Shown here: positions 1-64,000 of the stretch, one piece after another
Layout of the letters: every line of letters starts with the position of its first letter
Numbering within the stretch: the first letter of the stretch is position 1
Assembly (NCBI RefSeq): GCF_016613475.2
Contig: NZ_CP071517.1
Location: 248,001 to 312,000, forward strand
Source of the DNA: Lysobacter arenosi
GTDB taxonomy: Bacteria; Pseudomonadota; Gammaproteobacteria; Xanthomonadales; Xanthomonadaceae
Direction of reading: 5' to 3'
DNA length: 64,000 bases
Translations under genes and position numbers: made by a program
Notes under the pieces: model-generated
Database searches by the model: none
Told to the model about the DNA's origin: nothing
Seen by the model: only the letters and a program-made list of their open reading frames with translations

Positions 1-1151
1 TGGGCGTGTCCGAGCCGATCATCCAGCGCCAGGGCAGCGACCGTATCGTCGTCCAGCTGCCGGGCGTGCAGGACACCGCGCAGGCCAAGCGCATCCTCGG
101 CGCCACCGCCACGCTCGAGTACCGCGGCGTGGTCGAGGGCAATCCGTATGACGCCGTCTCCACCGGCACCGTGCCGGCCGGCGCGCGCGTGTACTACCGC
201 CGCGAGCTCGGCCCGGACGGCAAGCCGATGCCGGTGCTGCTCAACAAGCGCGTGATCGCCTCGGGCGACCAGCTGGTCGGCGCGACCTCGATGATGGACC
301 CGCAGACCGGCACCCCGGCGGTCTCGGTGCGCCTGAACGGCGTCGGCGGCCAGCGCATGTTCGACTACACCACCGAGCACGTCGGCAAGCCGATGGCCGT
401 GGTCTACATCGAGCGCATCCCCGAGGTGCGCATGGTCGACGGCAAGGAAGTGCGCACGACCAAGATCAATGAAGAAGTGATCTCGGTGGCCAACATCAAC
501 GGCGTGTTCGGCAAGGAGTTCCAGACCACCGGCCTGGACAGCTCCAAGGAAGCCGCCGACCTGGCCCTGCTGCTGCGTTCGGGTTCGCTGGCTGCGCCGA
601 TGGACTTCATCGAAGAGCGCATCGTCGGCCCGAGCCTGGGCCGCGAGAACATCGAGCGCGGCCTGACCGCGGTCATGTACTCGTTCGCCTTCGCCCTGGT
701 CTTCTTCCTGTTCTACTACCGCGTGTTCGGCATCATCACCTGCCTGGCGCTGCTGCTGAACATGCTGATGCTGATCGCGGTGATGTCGCTCTTCAACGCC
801 ACGCTGACCCTGCCTGGCCTGGCCGGTATCGCGTTGACGGTGGGCATGTCGGTCGACGCCAACGTGCTGATCAACGAGCGCATACGCGAGGAGCTCAGGT
901 TGGGGCTGCCTCCGCAGACCGCCATCGCCGAAGGCTACGAGCGCGCATCGGGCACCATCGCCGACGCCAACCTCACCGCCATCCTCGCCGGTGTCGCCCT
1001 GTTCGCGTTCGGCACCGGTCCGGTCAAGGGCTTCGCCGTGTCGTTGATCGTGGGTATCGCGACCTCGATGTACACCGCGGTGGGCGTCTCGCGAGCCATT
1101 GCCACCCTGATCTACGGCGGTCGCCGCAAGATCAAGACGATCTGGATCTGA
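1..1151 (+). CDS. secD: Protein translocase subunit SecD, C-terminal part (cut by window edge)
   Basis: SecD and SecF form the proton-driven accessory motor of the Sec translocon in the inner membrane and pull exported proteins into the periplasm. The frame is already open at base 3 and stops with TGA at 1149-1151, so the N-terminal part lies before the window. About 380 residues remain, against roughly 620 in the family. Seen here are the end of the periplasmic region and then the hydrophobic C-terminal bundle (from about residue 225 of this fragment) with the conserved GMSVDANVLINER segment, whose Asp is a proton-pathway residue in this family. secF starts 17 bases downstream, so the two are one operon. 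Confidence 0.97.
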   Translation, partial: GVSEPIIQRQGSDRIVVQLPGVQDTAQAKRILGATATLEYRGVVEGNPYDAVSTGTVPAGARVYYRRELGPDGKPMPVLLNKRVIASGDQLVGATSMMDPQTGTPAVSVRLNGVGGQRMFDYTTEHVGKPMAVVYIERIPEVRMVDGKEVRTTKINEEVISVANINGVFGKEFQTTGLDSSKEAADLALLLRSGSLAAPMDFIEERIVGPSLGRENIERGLTAVMYSFAFALVFFLFYYRVFGIITCLALLLNMLMLIAVMSLFNATLTLPGLAGIALTVGMSVDANVLINERIREELRLGLPPQTAIAEGYERASGTIADANLTAILAGVALFAFGTGPVKGFAVSLIVGIATSMYTAVGVSRAIATLIYGGRRKIKTIWI

Positions 1152-1167
1152 CGGGAAGATCACGCAA

Positions 1168-2130
1168 ATGAAACCGTTCAACGTCTTCCCTTACGACAGC
1201 AACATCAACTTCATCCGCCTGCGCTGGTTGTCGCTGGGCATTGCCCTGGCGATGCTGCTGGTCGCCGTCGGCGGCATGTTCGTCAAGGGCTTCAACTTCG
1301 CCCTCGACTTCACCGGCGGCGCCGTCACCGAGATGCGCTTCGAGAAGCCCGTCGACGTCGATGACGTCCGCGAGCGCCTCGACCGTGCCGGCTACGAAGG
1401 TGCCCAGGTGCAGTCCTTCGGCAGCGGCAACGATCTGCTGATCCGCCTGCAGCCCAAGCAGGCCGCGGCCGGTGCCGAGGACAAGGGCAACACGACCGCC
1501 AGCGACGTGCAGAACGCGCTGGCCTTCGAGGGCAACCCCGGCAAGGTGCTGCGCAGCGAGGTGGTCGGTCCGCAGGTCGGCAAGGACCTGGCGATCAACG
1601 GTCTGTGGGCGCTGATCTTCGTGGTCGTCGGCTTCCTGATCTACATCTCGTTCCGCTTCGAGAAGAAGTTCGCGATCGCGGCCGTGCTGACCACGCTGCA
1701 CGACGTGGTGGTCGTGACCGGCTGGTTCGCGCTCAGTGGCCACGAGTTCGACCTGACGGTGCTCGCCGGCGTGCTGTCGGTGATGGGCTTCTCTATCAAC
1801 GACACGATCGTGGTGTTCGACCGCGTCCGCGAGAACTTCCGTTCGATGCGCGCTTCGCCGGAGGAGATCCTCAACAAGTCGATCAACCAGACGCTGTCGC
1901 GTACGGTGATCACGTCGTTCGTGGCGTTCCTGACGGTGTTTGCGCTGTACCTGTACGGTGGCGGTTCGCTGGAAGGCATGGCCGAGTCGCAGATGATCGG
2001 CATCATCATCGGCACGCTGTCGTCGATCTTCGTGGCGTGCCCGCTGCTGACCATCGGCTTCCTGAAGGTCACCAAGCAGGACCTGATGCCGAAGGCCAAG
2101 GACGAGGCGGCACTGGCTCGTCGCCCGTAA
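1168..2130 (+). CDS. secF: Protein translocase subunit SecF
   Basis: Partner of SecD in the inner-membrane SecDF complex. It has 320 residues, normal for SecF. The N-terminus (MKPFNVFPYDSNINFIRLRW) leads into a first membrane segment at about 24-42. The LDFTGG motif follows near residue 50, then a periplasmic domain to about 140. A C-terminal bundle of five membrane segments carries VMGFSINDTIVVFDRVREN, the SecF counterpart of the SecD proton motif. The gene ends in front of a strong terminator at 2152-2180, which closes the secDF operon. Confidence 0.97.
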   Translation: MKPFNVFPYDSNINFIRLRWLSLGIALAMLLVAVGGMFVKGFNFALDFTGGAVTEMRFEKPVDVDDVRERLDRAGYEGAQVQSFGSGNDLLIRLQPKQAAAGAEDKGNTTASDVQNALAFEGNPGKVLRSEVVGPQVGKDLAINGLWALIFVVVGFLIYISFRFEKKFAIAAVLTTLHDVVVVTGWFALSGHEFDLTVLAGVLSVMGFSINDTIVVFDRVRENFRSMRASPEEILNKSINQTLSRTVITSFVAFLTVFALYLYGGGSLEGMAESQMIGIIIGTLSSIFVACPLLTIGFLKVTKQDLMPKAKDEAALARRP

Positions 2131-2151
2131 CGGCTGCTGTTGGTTTGACGG

Positions 2152-2180
2152 AAAAGGCCGCGCATTGCGCGGCCTTTTTC
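2152..2180 (+). terminator. Rho-independent terminator of secDF
   Basis: A perfect stem AAAAGGCCGCGC / GCGCGGCCTTTT with loop ATT, ending in a run of five T. It starts 21 bases after the secF stop codon. Confidence 0.92.
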
Positions 2181-2190
2181 TTTGCCCGTC

Positions 2191-2210
2191 ATCCCGGCGA
2201 ATGCCGGGAT
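2191..2210. repeat. REP-like palindrome, ATCCCGGC-GAAT-GCCGGGAT type
   Basis: An 8-bp perfect stem with loop GAAT inside a longer conserved unit (CCCGTC before it, CCATCTTGACGT after it). It is one of six related hairpins in the window (2191, 2403, 13279, 13331, 25968, 41424), all in intergenic DNA just beyond gene ends. This one sits right after the secF terminator. Confidence 0.85.
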
Positions 2211-2239
2211 CCATCTTGACGTGGACTTCTGGGCTTGCC

Positions 2240-2392
2240 GTCTGCGGAGCGGCGTCGTCCACCGCGCCGGGGATTGCTCCGCCCCCTAGTCAGACATCCT
2301 GTCTGATGCGGGGCGCGGGACATCCATGTCCCGCTGCGGATCAATCCCCGGCGCGCTGAACGACGCTTCGGCATTTCATTACCCGGTCTTCG
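2240..2392 (+). repeat. Branched (three-way junction) repeat, copy 1
   Basis: About 153 bp that can fold into a cloverleaf. The closing stem is 2264-2276 with 2342-2354 (13 bp, GCGCCGGGGATTG). Arm A is 2280-2285 with 2310-2315, topped by CAGACA-TCC-TGTCTG (2291-2305). Arm B is GCGGGACAT-CC-ATGTCCCGC (2315-2334). The reverse complement of 2455-2609 aligns along the whole length, from the shared GTCTGCGGAG edge to the shared GGTCTTCG edge, and the stems differ mainly by paired, compensating changes. No open frame of interest lies in it. It is non-coding; its function is not known to me. Confidence 0.8.
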
Positions 2393-2402
2393 TCTCCCGT
2401 CG

Positions 2403-2420
2403 TTCCCGCGAAGGCGGGAA
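2403..2420. repeat. REP-like palindrome, TTCCCGC-GAAG-GCGGGAA type
   Basis: A 7-bp perfect stem with loop GAAG, followed by CCCATGGACGTTG. The same extended unit recurs at 25968-25985. It lies in the 62-bp spacer between the two inverted cloverleaf repeats, so the three elements form one composite block. Confidence 0.82.
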
Positions 2421-2454
2421 CCCATGGACGTTGCCCTTGACCTTCAGCGCTTAT

Positions 2455-2609
2455 CGAAGACCAGGAAACGACATGCCAGAGCGGTGTCCGCCGGCTTGGG
2501 GATTGCGCAGCAGTGGGCCATGGATGGCCCACGCCCCGCCTTCGGACAGGATGTCCGAACGAAGGGGCGGAGCAATCCCCAAGCCGGCGGACGCCGCCAC
2601 TCCGCAGAC
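2455..2609 (-). repeat. Branched (three-way junction) repeat, copy 2, inverted
   Basis: The inverted partner of 2240-2392. The closing stem is 2486-2506 with 2572-2592 (21 bp, perfect). Arm B is GTGGGCCAT-GG-ATGGCCCAC (2513-2532). Arm A is 2532-2537 with 2564-2569, topped by TTCGGACA-GGA-TGTCCGAA (2541-2559). Compared with copy 1, the two changes in each side of arm B and the A-to-G change in arm A are matched on the opposite strand, so pairing is kept. Copies 1 and 2 face each other around a REP hairpin and are bracketed by the secF and suhB terminators. Confidence 0.8.
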
Positions 2610-2622
2610 GCAGACTCGAAAC

Positions 2623-2650
2623 AAAAAAAGCCGCGCAAAGCGCGGCTTTC
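2623..2650 (-). terminator. Rho-independent terminator of suhB
   Basis: Stem AAAGCCGCGC / GCGCGGCTTT with an AA core loop. Read on the minus strand it lies 23 bases after the suhB stop and runs into a T tract (seven A on the plus strand, 2623-2629). Confidence 0.9.
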
Positions 2651-2672
2651 CTTTACGTCAGAGCAGGGCGCC

Positions 2673-3491
2673 TCAGTCGAACGCCGACGCATACCCCGTG
2701 TTGACGATCTTGCTCTGCAGCGCGTCGCAGATCTTCAGGTTGCCGGCGACCAGCTGGCGCGGCATCTGGCCGCGGGTGTCCATCGGCCCGGTGCTGCGGC
2801 CGCGGAAGTCGACGACCTTGCCGCCTGCCTCGCGCACCAGGAGCGCGCCGGCGGCGATGTCCCACGGCTTCACGCCGGCCTCGAAGTACGCGTCGGCGCG
2901 ACCGCAGGCCACGTAGGCCAGGTCGAGCGCGGCCGAACCGGTGCGGCGGATGTCCTCGGCCTCGGTCAGCAGCGTGTCGATGCACTTGAGGTGGGCGCTG
3001 GTGCGGGCGCGCTCGCGCGGCGGGAAACCGGTGATCAGCATTGCGCCGTTGAGGTCCTTGCGGTCGGCGACGCGGATCTTGCGATCGTTGAGCGTAGCGC
3101 CACTGCCGCGGCTGGTGGTGAACAGCTCGTTGCGCAGCGGATCGAAGATCACGCCATGGACCGGCTCGCCGTTCTCGACCAGGGCGATCGACACGCAGAA
3201 ATGCGGGATGCCGTGCAGGTAGTTGCTGGTGCCGTCGAGCGGGTCGATGACCCAGGTGAAACGGCTGTTGCCGATCGGACCACTTTCTTCGCCGAGGATG
3301 GCGTAGTCGGGGGTCGCGCGGCGGAATTCCTTGATGATCTCTTTCTCGGCCAGGCTGTCGACTTCACTGGCATAGTCCATCCGGTCCTTCTCGACCACGT
3401 TGAGCGCATCGAGCTTGTTCATGTGCCGCAGCAGCACGTTGCCGGCGGCGCGGGCGGCCTTGACCATGAGGGTGACGGCGGGTTTCTGCAT
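2673..3491 (-). CDS. suhB: Inositol-1-monophosphatase family protein SuhB
   Basis: A 272-residue magnesium-dependent phosphatase of the inositol monophosphatase family. In enterobacteria SuhB also binds the NusA/NusB antitermination complex for rRNA synthesis. Metal-site motifs are intact: LGEESG at 66-71, [12 protein letters not shown] at 80-91, and KPWDIAAG near 208. The ATG at 3491 was chosen because the MQKPAV start matches the family and the upstream in-frame codons are only a proline-rich run. It is divergent from trmJ, with about 117 bp between the starts, a pairing often seen in gammaproteobacteria. It ends before its own terminator and converges on secF. Confidence 0.95.
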
Positions 3492-3608
3492 GGCAAGCGG
3501 CCTCGTAGGGGGAGGTGGGGGACGGACTGGCGGCGGCAAAGAGCGGACCGGCTCGGGGCCGGGGCGCGGAGTTTACCATTGCAGGCCGTGACTTCCGAAG
3601 CGAAAACC

Positions 3609-4406
3609 GTGTCCGACCCTGTCCCCTCACCGTCCAACCACGTTCCCGGCCCGGCCGACCGCCTGCGCATCGTGCTCGTCGGCACCCAGCACCCCGGCAA
3701 CATCGGCTCGGCGGCGCGGGCGATGAAGACCATGGGGCTGTCGCGACTGGTGCTGGTGGCGCCGGAGAAGGCACCCAGCGTCGAGTCCTACGCCCTGGCC
3801 GCCGGCGCCGACGACGTCCTGGCCGGCGCCAGCACCTGCGCGACCCTGGCCGAGGCCGTGGCCGATTGCCGGCTGGTGCTGGGCTGCACGGCGCGCAGCC
3901 GGCGCGTCGCGCTGGAAGAGCTGCTGCCGCGTGATGCCGCCGCCCGCGCGGTCGGCGAGGCGGCTGCGGGCGCCGAGGTCGCGCTGGTCTTCGGCCGCGA
4001 GCGCACCGGCCTGAGCAACGACGAACTGCAGCTGTGCCACGCCTCGGTCCATATCCCGGCCAATCCGGACTACAGCTCGCTCAACCTGGCCGCCGCCGTG
4101 CAGGTGCTCAGCTACGAGCTGCGCCTGGCCGTGCTGGCCGCCGCCGCCCCGGTCGGCAGCGACGGCGAAGGCCCGGAACGGCGCGAACCACCGGCATCGC
4201 ATGCCGAAATGGAAGGCTTCTTCGCCCAGCTCGGCGACACCCTCGACGCGATCGACTTCCACAAGGGCCGGGCCCCGGAGTCGGCCATGCGCAAGCTGCG
4301 CCGGCTGTACCTGCGGGCCGCGCTGGACTCGCGCGAGGTGCGGATCCTGCGCGGGATCCTGGCCGACGCCCAGCGCATGGCGTCCATCGCCCGAAAAGGG
4401 GATTGA
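3609..4406 (+). CDS. trmJ: tRNA (cytidine/uridine-2'-O-)-methyltransferase TrmJ
   Basis: A SPOUT-class methyltransferase that 2'-O-methylates position 32 of several tRNAs using S-adenosylmethionine. Seen: RIVLVGTQHPGNIGSAARAMK near the N-terminus (substrate and motif 1), ALVFGRERTGLSNDEL (motif 2), and IPANPDYSSLNLAAAVQVL (motif 3, the knotted SAM site). The start is unclear. GTG at 3609 gives 265 residues; GTG at 3588 in the same frame would add seven, and neither has a strong ribosome site. Codons further upstream run through the suhB gene and the repeats and are not coding. It is divergent from suhB. Confidence 0.93.
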   Translation: MSDPVPSPSNHVPGPADRLRIVLVGTQHPGNIGSAARAMKTMGLSRLVLVAPEKAPSVESYALAAGADDVLAGASTCATLAEAVADCRLVLGCTARSRRVALEELLPRDAAARAVGEAAAGAEVALVFGRERTGLSNDELQLCHASVHIPANPDYSSLNLAAAVQVLSYELRLAVLAAAAPVGSDGEGPERREPPASHAEMEGFFAQLGDTLDAIDFHKGRAPESAMRKLRRLYLRAALDSREVRILRGILADAQRMASIARKGD

Positions 4407-4526
4407 CCGCAAGGGGGGGCGACCACCAGCCGGGCCCGGATCCGGACCAGACGCGTGAACTGCGGTCCGGCCGGGGGTTTGCAGTATCGGCCCGCCGGCG
4501 TTTCGTATTAGGCTGGCCCCGGCACT

Positions 4527-5474
4527 TTGACGGGTTGTCCGTACTTGATCGCTAGCCTGAGTCGTATTGCCCTGTTGTCCGTACTCGCGCTGGCATCGGC
4601 GGCCGTGTCGTTTTCGACAATGGCCGGCAATGACTCCGGCGTGCTGGTGCTCGGGCGTATCAGCGATGACCCCAAGACCCACTACGAGCAGCTCAAGCCG
4701 CTGCTCGACTACGTGGTCCCGCGCATGGCCGATGTCGGCATCCGCGAGGGCCGCATCCTGATGGCCAAGGACACGCAGCAGATGGCCAGCTATCTGCGCC
4801 GCGGCCGGGTCGACTGGGTCACCGAAACCACCGGCACCGCGATGCTGCTGCGCCAGCGCGCCACAGCCAAACCGCTGCTGCTGACCGAGCGCGACGGCAC
4901 CAGCCACTACCACAGCCTGTTCTTTGCCCGTCGCGACAGCGGCCTGCGCTCGATCGCCGACCTGCGCGGCCACAGCGTCGCCTTCCAGCGGCCGACTTCG
5001 ACCAGCGCCTACTTCGTGCCTGCAATCGAACTGCTCGATCGCGGGCTGTCGCTGGAGATCCTGCTGTCGCCGGATGACCGCATCGAGAGCGGCGCGGTCG
5101 GCTACATGTTCGCCTGGTCCGAACTCAACATCTCGACCTAGGTGCACAAGGGCCTGGCCGATGTCGGCGTGATGAGCAACCTCGACTGGGGCAATCCGCG
5201 GCGGATGCCGCCGGCGTTCCGCAACGACCTGGTCGTGATCGGCGAGAGCGAGGAATACCCGCGCGCCATAGAAATGGTGCGCGGCGACCTCGACCCGCGC
5301 GTCGAGGCGCGCCTGCGCGAAGTCCTCATCGACGCCGCCGGCGACCCCGAAGCCGGCGACGCCCTGCTGCGGTTCTTCGGCACTACGCGGTTCATGCCGA
5401 TCGATCCCGAGTCCAAGCGTGCGCTGGACCACATCGCCAATGGCGTGACGCGGGTCCGGGCGGAGGTCGAATGA
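4527..5474 (+). pseudogene. PhnD-like periplasmic binding protein, split by an in-frame TAG
   Basis: Read through, this is one 315-codon frame for a phosphate/phosphite/phosphonate-type ABC substrate-binding protein. It has an N-terminal hydrophobic signal (residues about 8-30), then VLGRISDDPKTHYEQLKPLL, a central SLFFARRDSGLRSIADLRG and a C-terminal DVGVMSNLDWGNP. A single amber codon at 5139-5141 cuts it after residue 204, and the frame continues at once with GTG and 110 more codons of normal family sequence. TGG to TAG is a likely origin. The start is TTG (4527 or 4545). The last codons overlap the start of the GGDEF/EAL gene (ATGA at 5471), so the two were built as one operon, probably a ligand sensor with a c-di-GMP enzyme. 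A sequencing error, a recent pseudogene or amber read-through are all possible. Confidence 0.8.
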
Positions 5475-7603
5475 ACCTTCGCTTCGGCCTGCAAGCCAAG
5501 TTCATGCTGCTGATGGGCATCGCCTTGCTGGTGGTGCTGGCACTGGTCGCGTTGCTGTTCAACCGGCAAGAGCGCATGCGCATGGAAGTCGAGGGCGTCA
5601 GCCGCCAGACCATGCGCACGATGATGGGCGAAAGCTTGCGCCGGCAGGGTGAGGGTGCCGTCGCGCAGCTGGCAGCCACGCTGACCAATCCGATGTACTA
5701 CTCCGACCTCGATGCGATCGGTGTGCTCAGCCGGGCCACGCTGCGCAATCGCGACGTTCGCTACGTGGTCGTCTACGACGACGCCGGCCAGGTCCTGCAC
5801 GATGGCAGCGAGGCGATCGCCAATTACGGCAAGCGCATGGACGATGCGATGGCCGGCAAGGTCATCGCCTCCAGGGCGCTGCTGACGCAGTGCGACGAGA
5901 AGGTGATGGACGTGTCGGCGCCGATCATGATCGGCCAGCAGCGCATCGGCGGCGTTCGCATCGGCTACGACCTGAGCGCGATGCGGGGCTACCAGGACCA
6001 GGCCGTGGGCCAGTTGCGCGGCCGCCTCGACGCGCTCAGCCAGCGCTACGTGATCTGGATCGGCCTGCTCGGCGCGGGCATGCTCGCCTTCGGCGCGCTC
6101 TCGTTGTGGCTGATCCAGCGCCTGCTGGTACGACCGATCCGCGAGCTGGCCGAGTCGGCGCGCGCGATCGAGGCCGGTCGCTTCGACACCGCCACGCCGA
6201 TCGACAACCGCAACGACGAAGTCGGCGACCTGATGCTGGCCTTCGACCGGATGAGCCGCAGCCTGGCCCGTCACGATCGCGAGATCCGGCGCATGGCCTA
6301 CACCGACGCGCTGACCGGACTGGCCAATCGCCTGGCGTTCCGCGAATCGCTCGACCAGCGCCTGTTGCAGCTGCACGGCGCCGGCTGCCAGCTGGCGCTG
6401 CTGTTTGCCGACATCGACGACTTCAAGCGCGTCAACGACACCCTCGGCCACGATGCCGGCGACGACGTGCTGCTGCAGTGCGCGCGCCGCATCGAGCACA
6501 CTGTGCAGCGCATCGGCGGCGACCAGGCGATGCTGGCGCGCTTCGGTGGCGACGAATTCGTCATCCTGATCCAGGCCGACCACGACCCCAACGCCGACGT
6601 GCGCAAGATCGCCACGCACCTGGCCGAGACGCTGGTGACCGAGCTGGGTGAACCCATCCTGGTGCAGGACCGCCAGGTGTTCCTGGGTACCTCGATCGGC
6701 ATCACCCTGTTCCCGGAAGATGCCTCCGGCGCGACCTCGCTGATGAAGAACGGCGACATCGCGATGTACCAGGCCAAGGTCGCCGGCAAGAACTGCTTCC
6801 GCTTCTACAGTCGCGCGATGGACCAGGCGGTCGAGCGCCGCGTGCACCTTGAGCACGAGCTGCGCGGTGCCTGGGACCGCGGCGAACTGAGCCTTGCCTA
6901 CCAGCCGGTGTTCCGCCTGGTCGACGGCGCGATGATCGGTGCCGAGGCGCTGCTGCGCTGGAAACATCCGGAGCTGGGCGTGGTCGCGCCGTCGGTCTTC
7001 ATCGACGTGGCCGAGCAGAGCGGTCTCATTGAAGTGCTGGGCCCGCAGGTGCTGCGCCAGGCCTGCGCCGATGCCGTGCGCTGGCAGGAATCGCGCAAGG
7101 GCGAGGAGCCGCTGTTCCTGGCGGTGAACGTGTCACCGCGCCAGCTGCGCAACGGCGACCTGCCGGATGTCGTGGAGGCCTCGTTGCGCGAAACCGGATT
7201 GCCGGCCGACCTGCTGCACCTGGAACTGACCGAGACCGCGGTGATCGGCGATGAGCGCCACGCCAGCAGTCTTCTCTCGCAGTTGCGCGGCATGGGCGTG
7301 AAGGTGTGGCTGGACGACTTCGGCACCGGCTTCTCGGGGCTGAGCCACCTGCGCCGCGTACCGGTGGATGGCGTCAAGATCGACCGCAGCTTCGTCGCCG
7401 ACGTGCTGCGCGACCCCGACGACCTGGCGCTGACCACGGCCATCATCGCCATGGCGCATTCGCTGGGGATCCTGGTGGTCGCCGAGGGCGTCGAGAAGGA
7501 AGGGCAGTACGCGATCCTGCGCGAGCGCGGCTGCGATTTCGCCCAGGGCTACTGGCTGGGACATCCGGTGACGGCGGATGAGTTCATGGCTGTCGCTTGC
7601 TGA
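5471..7603 (+). CDS. HAMP-GGDEF-EAL cyclic-di-GMP enzyme, membrane bound
   Basis: A 710-residue protein that can make and/or break cyclic di-GMP. Order: membrane segment (about 10-32), a periplasmic sensor region (about 33-190), a second membrane segment (about 195-218), HAMP linker (to about 265), GGDEF domain with FADIDDFK and intact GGDEF at 359-363, and EAL domain with EALLRW at 492-497 and DDFGTGFSGL at 615-624. I see no RxxD inhibitory site at the usual spacing before GGDEF. Both catalytic signatures are complete, so activity of either kind is possible. The start overlaps the stop of the binding-protein frame by four bases (ATGA), which suggests that protein feeds ligand state to the periplasmic sensor. 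Confidence 0.93.
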   Translation: MNLRFGLQAKFMLLMGIALLVVLALVALLFNRQERMRMEVEGVSRQTMRTMMGESLRRQGEGAVAQLAATLTNPMYYSDLDAIGVLSRATLRNRDVRYVVVYDDAGQVLHDGSEAIANYGKRMDDAMAGKVIASRALLTQCDEKVMDVSAPIMIGQQRIGGVRIGYDLSAMRGYQDQAVGQLRGRLDALSQRYVIWIGLLGAGMLAFGALSLWLIQRLLVRPIRELAESARAIEAGRFDTATPIDNRNDEVGDLMLAFDRMSRSLARHDREIRRMAYTDALTGLANRLAFRESLDQRLLQLHGAGCQLALLFADIDDFKRVNDTLGHDAGDDVLLQCARRIEHTVQRIGGDQAMLARFGGDEFVILIQADHDPNADVRKIATHLAETLVTELGEPILVQDRQVFLGTSIGITLFPEDASGATSLMKNGDIAMYQAKVAGKNCFRFYSRAMDQAVERRVHLEHELRGAWDRGELSLAYQPVFRLVDGAMIGAEALLRWKHPELGVVAPSVFIDVAEQSGLIEVLGPQVLRQACADAVRWQESRKGEEPLFLAVNVSPRQLRNGDLPDVVEASLRETGLPADLLHLELTETAVIGDERHASSLLSQLRGMGVKVWLDDFGTGFSGLSHLRRVPVDGVKIDRSFVADVLRDPDDLALTTAIIAMAHSLGILVVAEGVEKEGQYAILRERGCDFAQGYWLGHPVTADEFMAVAC

Positions 7604-7625
7604 GTGACCGGCTACTGCTGCCTGG

Positions 7626-8261
7626 TCACATCAACATGTCAATCCAACGCGCCGCAGCCGCCGCCAGGCTCCCGGACAGAATCCCGAACACCGCGATCGC
7701 GATCACGCCGGCAACCCAGGCAATCGCCATCAGGTAGCCGTCGCGCTCGAGCAGCGCCAGCGCGAACACCACCAGCAATCCGCCGAACAGGAAGTTGGTG
7801 AACGGGATCGGCAGCGACAGCAGCAGGCCCAGCAGCACCAGCAGCAAACCGGTGAAGAAGTCGGCGAGGCGGTGATCGAGCATCCCGGTGGCGCGCGGTC
7901 GTACCAGCTTCTCCAGCCGCGTCAGCCATGGCGCCAGCAGGTCGCGGAAGCGCGCCATCGCGCTGCGGTGGGGACCGCGACGGGCCAGGAATGCCGGCAG
8001 CCACGGTTCGCGCATGCCGAACAACTGCTGCAGGCCGATCAGGATCACCAGTGGCCCGCTGATCGCTCCGCCCAGGCCCGGGATCGGGATGAAGGCAGGA
8101 ATCGTCGAGACGAACAGCAGCATGCCGAACGAACGGTCGCCCAAACCGTGCAGCACGTCGCTCATGCGCAACTGCTCGTTCGGGTCGCCTTCCGCGAAGC
8201 CGTCGAGCAGTGCGCGCGTACCGGCTTCGTGGGGCCGCTCTTGCCTAGCCCGCTGTGTCAT
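7626..8261 (-). CDS. ExoD family membrane protein
   Basis: A 211-residue inner-membrane protein of the ExoD family, named after a Rhizobium gene affecting exopolysaccharide; the biochemical role is unsettled. Family signature seen: GDRSFGMLLFVSTIPAFIPI followed by PGLGGAISGPLVILIGLQQL. Three or four further hydrophobic segments lie towards the C-terminus (about 130-200). Its ATG lies inside the end of the upstream CNNM/CorC gene (17-base overlap), so the two are probably translated together. Confidence 0.85.
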   Translation of the reverse strand: MTQRARQERPHEAGTRALLDGFAEGDPNEQLRMSDVLHGLGDRSFGMLLFVSTIPAFIPIPGLGGAISGPLVILIGLQQLFGMREPWLPAFLARRGPHRSAMARFRDLLAPWLTRLEKLVRPRATGMLDHRLADFFTGLLLVLLGLLLSLPIPFTNFLFGGLLVVFALALLERDGYLMAIAWVAGVIAIAVFGILSGSLAAAAARWIDMLM

Positions 8262-9588
8262 CCGGTACCGGTTCCTGTTCGATGCGTTGCAGAAGCAGCT
8301 TGTCGATGCGCGGGCCGTCGAGGTCGACCACTTCGATGCGCCACTGGTTCCAGTCGAAGTGCTCGCCGACGTAGGGGATGCGACCGAAGTGGGCGATCAC
8401 CATGCCGGCGGCGGTGTGGAAGTCGTGCTCGTCTTCGTCCGGCAGGCGGCCGCCACCGATCAGCTCGCGCAGATCTTCGATGGCCAGGGAGCCGTCGAGC
8501 AGGTACGAGCCGTCGGCGCGCTCCACCACCGGTGAGCTGTCCTCTTCGGCTTCGCCGGAATGGACGGTGCTGGAATGGATGCGACCGACCACCGCGTCCA
8601 TCAGGTCGCCGACAGTGACCATGCCGCTGATGTCGCCGTATTCGTCGACCACCAGGGCCAGCGACTGCTGCTCCTCGCGGAAGATCTCCAGCAGCTTCAT
8701 CGCATGCGTGGACTCGGAAACGAACAGCGGTTCGCGCAAGTGCCTGAACAGATCCGGCGCCTTTTCGTCCAGGCGGTCGAGCAGCGCCTTGACCTCCAGC
8801 GTGCCGAGCACTTCACTGTCATTGCCGCGATACACCGGGTAGCGCGAGAACGGCGTCTCGCGCATTGCCGCAAGGTTCTCGGCGAAATCCACCGAGGCAT
8901 CCAGCCAGGCGATGCGCGTGCGCGGCGTCATCAGGCTCTCGGCGGTGCGATCGCCCAGGCTGAGCACGCGGTTCATCATCTTGCGCTCGTCGGCGTCGAT
9001 CACGCCCTGCTCGTGGCTCTCGCTGACCAGCAGGCGGATCTCTTCTTCGCTGATGGCGCTGCGGGCGTCGTCCTTGATGCCGAGCATGCGCAGCACCAGG
9101 CGGTTGATCGCGCCAAGCGTGGCCACCACCGGCCGCGCCGCGCGCGACAAGCCATAGAGCGGCAAGGCAATCGCGCTGGCGATGCGCTCGGGGTTGGTCA
9201 GGGCCAGGCGCTTGGGGATCAGCTCGCCAAAGATCACCTGCGCGGCCGTGATCAGGCTGACCGCGGTGCCGATGCCAATGGCGCGGCTGTACTTGGCCGC
9301 GGCCGGCCACAGGTCATGCAGCCAGCCGGCGATGGCCAGGCCGATCGCCTCGCCGCCGAAGACGCCGGTCAGCACGCCGATCAGGGTGATGCCGACCTGC
9401 ACGGTCGACAGCAGGTTGTCGGGATGCTCGGCCAGGAGCAGGGCGGTGCGGGCGCCGCGGCTGGGATGGACCGGGTCTTCGGCCATCTGCTTGAGGCGCA
9501 ATTTGCGCGAGGTCATCAGCGCCATCTCCGACAGTGCGAAGAAGGCGTTGAGGATGATCAGGGCGATGACGGTCAGCAGTTCCAGCAT
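8245..9588 (-). CDS. CNNM/CorC (HlyC) family transporter protein, DUF21-CBS-CorC
   Basis: A 447-residue membrane protein of the hemolysin/CorC family. Members are linked to magnesium or cobalt efflux and some to sodium-driven magnesium export. It has an N-terminal DUF21 membrane domain (residues about 1-180, starting MLELLTVIALIILNAFFALS), a paired CBS region (about 200-330, with MTPRTRIAWLDAS and LALVVDEYGDISGMVTVGDL) and a C-terminal CorC/HlyC domain (about 350-435). The older name 'hemolysin' does not imply a toxin. It overlaps the ExoD-family gene downstream and is divergent from the phosphate transport pair. Confidence 0.9.
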   Translation of the reverse strand: MLELLTVIALIILNAFFALSEMALMTSRKLRLKQMAEDPVHPSRGARTALLLAEHPDNLLSTVQVGITLIGVLTGVFGGEAIGLAIAGWLHDLWPAAAKYSRAIGIGTAVSLITAAQVIFGELIPKRLALTNPERIASAIALPLYGLSRAARPVVATLGAINRLVLRMLGIKDDARSAISEEEIRLLVSESHEQGVIDADERKMMNRVLSLGDRTAESLMTPRTRIAWLDASVDFAENLAAMRETPFSRYPVYRGNDSEVLGTLEVKALLDRLDEKAPDLFRHLREPLFVSESTHAMKLLEIFREEQQSLALVVDEYGDISGMVTVGDLMDAVVGRIHSSTVHSGEAEEDSSPVVERADGSYLLDGSLAIEDLRELIGGGRLPDEDEHDFHTAAGMVIAHFGRIPYVGEHFDWNQWRIEVVDLDGPRIDKLLLQRIEQEPVPDDTAG

Positions 9589-9846
9589 GCGGTCCCTACC
9601 TCAGGATGGCAGGCCGGAGTGCACACGCCGTGATGGGGGGAAGGGGGGCAGGCGTGCGCGGAGGGCTGTTCTGGGTCGTCGTCCATGGGGCCGGGGGCAG
9701 GAAAAAGGGGGGCGCAAGCAGCAGGGATGGTAGCAGGGCCGCCGAATTCAACCCGTCAGGCGAGCGCGGCTGTCCCCGAACCGTCATAATTCCGCCCGCA
9801 GAACCCCACCGAGCCGCCAGTCCGGCACCTAGAAGGCACCTCCCGC

Positions 9847-10473
9847 ATGTTCTCCCTGCAAACGATCTTCGGCCAAGGCAACCAGTTCTATACCCTGCTG
9901 GAAGAGGCCGCAGTCGCCGCCCACGACAGCACCAAGGCGTTGCACGCCATGCTCAAGGCGGCCGACCGCCAGCCGGCCCTGGACGCCTTCAAGCTGGCCC
10001 GCCAGCGCGAGCGCGACGCCTCGGACAAGATCAGCCAGGAGCTGGTCAACAGCTTCATCACTCCGATCGAGCGCGAAGACATCGAGGCGCTGGGTACTGC
10101 GCTGTACAAGATCCCCAAGCAGGTCGAGAAGTTCGCCGACCGCTATTCGCTGGCGACGCGCCATCTGGAGCACATCGACTTCGCGCCGCGCGCGGCGATG
10201 CTGGAGCAGGCCTCGGCGGTCGTGGTGCAGATGGTCCACCAGCTGCGCCACCTGAAGCTGGAGCCGATGAAGGCGCTCAATGACCAGCTGCGTTCGATCG
10301 AGAACGAGGCCGACCGGCTGATGCTGGAGCTGTACCGCGACATCTATTCCGGTCGCCTGGACAACCTGCAGATGTTCCTGCTCAAGGAGTTCTTCGAGAT
10401 CCTCGAGAAGGCCATCGACCGCTGCCGCGAGGCGGGCGTGGTGGCCTACGAAATCGTGCTGAAGAATTCCTGA
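9847..10473 (+). CDS. DUF47 (PhoU-like) partner of the Pit phosphate transporter
   Basis: A 208-residue, all-helical cytoplasmic protein of the DUF47 / YkaA family, distantly like PhoU. Seen: LEEAAVAAHDSTKALHAML near the start and ITPIEREDIEALGTALYKIP in the centre, both typical. Such genes nearly always precede a pit gene, as here (11 bases apart), and the products are thought to regulate or assist low-affinity phosphate uptake. The 258-bp region in front, shared with the divergent CNNM gene, should hold both promoters. Confidence 0.9.
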   Translation: MFSLQTIFGQGNQFYTLLEEAAVAAHDSTKALHAMLKAADRQPALDAFKLARQRERDASDKISQELVNSFITPIEREDIEALGTALYKIPKQVEKFADRYSLATRHLEHIDFAPRAAMLEQASAVVVQMVHQLRHLKLEPMKALNDQLRSIENEADRLMLELYRDIYSGRLDNLQMFLLKEFFEILEKAIDRCREAGVVAYEIVLKNS

Positions 10474-10484
10474 GGGCCGGGCCG

Positions 10485-11612
10485 ATGTTGACCCTGGTCC
10501 TGGTCGTGGTATTCGCGGCACTCGCCTTCGAATACATCAACGGCTTCCATGACACCGCCAACTCGATCGCGACCGTGGTCGCGACCAAGGTGCTGTCGCC
10601 GATGCAGGCGGTGGCGATGGCGGCGACGACCAACCTGCTCGGCGCGCTGTGGGGCACGGCGGTGGCCAAGACGATCGCGTCGGGACTGCTCGACAACGGC
10701 GTCGTCCAGGTCACTTCGCAGCTGATCCTGTGCGCGCTGTTGGGCGCGATCGTGTGGAACCTGATCACCTGGTGGAAGGGCCTTCCGTCCTCGTCCTCGC
10801 ACGCGCTGATCGGTGGCCTGTGCGGCGCCGCGGTCGCGGCGGCCAGCAACAACTTCCATGCGGTGATCTGGTCGCAGCCTGCCGACCCCTGGTACAAGAG
10901 CGCCGGCGTGCTGTGGAAAGTGGTCGTGCCGATGTTCAGCTCGCCGCTGCTCGGCTTCGCCTCCGGCTTCCTGGTGATGGGCGTGCTGTTCGCGATCATC
11001 TCGGCGATGGCCAGCAGCGGCGGTTTCCTCGCACGCCTGGCGCGGCCGCGCTGGGTCAATGCGTTCTTCGGCAAGGCGCAGCTGGTCAGCGCCGCCGGCA
11101 TGGGCTTCGCCCATGGCATGAACGATGCGCAGAAGACGATGGGCATCATCGCCCTGGCGCTGGTCGGCGCGCAGTCGGCCGGCACGCTCGACAACCTGCC
11201 GTCGTGGCTGGCGTTCCTGCATCCCTCGCGCGAGGCGCTGGAAAACAACGACATCGACACCTGGATCAAGTTCACCTGCGCGATCGTGATGGCCGCCGGT
11301 ACCGCCGCTGGCGGCTGGCGCATCATCAAGACGCTGGGTCACAAGCTGGTGAAGCTGCACCCGATCAATGGATTCGCGGCCGAGACCAGCGCCGCTGCGG
11401 TGATCATGGCGGCGTCCTCGCTGGGCATCCCGGTGTCCACCACGCACAACATCTCGTCGGCGATCATGGGCGTGGGCACGGCCAAGCGCTTCAACGCGAT
11501 CAAGTGGACCGTGGTGGAGAAGATGATCTGGGCGTGGATCCTGACGATCCCGGCCGCCGGCGGCATCGCCTACATGTTCTTCGAGTTGTTCCGGGCGATG
11601 GGCTGGGCGTAA
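10485..11612 (+). CDS. pit: Low-affinity inorganic phosphate transporter, PiT family
   Basis: A 375-residue inner-membrane carrier for metal-phosphate with protons. It shows the two inverted family repeats: EYINGFHDTANSIATVVATK at the start and, in the second half, GFAHGMNDAQKTMGIIALAL. SSSSHALIGGL and GIPVSTTHNISSAIMGVG are the two copies of the P-S-(S/T)-(S/T)-H signature. About ten membrane segments are visible. Length fits the shorter PiT class. Co-transcribed with the DUF47 gene. Confidence 0.94.
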   Translation: MLTLVLVVVFAALAFEYINGFHDTANSIATVVATKVLSPMQAVAMAATTNLLGALWGTAVAKTIASGLLDNGVVQVTSQLILCALLGAIVWNLITWWKGLPSSSSHALIGGLCGAAVAAASNNFHAVIWSQPADPWYKSAGVLWKVVVPMFSSPLLGFASGFLVMGVLFAIISAMASSGGFLARLARPRWVNAFFGKAQLVSAAGMGFAHGMNDAQKTMGIIALALVGAQSAGTLDNLPSWLAFLHPSREALENNDIDTWIKFTCAIVMAAGTAAGGWRIIKTLGHKLVKLHPINGFAAETSAAAVIMAASSLGIPVSTTHNISSAIMGVGTAKRFNAIKWTVVEKMIWAWILTIPAAGGIAYMFFELFRAMGWA

Positions 11613-11630
11613 GCGCCAGCCCCGGGCACC

Positions 11631-12041
11631 TCAGAACAAATCCCCACCTGCCGACAGCGACCGCTCCATGCGGTCGCCCAGTCCGCCGATCTCTAGCACC
11701 AGGCGGTCGATCTCGGCCGCATCGAGACCCTCGTACGGACGGTTCTCGCACAGCTGCAGGTGCGGCACGCCGTCGAGATCGCCGATGGCGAGATAGCCGA
11801 CGCGGCTTTGCCAGTTGAAGATCAGCGCGCGCCTGGCGTCCAGGCCGGTGATCGGCGAGACCGCGGTGCTGACCCGCAGATAGGGACGGCCGTCGTCGTC
11901 GTCCAGTTCGGACAGGAAGATCGCCTGGTGGCGCGTTCCCTGCTCGAGCGACAGCTCGATGCAGATCAGGTCGGCGCCGTGTTCGGTGGTGTTGAAATCG
12001 GCCGCTTTGAGATGGCGACGGATGGATTCGAAGTTGCGCAC
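11631..12041 (-). CDS. Conserved protein, possibly YbjN/T3SS-chaperone-like fold
   Basis: 136 residues, acidic, with no signal or membrane segment. GTG at 12041 was chosen because GGAAGGAG sits seven bases in front of it; longer starts have no such site and give a low-complexity N-terminus. The pattern (a short helix FESIRRHLKAADF, several beta strands with ICIELSLEQ and ALIFNWQSRVGYLAIG, then a C-terminal helix) resembles the YbjN / type III chaperone-like fold, but this is only a shape-level guess. It is divergent from the ATL gene with only 40 bases between the starts. Confidence 0.7.
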   Translation of the reverse strand: MRNFESIRRHLKAADFNTTEHGADLICIELSLEQGTRHQAIFLSELDDDDGRPYLRVSTAVSPITGLDARRALIFNWQSRVGYLAIGDLDGVPHLQLCENRPYEGLDAAEIDRLVLEIGGLGDRMERSLSAGGDLF

Positions 12042-12081
12042 GTGGCGGCTCCTTCCGGGGGATGATCGGTATGCTACCGCG

Positions 12082-12531
12082 ATGAGCAAGCCCACTGCCG
12101 CAAAGGACGACGCCGCAGCGCGCATCCGGGCCGCGATCCGTGCGATCCCGGCGGGCGAAGTCGCAGGTTATGGCGAGGTTGCGCGTCGCGCCGGCTTGCC
12201 GGGCAGGGCGCGCCTGGTGGCGCGGATCCTCGGGCAGAACGAAGACCCCGACCTGCCGTGGCACCGCGTGCTGCGCTCTGACGGCCGCATCGCCTTCCCC
12301 GAAGGGTCCAAAGGCTTCCGCGAGCAGGGCCAGCGGCTGCGCGCCGAGGGCGTGCGGGTCGAGGCCGGGCGCGTGCGCGGCCAGCGCGCCGCCGCCACGC
12401 TGGACGAGCAGATGTGGGGTGTGCCGATGGCGCCTCCGGCGAAAGCAAAGCCGCGCCGCGCGAGGACAAGCCCTGCAAAGCACTCGGCCGCGCCCAGCAA
12501 GGCGCCTGCACGCGCCAAGCGCCCGGGCTGA
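12082..12531 (+). CDS. Alkyltransferase-like (ATL) DNA damage recognition protein
   Basis: 149 residues. The core matches the DNA-binding domain of O6-alkylguanine-DNA alkyltransferase: IPAGEVAGYGEVARRAGLPG (arginine-finger and helix-turn-helix region), then LPWHRVLRSDGRIAFP. The reactive cysteine of the transferase PCHRV motif is replaced by Trp60, which defines the ATL class. These bind alkylated bases and hand them to nucleotide excision repair rather than repairing them. A lysine/arginine/alanine-rich tail (about 115-149) is an added basic extension that could aid DNA binding. mfd, the transcription-repair coupling factor, lies far away at 57 kb. Confidence 0.88.
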   Translation: MSKPTAAKDDAAARIRAAIRAIPAGEVAGYGEVARRAGLPGRARLVARILGQNEDPDLPWHRVLRSDGRIAFPEGSKGFREQGQRLRAEGVRVEAGRVRGQRAAATLDEQMWGVPMAPPAKAKPRRARTSPAKHSAAPSKAPARAKRPG

Positions 12532-12612
12532 GGCCGCGGGCTCAGCGAATCATTCCTCCGGCCCGATCGTGCCGGTCAGCGGCTACCATGTAGCGCAGCC
12601 CCAGGAGTCGCA

Positions 12613-13266
12613 ATGTTTTCCAACCTTCCCCCCGTCACCAAAGCCCTGCTGATCGCCAACGGGCTGGTGTTCCTGTTGCAGTGGGCGCTCGGCGACGTCG
12701 CCCTCGCGCAGTTCATGCTGTGGCCGCCCGGTGGCGGCGAGCTGGACGGCGTCGGTTTCATGCCGTGGCAGTTGCTCACCTACGGCTTCATGCATGGAAA
12801 TTTCGCCCACCTGCTGTTCAACATGCTGGCGCTGGCGATGTTCGGCGCGCCGCTGGAACACGTGTGGGGCGATCGCCGTTACCTGACCTACTACCTGGTG
12901 TGCGTGGCCGGTGCGGCGCTGTGCCAGATCGGCGTGGGCATGTGGACCATGTCGCAGGGCGGCGAAGCCTATCCGACCGTGGGTGCGTCCGGCGGCATCT
13001 TCGGTCTGTTGCTGGCCTACGGCCTGTTGTTCCCGAACCAGCGCGTGATGTTGCTGATCCCGCCGATTCCGATGAAGGCGCGCACGCTGGTGCTGGTCTA
13101 CGGCGCGATCGAGTTGCTGCTCGGCGTGACCAATGCAATGCCGGGCGTTGCGCATTTCGCGCACCTGGGCGGCATGTTGTTCGGCTGGTTGCTGATCCGC
13201 TACTGGCGCGGGCAGCCGCCGTTCGGCAAGAAGAAGGGCCCGCCGAAGATGCGGGTAGTGCGCTAG
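12613..13266 (+). CDS. Rhomboid family intramembrane serine protease
   Basis: 217 residues with about six membrane segments. The catalytic serine is Ser126 in VGASGGIFG and the catalytic histidine is His184 in AHFAHLGGM. The conserved HGNFAHLLFNM segment in membrane helix 2 carries the usual His and Asn of the oxyanion region. It ends in a basic tail (FGKKKGPPKMR). Substrates cannot be told from the sequence. The start ATG follows GGAGTCGCA at short spacing. It converges on the M13 peptidase gene across two REP hairpins. Confidence 0.92.
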   Translation: MFSNLPPVTKALLIANGLVFLLQWALGDVALAQFMLWPPGGGELDGVGFMPWQLLTYGFMHGNFAHLLFNMLALAMFGAPLEHVWGDRRYLTYYLVCVAGAALCQIGVGMWTMSQGGEAYPTVGASGGIFGLLLAYGLLFPNQRVMLLIPPIPMKARTLVLVYGAIELLLGVTNAMPGVAHFAHLGGMLFGWLLIRYWRGQPPFGKKKGPPKMRVVR

Positions 13267-13278
13267 CCCTTCACCATC

Positions 13279-13298
13279 GTCCCGGCGAACGCCGGGAC
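13279..13298. repeat. REP-like palindrome GTCCCGGC-GAAC-GCCGGGAC
   Basis: An 8-bp perfect stem with loop GAAC, 12 bases after the rhomboid stop. It is the first of two tandem hairpins in the gap between convergent genes. Confidence 0.85.
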
Positions 13299-13330
13299 CC
13301 AGGCCCGCACGTCATCGGCAACCTCACGTC

Positions 13331-13350
13331 ATCCCGGCGAACGCCGGGAT
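13331..13350. repeat. REP-like palindrome ATCCCGGC-GAAC-GCCGGGAT
   Basis: The second hairpin of the tandem pair. It shares the flanks CACGTC and CCATCCTGACGTTG with the copy at 2191. It may also serve as a weak transcription stop for either convergent gene. Confidence 0.85.
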
Positions 13351-13375
13351 CCATCCTGACGTTGCCGTTGCTCCC

Positions 13376-15388
13376 TTACGGGAACAACCTGATCTGCTGA
13401 TCCGCCGCCAGCTGCATGCCACTACCGGCCTTGCACGCGAACGCTTCACCAAAGCTCGCCTGGTTCAGCAGCGGCCCATTCGCGCGCCAGCGCCCCGGCG
13501 CATGCACGCTCGTGGCCGCGCGCTGTCTCGCCGCCTCGGGGGTCATGTGCTGCGGCCATAGCGCGGCCCAGCCCTTGTAGAAGTCCTCGCTCGCCGGCTT
13601 CGCGGCGGCCGGTTCGGATGCGTGCCATGCCGCCCAGGCCAGCTCGACGCCGGCGATGTCGGCGATGTCCTCGCCGGCGGTCTGCGTGCCATTGACCCGC
13701 GTGCCGCCCAAGCCCGGATAGTCGAAACCGCCGTACTGCGTGGCCACGCGCCTGCTCAGTGCATCCCAGGCCGAGGCCTCGGCCGGCGTCCACCAGTCGC
13801 GCAGCTCCTGCTTGGCGTCGACGAAGCGGCCGCGGTTGTCGAAGCCATGGCTGAGTTCGTGGCCGACCAGCGCGCCATACGACCCGTACAGCCAGGCCGC
13901 CGACTTGCCGGTGTCGAACACCGGCGGCTGCAGCATCGCCGCGGTCACGATCAGGCGGTTCTGGGTGATGTCGTAGGCCAGCGAGGGTTCCTGCGGCAAC
14001 ACGTCCCAGCGACGATCGGCATTGCCGCGGCCAATGCGCTTCATCTCTTCGCGATGGCGCCAGGTCGACGCGATCAGCATGTTGCTGCCGAAGCTGCCAC
14101 GGCCCATCGGCTGCACGGTGTAGTCGAGGTCGCGGTTGGGCGTGCCGACTTCGATCTTGAGGGCGTCGAGCTTGGCCTTGGCTTCGGCTTTGGCGGCTGC
14201 ACTGAATCGCGTGTCGCGATCGAGTGCCTGTCCCAGCGCATCGCGCACTTTCGCCGCGATCTCCTCGGCGCGCTTGTCGGTGGCGGCGGGCAGGTAGCGG
14301 GCGGCGTATTCGTGTCCGACCATCGGACCGGCGGCAAGCGTGATCGCATCGAGCACGGCCTGTGGCCGCGACGGCGGCGCGGCCAGGCCCTGCAGCACCT
14401 GACCGCGGAACTCGAAGCTGGCATCGCGAAATTGTTTTGCCAGGTAAGGGGCCATCGCATCGCCGATGCGCCAGCGCAGGTACGCCTTCCACTGCGCCGG
14501 CTTGAGGCTGCCGACCAGGTTGTCGAGCTGTGCGAACAGCGCCGGGTTCGCCATCGACACGGTGTCGTCGTTGACGCCCTGGACCTTCAGGAACTGGTCC
14601 AGTTGCAGGCGCTTGTATTTCTTGCCCAGGGTATTGGTCGCCACCGGTCCGAAGTTGCTGCGCGGGTCACGCAGGTCGAGGAGCGGTCTTGATGCGGAGG
14701 CGATCCGCGTTTCCAGGTCGATCACGGACTGCGCGTCGGCCGCCAGCTGTGCCTGCGGCGTGCCGGTCAGGGCCAGGATCTTCTGCACGTAACTGCTGTA
14801 ACGCCCCATCAGCGCACGCGTGTCGGCATCGGTGCGGGTGTAGTAGGCCGGATCGGGCAGGCCGAGTCCGCCCTGGGCGAAGTAACCGATGTGGCGATTG
14901 AAGTCGTTGAGGTCGATGTCGGCACCGAAGTTGAACAGCACCGGGATGCCGACCTGATGCAATGCCGCGATCGCAGGCGGGATGTCCTTGGCGCTCTTGA
15001 TCGCATCGATGCGACCGATCAGCGGCGCGATCGGCTGGGCGCCATCGCGTTCGACCGCGGCCTCGTCCAGGCCGCTGGCCCAGAAGTCGCCGAGCAATCG
15101 CTGCACGTTGCCTTGAGGCGCCTTGGACGCGGCATCGAGCAGGTCCAGCTGCTGCTGGCGCGAGCGTGCGCCCAGCTGCTCCAGCGCCGAGACCGAGCCG
15201 ACGTTGGGCAGCAAGGTATTGCTCCTGAGCCAGTCGGCGTTGGCGTTGGCGTAGAAGTCGCTGCACGCGCTTGCCGCGGCGGCGGCCTTGGGTTTGGCAG
15301 CGCGCTTCTTCTGCGCATCGGCGGGCGGCGAGGCGAGTCCGGCGATCAGGCTCAGGGCCAGGGCACAGGCAAGCGGGCGTAGGTTCAT
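13376..15388 (-). CDS. M13 family zinc metallopeptidase (neprilysin/PepO type), exported
   Basis: 670 residues with a cleavable signal peptide (MNLRPLACALALSLIAGLAS, cut near ADA-QKK). The M13 N-terminal domain begins with CSDFYANANADWLRSN. The catalytic domain has the zinc motif HELSH at 510-514 and the second motif GEDIADIAG, where the usual GENIAD is GEDIAD, keeping the zinc Glu and the Asp. It should act on peptides in the periplasm or outside. ATG at 15388 is fixed by the signal peptide. A second M13 gene lies at 17150-19255, with a hydrolase gene between. Confidence 0.93.
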   Translation of the reverse strand: MNLRPLACALALSLIAGLASPPADAQKKRAAKPKAAAAASACSDFYANANADWLRSNTLLPNVGSVSALEQLGARSRQQQLDLLDAASKAPQGNVQRLLGDFWASGLDEAAVERDGAQPIAPLIGRIDAIKSAKDIPPAIAALHQVGIPVLFNFGADIDLNDFNRHIGYFAQGGLGLPDPAYYTRTDADTRALMGRYSSYVQKILALTGTPQAQLAADAQSVIDLETRIASASRPLLDLRDPRSNFGPVATNTLGKKYKRLQLDQFLKVQGVNDDTVSMANPALFAQLDNLVGSLKPAQWKAYLRWRIGDAMAPYLAKQFRDASFEFRGQVLQGLAAPPSRPQAVLDAITLAAGPMVGHEYAARYLPAATDKRAEEIAAKVRDALGQALDRDTRFSAAAKAEAKAKLDALKIEVGTPNRDLDYTVQPMGRGSFGSNMLIASTWRHREEMKRIGRGNADRRWDVLPQEPSLAYDITQNRLIVTAAMLQPPVFDTGKSAAWLYGSYGALVGHELSHGFDNRGRFVDAKQELRDWWTPAEASAWDALSRRVATQYGGFDYPGLGGTRVNGTQTAGEDIADIAGVELAWAAWHASEPAAAKPASEDFYKGWAALWPQHMTPEAARQRAATSVHAPGRWRANGPLLNQASFGEAFACKAGSGMQLAADQQIRLFP

Positions 15389-15564
15389 GGCGGAATCCGT
15401 TCGGGGGAGACGGGGTGGCCCGGAGTCTAGCAGCGGCCATGTGATGCCCATCTGGCCATCCCGAACGCCGCCGGGCGCGGGGTTTGGGCCGTTTTTCGCA
15501 GCACTGGCGGTGGCCGCGGATCGTGCGACCATCCCTCGCATCTTGCCCAGGCAGGGAACCGCGC

Positions 15565-17076
15565 ATGGCCACCACCCCCGATGACGACGACCTGGATCCG
15601 CTGCCGGAATCGTCACTCGTGTCGCGAATCCTTGCCGTCGCCGGCACGCTGCTGCGCAAGGGCGCGGTACTCGTGGCGCTGCTGGTGCTCGTGGTCGTGG
15701 CCGTGCGCGCCTGCCAGTCAACGCAGGGACCGTCGCTGCAACCGTGGCACACGATCATTCCCGACGAGCCCGCCGCCAGCGAGATTTCCGCCGGCAACTG
15801 GCAAGGCTATCTGACTGCCGAGCAACGCATGTACGAGCAACTGCGTCGCAAGCTCGACAGCGCGATGAAGCCCGGCGACCGTACCCTGCTCAATCGCTAT
15901 TACCCCGCTAGCCTGACTTCGCCGGAGGCATTCGGCCACGACTGGAACCGCTCGTACGTACTCGAACCCGACGGCGCGGCGAAAGGCGTCGTCGTGCTGG
16001 TGCACGGCCTCACGGACTCGCCGTACAGCATGCGCAGCGTGGCCGAGTTGTATCGACGGCATGGCTTCATCGCCATCGCGCCGCGCATGCCGGGGCACGG
16101 CACCGTGCCGGCAGGACTGACGAAGGCGGGACGCAAGGAGTGGCACGCGACGCTGGAGATGACGATGGCCGAAGCTCGGCGCCGTGCCGCCGGCCGCCTG
16201 CCGGTTCACCTGGTCGGCTATTCGAATGGCGCCGCGCTGGCGATGCACTACGTCATGGCGCGGATCGAACGCGGCGAGAAGCGCGACGTCGACCGCATCG
16301 TGCTGATGTCGCCGATGATCGAAGTCAACCGTTTCGCCCGTTTCGCCGGCATCGCCGGCTGGCCTGCGCTGTTCAGCCGCTACGCCAAGTCGGCCTGGCT
16401 GGACGTGCTGCCGGAATTCAACGCGTTCAAGTACAACTCCTTCCCGGTGCGCGCGGCGCGTGAGTCGTACCTGGTCACCGACGAGCTGCACGTGGTGATG
16501 GAGGAAGTGACTGCGCAGCGGCGCCTCAACCAGGTGCCACCGATCCTGGCGTTCCAGTCGGTGGTCGACGACACGGTCGGTGCACACGCAGTGATGACGC
16601 GCCTATTCGATCGCCTCGCCACCAATGGCAGCGAGCTGGTGCTGTTCGACGTCAACCGCAGCCGCGTGATCGCGCCCGTGTTGCGTACGACCGCGACCGA
16701 CTGGGTGGGCGATGTGCTGCAGGATCCGGCGCGGCGATACACGCTCACGGTCGTCGGCGCGGCGTCGTCCGAGGATGCGGCGGTGGTGGCACGGACGCGT
16801 GACGTCGGGTCGGACGTGGTCAAGCAGCAGCCTGTCGGTGTGCGCTATCCGGCTGAGGTGTATTCGTTGTCGCACATTGGCTTGCCGTTCGCGCAGGACG
16901 ATGCGCTTTACGGCAACGTGCCGTCGGGGAAGGCGATCGTGCAGCTGGGGGCGTTGGCCGTGCGCGGTGAGCGCAACGTGCTGGTGGTTTCGCAGGAGAG
17001 CCTGAGCCGGCTCAGCTACAACCCATTCCATGCATACATGCTGGCGCGCATCGCGGAGAAGATCCCGGCGAAGTAG
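15565..17076 (+). CDS. Membrane-anchored alpha/beta hydrolase (lysophospholipase-like)
   Basis: 503 residues. A membrane segment at about 33-52 (VLVALLVLVVVAVRA) follows an acidic N-terminus, so the enzyme part is probably periplasmic. The hydrolase fold starts with VVLVHGLTDSPYSMRSVAEL; the nucleophile Ser is in HLVGYSNGAALAMHY and LAFQSVVDDTVGAHA should supply the acid residue. SLSHIGLPFAQDD near the C-terminus may carry the His. A long C-terminal section beyond the usual fold is present. The substrate is unknown. It lies between the two M13 peptidase genes, divergent from the first and convergent with the second. Confidence 0.82.
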   Translation: MATTPDDDDLDPLPESSLVSRILAVAGTLLRKGAVLVALLVLVVVAVRACQSTQGPSLQPWHTIIPDEPAASEISAGNWQGYLTAEQRMYEQLRRKLDSAMKPGDRTLLNRYYPASLTSPEAFGHDWNRSYVLEPDGAAKGVVVLVHGLTDSPYSMRSVAELYRRHGFIAIAPRMPGHGTVPAGLTKAGRKEWHATLEMTMAEARRRAAGRLPVHLVGYSNGAALAMHYVMARIERGEKRDVDRIVLMSPMIEVNRFARFAGIAGWPALFSRYAKSAWLDVLPEFNAFKYNSFPVRAARESYLVTDELHVVMEEVTAQRRLNQVPPILAFQSVVDDTVGAHAVMTRLFDRLATNGSELVLFDVNRSRVIAPVLRTTATDWVGDVLQDPARRYTLTVVGAASSEDAAVVARTRDVGSDVVKQQPVGVRYPAEVYSLSHIGLPFAQDDALYGNVPSGKAIVQLGALAVRGERNVLVVSQESLSRLSYNPFHAYMLARIAEKIPAK

Positions 17077-17081
17077 GGCGC

Positions 17082-17114
17082 AAAAAAGAAGGCCCGGGAG
17101 GTCCCGGGCCTTCT
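17082..17114 (-). terminator. Bidirectional terminator between hydrolase and M13 peptidase genes
   Basis: A 13-bp perfect stem AGAAGGCCCGGGA / TCCCGGGCCTTCT with loop GG. Six A on the left (17082-17087) become a T tract for the minus-strand peptidase gene. It can also stop the plus-strand gene, though with few T. Confidence 0.88.
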
Positions 17115-17149
17115 GCCTTGCCGACGAGGGCCAGGAGTAAAGCGTTACA

Positions 17150-19255
17150 TCACCAGATCACGACCTGCTTGTCGCCTTCGCGGACCATCGGCTGGCCCGG
17201 CTTGCACGAGAACGCAGCAGCGAAGGCCGGCAGGTTCGACGGAGCGCCGATCGCGCGGAAGTTCGCCGGAGCGTGCTCGTCGGTGTTCACGCGCAGCTTC
17301 AGCTCATCCGGCGTGAAGTTGCGACGCCACACGGTGCCCCAGTTGAGGAAGAAGCGCTGGTCGCGGGTCAGGCCGTCGGTCTTCGGATCCGGCGTGCCGT
17401 CGGTGGCCTTCTTCATCGCGTCGTAGGCAGTGGCCAGACCGCCCAGGTCGGCGATGTTCTCGCCCAAGGTCAGGTCGCCCTTCACCTTCATGCCCGGAGC
17501 TGCCTCGTAACCGTTGAACTGCTGCACCAGCTTGTCGGTACGGCCCGAGAAGCTCTTCGCATCGGCGTCGGTCCACCACACCTCGAAGTTGCCGGCCGGC
17601 CCGAAGCGGCTGCCTTGGTCGTCGTAGCCGTGGGTCATCTCGTGACCGATCACCGCGCCGATGCCGCCGTAGTTGGTGGCGTCGTCAGCATTCGGATCGA
17701 AGAACGGCGGCTGCAGGATCGCGGCCGGGAAGACGATCTCGTTCTGCAGCGGGTTGTAGTAGGCGTTCACCATCTGCGGCGGCATGCCCCACTCGGTGCG
17801 ATCGACCGGCTTGCCGATCTTGCCCAGGTTCCACTTGTAGTTGAACTCCTGGGCGGCCAGCACGTTGCCGATGTAGCTGTCGCGGGTGGTGCTCAGGCCG
17901 TTCCACTCACGCCACTTGTCCGGGTAACCGATCTTCGGAGTGAAGGCGGCCCACTTCTCCATCGCCTTCTTCTTGGTGTCGTCGCCCATCCAGGCCAGGT
18001 GCTCGATGCGGCCCTTCAGCGATTCCGACAGGTTCTTGACCAGCGTCTGCATCCGCGCCTTCGACTCTTCCGGGAAGGCGACCTTGACGTACATCTGGCC
18101 CAGCGCTTCGCCAGCCTGGTCCTCGATCGTCGCCAGCACGCGCTTGCCACGCTCCTTGAGCTCCTTCTGGCCGCGCATGGTCTGGTTGTAGAACGCGAAG
18201 TTCTCCTGGACGAAAGCGTCCGAGAGGTACGGCGAGGCGCTGTCGATGGTGTGGAAGCGCAGGTAGGTCTGCCACTGCGCGGCCGGCACGTCGGCCAGCA
18301 TCGCGCTGACTTCCTTGTGGAAGTCCGGCATCGCCAGCGAGAACATCTTCGGCACCGCAACGCCCTGCGACTCGAAGAACTTCGTCCACGGGAAGTTCGG
18401 CGCCAGCTTGTCGGCGTCGGCCGGGCTGACGGGGTTGTAGTACAGCGAGACGTCGCGCTGCAGCGTCTTCTTGTCGACCGAAGCCTTGGCCAGGCGCGTC
18501 TCGAACGCGACCACGTCCTTGGCCTGCTTGGCGGCGTCGGCGGCGGCAACGCCGCTCAGCTCCAGCACCTTGGCGACGTGCTGCTCGTAGGCGGCCAGCT
18601 TGTCCTTCTTGTCGGCGTCGAAGTAGTACGCCTTGTCCGGCAGGCCCAGACCGCCCTGCGAAGCGTAGGCGATGTTGTTCTTGGAATCCTTGAAGTCGGC
18701 TTCGGCGCCGAAGCCGAACAGGAAGTTCTCACCCTTGGCGGCGCTGGTGCGCAGGTAGTCGGCGATCTTCTCCTGGCTGTCGAGCGCGGCGATCGCGTCG
18801 AGGTGGCCCTTCAGCGGGGCAATGCCCTGCTCGTTGATCTTGGCAGCGTCCATGCCGGTGGCCCAGAAGTCACCGACGATCTTCTCCACGCCCGTGGCCT
18901 TGGTGTCGGCGGCGGCCTGCTCGGCGAGCTGGCGCTGCACGGCGATCGAACGCTCGTTGAGCATTTCGAACGCGCCCCACGAGGTGCGGTCGCCCGGGAT
19001 CGCGTTGGCGGCGAGCCACTTGCCGTTGACGTAACCGTTGAAGTCCGTGCACGCGTCCTTGCTCGTGTCGAGGTCGGCGATGGTGAAACGGTTCACGCCG
19101 GGCAGCTTGCTTTCGTCGAGCTTGAGTGCGGAGGCTTCGGCCGGCTTGGCGGCGTCGGCGGCCGGCGCCGCGGCTTCTTCCTTCTTGGCACAGGCGGCCA
19201 GGGCGGTGACGACGGCAAGGGAAAGTACGAGGACTTGCGGTTTGTTGAGGCTCAC
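17150..19255 (-). CDS. M13 family zinc metallopeptidase, lipoprotein
   Basis: 701 residues. GTG at 19255 was chosen because GGAG lies seven bases before it and it gives a clean lipoprotein signal ending TALAAC-AKK, so the protein is lipid-anchored. An Ala/Lys/Glu-rich linker (about 25-45) precedes the M13 N-terminal domain (CTDFNGYVNGKWLAANAIPG). Zinc motif HEMTH at 538-542, second motif GENIADLGG, and a C-terminal Cys near the end (FSCKPGQPMV), as in family members. Better conserved than the neighbour at 13376. Expected to cleave peptides at the cell envelope. Confidence 0.95.
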   Translation of the reverse strand: MSLNKPQVLVLSLAVVTALAACAKKEEAAAPAADAAKPAEASALKLDESKLPGVNRFTIADLDTSKDACTDFNGYVNGKWLAANAIPGDRTSWGAFEMLNERSIAVQRQLAEQAAADTKATGVEKIVGDFWATGMDAAKINEQGIAPLKGHLDAIAALDSQEKIADYLRTSAAKGENFLFGFGAEADFKDSKNNIAYASQGGLGLPDKAYYFDADKKDKLAAYEQHVAKVLELSGVAAADAAKQAKDVVAFETRLAKASVDKKTLQRDVSLYYNPVSPADADKLAPNFPWTKFFESQGVAVPKMFSLAMPDFHKEVSAMLADVPAAQWQTYLRFHTIDSASPYLSDAFVQENFAFYNQTMRGQKELKERGKRVLATIEDQAGEALGQMYVKVAFPEESKARMQTLVKNLSESLKGRIEHLAWMGDDTKKKAMEKWAAFTPKIGYPDKWREWNGLSTTRDSYIGNVLAAQEFNYKWNLGKIGKPVDRTEWGMPPQMVNAYYNPLQNEIVFPAAILQPPFFDPNADDATNYGGIGAVIGHEMTHGYDDQGSRFGPAGNFEVWWTDADAKSFSGRTDKLVQQFNGYEAAPGMKVKGDLTLGENIADLGGLATAYDAMKKATDGTPDPKTDGLTRDQRFFLNWGTVWRRNFTPDELKLRVNTDEHAPANFRAIGAPSNLPAFAAAFSCKPGQPMVREGDKQVVIW

Positions 19256-19458
19256 TGAGGGCTCCGGCCGGTCAGGCATTGGAAATGAAACGACGTCCCC
19301 TGGGCGGGGCATCGGCGGACATTAGACTGGTTCAGCTCTGTCGGGGGGTGTCGAAGGTCACGATGGCGGGCTGTCCGGCAGGGTCGGCACTATCGACCCG
19401 GGACCTGAATGGGGGGCGATGCCCGATCGCCCCCAAACGATTGCCCCCAAGAACGTGC

Positions 19459-20853
19459 TCAGGCCGAGCCGGCCTCGAGTGCCACGCCGCGGCGCTGCCG
19501 CCACAGGTAGCCGATGCCGAGCAGCACGAACCAGACCGGGCTGGCCATCAGCGCCTGGCGGGTATCGGCCTGCAGGGTCAGCAGCACCAGCACGAAGGCG
19601 AAGAACACCAGGCAGGCGTAACACATGGCCACGCCGCCGGGCATCTTGAACTTCGAGGCCTCGTGCAGGTGCGGACGCTTGCGGCGGTAGGCGATGTAGG
19701 CGAACAGGATCAGCGACCAGACGAACATGAAGAGCACTGCGGCCAGCGTGGTGATCAGGGTGAAGGCCGTCACCAGGTTCGGGATCACGTACACCAGCAT
19801 CGCACCGGCGAGCAGGCACAGGCACGAGAACAGCAGGCCGCGCGAGGGCACCGCGGCGCGCGACAGCAGCGCGAACGACTTGGGCGCGTGGTCTTCCTGC
19901 GCCAGGCCGTAGAGCATGCGGCTGGTCGAGAAGATGCCGCTGTTGGCCGAGGAGGTGGCCGAGGTCAGCACGACGAAGTTGATCAGGCTGGCTGCGGCCG
20001 GGATGCCGGCGAGCACGAACAGTTCGACGAACGGGCTCTTGCCCGGCACCACTTCGCGCCACGGCGTCACCGCCATGATCGCCACCAGCGCCAGCACGTA
20101 GAACAGCATGATGCGCACCGGGATGGAGTTGATCGCCTTGGGCAGGTTGCGCTCCGGGTTGGCGGTCTCGGCGGCGGTGGTGCCGACCACTTCGATGCCG
20201 ACGAAGGCGAACACCGCGATCTGGAAGCCGGCGAAGAATCCGGCGATGCCGGTCGGGAACAGGCCGCCGTCGCTCCACAGGTTCGACAGCGAGGCGACAT
20301 GGCCCGACGGCGACTGGAAGCCCCAGGCAACCATGCCCAGGCCGGTGACGATCAGCGCGCAGATCGCCACGATCTTGATCAGCGCGAACCAGAATTCCAT
20401 CTCGCCGAACAGCTTCACCGTCACCAGGTTCAGGCATAGCAGCAGCACCACGCACATCACCGCCGGTATCCATGGCGCCAGTCCGGGGAACCAGAACTGC
20501 GCGTAGGCGGCGATGGCGATGACATCCGCGATCGCGGTGATGATCCAGCAGAACCAGTACGTCCAGCCGCAGAAGAATCCGGCCCAGGGTCCGAGCAGGT
20601 CGGTGGAGAAGTCGATGAACGACTTGTACTCCAGGTTCGACAGCAGCAGCTCGCCCATCGCCCGCATCACGAAGAACAGCATGATGCCGATGATCAGGTA
20701 GACCAGCAGGATCGAAGGGCCAGCGAGGTTGATGGTCTTGCCCGAACCCATGAACAGGCCGGTGCCGATGGCGCCGCCTATGGCGATGAGCTGGAGATGC
20801 CGGTTGGACAGGCTGCGCTTGAGGTGATCCGGATGCACGGATGAATCGGACAT
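19459..20853 (-). CDS. cycA: D-serine/D-alanine/glycine:proton symporter CycA
   Basis: A 464-residue amino acid permease of the APC superfamily. It closely matches E. coli CycA along its length: NRHLQLIAIGGAIGTGLFMG in helix 1, VMRAMGELLLSNLEYKSF, FQIAVFAFVGIEVVGTTAAE and SSANSGIFSTSRMLYGLAQ. Twelve membrane segments are expected. ATG at 20853 gives the normal N-terminus; codons upstream are not family-like. It would import D-alanine, D-serine and glycine, useful for recycling cell-wall amino acids in a bacterium rich in wall-active enzymes. Confidence 0.93.
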   Translation of the reverse strand: MSDSSVHPDHLKRSLSNRHLQLIAIGGAIGTGLFMGSGKTINLAGPSILLVYLIIGIMLFFVMRAMGELLLSNLEYKSFIDFSTDLLGPWAGFFCGWTYWFCWIITAIADVIAIAAYAQFWFPGLAPWIPAVMCVVLLLCLNLVTVKLFGEMEFWFALIKIVAICALIVTGLGMVAWGFQSPSGHVASLSNLWSDGGLFPTGIAGFFAGFQIAVFAFVGIEVVGTTAAETANPERNLPKAINSIPVRIMLFYVLALVAIMAVTPWREVVPGKSPFVELFVLAGIPAAASLINFVVLTSATSSANSGIFSTSRMLYGLAQEDHAPKSFALLSRAAVPSRGLLFSCLCLLAGAMLVYVIPNLVTAFTLITTLAAVLFMFVWSLILFAYIAYRRKRPHLHEASKFKMPGGVAMCYACLVFFAFVLVLLTLQADTRQALMASPVWFVLLGIGYLWRQRRGVALEAGSA

Positions 20854-20987
20854 GTGGCGCGGCCGTCGTGATTGGGTGTGCCGACAACATAGGGGAAGCG
20901 GCGGGCCGCCGCCATAGGCCTCGCCGTCGGGCCGCGAGCGCTGCGTTGTCTGCTCTGGTGGAGTGCGCCTCGAGCGAGTGAAGGACC

Positions 20988-21881
20988 ATGAACCAGCGCC
21001 TGGCCGTGGTGGCAACCTGCGTGCTGCTGGCATCGTGCGCCACGCATGCGCCGACCAGACGCATGGAACGCGCCCAGCACACCGCCTTCCAGGCGCTGCA
21101 GGGCGGCGAGCTGACCGCGGAGGAGATCGACAAGGTCGCCGAGCTGTGCCCGTTCGGCATGCCGCAGCATGCGCCCGGCTGGGACCATGGTTTCACCGAG
21201 TTCGTCGTCCGCGACGGCTACGCGCTCGAGCACAGCGGCCAGTACCGGATTCCGCTGTGGGTTTGCGAGCGGCTGGTGCCGGAGCACCTCACCAGCCGCT
21301 ATCCGCGCAAGGACAATTTCCGCGCCGATCCGGAGCTGTCCGGACCGCATGCGGAGCTGGCCGATTACAAGGGTTCGGGCTATGCGCGCGGCCACCATGC
21401 GCCGGCCGAGGACCACGCCTGGAGCAAGCGACTGCTCGACGAGACTTTCTACCTGTCGAACATGTCGCCGCAGCTGGGAGGATTCAATTCCGGCGTCTGG
21501 AGCCAGGTCGAAAAACGCGTGCGCACCATGGCCGCCGACAGCGCGGTGACCTGGGTGATCACCGGCGCGCTGCTCTACGACCCGGAAGAGGAACAGGCCG
21601 CGACCGCGGACGGCTGGGTCGAGTACTTCACCATCGGCGCCGGCGTTGCCGTGCCGACGCACCTGTTCAAGATCGTGGTCAGCGAGCAGGACAACGGCGC
21701 CGTCGAGACCGTCGCTTTCGTGATCGCCAATGCCAAGCCGCCGTCGCCGTACTCGCATGCCGATTTCATCAAGCCGGTGCGCTGGATCGAGGAGCGTTCC
21801 GGGCTCGACTTCATGCCCGAGCTGGAGCCGGCGCAATCGCAGCGCCTGGAAGCCCGCGCCGGGCAGATCGACTCGCCGTGA
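20988..21881 (+). CDS. DNA/RNA non-specific endonuclease (NUC family), lipoprotein
   Basis: 297 residues. Lipoprotein signal ending VLLASC at Cys17, so the enzyme is anchored in the envelope. The nuclease core contains YARGHHAPAEDHAW with the catalytic His of the RGH motif at about 136; the usual DRGH reads ARGH here. Next come YLSNMSPQLGGFNSGVW, giving the magnesium-site Asn, and WVITGALLYD. These are the marks of the NucA / Serratia nuclease beta-beta-alpha-metal family. It may degrade extracellular nucleic acid for nutrition. It is divergent from cycA, and a small protease gene follows after 24 bases. Confidence 0.9.
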   Translation: MNQRLAVVATCVLLASCATHAPTRRMERAQHTAFQALQGGELTAEEIDKVAELCPFGMPQHAPGWDHGFTEFVVRDGYALEHSGQYRIPLWVCERLVPEHLTSRYPRKDNFRADPELSGPHAELADYKGSGYARGHHAPAEDHAWSKRLLDETFYLSNMSPQLGGFNSGVWSQVEKRVRTMAADSAVTWVITGALLYDPEEEQAATADGWVEYFTIGAGVAVPTHLFKIVVSEQDNGAVETVAFVIANAKPPSPYSHADFIKPVRWIEERSGLDFMPELEPAQSQRLEARAGQIDSP

Positions 21882-21905
21882 CGCGGTGGACGCGGTGATC
21901 GGGCC

Positions 21906-22520
21906 ATGATCGCCAACTACCGTCTGCGCTACCGGCCGTTGCGCGCCGGCGTGGCGATCTCGTCGGCTGAGCTGGGTACGTTCGGCACGCTGGGCTGCCT
22001 GGCAACCAGCGACGGGCAGGACCGATGGGGCATCACCGCCAGGCACGTGCTCACGCGCACCAATGCGCTGCGCATGGATGTATTCCAGCCGGACCTGCGT
22101 GTGGTCGGTGCGCTGGTGTCGGAATCGCTGGCCGACATGAAGTTCGTCGCCGGCCTGGACGTGGTGGCATTTCGCATCGCCCGCACCATCACCACGACGC
22201 CAGTCATCCTGGAACTGGGCGCGTGGCAGGGCGTTGTCGAACCCGTCAGCGGCATGACGGTGGTCAAGTCGGGATTCGCGACCGGTGTGACGCGGGCGCG
22301 CATCGGCCAGGTCGATGCCGAAGGTTTCCAAGTATTGCCCGAGCCAGGCATGCCGCCCGGCTATGCCGCCTACGCCGCCGGCGATTCGGGCGCGGCATGG
22401 ATGACGCAGGATGCGAGGCTGGTCGGCATCCACGTCTCGCAAAGCCAGCAGGGCGCAACGGGACGGGCGCTGCGATTGAGGTCGGCGCTGACGCGGCTGG
22501 GGTTGCGGCTTGTAGTGTAG
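21906..22520 (+). CDS. Small trypsin-fold serine protease-like protein, no signal peptide
   Basis: 204 residues, not a family I can name. The order and setting of residues match a chymotrypsin-type triad: His47 in WGITARHVL, Asp85 in AGLDVVAF and Ser161 in AAGDSGAAW (GDSG). There is no signal peptide, membrane segment or extra domain, so it appears cytoplasmic or is exported by other means. It starts 24 bases after the nuclease gene and ends 18 bases before the modE start, so it may share a transcript with either. Its function is unknown; activity has to be inferred from the triad alone. Confidence 0.75.
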   Translation: MIANYRLRYRPLRAGVAISSAELGTFGTLGCLATSDGQDRWGITARHVLTRTNALRMDVFQPDLRVVGALVSESLADMKFVAGLDVVAFRIARTITTTPVILELGAWQGVVEPVSGMTVVKSGFATGVTRARIGQVDAEGFQVLPEPGMPPGYAAYAAGDSGAAWMTQDARLVGIHVSQSQQGATGRALRLRSALTRLGLRLVV

Positions 22521-22538
22521 GTGGCCAGACTCGCCGCC

Positions 22539-23342
22539 ATGACCGATTCATCGTTCCGCATCAACAGCGCACTGACCGTGGAAGCCAGGCGTGGCCCGTT
22601 CGGCGGCCGGCGCTGGATGGCATTGCTGGCCGCGCTGGGCGATGCCGAGTCGATCACCGCCGCGGCCAAGGATGTCGGCCTGAGCTACAAGGCGGCATGG
22701 GATGCGATCGATGCGATGAACAACCTCTCCGATCAGCCGCTGGTGGAACGCGCGGTCGGAGGCAAGGGCGGTGGCGGCACGCGTCTGACCGATCACGGTC
22801 GACGGCTGGTTGCGGCTTACCAGGCAGTCGAGGAAGAGAACGAACGTTTCATCGAGCGCCTCAACGCGCGCATGTCCGGCGCGGCGGCGGAACTGGAAAC
22901 CATCGGGAGACTGGCCATGCTCACCAGCGCACGCAACCACTTTGCCGGCAAGGTCGTCCGCATCGCCACCGGTGCGGTCAACGATGAAGTCGAACTCGAA
23001 CTGTCCGGTGGTGCGCGCATCGTCGCGATCATCACCCACGAGAGCCTGCAGCACATGGCGCTGGCGGTGGGCGACAGTGCGGTCGCGCTGGTCAAGGCGT
23101 CGAGCGTGATCGTCGCCACCGGCGCCGACGTCAAGCTGTCGGCGCGCAATCGACTGCAGGGCAAGGTGGCGCGGGTGCAACCGGGTGCGGTCAATGCCGA
23201 GGTGGTGATCGACCTGGGCGGCGGCAATTCGGTCGCGGCGATCATCACCAACACGTCGGCGCTGGCACTGCAGCTGGCCGAAGGCGTCGAGGCCGCGGCG
23301 ATCTTCAAGGCCTCCGGCGTGATCCTTGCCGTCGGCGCCTAG
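22539..23342 (+). CDS. modE: Molybdate-responsive transcription regulator ModE
   Basis: 267 residues. N-terminal winged helix-turn-helix (about 20-110, with ITAAAKDVGLSYKAAWDAID) and a C-terminal pair of Mop (TOBE) domains, each opening with the same motif: SARNHFAGKVVRI near 127 and SARNRLQGKVARV near 198. ModE dimers bind molybdate in the Mop pair and then repress modABC. The matching operator lies at 25491-25514 before modA. ATG at 22539 gives the normal start. The gene faces modC and the two stop codons overlap by three or four bases (TAG on plus at 23340-23342, TAG on minus at 23339-23341). Confidence 0.95.
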   Translation: MTDSSFRINSALTVEARRGPFGGRRWMALLAALGDAESITAAAKDVGLSYKAAWDAIDAMNNLSDQPLVERAVGGKGGGGTRLTDHGRRLVAAYQAVEEENERFIERLNARMSGAAAELETIGRLAMLTSARNHFAGKVVRIATGAVNDEVELELSGGARIVAIITHESLQHMALAVGDSAVALVKASSVIVATGADVKLSARNRLQGKVARVQPGAVNAEVVIDLGGGNSVAAIITNTSALALQLAEGVEAAAIFKASGVILAVGA

Positions 23343-23983
23343 GGCGCCACACCAAGCCGGCCGCGATCCATCGTGATGACGGCATCGGCGAGGTAATCGA
23401 TCTCGTTGCGCGAGTGCGTGACGTACAGCATCGGCACGCGCGTCTCTTCCTTGATGCGTCGCAGGAACGGCAGGATCTGCTGCTTCAGGCGTTCGTCCAG
23501 CGACGACAGCGGCTCGTCGAGCAGCAGCAGGCGCGGCGAATAAAGCAGTGCGCGGCCGAGGGCGACGCGCTGGCGTTCGCCACCGGACAACAGGGCGGGG
23601 CGGCGGTCGAGCAGCGGCACGATCTCCAGCAGCTCGGCCACCGACTGCAGGTCATGCCGGCGCATCTGCGGCGCGATGCGGTCGTGGCCGTACAGCAGGT
23701 TGCGGCGCACGGTCAGGTGCGGGAACAGCTGGCCGTCCTGGAACACGAGGCCAAAATGCCGATCCCATGGCGGCACGAATCGATTGCTGGCGGTATCGAC
23801 CAGCACGTCGCCATCGGCGCGGATGACGCCGCGGCCGGGGCGCAGCAGTCCGGCGATCAATGCCAGCAATGTGCTCTTTCCCGAGCCCGACGGGCCGAAC
23901 ACGCCGGTGACGCCGGCATCGACCTCGGCACGCGCCGCCAACGTGAAATCGCCACGGGCGAAGTCGAGGTCAAAGCTCAGCAT
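23339..23983 (-). CDS. modC: Molybdate ABC transporter ATPase ModC, short form
   Basis: 214 residues with a complete nucleotide-binding domain: Walker A GPSGSGKST, Q-loop VFQDGQLFPHL, signature LSGGERQRVALGRAL, Walker B LLLLDEPLSSLD and the switch His in VTHSRNEI. ModC of E. coli has about 350 residues, the last 120 or so being a molybdate-binding Mop domain. This one stops after the ATPase domain, with no sign of the Mop part downstream because modE lies there on the other strand. Loss of trans-inhibition by molybdate is therefore likely. It overlaps modB by 14 bases. Confidence 0.93.
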   Translation of the reverse strand: MLSFDLDFARGDFTLAARAEVDAGVTGVFGPSGSGKSTLLALIAGLLRPGRGVIRADGDVLVDTASNRFVPPWDRHFGLVFQDGQLFPHLTVRRNLLYGHDRIAPQMRRHDLQSVAELLEIVPLLDRRPALLSGGERQRVALGRALLYSPRLLLLDEPLSSLDERLKQQILPFLRRIKEETRVPMLYVTHSRNEIDYLADAVITMDRGRLGVAP

Positions 23984-24689
23984 GCTGGTGCCTGTGATCC
24001 TGGAAGCCCAGTTTGCGCTCCGCGCGATGGCTGACCCAGCGGCTCAGCAGCAGCGCCGCCACGGCCAGCACGATCGACAGCAACGACAGCCGCATCGCCG
24101 CCGCTTCGCCGTCGGGCACATGGGTCAGGCTGTAGATCGCCAGCGGCAGGGTGCGGGTCTCGCCGGGAATATTGCCGACGAACGCCATCGTCGCGCCGAA
24201 CTCGCCGAGGCTGCGCGAAAAGCACAGGAAGCTGCCGGCAATGATCCCCGGCACCGACAGCGGCAGCGTCACGCTGAAGAACACGCTCCACGGTCGCGCG
24301 CCCAAGGTGATCGCGGCATTTTCAAGGCGCGGATCGATCAGGCGGAACGCCAGCCGGATCGGCTGCACCATGAGCGGAAATGCCATCACCGCCGAGGCGA
24401 TCACCGCACCCTTCCAGGTGAAGGCGACGACTATCCCGAAGGTGGCCTGCAACCATGCGCCGAGCGGACCATTGGTGCCCAGCAGCAGCAACAGCAGGTA
24501 GCCCGGCACGACCGGTGGCAGCACCATCGGCAGCTGCACGAGCATGTCGATCCAGAACTTGCCGGGGAAGCGCCTGCGCTCCAGCAGCCAGCCCAGCGCG
24601 ATGCCGAACGGCAGGCAGGCCGCGGTCGACCACAGCGCTACCTTCGCCGACAGGCGCAATGCATCCCACTCTTCTGGCGACAGCCACAT
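23970..24689 (-). CDS. modB: Molybdate ABC transporter permease ModB
   Basis: 239 residues, normal length. About five to six membrane segments, with the ABC coupling loop recognisable as ITLGARPWSVFFSVTLPLSVPGI (EAA-type loop) before ARSLGEFGATM-like FSRSLGEFGATMAFVGN, a ModB hallmark. It is the membrane channel of ModABC. It starts five bases after the modA stop and overlaps modC at its end, so modABC is one tight operon under the ModE box. Confidence 0.95.
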   Translation of the reverse strand: MWLSPEEWDALRLSAKVALWSTAACLPFGIALGWLLERRRFPGKFWIDMLVQLPMVLPPVVPGYLLLLLLGTNGPLGAWLQATFGIVVAFTWKGAVIASAVMAFPLMVQPIRLAFRLIDPRLENAAITLGARPWSVFFSVTLPLSVPGIIAGSFLCFSRSLGEFGATMAFVGNIPGETRTLPLAIYSLTHVPDGEAAAMRLSLLSIVLAVAALLLSRWVSHRAERKLGFQDHRHQHAEL

Positions 24690-24694
24690 GCGGA

Positions 24695-25465
24695 TCAGGG
24701 TTTGAGGCGGGTGAACCCGTAGCGGTCAAAGATATCCGCAGCGGCGGCGGAGGTCTGCACGAAGCGCACGAAGGCCTGCGCTTCCGGGCGCGCGCCCTTG
24801 ACCACCGCGAACGGGTACACGATCGGCTTGTGGGTGTCGGCGGGGAAGGCCTTGAGCACGTCGACCTTGCTGCTGACCTTCGCGTCGGTGGCGTAGACGA
24901 TGCCGAGCGGGCACTCGCCGCGTTCGACGAATGCCAGCGCCGTGCGCACGTCGTCGGTGCCGACGATGCGGCCCTTCAGCGACGCCCACCAGCCCAGCGC
25001 CTCCAGGCTCTGTTTCGCGTAGATGCCCACCGGCACCACGCCCGGCTCGCCGGTGCACAGCTTGCCCTTGAAGGCGCCCGCGAAGTCGAAGCCGCGCTTC
25101 ATCTCGACCGGGACGCTGCGGCCCTTGGGCGCGATCAGCACCAGGTCGTTGCCGAGCAGGCTGACGCGGGTGCCGGGTGCGATCCGGCCGCGCTGGTCGA
25201 GGTAATCCATCCAGGTCAGGTCGGCCGAGGCGAAAACGTCGGCCGGCGCGCCGGCTTCGATCTGCTTGGCCAGTGCCGAGGAGGCGGCGTAGGCCAGGCT
25301 CGGCTTGGGGTGGCCGGCCTTTTCCCAGGCGGCGCCGATGTCGTTGAGGGCGTTGGTGAGGCTGGCGGCGGCGAAGACGCGGACCGGTTCCTCGGCGGCG
25401 GCAGGGCCGGCCAGGGCCAGCAGTGCGAGGAGGGCAAGGCGGCGAAGCACGGGCGGGGCGGACAT
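24695..25465 (-). CDS. modA: Molybdate-binding periplasmic protein ModA
   Basis: 256 residues. Signal peptide MSAPPVLRRLALLALLALAG with a cut after AAA, before EEPVRVFAAASLTNALND, which is the classic ModA opening with the Ser that binds molybdate. SSALAKQIEAGAPADVFASAD and IVYATDAKV are further family segments. First gene of modABC; the ModE operator is 26 bases upstream of its ATG, so transcription should be shut off when molybdate is plentiful. Confidence 0.95.
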   Translation of the reverse strand: MSAPPVLRRLALLALLALAGPAAAEEPVRVFAAASLTNALNDIGAAWEKAGHPKPSLAYAASSALAKQIEAGAPADVFASADLTWMDYLDQRGRIAPGTRVSLLGNDLVLIAPKGRSVPVEMKRGFDFAGAFKGKLCTGEPGVVPVGIYAKQSLEALGWWASLKGRIVGTDDVRTALAFVERGECPLGIVYATDAKVSSKVDVLKAFPADTHKPIVYPFAVVKGARPEAQAFVRFVQTSAAAADIFDRYGFTRLKP

Positions 25466-25490
25466 GGGGCTGCTCCGGGCGGCAACTAGT

Positions 25491-25514
25491 CGCTATATAG
25501 CTCCATATATAGCG
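25491..25514. promoter_or_regulatory. ModE operator (molybdate box) in front of modA
   Basis: A perfect inverted repeat CGCTATATA-GCTCCA-TATATAGCG. This matches the known ModE box form (two TATATA half-sites with CG edges and a six-base centre). It sits 26 bases before the modA start codon, the place expected for repression. Confidence 0.93.
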
Positions 25515-25532
25515 CAGTCCGCCGCCCGCCCG

Positions 25533-25913
25533 CTAGGCGTACTGGGCAATGCCGTCGCCGAACGACCAGTTTTCCTTGACCACTTCGACCAGGTTGATGA
25601 ACACGTCCTGCGTGCGCATGCCCAGCCGTGCGTGCAGGCCGTCCGCCACGGCGCGGTAGAAGGCCTGCTTGGTTTCGACGCTGCGGCCCTGGCTGATCGT
25701 GACCTGGATGAGGATGCAGTCGTCGCTGCGTTCGATGCCCATGTAGGTGCGGTCAATCGACAGCTCGCCGCGCGGATGCCGGGTGAATACCTGGAAGCGG
25801 TCGTCCTTCGGTGCCTTGAGGACGTCCTCGATCGCGGCGTGAATCACATCGCCGATGCCTTGCAGCCAGGCATCGTCCTTTCCTTCCATCAGGTCTACAC
25901 GTACCAGTGGCAT
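25533..25913 (-). CDS. Tautomerase family protein
   Basis: 126 residues. The first residue after Met is Pro (MPLVRVDLMEGK), the catalytic N-terminal proline of the 4-oxalocrotonate tautomerase / MIF superfamily. That is why ATG at 25913 is taken rather than the upstream in-frame codon. Two beta-alpha-beta units are visible; the second contains CILIQVTISQGRSVETK and a C-terminal VFINLVEVVKENWSFGDG typical of this subgroup. The substrate is unknown. It lies upstream of the ModE box on the same strand as modABC but ends 19 bases before it. Confidence 0.88.
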   Translation of the reverse strand: MPLVRVDLMEGKDDAWLQGIGDVIHAAIEDVLKAPKDDRFQVFTRHPRGELSIDRTYMGIERSDDCILIQVTISQGRSVETKQAFYRAVADGLHARLGMRTQDVFINLVEVVKENWSFGDGIAQYA

Positions 25914-25967
25914 GGTCGGTTTCCTTTGCAGCGGGGGAGCAATCACCGTAGCAGACGTGTCCCGTCA

Positions 25968-25985
25968 TTCCCGCGAAGGCGGGAA
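25968..25985. repeat. REP-like palindrome TTCCCGC-GAAG-GCGGGAA
   Basis: Same extended unit as 2403 (CCCATGGACGTTG follows). It lies between the start of the tautomerase gene and the terminator of the M2 peptidase gene. Confidence 0.83.
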
Positions 25986-26006
25986 CCCATGGACGTTGCT
26001 CCGGCC

Positions 26007-26038
26007 AAAAAAAAAGGCCGGCGAGCGCCGGCCTTTTT
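26007..26038 (-). terminator. Rho-independent terminator of the M2 peptidase gene
   Basis: Stem AAAAAGGCCGGCG / CGCCGGCCTTTTT, preceded on the plus strand by a run of nine A that becomes the T tract for the minus-strand gene ending at 26057. Confidence 0.92.
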
Positions 26039-26056
26039 CCTCGCACGAGAAGGAAC

Positions 26057-28078
26057 TCAACCCTTCTTCGCAGTCTCCGGCTTGGCTTCCGGCTTCGCCG
26101 CCGGCGCAGCCGCGGCCGTGCCATTGGCCTGCCAGCCGCAGGTCTTGCCTTCGTTCTGCTGCTTGAGCCAGGTCTGCAGCGGCGCGAAGTATTCCAGCAC
26201 CGCCGAGGCGTCCATCTTCTCGCCGCCGGTCAGTTCCTTCATGGTCTTCTGCCACGGCTGGCTGGCACCCTTGTCGAGCATCGCCTGGAAGCGCGCACCG
26301 GCTTCCTTGTTGCCGTAGAAGCTGCACTCGTACAGCGGGCCCTTGTAGCCGGCCGAATCGCACAGCGCCTTGTAGAACTGGAACTGCAGCACGTGCGAGA
26401 GGAAGTAGCGCGTGTACGGCGTGTTGCCCGGCACGTGGTACTTGGCGCCGGCGTCGAAGTAGTCCTCGCCGCGCGCGGAGACCGGGGCCACGCCCTGGTA
26501 CTTGGCCTTCAGGTCCCACCACGCCTTGTTGTACTCGCCCGGCTTGATCGAACCGTCGAACACGCCCCAGCGCCAGCGGTCGATCATCAGGCCGAACGGC
26601 AGGAACGAGACCTTGGCCAGGGCCATGCGCATCTGCGCATTGATCAGCGCCTCGTTGCTCTGCTGCTGGTCGCCGACCAGGCCGATCGACTGCAGGTACT
26701 TGGGCGTCATCGACAGCACGATGGTGTCGCCGATGGCTTCATGGAAGCCGTCGTGCGCGCCCTGCTGGAACAGCGGCGGCTGCTTGTTGTAGGCCAAGTC
26801 GTAATAGATGTGGCCGAGCTCGTGGTAGATGGTGGTGAAGTCTTCCTCGTTCGGCTTGATGCACATCTTGGTGCGCACGTCGCCGGCCATGTTCATGTCC
26901 CACGCGCTGGCGTGGCAGACCACGTCGCGGTCGCGCGGCTTGATGAACTGGGTCTTGTCCCAGTAGCTCGCCGGCAGCTTCTGCATGCCCAGCGAGGTGT
27001 AGAAGTCCTGCGCGCGTTCGGTCATCAGCTTGGCCGAAGCGAGCTTGGCGTCCTGCTCGATCTGCGCCAGGTCGGTCGGCGTGCGCTGGCCGGCGTGCTT
27101 GACCAGCTGCGCGTCATACGCGGCCTGGTACTGCGACTCCAGCGCGGCGGTGATGTCGAGGCTGCCTGCGTTCTGGTACGGGGCGAGGATGTCCCAGAGG
27201 TTGCCCCAGTCCTGCTGCCACATGTTGCCCATCAGGTGCGCCGGCAGCATGTTGCCGGTGACATGGCCCTTGTCGTCGCCGTACTTGGCTTCCAGGCGGG
27301 TGCGCGCGTAGCAGTGCAGCTGCTCGTACAGCGGCTTGACCTGGCCCCAGAGGCGGTCGGTTTCAGCCGACATCTCGGCCGGGCTCATGTCGTAACCCGA
27401 ACGCCACATCTCGCCGGTGTCGGCGAAGCCCAGGTCATGGGCGCCGTCGTTGACCAGCTCGACGAAGCGCGTGTAGTCCTTGCGCATCGGCTGGGCGATG
27501 GTGTGCCAGCCCTGCCAGGCGTCGAGCTGGGTGTCGTAGTCGCGGCTGCTGCGCAGCACGTCTTCGAGCTCGCCGAGCTGACGGCACTTCTTGGCGTCGC
27601 CGTCGCCGGTGCAGTAAGTGCCTGCGCCGTACATGCCCTCGAGCTTGGAGGCGATCTTGGTCAGCTCCTCAAGCTTGGCCGGATCCTTCGGCGGCGGCAT
27701 CGAGGTGCCGAGCTTGAGCAGCTGGATGGCGCGTGCGGTCGCAGGCGACATCTGCTGGCCTTCGAAGCGCTGCGACTGCTCGATCCAGCTGTTGAGCTGG
27801 GCGAGGTAGCGCTCGTTGGCCTTGGCGGCCAGCAGCTGGCTGTCGTCATTGATGTAGGTCGACGACAGCCATTGCGCGGCGGACATCTCCGGGAACATCT
27901 TGCGGTATTCGTCGTTGACCCGGGCGATGAACTGGTCGGCGGTCTCGCCTGCGGGCGCGGTGGCGGCGGTTCCGCCCGTGGTCGTCGTGGTCGGGGTCGG
28001 TTCCTTCTTGCAACCGGCCAATCCGATCACGGCGGCGGTAATGCCGAGCGCGAGCAGGGCGCGTACAGGTTTCATCAT
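26057..28078 (-). CDS. M2 family peptidyl-dipeptidase (bacterial ACE homologue), lipoprotein
   Basis: 673 residues, related to angiotensin-converting enzyme, which is known from Xanthomonas. Lipoprotein signal ending GLAGC-KKE, then a Thr/Gly/Ala-rich linker (about 26-45). Catalytic domain with HELGH at 419-423 and the downstream zinc Glu in GFHEAIGDTIVLS, the M2 signature. It removes dipeptides from the C-terminus of peptides, here outside the cytoplasmic membrane. Two ATG codons stand in tandem (28078 and 28075); the second is better spaced from GGAGAG. A C-terminal Ala/Lys-rich tail is present. Confidence 0.95.
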   Translation of the reverse strand: MMKPVRALLALGITAAVIGLAGCKKEPTPTTTTTGGTAATAPAGETADQFIARVNDEYRKMFPEMSAAQWLSSTYINDDSQLLAAKANERYLAQLNSWIEQSQRFEGQQMSPATARAIQLLKLGTSMPPPKDPAKLEELTKIASKLEGMYGAGTYCTGDGDAKKCRQLGELEDVLRSSRDYDTQLDAWQGWHTIAQPMRKDYTRFVELVNDGAHDLGFADTGEMWRSGYDMSPAEMSAETDRLWGQVKPLYEQLHCYARTRLEAKYGDDKGHVTGNMLPAHLMGNMWQQDWGNLWDILAPYQNAGSLDITAALESQYQAAYDAQLVKHAGQRTPTDLAQIEQDAKLASAKLMTERAQDFYTSLGMQKLPASYWDKTQFIKPRDRDVVCHASAWDMNMAGDVRTKMCIKPNEEDFTTIYHELGHIYYDLAYNKQPPLFQQGAHDGFHEAIGDTIVLSMTPKYLQSIGLVGDQQQSNEALINAQMRMALAKVSFLPFGLMIDRWRWGVFDGSIKPGEYNKAWWDLKAKYQGVAPVSARGEDYFDAGAKYHVPGNTPYTRYFLSHVLQFQFYKALCDSAGYKGPLYECSFYGNKEAGARFQAMLDKGASQPWQKTMKELTGGEKMDASAVLEYFAPLQTWLKQQNEGKTCGWQANGTAAAAPAAKPEAKPETAKKG

Positions 28079-28183
28079 CGTTCTCTCCGGGTAGGGCCCG
28101 CGCTGCTGCGACGAGGCCCCCGAAGGCTAGTGGCCCGTCCGCGGTCGTGCAAGGTGCGGATGTCCCGCCCGGGCCAGCGGCTG

Positions 28184-28660
28184 CTAAGCGGGGCTGAGGG
28201 TACGCGTCGTGGCGTCAGCCAGGCCGCGCTCGTGCAGCCATTGCCAGGCGTTGTCGGCGTCGTGCTCGAAATAGGCGCGTGCCGAGCCCAGGCGGAAGGT
28301 GTAGCCCCAGCCGTCCATGTCGGCCAGGATGCGATCGCGGCCGACGCCGGGCAGGGCATCGCCCAGCAGGGCCTGCAGCACGCACACCGCGTCCTCTTCC
28401 TCGATCGAGTCGGTGGCGTCGGTGTGGACCAGCGCGCGGCGCTCGGGTGGCAACACGATCAGGTGCGCGGCTTCGTGCAGCAGCGAATGCACCGGCGTGT
28501 CGCCGCGGGCATAGACGTTGTGGCCGATCAGGCCGGCTTCGCACTCGCCCCAGTAACTGCCCGGGATGGGCTGGCCATCGGCCACGCGCTCAAGCTGCAG
28601 GCCGTAGCGGGCGAGCAGGGTGGCAACCGGGACGGAATCGATGTCGGACAGGGTAAGCAT
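28184..28660 (-). CDS. Conserved protein with HExxH motif, zincin-like
   Basis: 158 residues, no signal peptide. The only strong motif is HEAAH at 62-66 in HSLLHEAAHLIVLPPERR, the zinc-binding pattern of metallopeptidases, followed by an acidic SIEEEDAVCVLQALLGD that could provide a third ligand. It resembles the short IrrE/ImmA-type zincin pattern only in general shape; I cannot name the family. It follows minE on the same strand, with a stable hairpin (28672-28698) between them. The role is unknown. Confidence 0.75.
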   Translation of the reverse strand: MLTLSDIDSVPVATLLARYGLQLERVADGQPIPGSYWGECEAGLIGHNVYARGDTPVHSLLHEAAHLIVLPPERRALVHTDATDSIEEEDAVCVLQALLGDALPGVGRDRILADMDGWGYTFRLGSARAYFEHDADNAWQWLHERGLADATTRTLSPA

Positions 28661-28671
28661 GGGTGGTACTG

Positions 28672-28698
28672 CCTCCCCTGCGGCTGGCGCAGGGGAGG
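28672..28698 (-). terminator. Hairpin between minE and the HExxH gene
   Basis: A 10-bp perfect stem CCTCCCCTGC / GCAGGGGAGG with loop GGCTGGC, no T tract. It follows the minE stop codon on the minus strand by seven bases. It could slow or end minCDE transcription. Its 3' arm on the minus strand (GGGGAGG) is also the only ribosome-site-like sequence for the next gene, 11 bases before its ATG. Confidence 0.6.
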
Positions 28699-28705
28699 GG
28701 GAGCG

Positions 28706-28978
28706 TCAGGCCTGCGCCGGGTTTTCCGGCAACGCCACCGAGATGTCCAGGACCTTGTTGTCGCCGTCGCCGATCAGGTCGACCTTGACCGCGTCCGCGT
28801 CGACGTTGATGTACTTGCGGATCACTTCCAGCAGCTCGCGCTGCAGCATCGGCAAGTAGTCCGGGCTGGTGCCGCCGCGACCGGCGCGCTCGTGCGCGAC
28901 GATGATGCGAAGGCGATCCTTGGCGATCGACGCGGTCTGCTTCTTGGCCAGCAGGAAATCGAAAAGGCCCATCCTCAA
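28706..28978 (-). CDS. minE: Cell division topological specificity factor MinE
   Basis: 90 residues, normal length. N-terminal membrane-targeting and MinD-binding part ([21 protein letters not shown]), then the dimer domain with [17 protein letters not shown]. MinE stimulates MinD ATPase and makes MinCD oscillate between the poles, so that FtsZ rings form only at mid-cell. It overlaps the minD stop by four bases. Confidence 0.97.
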
Positions 28979-29784
28979 CCTCCGAAGATCTTGCTGAAGA
29001 AGCCCTTCTTCTCCGCAGTGGTGAAACGCATCGGGCGGGTATCGCCCAGCAGGCGCGCGACGGCGTCGTCGTAGGCCTGTGCGGCGTCGGACTCGGTCTC
29101 CAGGATCACAGGCTCACCCTTGTTGGAGGCGTTGAGCACGTCCGGGGACTCGGGGATCACGCCGACCGTCTTCAGGCCGAGGATCTCCTCGACGTCGCCG
29201 ACGCTGAGCATCTCGCCGGTTTCCACGCGCTTGGGGCTGTAGCGGGTCAGCAGCAGGTGTTCCTTGACGCGCTCGCCGTTCTCGGCGCGGCGGGTCTTGG
29301 ACGAGAGCAGGCCGAGGATGCGGTCGGAGTCGCGCACCGAGGACACTTCGGGGTTGACCACGACCAGGGCCTGGTCGGCGAAGTACATCGCCAGGTAGGC
29401 GCCCTTCTCGATGCCGGCCGGGGAGTCGCAGACGATGTAGTCGAAGCCGTCGGCGATCATGTCGTCGAGGACCTTCTGCACGCCTTCCTTGGTCAGCGCG
29501 TCCTTGTCGCGGGTCTGCGAGGCAGCCAGCACGAACATGTTGTCGAAGCGCTTGTCCTTGATCAGTGCCTGCCTCAGCGTCGCCTCGCCGTTGACGACGT
29601 TGACGAAGTCGTAAACCACACGACGTTCGCAACCCATGATCAGGTCGAGGTTACGCAGGCCGACGTCGAAGTCGATGACGCCAACCTTGTGGCCTCGACG
29701 TGCGAGGCCGCAGGCAAGGCTGGCGCTGGTCGTGGTTTTGCCAACGCCGCCCTTGCCCGAGGTGACTACGATGATTTCGGCCAA
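28975..29784 (-). CDS. minD: Septum site-determining ATPase MinD
   Basis: 269 residues. Deviant Walker A KGGVGKTT at about 10-17, then [18 protein letters not shown] and the switch [10 protein letters not shown]. The C-terminal amphipathic membrane helix is short and basic/hydrophobic ([13 protein letters not shown]). Activates MinC at the membrane. Middle gene of minCDE, 24 bases after minC. Confidence 0.97.
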
Positions 29785-29808
29785 GTTAAATCCTCCGTTG
29801 ATGCGGCA

Positions 29809-30588
29809 TCAGTCAAGTGCCGCGATTTTTAGTTGTTGGTCTTCGAGCCACACCTGCACGGCCTTGCCGCGCAGGTCCTTGGGAATCTCTTCCAATACCT
29901 TGTAGTGCCCGGCGATGGCAACCAGTTCGGCATGGAATTCGCGACAGAATATCCGTGCCTGCTCGTTGCCCTGCGCGCCTGCGAGCGCGCGACCACGCAA
30001 TGGTCCGTAAATATGCACCGAGCCGTCGGCAATGACTTCGGCGCCGGCGCCCACCGTTGTGAGAACGGTCAGGTCGCGGTTCTCGGCGTAGATCTGCTGG
30101 CCCGAGCGCACCGGCTTGGACTGGATCATGCCCGGCGATGCCGACGCGGTGGCCGGGCTCGCCTTGGTCGCGGCTGCCAGTTCCGGCTCGCGGCGCGGCG
30201 GCGGTGCCGACTGCGGCGCGGGTGTGGCGGCGGCAGCGGCTTCGTCGCGTTCGTACGAGGCACGGAACTTCGCCAGCAGCGGCAGCCCCAGTGCTTCGGA
30301 CAGTTGTTCGATCTCGCTGGTGCCGTAGGCGATGGCGACCGGCAGCACGCCGGCCTCGCGCAGGCCCTTGATCAGGGCGGTGGCGGTGGCCTGGTCCGGC
30401 GTGCGGGTGAGGCCGCCGAAGTCGAGCACCACCGCGGCGCGCGCGAACAGCTTGGGCGCGCGCTGGACGCGGTCGCGCATCTCGCTGACGAGGCGGTCGA
30501 CGTCGAGGGTGCGGATGCGGAGATTGGCGATTCCGACCTGGCCGATCTTGAGTTCGCCGGCCGGTTCAAAGTCCATCGCCGCGCTCAC
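29809..30588 (-). CDS. minC: Septum site-determining protein MinC
   Basis: 259 residues. N-terminal FtsZ-inhibiting domain (FEPAGELKIGQVGIANLRIR), a variable Ala/Pro/Ser-rich linker (about 115-155) and the C-terminal beta-helix domain with VGAGAEVIADGSVHIYGPLR and the MinD-contact RGRALAGAQGN. GTG at 30588 is chosen over ATG at 30576 because it gives the N-terminus seen in Xanthomonas and overlaps the stop of the upstream GNAT gene as GTGA. E. coli MinC has 231 residues; the longer linker explains the difference. Confidence 0.95.
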   Translation of the reverse strand: MSAAMDFEPAGELKIGQVGIANLRIRTLDVDRLVSEMRDRVQRAPKLFARAAVVLDFGGLTRTPDQATATALIKGLREAGVLPVAIAYGTSEIEQLSEALGLPLLAKFRASYERDEAAAAATPAPQSAPPPRREPELAAATKASPATASASPGMIQSKPVRSGQQIYAENRDLTVLTTVGAGAEVIADGSVHIYGPLRGRALAGAQGNEQARIFCREFHAELVAIAGHYKVLEEIPKDLRGKAVQVWLEDQQLKIAALD

Positions 30589-31214
30589 AGGCCGGTTCCC
30601 GTGGGTCGCTGCATCAGCGCATCGGCGGCCTTGGGGCCACCGTGGTTGCGCGGGCCGCGCGCCTGGATGATCCAGGGTACCTGCGGCAGCGCGTCGCCGT
30701 AGGTGTCGCGCACCCAGGCAAAGCTGCACAGCGGTTTCATCAGCATCGCGGCGCGTACATCCGCCTCGGTCATCATGTGTTGTCCGACCTCGTGGAATCC
30801 AAAGCTGCCGTGGAACAGCAGGGCGGGGTCGTTGCTGCCTTCCAGAAACACTTCGCAGGCCATCTGCGGATAGCGCATCTCGGCGTAGCTCTGGGCATCG
30901 GCATAGAACGCGCGGCCGACGCCACCGCCGCGACGGCGGCTGGCGACGACGATGCGGTCGATATAGAAGAAATCGGGATAGCGCTCGCGGAACCAGCGGA
31001 AGTTGCTGCTGTCGTGTTCGCTGTGGCTGCCCATTCCGATCAGGAATCCAGCCAAGGCGCCGTCGCGTTCGGCGACGCGGAAATATTCGGCGGTTTCGAA
31101 GAAATGACGCAGTCGGGCCGCATCCAGCGGCAGGATCGCGGGGCCGGCGGCATTGTTCAGTGCAAGGACGGAATCCAGCTCGTGCTCACGCACGTCGCGG
31201 ACGACGATCGACAT
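30585..31214 (-). CDS. GNAT family N-acetyltransferase, first gene of the min cluster
   Basis: 209 residues. Acetyl-CoA-binding core IDRIVVASRRRGGGVGRAFY, followed by MACEVFLEGSNDPALLFHGS and FGFHEVGQHMM. ATG at 31214 is supported by GGAG six bases before it; an upstream in-frame ATG has no such site. The stop overlaps the minC start by four bases, so it is probably translated with minC. The substrate is unknown. A link to division is only positional. Confidence 0.82.
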   Translation of the reverse strand: MSIVVRDVREHELDSVLALNNAAGPAILPLDAARLRHFFETAEYFRVAERDGALAGFLIGMGSHSEHDSSNFRWFRERYPDFFYIDRIVVASRRRGGGVGRAFYADAQSYAEMRYPQMACEVFLEGSNDPALLFHGSFGFHEVGQHMMTEADVRAAMLMKPLCSFAWVRDTYGDALPQVPWIIQARGPRNHGGPKAADALMQRPTGTGL

Positions 31215-31475
31215 TCCGGGCTCCAGTATTTCGTAAACCGGGCGCATGGCACGTCCGGCCGGGCGATTATCGCATGGCCGTCACGCATGGGCGACCGGCG
31301 GCGCGAAATGCAGGGCGAACGGGAGGGGAGGCACTGGACGTCCGGGCGGCTGGCCGTCCCGCCGGTCGGATTCCCTCCGGGCCTGACCCTATTTTCGCCC
31401 CGATTGCTACACCATGTTGCTCCAGCATGACTTTCGGACGGCTCCCCAGGCCCTTGATGCAGTTAGCATGCCGAC

Positions 31476-32672
31476 ATGCTTGCCCGCCTGAATCACACTC
31501 GACTGCTGCGCTACGCGGGCCTGTTCACCTGGGGCGCGGTAGGACTCTGGCTGCTCAACGTCTGGCTCGATCCGACCCTGCTGGCGCCCGATGCCGAAGG
31601 CCCGCCGACCCTGCAGGTGCTGCGCTGGCTGTCGGTCTACCTCACTTTCGGCGCGGTCTACTGGTGGATCACCCGCCAGCTTGGCCAGCGCCGTCCGGGC
31701 GTGGTCGACCACGGCCTGCTGCTGGTCCTGACCGCCTGCGCGATCGGCGTGGGCTACTTCTCCGGCACCGGCCTGGGCAGCATCCTGCTGATGGTCGTCG
31801 CCGGCCTGCTGCCGTGGCTGATGCCGGTCCGGTTCGGCCTGGTCTGGCTGATCTGCGGCAACGTCGCGATCATCCCGGTGTTCGTCGGCGCCCTGGACTT
31901 CCCGCCCATCCTGGCGGTGCTGCAGTCGCTGGCCTACATGGGCTTCTCCAGCCTGGTGTTCGTCACCGCCCTGGTCGCCCGCCAGCAGGCCGAGGCACGC
32001 GAGGAACAGCGCCGCCTCAACGCCGAACTGCGCGCCACCCGCGCCCTGCTCGGCGAGAGCGTGCGCGTCAACGAGCGCACCCGCATCTCGCGCGAGCTGC
32101 ACGACCTGCTCGGCCACCACCTGACGGCGCTGAGCCTGAACCTGGAAGTGGCCGGCCACCTGTCCGAGGGCCGGGTCAAGGAACACGTGCAGCAGGCCCA
32201 TACCCTGGCGCGGTTGCTGCTGACCGACGTGCGCGAAGCGGTAAGCCAGTTGCGCGAAGGCGGCGCCATCGACCTTGGCGCGGCCTTGCTGCCGCTGGCC
32301 GAGAACGTGCCCGCGCTCGACATCCACATGGACATCGAGACGCCGCTGACTTTGGACGATCCCGAGCGCGCCCATGTCATGCTGCGCTGCACGCAGGAAA
32401 TCATCACCAACGCGGTGCGCCATGCCGGCGCCCGCAATCTGTGGATCAACGCCGGCCGCCGCAGCGATTGCATCGTGATGAGCGCGCGCGACGACGGCCA
32501 TGGTGCGGACACTTTCGTCGCCGGCAACGGCCTTCGCGGCATGCGCGAACGGCTGCAGCAACACGGCGGCGACCTTAAAATCGAAACCCGGCCGGAAGCA
32601 GGCTTCTGCCTGCATTTGACGCTGCCGGCCTCGGCGGCTGCTGCCGCTGCCTGCGAAGGAGCCATCGCATGA
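31476..32672 (+). CDS. Sensor histidine kinase, DesK/NarX-like (HisKA_3)
   Basis: 398 residues. Five or six membrane segments occupy residues about 10-170, with no clear periplasmic domain, so it may sense the membrane itself. A coiled linker leads to the dimerisation helix with the phospho-acceptor His209 in ISRELHDLLGHHLTALSLNL. The ATPase part shows CTQEIITNAVRHAGA (N-box), DDGHGAD (G1) and GNGLRGMRERL (G2). It overlaps the response regulator gene by four bases. The 261-bp gap before it, shared with the divergent min cluster, should contain its promoter. Confidence 0.93.
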   Translation: MLARLNHTRLLRYAGLFTWGAVGLWLLNVWLDPTLLAPDAEGPPTLQVLRWLSVYLTFGAVYWWITRQLGQRRPGVVDHGLLLVLTACAIGVGYFSGTGLGSILLMVVAGLLPWLMPVRFGLVWLICGNVAIIPVFVGALDFPPILAVLQSLAYMGFSSLVFVTALVARQQAEAREEQRRLNAELRATRALLGESVRVNERTRISRELHDLLGHHLTALSLNLEVAGHLSEGRVKEHVQQAHTLARLLLTDVREAVSQLREGGAIDLGAALLPLAENVPALDIHMDIETPLTLDDPERAHVMLRCTQEIITNAVRHAGARNLWINAGRRSDCIVMSARDDGHGADTFVAGNGLRGMRERLQQHGGDLKIETRPEAGFCLHLTLPASAAAAAACEGAIA

Positions 32673-33310
32673 TCCGTGTGTTGATAGTCGACGACCAGAC
32701 GCTTGTGCGACAGGGCGTTCGTTCCCTGCTGGCGCTGGCCGAGGGGATCGAAGTGGTGGGCGAAGCCGGCGACGGCCGCCATGCGGTGGAACTGATTCCG
32801 CAGATCAAGCCCGACGTGGTCCTGATGGACATGCGCATGCCGGTGATGTCGGGACTGGAGGCGCTGCAGGCACTGGCACGCACCAACAGCCTGCCGCCGA
32901 CGATCATCCTGACCACCTTCGACGACGACCAGCTGGTGCTGGCCGGCCTGAAGGCCGGTGCCAAGGGTTACCTGCTCAAGGACGTGTCGCTGGAGCAACT
33001 GGTCAGCGCGATCCAGGCGGTGGCCGACGGCGGCTCGCTGATGCAGCCGGCGGTGACCCAGCGCCTGCTGTCCGGGCTGGAGCACATGCGCAACGATTTC
33101 GTCAGCCTCGACCGTCCCGATCCGCTGACCGAGCGCGAGACCGAAATCCTGCGCCTGATGGCCGGCGGTTTCTCCAACAAGGAGATCGCCAATTCGCTGG
33201 GCGTGGCCGAGGGCACGATCAAGAACCACGTTTCCAACATCCTGTCCAAGCTGGGCGTGCGTGACCGCACCCGCGCCGTGCTCAAGGCCTTCGAGCTGCA
33301 GCTGGTCTGA
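32669..33310 (+). CDS. NarL/LuxR family response regulator
   Basis: 213 residues. Receiver domain with DDQ near 9-11, phospho-acceptor Asp54 in VLMDMRMPVMSGL, Thr in ILTTFDDD and Lys in YLLKDVS. C-terminal LuxR-type helix-turn-helix (LTERETEILRLMAGGFSNKE, then ASGTIKNHVSNIL-like EGTIKNHVSNIL). Partner of the kinase just upstream (ATGA overlap). The target genes are not evident; the following gene at 33494 lies beyond two hairpins and may be separate. Confidence 0.95.
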   Translation: MIRVLIVDDQTLVRQGVRSLLALAEGIEVVGEAGDGRHAVELIPQIKPDVVLMDMRMPVMSGLEALQALARTNSLPPTIILTTFDDDQLVLAGLKAGAKGYLLKDVSLEQLVSAIQAVADGGSLMQPAVTQRLLSGLEHMRNDFVSLDRPDPLTERETEILRLMAGGFSNKEIANSLGVAEGTIKNHVSNILSKLGVRDRTRAVLKAFELQLV

Positions 33311-33333
33311 CACCGGCCCTCAGGGCAATGGGA

Positions 33334-33388
33334 GGGGCTTCGGCCCCCGGGGCAGGCGGCCCCTCAGGCAGGGGCTGATGCCCCTGCC
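33334..33388 (+). terminator. Two tandem GC hairpins after the two-component genes
   Basis: Hairpin 1: GGGGC-TTCG-GCCCC at 33334-33347 (very stable UUCG-type loop). Hairpin 2: GGCAGGGGC-TGAT-GCCCCTGCC at 33367-33388. Neither has a T tract, so if they stop transcription they do so weakly or with help from Rho. Confidence 0.5.
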
Positions 33389-33493
33389 GCCGTCAATTCC
33401 GCGAATTGGCGCCTACACCGCCCGCAGCTTCCTTGATACGATTGCGGGTCTGTGTCCCGGTCCGACCGGGTGCCGGCCCTCGGAGAAACCTGA

Positions 33494-34573
33494 ATGACCC
33501 GTCTGATCGAGATTTTGATTTCCTTGGCGATTGTCGCCGCGCTGTTCCTCATCGTAGGTATCGCGCTGCCGGCAAGCCGTCATTTGCAGCACTCGGTTGA
33601 AACCAACCGAAAAGTGACGATTGTTTTCGACACCCTTAACAGCCTGCGCCGCTTCAAGGACTGGAACCCGCTGGTCCTGCGCGATCCGAAGATGCAGCTG
33701 AAGTTCTCCGGCCCGGTTTCGGGCGTCGGCGCCCGCATGGACTACGACTCCCAGGAGAAGGGTCTGCGCCAGGGCAGCTGGGAAATCACCGAGAGCGTCC
33801 CGGGCAAGAAGGTTGCCTATGCCCTGACCGACATCGAGCCGGGCAACAACAAGCGCACGGTCTTCACGCTGAAGCCGACCGGCCGCGGTGGTCGTAACGT
33901 CGAAATCACCCAGACCTACGATGTCGAGTACGGCTGGAACCTGATTGGTCGCTACGCTGGCCTGTACGTCAGCAGCAACGTCGGCGAAGACATGAAGATG
34001 GGCCTGGGCCGCCTGAGCAACATGCTCGCCGCCGTGCCGAACTACGACTACGCCGAGCTGAGCAAGGACGATCCGGCCAAGGCGCCGAAGCTGTTCGATC
34101 GTCCGGCCGAGAACCTGCTGGTCGTGTCCGCCGCCGTCGAGCGCAACAACGACAAGGTGCTGGGCCAGATCAACTCCAACATGGAGTGGATCAAGAAGGT
34201 CATGGCCGCCAACGGCCTCGAGCCGGCCGGTCCGGTCCGCATCGTCACCAACGAGTTCGGTTCCGACATCTACTCCTTCGACGTCGCCCAGCCGGTCCGC
34301 AAGATCGGTGACGAGGCCAGCGCGTCGACCAAGCTCGATGTCAAGATCGAAGGTCCGGTCGTGGCCGTGTTCAACGAGCCGGCGAAGGTTGCGATGGTGC
34401 CGTCGTTCAAGGGCCACATGGCCAACCTGGCGAAGGTGCGTGATGCCCTGCGCGGTTGGGCACTGACCCACGGTTACGAGACCGTCGAGCGTCCGTACGA
34501 GTCGTGGAAGGCGGGCGTCGCTGCCGGCTTCACCGAAGACGGCGAGTACGACGTGTTCTGGGCCGTCAAGTAA
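33494..34573 (+). CDS. SRPBCC (polyketide cyclase-like) plus GyrI-like protein, membrane anchored
   Basis: 359 residues. One N-terminal membrane segment (about 6-26), then a START/SRPBCC-type domain (about 35-185; FDTLNSLRRFKDWNPLVL is the usual opening) and a C-terminal region (about 200-359) resembling a GyrI-like effector-binding domain, ending with ESWKAGVAAGFTEDGEYDVF. Ligand and role are unknown. GGAG lies eight bases before the ATG, and a perfect terminator follows the stop, so it is a single-gene unit. Confidence 0.82.
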   Translation: MTRLIEILISLAIVAALFLIVGIALPASRHLQHSVETNRKVTIVFDTLNSLRRFKDWNPLVLRDPKMQLKFSGPVSGVGARMDYDSQEKGLRQGSWEITESVPGKKVAYALTDIEPGNNKRTVFTLKPTGRGGRNVEITQTYDVEYGWNLIGRYAGLYVSSNVGEDMKMGLGRLSNMLAAVPNYDYAELSKDDPAKAPKLFDRPAENLLVVSAAVERNNDKVLGQINSNMEWIKKVMAANGLEPAGPVRIVTNEFGSDIYSFDVAQPVRKIGDEASASTKLDVKIEGPVVAVFNEPAKVAMVPSFKGHMANLAKVRDALRGWALTHGYETVERPYESWKAGVAAGFTEDGEYDVFWAVK

Positions 34574-34605
34574 GACGCGCCTCGCTCGCAACTGCTGTAA
34601 ACCAG

Positions 34606-34640
34606 AACGCGCCGCGGATTTCCGCGGCGCGTTTTGTTTT
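34606..34640 (+). terminator. Rho-independent terminator
   Basis: A 13-bp perfect stem AACGCGCCGCGGA / TCCGCGGCGCGTT with loop TT and a T-rich tail (GTTTTGTTTT), 33 bases after the SRPBCC gene. Confidence 0.92.
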
Positions 34641-34693
34641 GGGGGCGCCACTCGGCTGATATCGTGCCGTGGCGCCCCACTGACCGCTCACAC

Positions 34694-35059
34694 ATGAATG
34701 CCAATGCCTCGACGCTTCCCACTCGTCTACTGACTGCCTCCGGTGCGGTCCTGGCGTCCCTGGCGGTTGCCTTGTCGGCCTACGCGGCGCACGCGGTCGA
34801 TGCGGGCGCGCAGCATCGGCTGTATTCCGCGGCGCTGTTCGCGTTCGGCCATGGCATCGCGCTGGCTGCACTGGCGCCGCACCTGCGCCGCAAACTCACG
34901 CTGGCGGCGCTATCGACGTTGCTGCTGGGCACGTTGCTGTTCTCCGGGAGCCTGGTTGCGGCCGTGCTGATGGGCGCATCGACGGCGCTGGCGCCGTTCG
35001 GCGGCACGCTGATGATCCTCGCCTGGCTGGTGTATGCGGCCGATGCCCTGAGGCGCTGA
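34694..35059 (+). CDS. DUF423 family small membrane protein
   Basis: 121 residues with four membrane segments. The family signature is seen as LTASGAVLASLAVALSAYAAHA at the start, HRLYSAALFAFGHGIALAAL and FSGSLVAAVL, then PFGGTLMILAWL at the end. The function of the family (E. coli YgdD) is unknown. ATG at 34694 gives the normal length. It is followed directly by the glycosylase gene (one base apart). Confidence 0.88.
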   Translation: MNANASTLPTRLLTASGAVLASLAVALSAYAAHAVDAGAQHRLYSAALFAFGHGIALAALAPHLRRKLTLAALSTLLLGTLLFSGSLVAAVLMGASTALAPFGGTLMILAWLVYAADALRR

Positions 35060-35060
35060 C

Positions 35061-35735
35061 ATGCCACGCCATTCGCGCGGATTCGATACCGACGCGGCTC
35101 ACGCGCACCTGCTCAAGCGCGACCGCAAGCTCGCCCGCTGGATGCGCAGGATCGGTCCGCTAGCGCCGGATCCGCGCTGGCGCAAGTCCTTCGATCCAGT
35201 CGATGCGCTGGCCCGGGCGATCCTGTACCAGCAACTCAGCGGCAAGGCGGCGGCGACGATCGTCGGTCGCGTCGAAGCGGCGATCGACAGCACGCGTTTC
35301 CATTGCGACACCCTGTGTCGCATCGACGATGTCGCGCTGCGTGCCTGCGGTGTGTCCGGCAACAAGTCGCTGGCGCTGCGCGACCTCGCCGCGCGCGAGG
35401 CACGTGGCGAGATACCCGACCTGCGCCGCATGAGCACGATGGACAACCAGGCCATCATCGATGCGCTGGTGCCGGTGCGCGGCATCGGCCGCTGGACGGT
35501 GGAGATGATGCTGATGTTCCGCCTCGGTCGCCCGGACGTGCTGCCGGTCGACGACCTGGGCATCCGCAAGGGCGCCCAGTTCGTCGATGGCCTCGAACAG
35601 ATGCCGACCCCGAAGGAACTGGCCGCCACCGGCGAGCGCTGGGGACCCTATCGGACCTACGCCAGCCTCTACCTGTGGAAGATCGCCGACCTCGGCGGCC
35701 AGGCGCGGACCCCGACCAAGCGCTCGCAGGACTGA
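35061..35735 (+). CDS. DNA-3-methyladenine glycosylase II (AlkA family)
   Basis: 224 residues of the HhH-GPD superfamily, which removes alkylated bases from DNA. Seen: ALARAILYQQLSGKAAATIV, the helix-hairpin-helix VPVRGIGRWTVEMMLMF and the catalytic Asp in VLPVDDLGIRKG. The length suits the short AlkA class without the N-terminal extra domain. It is a second alkylation-damage gene in this window, besides the ATL protein at 12 kb. The start is one base after the DUF423 stop. Confidence 0.92.
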   Translation: MPRHSRGFDTDAAHAHLLKRDRKLARWMRRIGPLAPDPRWRKSFDPVDALARAILYQQLSGKAAATIVGRVEAAIDSTRFHCDTLCRIDDVALRACGVSGNKSLALRDLAAREARGEIPDLRRMSTMDNQAIIDALVPVRGIGRWTVEMMLMFRLGRPDVLPVDDLGIRKGAQFVDGLEQMPTPKELAATGERWGPYRTYASLYLWKIADLGGQARTPTKRSQD

Positions 35736-35815
35736 CAGCCGCTCCCCGCATCAAGGCCGTCTTGACATCGGTTGCGGGAAGATCGGCTTCTCCAGACCGA
35801 TCAGGGAGGTGTGGC

Positions 35816-36214
35816 ATGCAATCCCGGCAACAGGGTGGTCCGAAGCGGTGGATGCTGGTTTCAGCGTCGGTGCTGTTGTTTGCATCGGCGATGGCGATCG
35901 CCAGCCCGTCCAACAAGTGGCGCATCCAGGTCAGCAGTGATGCCGACAGCGATGGCGTCGTCGTTTTCCATATCGCTCCGCTGAAGGATGCGGCGGTCGA
36001 TGTCTCGGTGGCCATTCCCAAGGACGCCAACGAGAACCATGTCGCCCGACTGATCCGCGACCAGCTGCGCGCCAAGCTTGGCAACAGCTATCGCATCGAG
36101 GTCGACGATGGCGAGGACGTGCTGATCAAGAAGCACCTGGGCGATGCCAACTTTGACCTGACCATCACCCAGCAGACCGCCAAGGGCGTGCGCATCACCC
36201 TCGACAAGGAATAA
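35816..36214 (+). CDS. Small exported protein of unknown function
   Basis: 132 residues. Signal peptide with hydrophobic core MLVSASVLLFASAMAIASPS (about 13-32). The mature part is about 100 residues of beta-alpha-beta type with VDVSVAIPKDANENHVARLI, a helix RDQLRAKLG and a final strand FDLTITQQTAKGVRITLD. GGGAGG precedes the ATG by seven bases, a good ribosome site that settles the start. I do not recognise the family; probably a periplasmic protein. Confidence 0.78.
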   Translation: MQSRQQGGPKRWMLVSASVLLFASAMAIASPSNKWRIQVSSDADSDGVVVFHIAPLKDAAVDVSVAIPKDANENHVARLIRDQLRAKLGNSYRIEVDDGEDVLIKKHLGDANFDLTITQQTAKGVRITLDKE

Positions 36215-36222
36215 CCGCTAGC

Positions 36223-37338
36223 TCAGCCGTCCGCGGCCACAGGGCTGGCGGCGGCTGTCGCCGGTTCGGGCGCGGTTTCGGGCGAGGTTCCCGGCGTGGT
36301 GCTCGGCGTGCGTCTGCCCAGGCGCGCCCCGAACCGGTGCTTCAGGCGCAACGCCGGCTCCTCGACCAGGCGCCACGACAACGCCGCCAGGGTGCCGGCC
36401 AGCAGGGTCGCCCACAGCGTGTTGTGCAGCGCGCTGCCGGGCGAGAACTGCTGGACCAGTTGCTGCGACGGCCAGCCGTACAGATAGACGCCGTAGGAAA
36501 TGTCGTGCCGGCGGATCGCTGGAAGCTTCGGCACGTACGCCAGGAACAGCGTGGTGTAGCTCAGCGCGACGAAGTAGGCGATGAAGTAGTACGGGCCGCC
36601 GCGCAACGCCGCGGCCCCGACCAGCAGGCCCACCAGCAGTGGCCACGACAGCGGGATCCGCGCGCGGTGGTGCCAGGCAAGGCTGCCGGTCAGGAAGTAC
36701 GCCGTGCACCACAGCAGGTTGCTCTTCTCCGGCGTCAGCGACTCGCCGCCGTAGCGCACGATCGCCGCCACCAGCGCGACCAGGCAGAACACCGTGAAGC
36801 GACCGCGCCGGAACAGGCGCGCGAAGGCGAGGAACGCCAGCAACAGGTACAGCTTGAACTCGATCGGCAGCGACCACAGCGAGCCATTGATGGCCGCGCT
36901 CGGCAGCGTCTCGAACACCCCCGGCAGGAAGTACTGGGTCTGCCGGAGAGTGATGTTCTTCCACAGGTACTTCCAGGTCCCGGCCGAGCTCCAGTAGTCG
37001 GGCGCCGTCGTCAGCAGAGGTCCGAGCACGAACACGCTCAGTGCCACGCACACGATCAGCGCCGGGAAGATGCGCAATGCACGCGCCACCAGGTACTGCG
37101 GCAGCGGGTTGCGCTCGACGCTGCAGGCGATCAGGAAACCGCTGATGACGAAGAACATGTCCACCGCGATCCCGCCGGCGAACTTGATCTGCACCACCTG
37201 CAGCAGCAGGTCGGCGCCGCCGCTGGCAGTGACCGGCCAGGAATGCCCGTAGATCACCAGCCAGGCGGCGACGAGTCGGATCAGGTTGAAATTGTTGTCG
37301 TGCTGGACACTGCCGTCGGCAAGCGTGCGCAAGGTCAT
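36223..37338 (-). CDS. OafA/YrhL-type membrane acyltransferase
   Basis: 371 residues of the acyltransferase 3 family, which moves acyl groups onto sugars of surface polysaccharides or other envelope molecules. About ten membrane segments. N-terminal DNNFNLIRLVAAWLVIYGHS carries the conserved Arg and the catalytic His, followed by AVDMFFVISGFLI. ATG at 37338 is preferred to TTG at 37353. It stands alone, converging on the small exported protein gene; no glycan cluster is nearby, so the acceptor is unknown. Confidence 0.88.
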   Translation of the reverse strand: MTLRTLADGSVQHDNNFNLIRLVAAWLVIYGHSWPVTASGGADLLLQVVQIKFAGGIAVDMFFVISGFLIACSVERNPLPQYLVARALRIFPALIVCVALSVFVLGPLLTTAPDYWSSAGTWKYLWKNITLRQTQYFLPGVFETLPSAAINGSLWSLPIEFKLYLLLAFLAFARLFRRGRFTVFCLVALVAAIVRYGGESLTPEKSNLLWCTAYFLTGSLAWHHRARIPLSWPLLVGLLVGAAALRGGPYYFIAYFVALSYTTLFLAYVPKLPAIRRHDISYGVYLYGWPSQQLVQQFSPGSALHNTLWATLLAGTLAALSWRLVEEPALRLKHRFGARLGRRTPSTTPGTSPETAPEPATAAASPVAADG

Positions 37339-37419
37339 GGTGGGCGGCGGCAAGATAGGGAGGGAGGCAGGCGACCCCAGCGGCCTGCCGGCGAAACATT
37401 CAGCTGATTTGGTTCAGCC

Positions 37420-38220
37420 TCAACCTGACTGATACCGCCAGTGCCAGGGCTCGTAGACGATACCGTGCGGATTGTCGCGCGGGTAACTCATCACGAACCC
37501 GAACCCCTCGGCGTTGTCGCGCAGCCAGGCAAACGCGGCGGTGCCTTCGAACGACTCCTCGGCCGGAGGTTCATCCGGTGCACCGATGTCCAGCGCGAGG
37601 CCGGAATGATGTTCGCTGTAGCCGGGCGCGGCATTGACGGTAAGGATCTCCTCGACCCCCAGTCCGCGGGCGAGCTTGCGCTCGAAGATGCCCAGCTGGT
37701 AGTCGTGGCTGCGGTAGCCGGATATCGCTTCGAGCACGATGCCATCGCGCAGCGCCGCATCGTGCAGGTGCGACCACGCGCGCGCCGCCTCGACATGCAG
37801 CCACAGCGGGCGGCGGTAGCGGTCGAATCCGGCGAAGGCGAGCCAGTCCGGTTCGGCGACCAGCTCCAGGCCGGTGCGCTCGCCGTACTCGCCGTCCAGC
37901 CCGAGCGCATGCAGTCGCTCTTCGAGGCGGTCCAGCGGCAGTTCGCGGACGTGTTCGATGCCGGCGCGCAGGTGGGAGGGCGGGGCATCGATGGCGTCGA
38001 GGGCAGCGTCCAGACCGGGTTCGCGGCGCAGGTGCGGCACCAGCGCCAGCAGGCCTTCGGGCAGATCGACGGCGAGGTACTGGCCATCGCGCTTGCGGCG
38101 CAGGACATGGCGGGCGCGGGCGAGTGCACGCGCGTCGAAGTTGCTGCGCGCACGCAACAGGCCGCCTCGCCAGAGTTCGATCTCCGGCGTGTTGATCAGG
38201 ATTCGGGGCTGGCCGCGCAT
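37420..38220 (-). CDS. M15 family D-alanyl-D-alanine carboxypeptidase (VanY-like), no signal
   Basis: 266 residues. The catalytic domain (about 125-266) shows ISGYRSHDYQLGIF, PGYSEHHSGLALDIG (zinc ligands His and Asp) and the final YEPWHWRY with the catalytic Glu-x-x-His. The N-terminal 120 residues, rich in Arg and Leu, are not part of the known domain. No signal peptide is seen, unlike most VanY proteins, so it may work in the cytoplasm on recycled wall peptides. Its start is in divergent or unclear context: the nearest upstream gene on this strand is the small DUF4177 gene 132 bases away. Confidence 0.87.
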   Translation of the reverse strand: MRGQPRILINTPEIELWRGGLLRARSNFDARALARARHVLRRKRDGQYLAVDLPEGLLALVPHLRREPGLDAALDAIDAPPSHLRAGIEHVRELPLDRLEERLHALGLDGEYGERTGLELVAEPDWLAFAGFDRYRRPLWLHVEAARAWSHLHDAALRDGIVLEAISGYRSHDYQLGIFERKLARGLGVEEILTVNAAPGYSEHHSGLALDIGAPDEPPAEESFEGTAAFAWLRDNAEGFGFVMSYPRDNPHGIVYEPWHWRYQSG

Positions 38221-38352
38221 GGCGTGCAGGTTAACGGGCCGGCGCGGTCGATGCCACGCTTCCAGGTGCTGCGCGAGGCTTGAACCCCGATTGGCGGCGG
38301 CAAGGGGCGGCCCGGGCCGGAAGCCTTTCCCGCAAGCAGATGCCGCCAGGCC

Positions 38353-38532
38353 TCAGACCGGCCGCTTCAGCACCGCGCGCAGGTGGTCGAACGGCGTCAC
38401 GGCGGTCACCGACACCAGCTCCCAGCCCTCTTCACCGAGGCGGTTGAGTTCTTCCTGCAGGCGCTCGCTGACGGCAGGGCCGAGCATCCTGGGCACGATC
38501 TCGATGACTTCGTAGGTCCAGCGTTGGCTCAT
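38353..38532 (-). CDS. DUF4177 family small protein (59 residues)
   Basis: A short gene of 60 codons including the stop. Translation begins MSQRWTYEVIEIVPRMLG and holds LNRLGEEGWELVSVTAV, the signature of DUF4177, ending in LRAVLKRPV. Such proteins are small single-domain alpha-beta proteins of unknown function. ATG at 38532 lies 54 bases after the stop of the upstream lipoprotein gene, with AGGACACCGTC in front; the two may be one transcript. Confidence 0.85.
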   Translation of the reverse strand: MSQRWTYEVIEIVPRMLGPAVSERLQEELNRLGEEGWELVSVTAVTPFDHLRAVLKRPV

Positions 38533-38586
38533 GACGGTGTCCTCATCGGTACGGGTTGGTCAGTGATGGTCTGGTCAGGGGGCGGA

Positions 38587-39540
38587 TCAACCCGGGGTAA
38601 TCCGATACAACGGCGCCGGGATGAATTCGCCGGTCGCGTACAGGTGCTTGCCATCGCGGCTCCAGGCCAGCGCCTCGGCCTGCGGCAGCCACGGCAGTGG
38701 TTCGAACTTCGGCGCGCGCGCCACTGCCTGGCCCCAGTCCTCGCGGGAATGGCGCGGGTACAGCAGCAGCCAGCGATAGGTCATCACCGCGAGCGTGCGG
38801 CCGTCGGGCGACACATCCGCCGCGGTCACCTGGCTGTCCAGGCGCGCGCGCTGCGGATTGCGGCGCAGTGCATTGGCATCGGCCTGTGGCACGCCGGCAA
38901 GCGTGCCGAGCTTGTGCGCGGTCTGCAGCGTCGTCCCGCGCGGGTGCAGTGGCAGCGAGAACAACTCCGGCGGCTGGCGGCGTTTCGAGATCAACAGCAC
39001 CTGGCGATTCTCGGCATCCACCGCCACCGCTTCGCAATCGCGCGCGCCGTCGGGCCAGCGGAATGCGATCGACCACGCCGGGCGCAGGCGCGCATTCTCG
39101 ATCCGCGCCGGCTCCTCGACGATGTGCAGTTGCAGGCTGCGGCGCAGGCCACCGTTGTCGCCGGTATCGGCGATCAGCAGATAGTTGCGGCCATCGAGCT
39201 CGAAGGACGCCAGGTCCTCCCAGTCGGTCTTGGTCACGCCCTCCACGCGCAGCGTGGCCAGTCGCGTGCCCCCGGTGCTGACCGCGAACAGTCGCTCCGG
39301 GTTGCCGCCGTCGTCGAGCATCCACAACACGTCGCGGTGGCGGCGCGATGCGGCGATGCCGCTGATCTCGTCCAGCTGCGGGTCGATCATCACGCCTGCA
39401 AGGTGCGTGCCGCGGCTCTCCTCGACAGGCTCGGGCGCTTCGTCGGCGCAGCCGGCGACGGCGATCACACAGGCGATCCCGCAGGCGAGCGCGAGGGCGA
39501 TTCGTTGCGCGGCTGCGGAGGTGGGGGCGGGGCCGGACAT
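38587..39540 (-). CDS. Lipoprotein with predicted beta-propeller, unknown function
   Basis: 317 residues. N-terminal hydrophobic signal ending AVAGC-ADE (lipobox). The rest is a series of beta-rich repeats: [56 protein letters not shown] and [19 protein letters not shown], a pattern like SdiA-regulated / NHL-type propellers that bind or cleave small molecules. No catalytic residue can be assigned. ATG at 39540 is taken over GTG at 39546. Divergent from purT. Confidence 0.8.
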
Positions 39541-39755
39541 CGGCACAGGATGGCACGCGATTTGCGACCCGACAAAGGTGGCGGCGACAAATTGCGAACG
39601 CTGGTGGAACTGTCGTGTTATCGCAGCGTGGACGCAGCTGGGTCCGCGGCCATCGGGACGCGCAGGGACGGGGCTGGCGTGCTTCGGGCAGAAGCCTGAA
39701 GACCTTTTGCCCGCGTCCCCATAAACTGACCGCCAGCCCTCCGCCCGGACCCCAC

Positions 39756-40955
39756 ATGATCACCCTCGGCACGCCTCTGTCCCCGCACGCATACCGCGTG
39801 CTCCTGCTCGGTTCGGGCGAACTCGGCAAGGAAGTGGCGATCGAGTTGCAGCGCTTCGGCGTGGAGGTGGTCGCGGCAGACCGTTATGCCGACGCACCGG
39901 CCATGCAGGTGGCGCATCGCAGCCATGTGCTGGACATGCTCGACGGCGGCGCGATCCGCGCGCTGATCGCACTCGAGCGTCCGCACCTGATCGTCCCGGA
40001 GATCGAGGCGATCCACACGCAGACCCTGGTCGACCTGGAACGCGAATTCGGCGAACGCGGCACGCAGACGCGGGTCATCCCGACCGCGCGCGCCGCGCGC
40101 CTGACCATGGACCGCGAAGGCATCCGCCGCCTCGCGGCCGAAACGCTCGGCTTGCCGACGTCGCCGTACAAGTTCGTCGACACGCTGGAGGACTACCGCG
40201 CAGCGGTCGAAACCATCGGGCTGCCTTGCGTGGTCAAGCCGGTGATGTCGTCGTCGGGCAAGGGCCAGAGCCTGGTGCGTGACAGCGACAGCATCGACAA
40301 GGCCTGGGACTACGCCCAGACCGGCGGCCGCGCCGGTGCCGGCCGCGTGATCGTGGAAGGCTTCGTCGACTTCGACTACGAGATCACGCTGCTGACGGTA
40401 CGCCATGTCGGCGGCACCACTTTCTGCGCGCCGATCGGGCACCTGCAGCGCGATGGCGACTACCGCGAGAGCTGGCAGCCGCAGGCGATGTCGACCAAGG
40501 CGCTGGCGCGCGCGCAGGGCATCGCCCGCACGATCACCGACGATCTGGGTGGCTGGGGCGTGTTCGGCGTGGAGTTGTTCGTCAAGGGTGACGATGTCTG
40601 GTTCAGCGAGGTCTCACCCAGGCCGCATGACACTGGTCTTGTCACGCTGGCTTCGCAGGACTTGAGCGAGTTTGCCCTGCATGCACGGGCGATCCTCGGA
40701 TTGCCGGTGCCTTCGATCCGCGAGTACGGCCCGGCGGCCTCGTGTGCGGTGCTGGCGCAGGGTCACGGCGTGCCGGTGTTCGACGGCGTCGATGCGGCGC
40801 TGGCGCAGGCCGACACGCAGCTGCGCCTGTTCGGCAAGCCGCGCGTGGAAGGGCATCGCCGTGTCGCGGTCACGTTGGCCTTGGCCGAGGACATTGATAC
40901 GGCACGCGAGCGTGCACGGCGGTCGGCTGCCGCGCTCAACATCGAATTGCGCTGA
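39756..40955 (+). CDS. purT: Formate-dependent phosphoribosylglycinamide formyltransferase PurT
   Basis: 399 residues (E. coli 392). An ATP-grasp enzyme making formyl-GAR from GAR, formate and ATP, in purine synthesis. Seen: [18 protein letters not shown] at the start (phosphate and GAR binding), [14 protein letters not shown], then ATP-grasp motifs [32 protein letters not shown] and [26 protein letters not shown] with metal ligands. The start ATG at 39756 matches the family. The 215-bp divergent region before it holds its promoter; I see no clear PurR box. Confidence 0.95.
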
Positions 40956-40982
40956 ACGCATCATTCCCGAGGAGCCGCGACC

Positions 40983-41408
40983 ATGCTCGACGAAACCCAG
41001 GGTTATGCCGTGTTCTTCTACCCGCAGGCGCTGGAGGCGCTTGGTGAGGCGATCCGCCCGTACATGCACGATGGTGCCAGCGGGCCGCACGTGCTGTGCA
41101 ATTCGATCGACACCGGCGGTGCACTGATCGAGATGACCATCGAGGGACGCACGGCCGAGGGCAATGCGATCGCGGTCGAGTTGATGGTGCCGGCCAACAT
41201 GGTGCGGATGATTGTGTCGGCGCGCAGCGATGGTGTGTTCGGCTTCGGACCGCGCGTCGTGGCGGCGCCTGCAGACGCCGATGCGGTGGCGGTGCCACCG
41301 ACGGCATTGGCATCTGCGCAGACGGTGCATGCGCCGGTGGAGATTCCGATGCCGATGGTCGATCCGGTCACGCCGGTGATGGCCATGCTGCCGCCGAAGG
41401 CGCAGTAA
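40983..41408 (+). CDS. Conserved protein of unknown function
   Basis: 141 residues, soluble, no signal. The first 90 residues form an alpha-beta domain (QGYAVFFYPQALEALGEAIR, then LIEMTIEGRTAEGNAIAVEL). The last 45 are rich in Pro, Val and Ala and are probably disordered. GAGGAG lies eight bases before the ATG. It starts 27 bases after purT and may share its transcript, but no link to purines can be seen. Confidence 0.75.
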   Translation: MLDETQGYAVFFYPQALEALGEAIRPYMHDGASGPHVLCNSIDTGGALIEMTIEGRTAEGNAIAVELMVPANMVRMIVSARSDGVFGFGPRVVAAPADADAVAVPPTALASAQTVHAPVEIPMPMVDPVTPVMAMLPPKAQ

Positions 41409-41423
41409 CGTCAAATCACCGTC

Positions 41424-41443
41424 GTCCCGGCGAACGCCGGGAC
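41424..41443. repeat. REP-like palindrome GTCCCGGC-GAAC-GCCGGGAC
   Basis: Same stem and loop as 13279-13298. It lies 15 bases after the 141-residue protein gene, in the gap between convergent genes. Confidence 0.85.
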
Positions 41444-41470
41444 CCGTTCTGACTTGCCGTCGCGCGACGC

Positions 41471-42706
41471 TCAGCGCGGCTCCATCCCCACATCCACCCA
41501 CACCAGGTGATGGTCGCTGCCATCGGCAATGGCTGCTTCCGGCTGCGCCGCGGCCGGCCAGAACACGCCGCTGCCTTCGACGCTGAAGCCCACCGAGGGC
41601 AGTACGTAATCCAGTCGCATCGTCCCGGCCTTCGGTCCGAAATCGCCGGTGGCGTGGGCGGGCGAGCCGCGACGGACGATGCCGGCCTGGGCATAGCGGG
41701 CGCCGACTTCGACCGCGCCCTCGCTGCGCGGCGTCGCGTAACGCGCCACGCGCGCATGTTCGAGCAGTTCAACAATCGCCTCGTGGTGGCCGTCGCCGTC
41801 GCTCGGGTCGTTGTTGAGGTCGCCGGCGATGACGAAGCGTGCATCCGCGGGCAGGCCGCCACAGCGGCCCTGGTCGTCGCACAACCAGGCGGCGTTGGGC
41901 GATGACAGGTACTCGCGCCACAGGCGGATCTCGTCGGCGTTGCGCACGCCGTTGCGGTCCTCGGGGCCGTCGAACACCGGCGGTGTCGGGTGCGAGACCA
42001 GGAAGTGCACGACGCCTGCCGGCGTGCGCACCGGCACGTCCCAATGCGATTTCGAAGACAGGCGCAGCTGCGACCAGATCGATGCCGGGTACCACGGTTT
42101 GCCGTTGGCCGGATCACGCGGTTGCGAGGCGCCCGGCATGGCGCTCCATTTCAGCAACTGGAACGTGCGCACCTGGTCGGCATCGATCGGGTGGCGTGAC
42201 AGCACCAGCATGCCGTACTGGCCCGGGTGCAGGCCGTAGCCCCAGGCGTCGTTGCCGCGGTTGCGACCGGCGCCGCCGGCCTCGCCGTTGCCATCCAAGT
42301 CGAGACCGCTCGGCACGCCGGTGTTGACCGGGGCCAGGTAGCGGTACGGGTACTTGAGCGGTTCGCCACCGCCGGCCTGGGCGACGGCGAGGTAGTCGCG
42401 CTGGAACAGGTCGGCGGCCGTGCCCTGGGCGTCGTAGTCGAACTCGTTGAGCAGCACCAGGTCGGGGCGCACGCGCTGCAACACCGCGGCGATCTTGCGC
42501 GCGCCGGGGTCGCCGGCCTCCAGGCGGTGGATCAGTCCGCCGTCCTGGTCGTCATAGAGCGAGGTGTTGTACGTCGCCACGCGCAGGTTCGTGTCGGAGC
42601 TCATCGATCGGGCCCATGCTTCCGGATCGCCCTTGATGTTTACCTGCGTGCACGCGCAAAGCAGCGAAAGGGCGGCGCCAATGAGGGGAAGGGAGAGTCT
42701 GTTCAT
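41471..42706 (-). CDS. Endonuclease/exonuclease/phosphatase family lipoprotein
   Basis: 411 residues. Lipoprotein signal ending SLLCAC-TQV. EEP-fold landmarks: LRVATYNTSLYDDQ (metal Asn), VLLNEFDYDAQG (metal Glu), YGMLVLSRHPID, RFVIAGDLNNDPSDGDG (catalytic Asp-x-Asn) and GSDHHLVWVDV (final Asp-His). The active site is thus complete. Family members cleave nucleic acids or phosphoesters; being lipid-anchored outside the cytoplasm it may act on extracellular DNA or phosphodiesters, like the NUC-type nuclease at 21 kb. Confidence 0.88.
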   Translation of the reverse strand: MNRLSLPLIGAALSLLCACTQVNIKGDPEAWARSMSSDTNLRVATYNTSLYDDQDGGLIHRLEAGDPGARKIAAVLQRVRPDLVLLNEFDYDAQGTAADLFQRDYLAVAQAGGGEPLKYPYRYLAPVNTGVPSGLDLDGNGEAGGAGRNRGNDAWGYGLHPGQYGMLVLSRHPIDADQVRTFQLLKWSAMPGASQPRDPANGKPWYPASIWSQLRLSSKSHWDVPVRTPAGVVHFLVSHPTPPVFDGPEDRNGVRNADEIRLWREYLSSPNAAWLCDDQGRCGGLPADARFVIAGDLNNDPSDGDGHHEAIVELLEHARVARYATPRSEGAVEVGARYAQAGIVRRGSPAHATGDFGPKAGTMRLDYVLPSVGFSVEGSGVFWPAAAQPEAAIADGSDHHLVWVDVGMEPR

Positions 42707-42748
42707 CGCGCGATGATGTCATGCCGGCGCGCAGCGGCAATGACAGGA

Positions 42749-43489
42749 TCAGGCCAGCGGCAGGTCGTGCCAGTCGCGGCCATCGAATGCTTCCAGCGGG
42801 CGGAAGCGGCGCTTGTAGTCCATCTTCGCGTGGCCCTGGATCCAGTAGCCCAGGTAGAGGTGGCGACGGCGCTCGCGCCGGGCCCATTCCAGCTGGCGCA
42901 GGATCGCCAGCGTACCCAGGCCGCGATCTGCGAGGTCCGGGTCGTAGAAGGTGTAGACCGCCGACAGCGCCGCTTCGGTCACGTCGGTCACCGCCACCGC
43001 CAGCAGCTTGCCGGGGCCGTGCGTGGATGCCTCGCGCAGCTCCAGGAAGCGGCCTTCGCTCCAGCTGCCGATCAGGAACTGGTCGAACTCGGTCGCGCCG
43101 TGGCCGTCCATGCCGCCGCCGGCGTGGCGGGCAGCCAGGTAGCGGCGGTACAGCGACAGTTGCTCGGGCGTGCGCTGGGTTGGCAGCACCCGCATCTCGA
43201 CGCCGGCATTGCGGGCCAGGCAGCGGCGCTGGCTGCGGTCGGGGACGAAGCGGTCGACCGGGATGCGCACTGCCACGCAGGCACGGCAGCCGGCGCAATG
43301 GGGGCGGTAGACGATGTCACCGGAGCGGCGGAAACCCCAGCCCAGTGCGTGCGGGTACCACTGCCGCAGGCGCGGGTCGCGCGGGTCGAGCACGAGGTCG
43401 CGGGCGACGCGCTCGGGCCAGTAGCCACAGGCGTGCTCGCCGGTATGGAACAGGCGGAGATCGTCGCTGTCCTGCGGTTCGGTGCCCAT
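42749..43489 (-). CDS. bpt: Aspartate/glutamate leucyltransferase Bpt (arginyltransferase family)
   Basis: 246 residues. Transfers leucine from Leu-tRNA to proteins with N-terminal Asp or Glu, marking them for ClpS/ClpAP (N-end rule). Seen: [18 protein letters not shown], the Cys-rich [31 protein letters not shown] and [19 protein letters not shown], all typical of the bacterial ATE/Bpt group. ATG at 43489 gives the normal start; codons upstream run into the promoter of the divergent EF-hand gene. Confidence 0.93.
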
Positions 43490-43629
43490 GGCGCCAGCAT
43501 AGCGCCGTGGCGCGTGAGGAAAATGCTGTCGCGCGACTGAACGCGGCCCGCCCGCTGTCAACCGCAACCATGGCCGGGCGTTGATGTGGTCATCGGCGCC
43601 AACCGACGCCACCCGCAGGAGTCCCACTC

Positions 43630-44265
43630 ATGAAACAGCGCAATTCCCTGTCCGCCGTGCTTGCCGTCGCCATCGCCGCGATCGTCACCGCCGGCACCGC
43701 GCTGGCCGCGACCCAGGCCAGCGATGGCACGCATGCGCCGCGCCCGAAGCTCGACGTCAACGACGACGGCGTGGTCGACCGCAACGAAGCCGCTGCCAGC
43801 CCGCGCCTGGCGGCGAAGTTCGACCAGCTCGACGTCAACAAGGATGGCAAGCTCGATCGCTCCGAGCGCCCCCATCACGGCGGCAAGGGCCGCGGGCATG
43901 GCGGTGGCATGGGCGGTCTGATCGACGCCGACAAGGATGGCGACGGTCGCATCAGCAAGACCGAGGCTTCGTCGTTGCCGTGGCTCACCAAGAGCTTCGA
44001 CCAGGTCGACGGCAATCGAGACGGCTACGTCGTCCGCAGCGAGCTGCGCAGCTATCACGAGAAGATGCGTCCGCAGCGTGAGGCCGAGCGGGCCAAGCAG
44101 GCCGAGGAGCGCTTCGCCGCGGCCGACCTCAACCACGACGGCAAGCTGAGCAAGCTTGAGGTCAGCGAGAACATGCCGCGCCTGAGCAAGGGGTTCGCGT
44201 TCATGGACGAGGACCGCGACGGCTACCTGACCCGGGACGATCTCAAGCACTCGCCCCGCCACTGA
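43630..44265 (+). CDS. Exported protein with six EF-hand calcium loops
   Basis: 211 residues with a signal peptide (hydrophobic core VLAVAIAAIVTAGTALA, cut before ATQ). Six loops of the DxNxDGxxxxxE type follow: DVNDDGVVDRNE, DVNKDGKLDRSE, DADKDGDGRISKTE (with an inserted pair), DGNRDGYVVRSE, DLNHDGKLSKLE and DEDRDGYLTRDD. A His/Gly-rich stretch (HHGGKGRGHGGGMGG, about 78-96) separates loops 2 and 3. Likely a periplasmic calcium buffer or calcium sensor. A strong terminator follows. Confidence 0.88.
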   Translation: MKQRNSLSAVLAVAIAAIVTAGTALAATQASDGTHAPRPKLDVNDDGVVDRNEAAASPRLAAKFDQLDVNKDGKLDRSERPHHGGKGRGHGGGMGGLIDADKDGDGRISKTEASSLPWLTKSFDQVDGNRDGYVVRSELRSYHEKMRPQREAERAKQAEERFAAADLNHDGKLSKLEVSENMPRLSKGFAFMDEDRDGYLTRDDLKHSPRH

Positions 44266-44332
44266 ACTTTCCCAGGCGGGCGAGGTCGATGCCTGCACAA
44301 CAACGTGCTGGCTGTCCTGCGAATCCCAACTA

Positions 44333-44367
44333 CCCGTGCCGGGTCTCCGCGGCACGGGTTTTTTTTT
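44333..44367 (+). terminator. Rho-independent terminator of the EF-hand gene
   Basis: Stem CCCGTGCCG / CGGCACGGG (44333-44341, 44350-44358), loop GGTCTCCG, followed by nine T. It lies 67 bases after the stop. Confidence 0.95.
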
Positions 44368-44380
44368 GGCTGTCGCCGGC

Positions 44381-45223
44381 CTACATCGACACGTGCTTGA
44401 TCGTGCGCACGACCTTCCAGCCGGTGCCGCCGACCTGGGTCACTTCCAGCGTCTTGTACGAGGCCGACATGCGGTGGTGGTAGGCCGTGTACTCGACCAC
44501 GCCGGTGATCGCGTCGTCGTTGGCGGCATCGCGCTTCTGCGGGCGGAACGCGTGCACGTCGATGATGAGTGCCGGCGCGCCGGTGGCACGTTGCTGGCTG
44601 CCGACTTCGTCGTTCGCATTGCGCACGCATTGCGACGCCGGCACGACCTGGCGGCCGGGCTGCTGCATCGCGCTGACCAGCGTTGCCGGCGCGTCCTTGC
44701 CATCGACGGCAAGGCACAGCACGTCCAGCCGCGCCTTCGGCAATTCCTGCGCCAGCACCGCCGCCGCCAGCGGCTGCGGGATGGCCGCGGTGGAGCCATC
44801 GAGCGGATGCTCCTTGAGCGCTTCGTTGGCGATGTCCAGGTTGACCGCGTGCCGGATCACCAGGCCGCCGATGATCACGATGCCCGCCATCAGCACCAGC
44901 TTGATCCGCAGCATGCGCGACTGTTGCGGCGACTTGCCCTGGGTTTCGGGCTCGAAGCGGAAGCTGGGGCCGCGGAAGCTCTCGCGCGTGGACTCCAGCA
45001 GGCCGGCGTCGCGCAGGATCTCGCGGGCGCGCACCTGGTCCTCCGAGCGCACCACCCACACCGCCGGCTTCGGGCCGCCGGGTTCGCTGTAGCTGAAAGT
45101 GCCGCGGCGACCGCCCTTGTACGAACGGCCGTTGGTGATGCGCACCTCGATGTCGGCGTCGCGCATCATCTGCGCGACCTGCTCGACGTTTTCCAGGCGC
45201 TGGCTGCTGAATACCTGTCTCAT
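44381..45223 (-). CDS. DUF2007-domain protein with one membrane segment
   Basis: 280 residues. N-terminal domain (1-78) matches the DUF2007 'putative signal transducing' group: MRQVFSSQRLENVEQVAQMM, AVWVVRSEDQVRAREILRDA. A membrane segment at about 107-125 (LVLMAGIVIIGGLVIRHA) follows. The C-terminal 150 residues, presumably periplasmic, contain LDVLCLAVDGKDAPATLVSA and end in VGGTGWKVVRTIKHVSM; I do not know this part. Similar proteins in Xanthomonads are often called pathogenicity-like, without evidence here. ATG at 45223 lies seven bases after tesB. Confidence 0.78.
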   Translation of the reverse strand: MRQVFSSQRLENVEQVAQMMRDADIEVRITNGRSYKGGRRGTFSYSEPGGPKPAVWVVRSEDQVRAREILRDAGLLESTRESFRGPSFRFEPETQGKSPQQSRMLRIKLVLMAGIVIIGGLVIRHAVNLDIANEALKEHPLDGSTAAIPQPLAAAVLAQELPKARLDVLCLAVDGKDAPATLVSAMQQPGRQVVPASQCVRNANDEVGSQQRATGAPALIIDVHAFRPQKRDAANDDAITGVVEYTAYHHRMSASYKTLEVTQVGGTGWKVVRTIKHVSM

Positions 45224-45230
45224 CGCGCGG

Positions 45231-46142
45231 TCATTCCTTCGCCGGAACCTGCGCGGCCGCGGCCGCATCGCGAACGACGCGGATCAGGCCTTCCTGCGCG
45301 GTGCTGGCGACCAGGCGGCCGTCGCGGTCGAAGATCTGTCCGCGGGCGAGGCCACGGCTGCTCTGCACGCTCGGGCTGTCGATCGAATACAGCAGCCATT
45401 CGTCGGCACGGAACGGACGGTGGAACCACATCGCGTGGTCGAGCGAGGCCATCTGCACGTTCGGCTGGTAGTAGCTGATGCCGTGCGGGAAGGTCGCGGT
45501 GCCGAGCAGGTGGAAATCGGAGGCGTAGGCGAGCAGGGCGCGGTGCAGTTCCGGGGCGTCGCCGACGCGCTCGCTCAGGCGGAACCAGACCTGTTGATAC
45601 GGCGGCCGCTTGGGCGGGTTGAGCTCGTCGCGCGGGTAGACGTGGCGGAACTCGAACGGTCCCTGCCGCGACAGCCAGCGCTGGACCTTGGTCGGCAGCG
45701 TCGCCATCACGTGCTCTGGCACCGGCGGCGCCGGGTCGATGTCCTCCGGCTTGGGCACCTCGGGCATGGTCAGCTGGTGCTCGACTGCGTCCTCGTGCTG
45801 CTGGAACGAGGCGGCCATGAAGAAGATCACCTCGCCGTGCTGGATCGCGGTGATCCGGCGCACGGAGAAACTGCCGCCATCGCGGGTGCGGTCGATCTGG
45901 TAGACGATCGGCGCGGAGACGTCACCGGCGCGCAGGAAGTAGGCGTGCAGCGAGTGCGCGCCGCGCGGCTCGGACATCGTCGCCTGCGCCGCCGACAGCG
46001 CCTGGCCGACGACCTGGCCACCGAAGACGTACTTGGTGCCGATGTCGCGGCTCTGGCCGCGGAACAGGTTGTCTTCCAGTCGTTCCAGCGAGAGCAGCTC
46101 GACCAGCTCGGGAACGACTTGCTCGGAAGCGGGTGAAGTCAT
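45231..46142 (-). CDS. tesB: Acyl-CoA thioesterase II TesB
   Basis: 303 residues (E. coli 286). Double hot-dog fold hydrolysing acyl-CoA to free fatty acid and CoA. Seen: DNLFRGQSRDIGTKYVFGGQ, HSLHAYFLRAGDVSAPIVYQ, DGGSFSVRRITAIQHG in the first half and ASLDHAMWFHRPFRADEWLL with the catalytic Asp in the second, then FDRDGRLVASTAQEGLIR at the end. Full length and intact. It precedes the DUF2007 gene closely on the same strand. Confidence 0.95.
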   Translation of the reverse strand: MTSPASEQVVPELVELLSLERLEDNLFRGQSRDIGTKYVFGGQVVGQALSAAQATMSEPRGAHSLHAYFLRAGDVSAPIVYQIDRTRDGGSFSVRRITAIQHGEVIFFMAASFQQHEDAVEHQLTMPEVPKPEDIDPAPPVPEHVMATLPTKVQRWLSRQGPFEFRHVYPRDELNPPKRPPYQQVWFRLSERVGDAPELHRALLAYASDFHLLGTATFPHGISYYQPNVQMASLDHAMWFHRPFRADEWLLYSIDSPSVQSSRGLARGQIFDRDGRLVASTAQEGLIRVVRDAAAAAQVPAKE

Positions 46143-46202
46143 GCGCGGAAAACTCGTGGGACGCGGATCGGAAGTATAACCGTGCGCCCCGAGGCGGCCC
46201 GG

Positions 46203-46775
46203 CTACGGAAGCCGTTCGAGATCCACCGCCGCCATCACCTGCGCCCAGGGAAACTGCGGCCCCGGGTCGAGCTTGCGCTGCACCTGCACCGACGGATCGT
46301 CGCTGGCGGCGACCGTGGTGGTGTCCAGGTCCTCGTGGCCGGCGATATGCCGCAGCGAGGGCAGCGTGCGTTGCAGGTGCAGCAGCAGCGACACCAGCGC
46401 CTCGATCTGCTCGGGCGTGTAGCGCTCGCCCATCGCCTGGTGGTCCGCCGCCAGCCAGTCCGGGTAGCGGCCGCGGTTGACCAGCTCGATGCCGATCGCG
46501 CGCGGGTTATAGCCGCGCACGTGGTGGGCGACCCGGTCGAGGGCGACGTACTGGTGCAGGCTGCCATCGCGGTCGATGTAGTAGTGGCCGCTGTTGCCGG
46601 TCTGCGAGCCTTCGTAGAGCACTTCCTCGCCGAAGCGGCGTGCCATCGCCAGGTCCGGCAGCTCGGTGCAGTGGATCACTGCCAGGTCGATCTGGTCGAG
46701 CGTCCGCGCCTCCAGCCGGTCCTGGTAGGGGAGGGGATCGAAGGCGATGGGCGGAGCCGTAAGGTCGGGCGACAT
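46203..46775 (-). CDS. N-acetylmuramoyl-L-alanine amidase, AmpD-like (amidase_2)
   Basis: 190 residues. Zinc ligands in LAVIHCTELPDL (His) and, near the end, HIAGHEDLDTTTV (His and the Asp/Glu region); GHYYIDRDGSLHQYVALDRVAHHV and NPRAIGIELVNRG are typical of the family. No signal peptide is seen, so it should act in the cytoplasm on recycled anhydro-muropeptides, as AmpD does. The start is unclear between ATG 46775 and ATG 46793; neither has a strong ribosome site. Confidence 0.87.
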   Translation of the reverse strand: MSPDLTAPPIAFDPLPYQDRLEARTLDQIDLAVIHCTELPDLAMARRFGEEVLYEGSQTGNSGHYYIDRDGSLHQYVALDRVAHHVRGYNPRAIGIELVNRGRYPDWLAADHQAMGERYTPEQIEALVSLLLHLQRTLPSLRHIAGHEDLDTTTVAASDDPSVQVQRKLDPGPQFPWAQVMAAVDLERLP

Positions 46776-46945
46776 GGGGCCGGATGCTACCATTCGCCCC
46801 CGCCCGGCCTTGCTGGCCGCCGGCCCCGACGACCCCACTTTGAACGATACGGACGTCGAGCCCCGCGAACCGCGCGCCCCGGCGCCGGTTCGAACAGCGC
46901 AGATTGCCCCAGCCGGTCGACAACGTGACTGCACGGATCCCCGCC

Positions 46946-47446
46946 ATGAAGCTCCCTCCCGCCGACTCCGAACTCGGCAAATTGATGGCCATGCTGCCGC
47001 GCCAGGGCCGGGTCGAATGGATCGGCCTGCGTCCGAAGCGCGAGGTCGCCATGGATGCGGTCACGCAGGTGATCGCCCAGACCGGCGCAGGCCTGGTCGG
47101 CGACCGCTACAGCGGCGGCAGCGGCGAGCGCGGCATCACCCTGATCCAGGCCGAACACCTGCCGGTGATCGCGGCGCTGTCCGGCCATGACGCCGTGGCG
47201 CCGGCAACGCTGCGCCGCAACCTCGTCGTCTCCGGGCTGCCGCTGGTCGCGCTCAAGGGACGCCGCTTCCGCATCGGCGAGGTCGTGCTCGAAGGCACCG
47301 ACGACTGCGATCCGTGCTCGCGCATGGAGGCCGCGCTCGGCGCTGGCGGCTACAACGCGATGCGCGGCCATGGCGGACTGTGCGCGCGCATTCTCGACGG
47401 CGGCACCATCCACCTCGGCGACGCCGTCGTCGCACTCCAGGATTGA
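46946..47446 (+). CDS. MOSC domain protein
   Basis: 166 residues. MOSC domains bind sulfur or molybdenum-sulfur through a conserved Cys, seen here in EGTDDCDPCSRMEAAL. GDRYSGGSGERGITLIQAEH and RRNLVVSGLPLVALKGRRF are the other core segments. Only the single domain is present, as in E. coli YiiM, which is linked to detoxifying N-hydroxylated bases. This fits better than molybdenum cofactor sulfuration. ATG at 46946 was chosen over an upstream TTG. It is divergent from the amidase gene, and an esterase gene follows by 11 bases. Confidence 0.88.
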   Translation: MKLPPADSELGKLMAMLPRQGRVEWIGLRPKREVAMDAVTQVIAQTGAGLVGDRYSGGSGERGITLIQAEHLPVIAALSGHDAVAPATLRRNLVVSGLPLVALKGRRFRIGEVVLEGTDDCDPCSRMEAALGAGGYNAMRGHGGLCARILDGGTIHLGDAVVALQD

Positions 47447-47457
47447 CCAGAGACGAC

Positions 47458-47991
47458 ATGAGCAGCACGCGCGGACATTGCATCCTTTCCCACGGTTTCG
47501 AGAGCGGACCCGACGCCACCAAGGTGACCGCGCTGGCGGACGTCGCCGATCGCCTGGGCTGGAGCCATGAACGCCCCGACTTCACCGACCTGGATGCGCG
47601 TCGCGACATCAGCGAGCTGGGCGACGTGCACAGCCGGCTGCAGCGCCTGCTCGGGCTGGCGCGCGCTGCCGCCGCGCGCGGCCCTGTGGTGCTGGCCGGC
47701 TCGAGCCTGGGCGCCTACATCTCCGGACTGGTGTCGCTGCAGGTGCCGACCGCCGGCCTGTTCCTGATGGCACCGCCCATCAAGATGGGCCCGGCGCCGC
47801 GCCTTGAAGCCGCCGCCGTGCCGACCTCGATCATCCATGGCTGGCACGATGACCTGATCCCGGCCAGCGCCGTCGTCGAATGGGCGCGCGAGCGCGGTTC
47901 GCGCCTGCTGCTGGTCAACGACGGCCATCGCCTGACCGACCACGTCGAGGCCAGCGCCGATGCCTTCGCTTCCCTGCTGTCGGTGCTGTAA
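47458..47991 (+). CDS. YqiA-like alpha/beta hydrolase (esterase)
   Basis: 177 residues, a compact hydrolase fold. Oxyanion segment ILSHGFESGPDATK, nucleophile Ser in VVLAGSSLGAYISGL, acid in IIHGWHDDLIPASA and catalytic His in LLVNDGHRLTDHV. Soluble, with no signal. Follows the MOSC gene and stops three bases before rlmKL, so MOSC, esterase, rlmKL and the next methyltransferase form a likely operon. The substrate is unknown. Confidence 0.85.
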   Translation: MSSTRGHCILSHGFESGPDATKVTALADVADRLGWSHERPDFTDLDARRDISELGDVHSRLQRLLGLARAAAARGPVVLAGSSLGAYISGLVSLQVPTAGLFLMAPPIKMGPAPRLEAAAVPTSIIHGWHDDLIPASAVVEWARERGSRLLLVNDGHRLTDHVEASADAFASLLSVL

Positions 47992-47994
47992 GCC

Positions 47995-50157
47995 ATGAAA
48001 TTCTTCGCAAGCTGCGGCAAGGGCCTGGAATACCTGCTCGCCGACGAACTCGTCGCACTCGGCTGCACGCGCGCAACCGCGGCCATGGCCGGTGCCAATG
48101 TCGAAGGCAGCGCGCTCGATGCACAGCGTGCGGTGCTGTGGTCGCGCCTGGCCAGCCGCGTGCTGTGGCCGATCGCCGAATTCGATTGCCCCGACGAGCA
48201 CGCGCTGTACGCCGGCGCCGCCGCCATCGACTGGCCGCAGCACCTGGCCCAGGGCGATACGGTCGCGGTCGACGCACATGTGTCCGGCGATGCGATCACG
48301 CATGCGCGCTACGCCGCGCAGCGCGTCAAGGACGCCGTGGTCGACGTGATGCGCGCCCGCACCGGTTCGCGCCCCGACGTCGACGTCGAAGCCCCCGACC
48401 TGCGTTTGAACCTGGTCGTGCGCAAGGGCCGCGCGATCGTCTCGATCGACCTCGGCGGCGGCCCGATGCATCGCCGCGGCTGGCGCAGCAAGCAGGGCGA
48501 AGCACCGCTGAAGGAAAACCTCGCCGCCGCGGTGCTGATGCGCGGGCAGTGGCCGAAGGTGTACGCGGCCGGCGGCGCGCTGCTCGACCCGATGTGCGGC
48601 AGCGGCACGCTGCTGATCGAAGGCGCGCTGATGGCGGCCGACGTCGCGCCCGGCCTGCAACGGCATGGCAACGGCGTGCCTACCCGCTGGCTCGGCTTCG
48701 ATGCGTCGTCGTGGCAGCAGCTGGTGGACGCGGCACGTGCGCGTGAGGCCACCGGCATGAATGCCCTGCGCCCGGCGTTCTTCGGCAGCGACCTGGATCC
48801 GCATGCGATCCGCGCCGCGCAGGACAACGCGGTGCTGGCGGGCCTGGCAGGCGTGATCGACTGGCGTGTCGGCGATATCCGTTCGCTCGAAGCACCCGGC
48901 ACTGCCGAGAGTGAGAGCGCTCCAGGCCTCGTCGTCTGCAACCCACCCTACGATGCCCGCCTGGCTGCCGACGCCGCCCTGTACCGCGGCCTTGGCGATT
49001 CGCTCAAGCGCACCGTGCCGGAGTGGCGTGCCAGCCTCCTGTGCGGCGACGCCGAACTGGCGCGCGCCACCGGCCTGCGCGCCGGCAAGAAATACCAGCT
49101 GTTCAACGGCGCGATCGAATGCACGCTGATCGTCTGCGATCCGGTGGCACCGCCGCAGCGCGAACGCGCGGCCGACGAGCCGGCGCCGACGTTGTCGGAA
49201 GGCGCGCAGATGGTCGCCAACCGCCTGCGCAAGAACATCCGCAAGCTCAAGTCCTGGCGCGAGCGCGAGCACATCAGCTGCTACCGCGCCTACGACGCCG
49301 ACCTGCCGGAGTATTCGGCGGCGATCGACGTCTACGTCACCGACGAGGCCACGCCGCGCACGTTCCTGCACGTACAGGAATACGCGGCACCGGCAGACAT
49401 CCCCGAGGCCGTGCAGCGCAAGCGACTCAACGAATTGCTGGCGGCGGCGCGCGACGTGTTCGCCGTGCCGCGCGAGAACGTCGCCCTGAAGACCCGCGCC
49501 CGCGGCAAGGGCGGCAGCAAGTACGGGCAGTTCGATTCGCGTGGCGAGCTGGTGACGGTGCGTGAGGGCGATGCACGCCTGCGCGTGAACCTGTTCGACT
49601 ACCTCGACACCGGCCTGTTCCTCGATCACCGGCCGATGCGCCTGCGCATCGGCGCCGAAGCCGAGGACACGCGCTTCCTCAACCTGTTCGGCTACACCGG
49701 CGCGGCCACCGTGCATGCGGCGGTCGGCCGCGCGCGCAGCACCACGACCGTCGACCTGTCGGCGACCTACCTGGAGTGGTGCGCCGACAACCTGCGCGAG
49801 AACAACGTCGGCGGCACGCGTCACCGCCTGGTCCAAGCCGATGCGCTGACCTGGCTGGAAGCGGACACGCAGCAGTACGACCTGATCTTCTGCGACCCGC
49901 CGACCTTCTCCAACTCCAAGCGCGCGGAAGACTTCGACGTCCAGGCCGAGCACGTGCGCCTGCTGCGCGCGGCAGTGGAGCGCCTGGCCGATGGCGGCGT
50001 GCTGTACTTCTCCAACAACTTCCGCCGTTTCCGCCTGGACCAGGCGGCGATCGACCAGTTCGCCGAATGCGTCGACATCAGCGCGCAGACGATCCCGCCG
50101 GACTTCGAGCGAGACGCCCGCATCCACCGCTGCTGGCGCCTGCGGCGGCTCGCCTGA
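47995..50157 (+). CDS. rlmL: 23S rRNA guanine methyltransferase RlmKL (fused RlmL and RlmK)
   Basis: 720 residues (E. coli 702). The N-terminal half has a THUMP RNA-binding domain (about 45-155) and the RlmL methyltransferase with [16 protein letters not shown] and [13 protein letters not shown] (NPPY motif), making m2G2445. The C-terminal half (about 430-720) is the RlmK enzyme with [16 protein letters not shown] and [16 protein letters not shown], making m7G2069. Both catalytic sites are intact. It sits third in the MOSC operon. Confidence 0.95.
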
Positions 50158-50166
50158 GGTAAGCCC

Positions 50167-50760
50167 ATGCGCCGGCTGACGCTCCCGAAAGGTTCGTGGA
50201 CGTTCTTCCGGCAGTGGCTGCGCAATCCCGCGCGCATGGCGGCGGTGGCGCCATCCGGCCGCGACCTGGCCGCGGCGATGGTCACCGCTTTGCCCGAGGG
50301 CGCGCGCCGGGTGATCGAACTGGGCGGGGGCACCGGGGCCATCACCCGCGCGCTGCTTGCGCGCGGGATCCTCGGTCGCGAGCTGATGGTGCTGGAACTC
50401 AACGAGGAATTGCACGCGCACCTGCGCACGCGATTCCCGCAGGTGCGCATCGTGCTCGGCGACGCCCGTGACCTCGTCCAGCTCGCCACAGGCGACGGTT
50501 ACCTGGCCGACGGACCGGCCGACGCGATCGTGTCGGGCCTGGGTTTCCTGAGCATGCCGCGCGACACCCAGCTCGGGATCCTGCAGGCCTCGTTCGAGTG
50601 CCTGCGCGAGGGTGGCCGCTTCCTCCAGTTCACTTACGGTCCGCAGTCGCCGGTCGCCGCGGAGGTGGTCGAGGAACTCGGCCTTGAGGTCGAGCGCGGG
50701 GAGTTCGTCCTGCTCAACGTGCCGCCGGCGACGGTCTACGTGATCAGCCGGCGCGCCTGA
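50167..50760 (+). CDS. PmtA-like SAM-dependent methyltransferase
   Basis: 197 residues. An amphipathic N-terminus (FFRQWLRNPARMAAVAPSGR) leads into motif I RRVIELGGGTGAITRALL and motif II ELMVLELNEELHAHLRTRF. AIVSGLGFLSMPRDTQ replaces the usual NxPY, which together with the N-terminus points to the phosphatidylethanolamine N-methyltransferase (PmtA) type rather than an rRNA enzyme. If so, it could make methylated phospholipids at the membrane. Nine bases after rlmKL, last in that operon. Confidence 0.82.
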   Translation: MRRLTLPKGSWTFFRQWLRNPARMAAVAPSGRDLAAAMVTALPEGARRVIELGGGTGAITRALLARGILGRELMVLELNEELHAHLRTRFPQVRIVLGDARDLVQLATGDGYLADGPADAIVSGLGFLSMPRDTQLGILQASFECLREGGRFLQFTYGPQSPVAAEVVEELGLEVERGEFVLLNVPPATVYVISRRA

Positions 50761-50871
50761 GCCCGGGCTGCCGTCCGCGCGCTGTAATGGATCGTTCCAT
50801 CGGCGATGCTGGCGGCCCTGCGGCGCGCACCCGACATTGACGGGCAGTCAACCAGTAATCCGGAGTACGCC

Positions 50872-51735
50872 ATGAGCCACCCCGACATCAGCCAGGACTT
50901 TGCCCGCATCGGTCGCGTCATCCGCGGCATGCCGGCCTCCGACGGCGCCGGCGTACGCCTGACCCGCGTCATCGGTACCCCGCAGCTGGACATGCTCGAT
51001 CCGTTCCTGATGCTCGACGAGTTCGGCACCGACAAGCCCGAGGACTACCTGGCCGGTTTCCCCGATCATCCGCATCGCGGTTTCGAGACGGTCACCTACA
51101 TGCTCGACGGGCGCATGCGCCACAAGGACAACCACGGCAACGAGGGCGTGCTGGTGCCCGGCAGCGTGCAATGGATGACCGCCGGTCGTGGCCTGGTGCA
51201 TTCGGAAATGCCCGAGCAGCACGAAGGCCGCATGCGCGGTTTCCAGCTGTGGGTGAACCTGCCGGCGAGCGAGAAGATGGCGGAGCCGCAGTACCAGGAA
51301 TTTGCTCCCGATCGCATCCCGCAATTGCAGCCGGCACCGGGCGTGACCGTGAAGCTGATCGCCGGTCGCATCGGCGACGTCGCCGGTCCCATCCAGCAGC
51401 CGGCAACCGATCCGGTTTACCTCGACATCGAGCTGGCTGCGGGAACGTCGTGGCAGTACGAGTTGCCCGATGGCCACAACGCATTCGCCTACGCATTCGA
51501 AGGCGAGGGCACGATCGGCGATGGCGACGATGCGCGGCCGTTGTCGACGCAGCAGTTGGCGGTGCTCAACGGCGGTCGCGTGTTCAAGCTCAGGGCAGGC
51601 CTCAAGGGCGTGCGCGTGATCCTGGTCGCCGGTCGTCCGCTGCGTGAGCCGGTGGCGCGCTACGGTCCGTTCGTGATGAACACGAAGGAGCAGATCATGC
51701 AGGCCTTCGTCGATTTCCAGGAAGGCCGGTTCTAA
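50872..51735 (+). CDS. Pirin family protein (first of two)
   Basis: 287 residues, a double cupin. The first cupin holds the metal site in GFPDHPHRGFETVTYML (two His), then VQWMTAGRGLVHSEMP with a third His and Glu. The second cupin (about 180-287) lacks a metal site. Some bacterial pirins show quercetinase activity or bind pyruvate dehydrogenase; which applies here is unknown. ATG at 50872 is supported by CCGGAG nine bases upstream. A terminator follows. Confidence 0.92.
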   Translation: MSHPDISQDFARIGRVIRGMPASDGAGVRLTRVIGTPQLDMLDPFLMLDEFGTDKPEDYLAGFPDHPHRGFETVTYMLDGRMRHKDNHGNEGVLVPGSVQWMTAGRGLVHSEMPEQHEGRMRGFQLWVNLPASEKMAEPQYQEFAPDRIPQLQPAPGVTVKLIAGRIGDVAGPIQQPATDPVYLDIELAAGTSWQYELPDGHNAFAYAFEGEGTIGDGDDARPLSTQQLAVLNGGRVFKLRAGLKGVRVILVAGRPLREPVARYGPFVMNTKEQIMQAFVDFQEGRF

Positions 51736-51746
51736 AGGCGCAGGAA

Positions 51747-51773
51747 CAAACGGGCCGCATCGCGGCCCGTTTG
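51747..51773. terminator. Hairpin terminator between pirin and aquaporin genes
   Basis: A 12-bp perfect stem CAAACGGGCCGC / GCGGCCCGTTTG with loop ATC, 12 bases after the pirin stop. There is no long T tract, but it can serve both convergent genes. Confidence 0.8.
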
Positions 51774-51791
51774 CATTTCCTGAAACCATCC

Positions 51792-52511
51792 TCAGCGCTG
51801 GGCGTCATCCCCCAGCCAGCGATAGATCACGCCGCCGAGCAGTCCGCCCGCGATCGGAGCGACCCAGAACAGCCACAGCTGCGAAATCGCGGCTGCGCCG
51901 GCGAACACCGCGACACCGGTCGAACGCGCCGGATTCACCGACGTGTTGGTGACCGGGATGCTGATCAGATGGATCAGGGTCAGTGCCAGGCCGATCGCCA
52001 GTGGTCCGAAGCCCGCCGGTGCGCGCGGGTGCGTCGCGCCGAGGATCACCACCAGGAACATCGCCGTCATCACGATCTCGCACAGGAACGCCGCGGCAAT
52101 CGAATAGCCGCCCGGCGAATGCGAACCGTAGCCGTTGCTGGCGAACGCACCGGCCGCATTGGGATCGACCGCGAACGTGGCCGTGCCGCTGGCGATGTGC
52201 CACAGGATGAAACCGGCGAACAGGCCGCCGAGCACCTGCGCAATGATGTAGGGAAGAAGATCACGCGCCGGGAAGCGACCGCCGGCCCACAGGCCGAAGC
52301 TCACCGCCGGATTGAAGTGACCGCCGGAGATGTGGCCGAGCGCGTAGGCGCCGGTCAGCACCGTCAGGCCGAAAGCGAGCGACACGCCGACGAAGCCGAT
52401 GCCGAGCGGGTTGCCATCGCCGCCGAAATTGGCCGCCAGCACTGCGCTGCCGCAACCGCCCAGTACCAGCCAGAACGTGCCGATGAACTCTGCCCCTAGA
52501 CGCTTGATCAT
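51792..52511 (-). CDS. aqpZ: Aquaporin Z
   Basis: 239 residues (E. coli 231). Water channel with six membrane segments and the two half-helices [11 protein letters not shown] and [11 protein letters not shown] (both NPA motifs intact). His in [18 protein letters not shown] fits the water-selective AqpZ filter (Phe/His/Thr/Arg). ATG at 52511 has GGAGG five bases before it, which decides the start. Confidence 0.95.
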
Positions 52512-52819
52512 GCTGCCTCCAGTTCCTTCCTTGCGAAGTGACGGAAGCCCGGGTCGTACTGCCAACGTTCCGCCCGGGCGGTGCTGATGCAGTGGATGCA
52601 CCCAGCCGCAGGGCGGGGCCGGCCCATCTTAGGAGGCGGCTGTAGAGCCGGAGTGATGTTGACCCGATGTGCGCGTGCAGCCAGGTCGGCGGCAGATGAT
52701 CGCAATGCATGTGCCGGCAGGCACGTCAGCTCGCCAGCAGGCGGGCTTGCCTGTTGGTACTTGCAGCGGTGCGCGCACGCGCCCGCGAGCCGCGGCCAGG
52801 CCGCGGCATCCACGGTTGC
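52512..52819. other. 308-bp gap with no gene seen
   Basis: No plausible coding frame, RNA gene or repeat of the REP type. It must contain the aqpZ promoter on its left side. Its right side holds a GC palindrome, GCCGCGGCC-A-GGCCGCGGC at 52789-52807, 12 bases after the stop of the exported-protein gene, which may act as that gene's transcription end. Confidence 0.5.
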
Positions 52820-53275
52820 TTACTTGCTGCTCAGTCGCGTTGCCGGGAACCGGATCGACTGCGCCAGCATGATCGAGTTGCCAAGCTGTCCATCGCTGGC
52901 CTGCAGCCAGATGTGCGCGGTGCGACCGTCCGGCAGCTCGATCAGCGTTTCACGTACCTGCATGTCGGGCTTGATCGCGACCTCGCCCTTGTACCAGTAC
53001 ATGCTCTGCCCATCGATCATTCCGGCTTCGGCACGATTGCCGCGCTTGGGCGCGAACGGTGACTTCGCCGAGATGTACAGGCCGAATGCCTCCGAGCCGT
53101 CCTCACGTAGTGCGCGACAGAAGTCGGCTCCACCGCTGCCCTTGTACTCCCAGACCAGCCCCGAGCTTGCGGGCAGTTGCGGACACGTCCCCTGGTCCTG
53201 TGCCTGTGCGTTCGCCGCGAACATGAGCCCGGCGAGCACGGGCAAGGCCGACATACGCCATGCCGTCGTTTTCAC
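52820..53275 (-). CDS. Exported protein of unknown function
   Basis: 151 residues. Signal peptide MKTTAWRMSALPVLAGLMFA with a cut after AQA. The mature protein has two Cys (CPQLPAS and FCRALRED) that could form a disulfide, and a beta-rich body ending LGNSIMLAQSIRFPATRLSS. I cannot place it in a family. It is a single-gene unit; a 7-bp inverted repeat (53362-53383) lies about 90 bases upstream of its start. Confidence 0.78.
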   Translation of the reverse strand: MKTTAWRMSALPVLAGLMFAANAQAQDQGTCPQLPASSGLVWEYKGSGGADFCRALREDGSEAFGLYISAKSPFAPKRGNRAEAGMIDGQSMYWYKGEVAIKPDMQVRETLIELPDGRTAHIWLQASDGQLGNSIMLAQSIRFPATRLSSK

Positions 53276-53361
53276 GACTAACCCCCTGTGGTCAATTGCC
53301 TAACAGCCCCAAACCCCTGAACACCAGACCGGTTTGACCAAAACGTGATCAAGTTGCCCGA

Positions 53362-53383
53362 TCTGGACCGAACATAGTCCAGA
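53362..53383. promoter_or_regulatory. Perfect inverted repeat, possible operator
   Basis: TCTGGAC-CGAACATA-GTCCAGA, 7-bp arms and an 8-base spacer, in the 231-bp gap between two minus-strand genes. It lies after the end of the pirin gene's downstream neighbour region and upstream of the exported-protein gene (start 53275). It may bind a dimeric regulator; no known box matches in my memory. Confidence 0.4.
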
Positions 53384-53506
53384 AAACGGCACTTGACAAA
53401 TAACGTTGCTTAATAGGCGGGTGACCTGGCTTATGGATCCGGCCGGACCGGGGGGCGGTCCGGCCCGGAGGGGGCCGAAAGCAGCGGCGAGGGCTCCCAG
53501 GCGGCC

Positions 53507-54367
53507 TCAGCGCTCCGGCAGGGGGATGAACTCGTCGTCGCCCGGGACCTTGCCGAACCGTCCCTCCAGCCAGTCCTGCTTGGCCTGCTCGATCCGCTCC
53601 TTGGAGCTGGACACGAAGTTCCACCACATGTGGCGTGGACCGTCCAGCGGCTCCCCGCCCAGCAACATGGCCTTGACCGGGGTCCGCGCCCGCAGCTTCG
53701 GCCGGGTGCCGGGGTCGAGCACGACCAGGTGCATCGCCGGGATGTCGGCGCCGTCGAGCTGGGCGTCACCTTCCAGCACATACAACGCCCGTTCGGCATG
53801 GCCGTCGTCGAGCGGCAGCTCGGCATCGGCGTCCAGGTCGATGGCGACGTACAGGGTTCCGTTGTAGACCTTCACCGGCGACTCCTCGCCATAACCGCGA
53901 CCGGCGACGACGCGCAGCCAGCTGCCATTGCGGCGCTGCTGCGGCAGGGAGGCGGCCGGGTGGTGGAAGAAGCCGGGAGAGGCTTCTTCTTCCGAGCGCG
54001 GCAGTGCGACCCAGGTCTGCATGCCGTGCAGCGGATGCTCGTGTTCGCGCAGGGTCGCTGGCGTGCGCTCGGAGTGGGCGATGCCGCGTCCGGCCGTCAT
54101 CCAGTTGACGTCGCCGGGATTGATGTCCTGGTAGCTGCCGAGCGTGTCGCGGTGCGTGATCGTGCCCGACCAAAGGAAGGTCACCGTGGCCAGGCCGATG
54201 TGCGGATGCGGGCGGACATCGATGCCGCGTCCCACTTCGAACACCGCCGGGCCCATGTGGTCGACGAACACGAACGGGCCGACCGATCGCGCCTGGATGC
54301 TGGGCACGGCGCGTCGCACCTGGAATCCGCCGAGGTCGTGTACGCGCGGTGAGACGATCGTGGTCAT
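53507..54367 (-). CDS. Pirin family protein (second copy, other subgroup)
   Basis: 286 residues. Metal-site motifs VRPHPHIGLATVTFLWSG (His pair), VNWMTAGRGIAHSERTP (His, Glu), in the first cupin. The second cupin has HAERALYVLEGDAQLDG. It differs enough from the pirin at 50872 to be a separate subgroup, not a local duplication. The C-terminal QDWLEGRFGKVPGDDEFIPL is the usual tail. Start ATG 54367 lies in a short gap after a lipoprotein gene on the same strand. Confidence 0.92.
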   Translation of the reverse strand: MTTIVSPRVHDLGGFQVRRAVPSIQARSVGPFVFVDHMGPAVFEVGRGIDVRPHPHIGLATVTFLWSGTITHRDTLGSYQDINPGDVNWMTAGRGIAHSERTPATLREHEHPLHGMQTWVALPRSEEEASPGFFHHPAASLPQQRRNGSWLRVVAGRGYGEESPVKVYNGTLYVAIDLDADAELPLDDGHAERALYVLEGDAQLDGADIPAMHLVVLDPGTRPKLRARTPVKAMLLGGEPLDGPRHMWWNFVSSSKERIEQAKQDWLEGRFGKVPGDDEFIPLPER

Positions 54368-54464
54368 GTCGGTTCCTCGTCGTGACTGATGCGCCGCAGC
54401 TTGGCATGCCATCGCTGGCGGCTGCGTAGCGTTTGATGAAACAGCCCGTTACGGCCAGCGAACG

Positions 54465-54863
54465 CTAGCCTCCGCCGCCTTCGCCGTTTTCCAGCCGCAG
54501 CGTGGCAGCCGGTGCGGCGCCGCGTTCCAGCCCGACCAGCGTGAGTGACCACGGCCCCATCGGTTGCGGCGCCGGGTTTGCGCTGTGCAGCACGACGTCG
54601 GCATCCTTGCCGGCCTGTTCGAACACCAGCTTCACCTCCGCGTCGCCGGCCCACACGCACTGCACCGTCGGCGGGCAGCGTGAGTCGTTGGCCACGCCGG
54701 TGTAACGCAGTGAAGATTGTCCGGGCAGGGTGGCCCGCTCGCCCGGTCGCAGCGTGAACTGCTGGTTGCCCGAGACCTGGATGGCGTCGCGCACCGGGCT
54801 GGCACAGCCGGCCAGGAGGAGGATCAGTGCGGCGCAGGCAAGCGATCTTGTCAGTCGGCTCAT
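54465..54863 (-). CDS. Small lipoprotein of unknown function
   Basis: 132 residues with a lipoprotein signal ending LLLAGC-ASP. The mature part has a conserved-looking pair of Cys in SRCPPTVQCVWAGDAEVKL, a motif I have seen in small secreted proteins of many gammaproteobacteria without a known role. It ends in a Gly tail (ENGEGGGG). GAGG lies close before the ATG at 54863. Divergent from the PLD gene, with 95 bases between the starts. Confidence 0.78.
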   Translation of the reverse strand: MSRLTRSLACAALILLLAGCASPVRDAIQVSGNQQFTLRPGERATLPGQSSLRYTGVANDSRCPPTVQCVWAGDAEVKLVFEQAGKDADVVLHSANPAPQPMGPWSLTLVGLERGAAPAATLRLENGEGGGG

Positions 54864-54958
54864 GGCCTCAATTGTAAGCGCCGATGTGAAGCGGTCGTGC
54901 AGGCGCCATGGCTAGAATCGGCCCGCGCCTTCCCATCCGCGTCACTACCGGGAACACC

Positions 54959-56533
54959 ATGACCAGGAAGCTCCGCTGGGTGGGTATCACTGTCGTCGTG
55001 CTGCTCGTTGCCTCGGCGGCATCGGTCTTCAGCTATGGCCGCTTTGCCCATTACGCGCGCGGCGCACCGTCGCAGGCCATCGCGGCCGATCGGGTCGAGA
55101 CACCGGTCGACCGGGCGATCGCGCCGATGACGCAGGCGCACGCGGGCGAGGCCGGGCTGTCGCTGATCAACGACAACCTCGATGCGTTTGCCGTGCGCGC
55201 AGTCAGTGCACGCGCTGCCGGCCGAAGCCTCGACCTCCAGTACTACATCTGGAAGCCGGACTTGACCGGCAACCTGATCGTCCACGAAGTCCTGCGCGCG
55301 GCCGATCGCGGCGTCCGCGTGCGCCTGCTGCTGGACGACCTCAACTCGCACAAGAAGGATTCGGTGCTGGCGGCGCTGGATCAGCACGAGAAGGTCGAAG
55401 TGCGGATGTTCAACCCGTCGCGCGGACGCGCCTCGAGTTTCATGCGCGGCGTGGAGATGCTGCTGCGCGGATTCAGCCTCAACCGTCGCATGCACAACAA
55501 GGCGTGGATCGTCGACGGCCGGATCGCGGTGGTCGGTGGCCGCAACATCGGCGACGAGTACTTCGGCGCGTCGTCGCAATCGAATTTCATGGATGCCGAC
55601 CTGGCCGTGATCGGGCCGCCGGTGCAGGAAACCGCCGCGATCTTCGACGCCTTCTGGAACAGTCCGTCGGCCATTCCGCTGTCGGCCCTGGTCGACAGCG
55701 ACGAGGTGTCGCTGCAGCGTTTGCGGCGGATCGTCGACCTCGAATACAAGTCGCGCAACGCCCACCCCTACCTGGCCAAGCTGCGCCAGTCGCCGACGAT
55801 TGCGGCAGTGCTGCGCGGCGAGAAACTGCCGCGCTGGACGCGCGACGCGCACGTCTATTCCGATCCGCCGGCGAAGGCCGAGGGCGCGCCACGCAAGGGC
55901 TGGCTGGCCGACGTGCTGGTGCCGGCGGCGATGGCCGCGCGACGCGAGCTTTTCATCATCTCGCCATACTTCGTGCCGGGCGACCAGGGCGTCGCCGCAC
56001 TGGTGGGCATGCGCAAGCGCGGCGTCCACGTCGGTGTCCTGACCAACTCACTGGCCGCCACCGATGTCGCCGCGGTCCATGGCGGTTACGCACCGTATCG
56101 ATTGCCGCTGCTCGAGGGCGGAGTCGACCTGTTCGAGCTGATGTCACGTGGCGGCGGGGGTGGCCGGGGCAGTGGCAGTGGTGGCAGTGGCTTCGGTTCC
56201 AGCGATGCCAGCCTGCACACCAAGGCATTCGTGGCCGACGGCAACGTTGGTTTCGTCGGCTCGTTCAATCTCGACCCACGCTCGATCAACCTCAACACCG
56301 AGATGGGCATCCTCTTCAGCGACCGCCAGCTCAGCGGCGACCTGCAGCGGACCTTCGAGGCCAAGACCAGTGCGTCCAACAGCTACAAGCTGTGGCTCGA
56401 CGATGGCGAACTGCGCTGGCGCGACGGCTCGGCGCAGCCGCCACGGGAATGGACGCACGAACCGGCGGTAGGCATCGGCAGGCGCGCGATTGCGCGCGTG
56501 ATCGGCTGGCTGCCGGTCGAGTCGCAGCTATAG
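54959..56533 (+). CDS. Phospholipase D family / cardiolipin synthase homologue
   Basis: 524 residues. N-terminal membrane segment (about 6-24), then two PLD domains. HKD 1: His179-x-Lys in MHNKAWIVDGRIAVVGGRN. HKD 2: His420-x-Lys in LHTKAFVADGNVGFVGSFNL. DLQYYIWKPDLTGNL and IISPYFVPGDQGVAAL are typical of the ClsC/YmdC branch. A Gly/Ser run of about 20 residues (397-417) stands right before HKD 2 and looks like an added flexible loop. It could make cardiolipin from two phospholipids. ATG at 54959 lies nine bases after GGGA-type sequence; upstream codons are not typical. Confidence 0.9.
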   Translation: MTRKLRWVGITVVVLLVASAASVFSYGRFAHYARGAPSQAIAADRVETPVDRAIAPMTQAHAGEAGLSLINDNLDAFAVRAVSARAAGRSLDLQYYIWKPDLTGNLIVHEVLRAADRGVRVRLLLDDLNSHKKDSVLAALDQHEKVEVRMFNPSRGRASSFMRGVEMLLRGFSLNRRMHNKAWIVDGRIAVVGGRNIGDEYFGASSQSNFMDADLAVIGPPVQETAAIFDAFWNSPSAIPLSALVDSDEVSLQRLRRIVDLEYKSRNAHPYLAKLRQSPTIAAVLRGEKLPRWTRDAHVYSDPPAKAEGAPRKGWLADVLVPAAMAARRELFIISPYFVPGDQGVAALVGMRKRGVHVGVLTNSLAATDVAAVHGGYAPYRLPLLEGGVDLFELMSRGGGGGRGSGSGGSGFGSSDASLHTKAFVADGNVGFVGSFNLDPRSINLNTEMGILFSDRQLSGDLQRTFEAKTSASNSYKLWLDDGELRWRDGSAQPPREWTHEPAVGIGRRAIARVIGWLPVESQL

Positions 56534-57034
56534 CTACTGCCGGCCTTCCTCGAGCGTCGCCTTGCCATCGGCGGCGATGCGCACCGTCGTCAGCCGGTCG
56601 TACTCGGCCTCGCTCATCTCCGCCACCGCGCAGCTGCACAGTGCCGATGCGATGCCGGGAATGGTGTTGCTATGACCGACCACGAGCACGCTTTGCCCGG
56701 CGTGCTCGCGCTTGAGCCGGGTCGAGAAGTCGGCCGCGGATTCCTTTGCGTCATAGGTGATCACCGTGAGGTGATGTCCGCGCGCAGTCGGTGCCGCAGT
56801 CTGCTGTGTTCGGCGGAAGTCCGTGGAATAGACGGCATCGAGCGGTGCGTCGGCCAGCCGCACCGCCAGCGCGTCGGCACGGGCCAGTCCGGCCGGGGTC
56901 AGCTCCGGGTCTTTCGAGCCATCGGGCACCTTCTCGGCATGCCGCACCAGCGTGAAGGTGGTCGCCGGCGGCGGTCGGGTCACGCAACCGGCGAGGAGGG
57001 CGAGGGCAAGCAGGCAGGGCAGGGTGAGCTTCAT
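56534..57034 (-). CDS. Histidine phosphatase family (SixA-like) lipoprotein
   Basis: 166 residues with a lipoprotein signal ending LLAGC-VTR. The phosphatase core shows TLVRHAEKVPDG (catalytic His in RHAE), YSTDFRRTQQTAAP and the second His in VLVVGHSNTIPGIA. A complete branch-1 active site on the outside of the membrane, so a periplasmic phosphatase; the substrate is unknown. The stop directly abuts that of the convergent PLD gene at 56533. Confidence 0.87.
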   Translation of the reverse strand: MKLTLPCLLALALLAGCVTRPPPATTFTLVRHAEKVPDGSKDPELTPAGLARADALAVRLADAPLDAVYSTDFRRTQQTAAPTARGHHLTVITYDAKESAADFSTRLKREHAGQSVLVVGHSNTIPGIASALCSCAVAEMSEAEYDRLTTVRIAADGKATLEEGRQ

Positions 57035-57106
57035 CGAGCGTTCCGCGGCAGGGTTGCCGCGCAACGATAGCGTCTTCCCCGCAACCCTGTCGCCGTCCCC
57101 GGCATG

Positions 57107-60100
57107 TCAGGCCGGCTGCAATGCCGTGACGATTCCGCGCGCCGCCAGCAGCCGCGACTGTGCATCGGGCAGTTCCAGGGTCATGCGCAGCTTGTCCGGT
57201 CCCTCCATCCGGTAGAGCTTTGGCTGGCCCTGGATGAGCTTGATGATCGCCATCGGATCGACGTTCGGCTTCTCGACGAACTGCACGCGCCCGCCCTTTT
57301 CGCCCAGGTCGAGCTTGCGGATGCCCAGCGTGGTCGCGCGCTGCTTGAGCTCGGCAATGGCGAACAGGTGCTTGGCCGCGTCCGGCAGCAGGCCGAAGCG
57401 GTCGATCATCTCCACCTGCAGTTCGCGCAGCTCATCGGCGTCACGTGCGCCGCTGATGCGCTTGTACAGCGTCAGGCGCGTGTGCACGTCAGGCAGGTAG
57501 TCGTCCGGTATCAGTGCTGGCACGTGCAGTTCGACGTCGGCGCCGCGGGCATGGCTGCCGTCGACATCGGGCAGTTCGCCACGCTTGATCGAGCGAACCG
57601 CGCGTTCGAGCAGCTCGGTGTAGAGGCTGAAACCGACCTCGGCCATCTGTCCGCTCTGTTCCTCGCCGAGCAGTTCGCCGGCGCCGCGGATTTCCAGGTC
57701 GTGCGTGGCCAGGGTGAAGCCGGCGCCGAGCTCGTCCATCGCCGCGATCGCATCCAGGCGCTTGCGCGCATCGGCGGTGATCGATTTCTTGTCCGGCACC
57801 ACCAGGTAGGCATAGGCACGGTGGTGGGAACGACCGACGCGACCACGCAGCTGGTGCAGCTGCGCCAGGCCGAACTTGTCGGCGCGGTTCATGATGATGG
57901 TGTTGGCGTTGGGGATGTCGATGCCCGATTCGATGATCGTCGTCGACAGCAGCACGTTGAAGCGCTGCTTGTGGAAGTCGAGCATCACCCGTTCCAGTTC
58001 GCGCTCGGGCATCTGGCCGTGGGCGACGCCGATGCGCGCCTCCGGCACCAGTTCCTCCAGCTGGCGCTGCATGCGGCCGATGCTCTCGACGTCGTTGTGC
58101 AGGAAGTACACCTGGCCGCCGCGCGACAGTTCGCGCTGGAACGCCTCGCGCAGCTGCGCGTCATCCCACGGCACCACGAACGTCTGCACCGCCAGGCGAT
58201 GCGCCGGCGGGGTGGCGATGATCGACAGGTCACGCAGGCCGGCCATGGCCATGTTGAGTGTGCGCGGAATGGGCGTGGCGGTCATCGTCAGCAGGTGGAC
58301 GTTGGCACGCAGTGCCTTCAGCGCCTCCTTCTGGCGGACGCCGAAGCGCTGCTCCTCGTCGACGATCACCGCGCCCAGGTCCTTGAAGCGCACGTCCGGC
58401 TGCAGCAGACGGTGGGTGCCGACGACGACGTCGATCTTGCCCTCGGCCACCTTCTCCAGTTCGGCCTTGATCTCCTTGGCGGTCTTGAAGCGCGACAGCA
58501 CCTCGACCTTGAGCGGCCAGTCGGCGAAGCGGTCGCGCATGGTGCGGTAGTGCTGCTCGGCCAGCAGCGTGGTCGGCACCAGCACTGCGACCTGCTTGCC
58601 GGCGGCGGCGGCGACGAAGGCGGCACGCACCGCGACTTCGGTCTTGCCGAAGCCGACGTCGCCGCAGATCACGCGGTCCATCGGCTGGCTCGAGCCCAGG
58701 TCGCGGATCACCGCCTCGATCGCCGAATGCTGGTCGGGCGTCTCCTCGAACGGGAACGCGGCGGCGAACGGCTCGTACATGCTGCGGTCGATGTCGATCG
58801 CAAGCCCTGCGCGGGCCTGGCGCTTGGCCTGGATCTCGAGCAGTTCGGCAGCGACGTCGCGGACCTTCTCCGCCGCCTTGCGCTTGGCCTTGGTCCACTG
58901 CTCGCCACCGAGCGAATGCAGCGGCGCGGTTTCGTCGGAGGCGCCGGAGTAGCGGTTGATCAGGTGCAGTTGCGCGACCGGCACATACAGCCGGTCGCCC
59001 TTGGCGTATTCGATCTCCAGGTACTCGCCCGGCAGACCGCCGGCTTCCAGCGTGATCAGGCCGCGGTAGCGACCGACGCCGTGATCCTCGTGGACGATCG
59101 GCGCGCCTTCGCTGAGTTCACCCAGGTCGCGGATGATCGCTTCGGGTTCGCGGCCGACGCGGCGTCGGCGCCGCGGCTGGCTTGCGCGCTCGGGAAACAG
59201 CTGGCGCTCGGTAAGGACCGCGATCGCCGGCTCGCTGATGGCGAAGCCGTCGTCGAACGGTGCGACTGCGATCGCGAACCGGCTCTGCGCCGGGGCGAAT
59301 GCCGGCCAGCCCGTCACGACATCGGGCCGGAGGTCGGCCGCCTGCAACAGTTCCAGCAGCGCCTCGCGGCGACCTGCCGAATCGGCGGCGATCAGCACGC
59401 GTCCGGGATAGCTGCCGAGGAATGACTTGAGCGCATCCGCCGGCGCGTGGTCGCGGGCGGCGATCGGCAATGCCGGCGCCGGCTGGTCACCCAGGGCCTG
59501 CGCGCGATCGCGTTGCGGATGGCCTTCGCCGCAGACTTCGACGCGGTTGCCTTCGTTGAGGCGCTCGCGCAGCGCATTCGGAGCCAGGTACAGGGTATCC
59601 GGCGGCAGCAGGGGACGTTCGAGATCGTGGCGCCGCTGCTCGTAGCGTTCGCCCGTGTTGGTCCAGAACTGCTCGGCTGCCTCGAAGGCGCCGTCGCCGA
59701 TCACCGGCAGCATGTCGTCGCCGAGGTAGTCGAACAGCGTCGCGGTCTTGTCGAAGAACAGCGGCAGGTAGTACTCGATGCCCGGCGGCGTGAGGCCGGC
59801 CTTGAGATCCTGGTAGAGCGCGCTGCGACGGGTGTCGAGATCGAAGCGGTCGCGCAGGGCGTCGAGCGCGCGCTTGAGCGAGGCGTCATCGAGCGGGACT
59901 TCGCGGCCCGGCAGCAGGTGCACCGAGTCGATCTTGTCGAGCGAACGCTGCGACTCCGGATCGAAGGCGCGGATGGTGTCGATCTCGTCGTCGAGCAGTT
60001 CGACGCGGAACGGCTGTTCGGCGCCCATCGGATAGACATCGAGCAGGCCGCCGCGCACGGCGAAGTCACCCGGGTCGAGCACCTGCGGCACGTGGCGATA

Positions 60101-60568
60101 TCCGGCCGATTCGAGCCGGCGCTTCTCCGCGTCCAAGTCCAGGCGCTGGCCCAGCTTCACGTCGAAGCTGCCGCCGACGATGTGCTTGAGCGGTGCCAGG
60201 CGCTGCAGCAGGGTCTGGACGGGTACCACCACGATCCCGCGCTTGAGCGTCGGCAGGCGATGCAGTGCCGACAGGCGCTGGCTGACGATGTCCGGATGCG
60301 GGCTGAAGATGTCGTAGGGCAGGGTTTCCCAGTCCGGGAATGCCAGCACCGGCACTTCGGTCTGTCCGGCCAGTAGCGTTTGCAGGTCGGACTCGAGCTG
60401 GTGAGCGGTCTGGTTGTCGCGCGCAACCGCGAGCACCGGGCCCGCGTGCGCACGCGCCGCCGATGCGATGTGGAAGGCCAGCGCGGAAGGCGATGCCGGC
60501 GCGCGCCACCAGGCGCGCTGCTGTCCGGCCTTGGGCAAGGGCGGAGTGGGAAAATCGGACTTCGGCAT
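57107..60568 (-). CDS. mfd: Transcription-repair coupling factor Mfd
   Basis: 1153 residues (E. coli 1148). Removes RNA polymerase stalled at DNA damage and recruits UvrA. N-terminal UvrB-like region (about 1-340), RNA-polymerase-interacting domain (about 480-550, [20 protein letters not shown]), helicase motor with Walker [27 protein letters not shown] and [13 protein letters not shown], the TRG motif region ([10 protein letters not shown]) and a C-terminal regulatory domain. Start [12 protein letters not shown] at 60568; codons upstream are not conserved. Confidence 0.97.
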
Positions 60569-60734
60569 CAGGGGATCTCTTCCGGTTTTCGCGATCGGGA
60601 AAACGAGTGCAGCGCCGGCAGCCATCGCCGCCAGCGCAAAGAGGCTGCATTTTACGTGAGTGGGGCGGGGAGGACCCGGGACGCCCGGCCTGGACCGCAG
60701 TGTTCCAGTGGCCGCGATAATGATCGCTTGCAAG

Positions 60735-60752
60735 TAGATAGCGCGCTATGTA
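60735..60752. promoter_or_regulatory. Probable OhrR operator in front of ohrR
   Basis: TAGATAGCG|CGCTATGTA, a palindrome with one mismatch pair, containing the perfect ATAGCGCGCTAT. It ends 11 bases before the ohrR start codon. The right half, read inverted (TACATAGCG), matches the half-site in front of ohr (TACATAGTG) at eight of nine bases, which points to one common regulator. Confidence 0.7.
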
Positions 60753-60763
60753 AAGTGCGCAGC

Positions 60764-61228
60764 ATGAAGACCGCAGCCACCAAGCCATCGAAGACCAAGG
60801 CGCCGCAGACGCTCGACGAGCAGCTGTGCTTCGCCCTGTACTCGACCGGGCTGGCGCTGAACAAGGTCTACCGCAAGCTGCTCGGCCCGCTCGGCCTGAC
60901 CTACCCGCAGTACCTGGCGATGCTGGTGCTGTGGGAGCGCGACGGAATTACGGTCAGCGAGATCGGCGAGCGCCTGTTCCTGGACTCGGCGACGCTGACG
61001 CCGCTGCTCAAGCGGATGCAGACCGCCGGCCTGATCACCCGTACCCGCGCGCTCGATGACGAGCGCCAAGTCATCATCGCGTTGACCCAGGAAGGGCGCG
61101 CGCTCAAGGCGAAGGCGCGGACGGTGCCGGCCGACCTGGTCTGCGCCGCCGAGTGCTCGATCGACGAGATGGTGTCGCTCAAGCACCAGCTCGAGTCCCT
61201 GCGCGGGAGCCTGGCGAAGAACGCATGA
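60764..61228 (+). CDS. ohrR: Organic hydroperoxide sensor/repressor OhrR (MarR family)
   Basis: 154 residues. Winged helix-turn-helix with [20 protein letters not shown] and wing [11 protein letters not shown]. The reactive Cys22 lies in [10 protein letters not shown]; Cys127 and Cys131 ([10 protein letters not shown]) are at the positions of the resolving cysteines of two-Cys OhrR from Xanthomonas. Organic peroxides oxidise Cys22, a disulfide forms and the repressor leaves DNA, turning on ohr. Divergent from mfd. The matching sites are at 60735-60752 and 61249-61281. Confidence 0.95.
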
Positions 61229-61248
61229 GCACCCGCACGCCTGACATA

Positions 61249-61281
61249 TACATAGTGCACGATCAACTATTGCACTAGGTA
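61249..61281. promoter_or_regulatory. Probable OhrR operator(s) in front of ohr
   Basis: Inverted 11-base arms TACATAGTGCA (61249-61259) and TGCACTAGGTA (61271-61281) with one mismatch, an 11-base spacer. Each arm may also be the strong half of its own weaker palindrome, giving two OhrR sites. They lie 65 to 97 bases before the ohr ATG, in the 117-bp gap after ohrR. Confidence 0.7.
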
Positions 61282-61345
61282 CAGGCCACCGCCGGCAACG
61301 GCACTTCACGCAAGCCCCCCAGCAAACCCCCAAAGGAGTCATCCC

Positions 61346-61771
61346 ATGTCCCTCGACAAAGTCCTCTACACCGCCCATGCCACCGTCACCGGCGGTCGCG
61401 ACGGCCGCGCCGTCTCGTCCGACAACGTGCTCGACGTCAAGCTCACCACGCCGCGCGAACTCGGTGGCGCCGGCGGCGAAGGCACCAACCCGGAGCAGCT
61501 GTTCGCTGCCGGCTACTCGGCCTGCTTCATCGGCGCACTGAAGGTCGTCGCCTCGCGCGAGAAGATCGCGTTCCCGGCAGACGCCAGCATCGAAGGCAAC
61601 GTCGGCATCGGCCCGGTCGGCCAGGCGTTCGGCATCCAGGCCGAGCTGAAGATCTCGCTGCCGGGCCTGTCGCGCGAGCAGGCCGAAGCGCTGGTCGAAA
61701 AGGCCCACCAGGTCTGCCCGTACTCGAACGCGACCCGCGGCAACATCGACGTCACCCTGACGATCGTCTGA
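61346..61771 (+). CDS. ohr: Organic hydroperoxide resistance peroxidase Ohr
   Basis: 141 residues. Thiol peroxidase reducing organic and fatty-acid hydroperoxides, recharged by lipoylated proteins. Catalytic Cys60 in [10 protein letters not shown] and resolving Cys124 in [12 protein letters not shown]; Arg18 region GGRDGRAVS and Glu50 in [10 protein letters not shown] complete the active site. AAAGGAG seven bases before the ATG is a strong ribosome site. It has its own promoter region under OhrR. Confidence 0.96.
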
Positions 61772-61787
61772 TCACGCACGCACTTGC

Positions 61788-61813
61788 GCAGGAGCCAGCC
61801 CGCTGGCTCCTGC
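61788..61813. terminator. Hairpin between ohr and the methyltransferase gene
   Basis: Stem GCAGGAGCCAGC / GCTGGCTCCTGC with a CC centre (61788-61799, 61802-61813). It lies between convergent genes and has no T tract; it is probably a two-way transcription stop. Confidence 0.7.
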
Positions 61814-61828
61814 TGCATCGACGACGCG

Positions 61829-62878
61829 TTACGGCCGCGCTTCCAGCACCAGGTTGAACGGTGTCTGCGTGGCCCGACGGAAGCGCTTGAATCCGGCTTC
61901 CTCCAGCACGGCGCGCAACCGCGCCTCTCCGGCCTGCGCCCCGAGCGCTGGCCCATTGCGCGCCAGCGATACCGGCACGCAGATCTGCGACGACGCACCG
62001 TAGTAGACCCGACCGACCGGGTTGAGGTTCTCCTCGACGCTGTCGCCGGCGAAAGGTTCGACCAGCAGACAGGTGCCGTCGGGCTTGAGTGCGTGCAATG
62101 CATGCCGCGCGGCGCCGACCGGGTCGGCCATGTCATGCAGGCAGTCGAAGAACGCGATCAGGTCGAAGTGGTTGCCGCTGTAGCTGGTGGCGTCGGCGAC
62201 TTCGAAATAGGCGTTGTCGACGCGCGCCTGGCGGGCGCGTTCACTGGCCACTTCTATCGAACCAGCGTGGTAGTCGTAGCCGATGAAACTCGATTTCGGA
62301 AACGCCTGCGCCATCAGCGTGGTGCTCGCACCATGACCGCAACCGACGTCCGCGGCCTTGCCGCCGGCCTTGAGTTTCTCGAGCACGCCATCGAGCGCCG
62401 GCAGCCAGCTGGTGATCAGGTTGGCGTTGTAACCGGCGCGGAAGAAACGCTCGGTGCCGTGGAACAGGCACGGATGGTGCTCACCCCATTCCATGCCCTT
62501 GCCGGTGCGGAAATTTTCCTTGGTGCGCTCCAGCGCATGGAACGTCGCCTCGACCAGCGAATACGCGCCGGGCAGGTCGACCGGTCCGCCCGGATCGGCC
62601 AGGCACAGCGCCTGTTCCGGGCTCAACGAGTAGGTGTCGGCGGCGGCGTCGTACTCGACATAACCACCTGCGGCCTGGTTGCCGAGCCATTCGCGCACGT
62701 AGCGTTCGTTGGTGTCGGTTTCCGATGCCAGTTGCACCGAGGTCATCGGTCGCTTCGCCAGGGCGCGGTACAGGCCGAGCTGGTCGCCGACCAGCATCAG
62801 CGTGGCGCTCATCGCCGCGCCGAGGTCACCCACGGCGTGGCCCAGGAACTGGTTGAGGCGTTCTTCATTAACGGTCAT
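61829..62878 (-). CDS. Class I SAM-dependent methyltransferase with N-terminal winged helix
   Basis: 349 residues. Helix-turn-helix-like N-terminal domain (about 20-95; [20 protein letters not shown]), typical of the Rv2258c-like group, then a Rossmann domain with [18 protein letters not shown] (SAM motif I), [14 protein letters not shown], and [19 protein letters not shown]. No metal site or DNA recognition is evident. The substrate is unknown; small-molecule methylation is likely. ATG at 62878 is used; upstream codons look like noise. Confidence 0.87.
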
Positions 62879-62983
62879 GGCAGGTCCGGAAGGTGGGGTC
62901 CTTCCATGGACGCGCGGCAGCACCTTGCCGCTAGGCCCCCCGAGCAAAGAATTGAACGCGACCACGTCGTCCTTGCGGACAGG

Positions 62984-63535
62984 TCAGGCTTTGCGTGCCT
63001 TCAGGTCCAGTGCGACCCGGATCAGGCCGGGTGCGTCCTGCTGGAACTCGCGCTGGAAGCCCAGCGACTCGGCCAGCGAAAGCATCGCCTGGTTGTGCTC
63101 GAACACATCCCCGTAAACACGGTCGAGCTTCTTGCCGCGGGCCCACTTCACCAGCCGCGTCATCAGGTACCGGCCCAGGCCCATGCCAGCCACATAGTGG
63201 CTGACCAGGATGGCGAACTCGGCGTCCTTCCCGTTCTCGTCGATGGCGATGCGCGCCACCGCGCCGACCAGGGCTTCGCCCGGCGGCAGCGGTTCGGCCG
63301 CGACCAGTGCGAATTCAGTCTTGGGGTTGATGCGCGTCATCCGGTCTGCCATGTCCGTGGTCAGCTCCTTGAGCGCATACAGAAAGCGCTGGCGGACCTC
63401 TTCGGGTTCTAGCAGGGAGAAGCTCGCGCGGATGGGTTCGGCGTCTTCGGGCCGAATCGGGCGTATCAGCACTTCGCGCCCGTTGGGAAGGCGCATTCTT
63501 TCGTGCCAAGGCGGGAGTCGTTCGCGCGCGGCCAT
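62984..63535 (-). CDS. GNAT family acetyltransferase (PatZ-domain-like)
   Basis: 183 residues. RLPNGREVLIRPIRPEDAEP is the opening found in the C-terminal GNAT domain of Pat/PatZ lysine acetyltransferases; the acetyl-CoA segment is HYVAGMGLGRYLMTRLVKWA. Here the domain stands alone, without the acyl-CoA synthetase-like part. It may acetylate a protein lysine or small amine. ATG at 63535 is chosen over an upstream ATG at 63553. It is divergent from the YjbR gene. Confidence 0.85.
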   Translation of the reverse strand: MAARERLPPWHERMRLPNGREVLIRPIRPEDAEPIRASFSLLEPEEVRQRFLYALKELTTDMADRMTRINPKTEFALVAAEPLPPGEALVGAVARIAIDENGKDAEFAILVSHYVAGMGLGRYLMTRLVKWARGKKLDRVYGDVFEHNQAMLSLAESLGFQREFQQDAPGLIRVALDLKARKA

Positions 63536-63648
63536 GGGCGGATATTGGCACACTTCCCCGCTGAGGCGTATTCACAATCTTCACAAGACGCCCTTGGGCG
63601 GGGGCCGTTCATCGGCCAGCCGGCGGGGCGGGGGCAGGGAATGAGCAT

Positions 63649-63999
63649 ATGAACGAAGACACGTTGCGGACCTGGCTGGAGCCGTGGCCGGGGGTCGAGG
63701 AGTCGGTGAAGTGGGAGGACGACCTGGTCTTCTCGCTGGCCGGGAAGATGTTCTGCGTGATCTGCCTGCGCGGGCCGAAGGCCGGCAGCATGAGTTTCAA
63801 GGTCGAAGACGAGAGGTTCCTCGAGCTGACCGAGCGGCCGGGCTTCATCCCCGCCCCCTACCTGGCGCGGGCGCACTGGGTCTACATCGAACAGCCCAAG
63901 CGGGTTCCCGCCAAGGAGCTGCGCGACCTGGTCCGGCGCAGCTACGAACTGGTCCGCGAGAAACTGCCGAAGAAGACCCAGCGCGAACTCGCCGACTGA
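63649..63999 (+). CDS. MmcQ/YjbR family protein
   Basis: 116 residues, complete, ending one base before the window edge. The YjbR fold is DNA-binding-like (cyclic double alpha-beta). Seen: LEPWPGVEESVKWEDDLVFS, CVICLRGPKAGSMSFKVED and PYLARAHWVYIEQPKRVP. ELRDLVRRSYELVREKLPKK is the usual C-terminal helix. Biochemical function is unknown for the family. ATG at 63649 follows GGGAATGAGCAT. Confidence 0.9.
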   Translation: MNEDTLRTWLEPWPGVEESVKWEDDLVFSLAGKMFCVICLRGPKAGSMSFKVEDERFLELTERPGFIPAPYLARAHWVYIEQPKRVPAKELRDLVRRSYELVREKLPKKTQRELAD

Positions 64000-64000
64000 C

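Follow-up and report, generated by a model that had tools for sequence, protein, structure and literature searches.

What are the two inverted repeats, each able to fold into a cloverleaf, that face each other between secF (NCBIfam TIGR00966) and, on the minus strand, an inositol-monophosphatase-like gene (best NCBIfam match NF008027, below its cut-off) in Lysobacter arenosi? A first inspection from the letters alone (the sequence-only reading) of the window, i.e. the whole stretch of 64000 nucleotides analysed here, had offered three options: a non-autonomous element moved by a REP-type (RAYT) transposase, a structured RNA, or a DNA recombination or gyrase-type site. It had also set beforehand, as the outcome that would refute it, a lack of further copies and of covariation.

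The pair itself is as described, with copy 1 and the reverse complement of copy 2 aligning at 77% over query positions 1–154 by blastn. Both copies fold into the claimed closing stem and two arms, with energies of −100 kcal/mol (z −7.2) for copy 1 and −107.4 kcal/mol (z −8.4) for copy 2, and in neither case did any of 200 shuffled sequences fold as low. Arms A and B, with their matched paired changes, are present at the positions given in Table 1. The copies were also said to face each other around a REP hairpin between two terminators; the REP hairpin is there, whereas the terminators are visible as hairpins with T-runs that a consensus terminator scan did not list. These terminator-like hairpins separate both flanking genes from the copies, and a scan for sigma-70-like promoters found none in 2050–2750. 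Across the window, Rfam gave no match at gathering score; searching 1900–2900 at E values up to 1 gave 17 matches, all below gathering score and none of them CsrB, CsrC or RsmX/Y/Z, indicating that the element is not covered by any known Rsm RNA family. CGTC-type REP hairpins, of which two stand beside copy 1, were seen by eye to adjoin many copies of the element.

Table 1. Features of the intergenic region holding the two copies (window positions)
Feature	Position	Strand	Basis
Copy 1	2240..2392	folded (GGA) strand minus	model core 2264-2353; R2 89.0 bits on minus; fold; family alignment
Copy 2	2455..2609	folded (GGA) strand plus	model core 2494-2585; R2 101.8 bits on plus; fold
Copy 1 hairpin B	2315..2334	-	loop CATGGATG at 2321-2328 on minus; sequence
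Copy 1 hairpin A	2290..2306	-	loop CAGGATG at 2295-2301 on minus; sequence
Copy 2 hairpin B	2513..2532	+	loop CATGGATG at 2519-2526; sequence
Copy 2 hairpin A	2542..2558	+	loop CAGGATG at 2547-2553; sequence
Copy 1 conserved end GGTCTTCG, inner end of pair	2385..2392	+	alignment of 24 own copies
Copy 2 conserved end GGTCTTCG, inner end of pair	2455..2462	-	alignment of 24 own copies; sequence
CGTC-type REP hairpin between copies, separate repeat family	2398..2424	+	sequence; CGTC REPs as described in PMC3733652
Second CGTC-type REP hairpin, left of copy 1	2187-2213		sequence
Terminator-like hairpin behind secF	2152..2179	+	T-run hairpin read in sequence; not listed by consensus terminator scan
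Terminator-like hairpin behind inositol-monophosphatase-like gene	2623..2649	-	T-run hairpin read in sequence; not listed by consensus terminator scan

Both further copies and covariation were found, so the refuting outcome did not occur and the pattern lies well beyond chance. The 3.95 Mb genome of the window holds 24 near-full copies, plus two weaker ones and scraps, which were collected by BLAST and then with a covariance model (R1) made from the 24; a second model (R2) used the opposite strand of 39 copies drawn from six genomes (alignment A3). Two-sided changes affect 15 of the 45 predicted pairs among the 24 own copies and 27 of 35 pairs in A3, where the covariation score was 0.463 compared with 0.153 after shuffling (0/500 shuffles as high) and 88.7% of cells were paired, compared with 69.1% in shuffles. 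Together with the excess of G-T over A-C mismatches described below, these data strongly support the proposal that the fold rather than the sequence has been kept in this family of elements. By eye, the outer stems of approximately 20–27 bp in one genome (G016, L083–L096) differ in nearly every copy yet pair well, and the inner core is much alike.

Model R1 found matches in eight of 59 genomes and R2, with at most ten candidates scored per genome, in 167 of 395 sampled members of the taxonomic family, from 26 of 54 genera; both counts include the own genome. Among 398 genomes of the order, 45 had matches, 42 of them inside the family and three, all weak, outside it. In addition, a pattern scan of named genomes returned at least 120 stretches; of 80 loci listed, 28 passed R2 at an E value of 0.001, comprising 25 from Luteimonas, Lysobacter, Pseudoxanthomonas, Stenotrophomonas, Vulcaniibacterium or Lysobacteraceae, with the remaining three split between a single gammaproteobacterial MAG (two) and Endozoicomonas (one). 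Luteimonas abyssi XH031 is among the carriers. The element family is found almost only in one bacterial family. The R2 matches on the Endozoicomonas contig (L218, 922–1009) and in the MAG, where they face each other as a pair (L250, 4866–5244), are weak and lie outside that family. Ten other genomes of the window's own genus gave no match with either model, and a search of phage and plasmid collections with one copy of the type found in genus g18 gave none in either. Copy number can be high, one 3.9-Mb genome (G275, genus g11) having at least 137 R2 matches when at most 150 candidates were scored, of which the 60 listed are all at distinct places. When the own genome was compared with another carrier, G007, five sites were held in common by both flanks, which align at 86–95%, and the secF/suhB site of G007 retains only a remnant. 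The copy sets of the two genomes differ, and their other sites differ by larger intergenic chunks, some with remnants; the intergenic regions are so different that gain and loss look alike at most of these sites.

A DNA stem can be read on both strands, and so we used wobble pairs to ask which one folds, since a G-T on the folding strand is an A-C on the other. Loops, wobbles and placement were all counted in a chosen sample of 190 model matches, which yielded 175 distinct cores, 182 usable stems and 167 copies with a gene on both sides, and in which some stretches had been selected because they held pairs. Scoring only outer-stem positions outside the model, with register judged by Watson–Crick pairs alone, we counted on the strand that carries GGA in its loops 143 G-T against 45 A-C, plus 144 other mismatches, over the 182 stems, and G-T exceeded A-C in all seven groups, although the copies are related and so do not count as independent. 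In the placed subset, the ratio was 20:4 for copies with the GGA strand in the direction of the replication fork and 40:18 for those against it, and an excess in both orientations argues against replication-linked mutation bias as its cause. These data indicate that the fold of the GGA strand is the one that has been kept. For copy 1, the strand read at first was the complementary one, a point overlooked earlier. Of the three original options the structured RNA is the best supported, on the opposite strand. The test identifies the strand and does not separate a folded RNA from folded single-stranded DNA.

Also overlooked was that the apex of each arm is a nearly invariant motif. Of the 175 distinct copies, searched by text pattern where each loop was expected, 170 carry CANGGANG as the loop of hairpin B on the GGA strand and 164 carry CA(N)GGA as that of hairpin A, although the models that found the copies include the loops and so favour their conservation. 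In A3, the letters C, A, G, G, A and G of CANGGANG in hairpin B, and C, A, G, G and A in hairpin A, fall in columns that are invariant or 90% conserved. In alignment A4, the information content is 1.8–2.0 bits at the fixed letters of both loops and 0.99 bits at the N of loop B; stem or junction columns 19, 20, 39, 42, 49 and 52 are as conserved as the loops, and most stem columns are less so. The two GGA motifs lie a median of 27 nt apart (range 21–40, 175 aligned rows). Both loops closely match the RsmA/CsrA sites described in PMC7652899, namely the motif CAGGA(U/A/C)G that CsrB repeats in its hairpin loops, the consensus RUACARGGAUGU obtained by SELEX, and ANGGAN, a hexaloop to which RsmE binds. 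The same source cautions that stems of great stability might be unfavourable to CsrA binding, and the long stems of the element count to that extent against an RsmA/CsrA reading. Xanthomonas is described in PMC7694677 as having RsmA but no homologue of CsrB, CsrC or RsmV/W/X/Y/Z, and as making from a 3′ UTR an RsmA-binding RNA, RsmU, that still bound RsmA and still had its effect after all four of its GGA motifs had been altered; this suggests that GGA motifs alone are a weak predictor of RsmA binding.

We interpret the element as a repeat that is REPIN-like, multiplies, and has a built-in RNA module to which RsmA/CsrA would bind, a reading to which we give a probability of roughly one half. 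A multicopy intergenic element would have multiplied within genomes of one bacterial family through some mobilizing enzyme, with its pairs behaving like REPIN units, and the strand opposite to that read for copy 1 would encode a structured RNA whose two hairpins bind RsmA/CsrA. The transcript would arise by read-through from a neighbouring gene or from another promoter and then fold, the long outer stem presenting the CANGGANG loop of hairpin B and the CA(N)GGA loop of hairpin A so that an RsmA/CsrA dimer could dock on both. Each copy might mark its host transcript, affecting stability or 3′ end processing, or many copies together might titrate RsmA. The loops favour this RNA reading, the strand test agrees with them, and covariation and placement outside genes, seldom between divergent ones, also speak for it; the polarity of the pairs, a weak sense bias and the lack of a promoter in the scanned region favour a reading at the level of DNA.

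The chief rival is a recognition structure with a single-stranded-DNA function only, i.e. a mobile repeat whose cloverleaf is recognized by a single-strand (REPIN/IS200-like) or cruciform-recognizing transposase or recombinase, with the loops as protein contacts and no role as RNA, which we regard as possible if doubtful. One argument for it is the arrangement of neighbours: among those within 600 bp, 36 were inverted with their GGA strands diverging, none converged and seven were same-strand tandems, and among the matches listed the corresponding numbers were 18, 0 and 3. Two neighbours of the '+-' type exist, both more than 600 bp apart (L182, G114). The two GGA strands of an inverted pair are never on one transcript, which counts against the RNA reading. 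Variants of this arrangement were also seen. Genus g18 (L206, L207 and L208) has direct tandem copies approximately 250–380 bp apart rather than facing pairs, with three evenly spaced in L207, and in G275 (L190–L201) two cloverleaf subtypes are combined at several places into composite units that flank GTAGGAGC REPs; of eight G275 pairs inspected by eye, seven have the subtypes face to face with GTAG-type REPs between them.

Orientation relative to replication, with dnaA as the mark of the origin, adds to the case for a DNA-level repeat. Of the 24 own copies, 19 have a GGA strand that runs against the fork (19:5), as do 20 of 23 in G007 (20:3) and, among the matches listed, 66 of 101 single copies from 16 other genomes (66:35). 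Some genomes show no bias or a reversed one among the matches listed (G155, 3:6; G393, 4:3; G397, 4:4; G273, 0:2; G303, 0:2). Such a bias has two readings: either the element inserts into a particular strand, or copies are lost when their stronger fold sits on the lagging template, a known kind of loss. As copy loss would produce an equal bias, and several genomes have none or the reverse, we did not take fork orientation as sole proof of single-strand transposition. Fixed pair polarity and orientation against replication nevertheless point to a DNA-level process, as do a CTTCG-like motif seen by eye at both ends in several genera and the unlike copy sets of the own genome and G007. Against a purely DNA-level role, the strand whose fold has been kept is mostly the leading-strand template and not the exposed lagging one, and we know of no role for a GGA loop motif in transposases or recombinases of these kinds. 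In addition, 18 stretches of G014, G016 and G021 showed no evident gene for a transposase or recombinase next to the copies; judged by eye on their first 70 residues, the neighbouring genes looked ordinary. The alignments listed of 32 orthologous sites, where whole REP-bearing intergenic chunks differ, include no clean target duplication or empty site. The Y1 transposases considered below also fail to associate with the element.

An RNA hairpin at transcript 3′ ends that only stabilizes or insulates, like other MITE or REP hairpins and without RsmA/CsrA, is an improbable explanation. The very stable fold suits it, and so does placement: with genes called by a home-made codon-score caller, none of the 167 scored copies lies inside a gene, and the contexts are convergent for 65, co-directional for 93 and divergent for only nine. 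Within co-directional contexts, single copies are sense in 31 cases and antisense in 18 (p 0.085, which overstates the significance because the copies are related) and paired copies are evenly split at 22:22, so that the sense bias of single copies is weak. What a stabilizing hairpin leaves unexplained is why one fixed motif is kept in both loops while the stems drift.

Considerably less probable is that the element belongs to a known class of RAYT or TIRYT repeats, i.e. REPs, REPINs or the long TIRs of TIRtrons, despite the resemblance of its facing pairs to REPINs. The GTAG tetranucleotide was absent by eye from the hairpin foot in all 24 aligned own copies. As for the linked RAYT gene that the sequence-only reading had proposed to look for, a search for the Y1 transposase family gave no match in the own genome, nor in G007, G014 or G016, and one or two matches in the carriers G021 and G028. 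Over 395 genomes, Y1 was present in 119 of 167 carriers of the element and in 154 of 228 others (p 0.44), i.e. with no association, assuming that the two surveys drew the same 395 genomes. Four Y1 loci (L059–L062) have neighbouring repeats that are GTAG-type by eye, and R2 found nothing there at an E value of 0.001, its one match being of 15.4 bits (E 0.023) in L062. A RAYT was therefore set aside as the mover after the searches of ten and of 395 genomes, and what survives of the earlier proposal is the non-autonomous nature of the element, with which its dispersal and fixed-polarity pairs agree. One genome, G241, has ten listed Y1 transposase matches of near-equal score, each with one in-frame TAG.

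Finally, chance inverted repeats or a mutational artefact, in which template switching corrects palindromes and so mimics covariation, could account for outer stems that vary from copy to copy yet pair well, but is scarcely credible, as template switching would not preserve the loops, the junction motifs and the arrangement in two arms across 26 genera, and would give no preference for G-T over A-C.

How does the element compare with known systems? The sRNAs of the CsrB/RsmX/RsmY/RsmZ type are encoded by one or a few genes with their own promoters. Like them, the element has hairpins with CANGGA loops on one strand and two sites spaced for possible dimer bridging; unlike them, it occurs as many intergenic copies scattered over the genome, has a long outer stem, and showed neither a sigma-70-like promoter in the scanned part of the window nor an Rfam match at gathering score. 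Bcr1-, ERIC- and NEMIS-type MITEs are structured repeats of 70–300 bp without coding capacity that lie next to genes, as the element does, but the element differs from them in its nearly invariant loop motif and in that no target duplication was seen by eye. These MITEs are named in PMC3733652, which also describes CGTC REPs, palindromic repeats without a dedicated transposase; the CGTC REPs that adjoin copies here are single short hairpins and merely neighbours of the element. The REPINs and GTAG REPs described in PMC3116915 share with it short length, multiple copies, intergenic position, hairpins and inverted pairs as a unit, whereas the element is a two-arm cloverleaf of approximately 155 bp whose own copies lack the GTAG foot and which shows no association with Y1. 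RsmU, from the same broader group of bacteria, is an RsmA-binding RNA derived from a 3′ UTR, but as described in PMC7694677 it is 77/117 nt long, comes from one locus (comEA) and is reported only in Xanthomonas; we considered whether the two are the same RNA, and that description of length, single locus and host does not support it. The open-licence literature yielded no recognizable description of the element, and that on Lysobacter or Luteimonas nothing on it; with no Rfam family either, it is apparently undescribed, one known repeat outside our comparison being the self-complementary TIR family of S. maltophilia (PMC3733652).

Should the loops not bind RsmA, the family would still be a large one of structured, covarying repeats whose strand and polarity follow a clear rule that calls for explanation. 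A further and tentative prediction is that a selfish or domesticated mobile repeat has spread RsmA/CsrA docking modules to transcript 3′ ends, where together they may act as a distributed RsmA sponge, in a bacterial group of which one genus, Xanthomonas, is reportedly without the usual Rsm sRNAs (PMC7694677). If the loops do bind RsmA, many transcripts would have gained sites for a global regulator from a mobile repeat, and the titration of RsmA in bacteria without CsrB/RsmZ would become directly testable.
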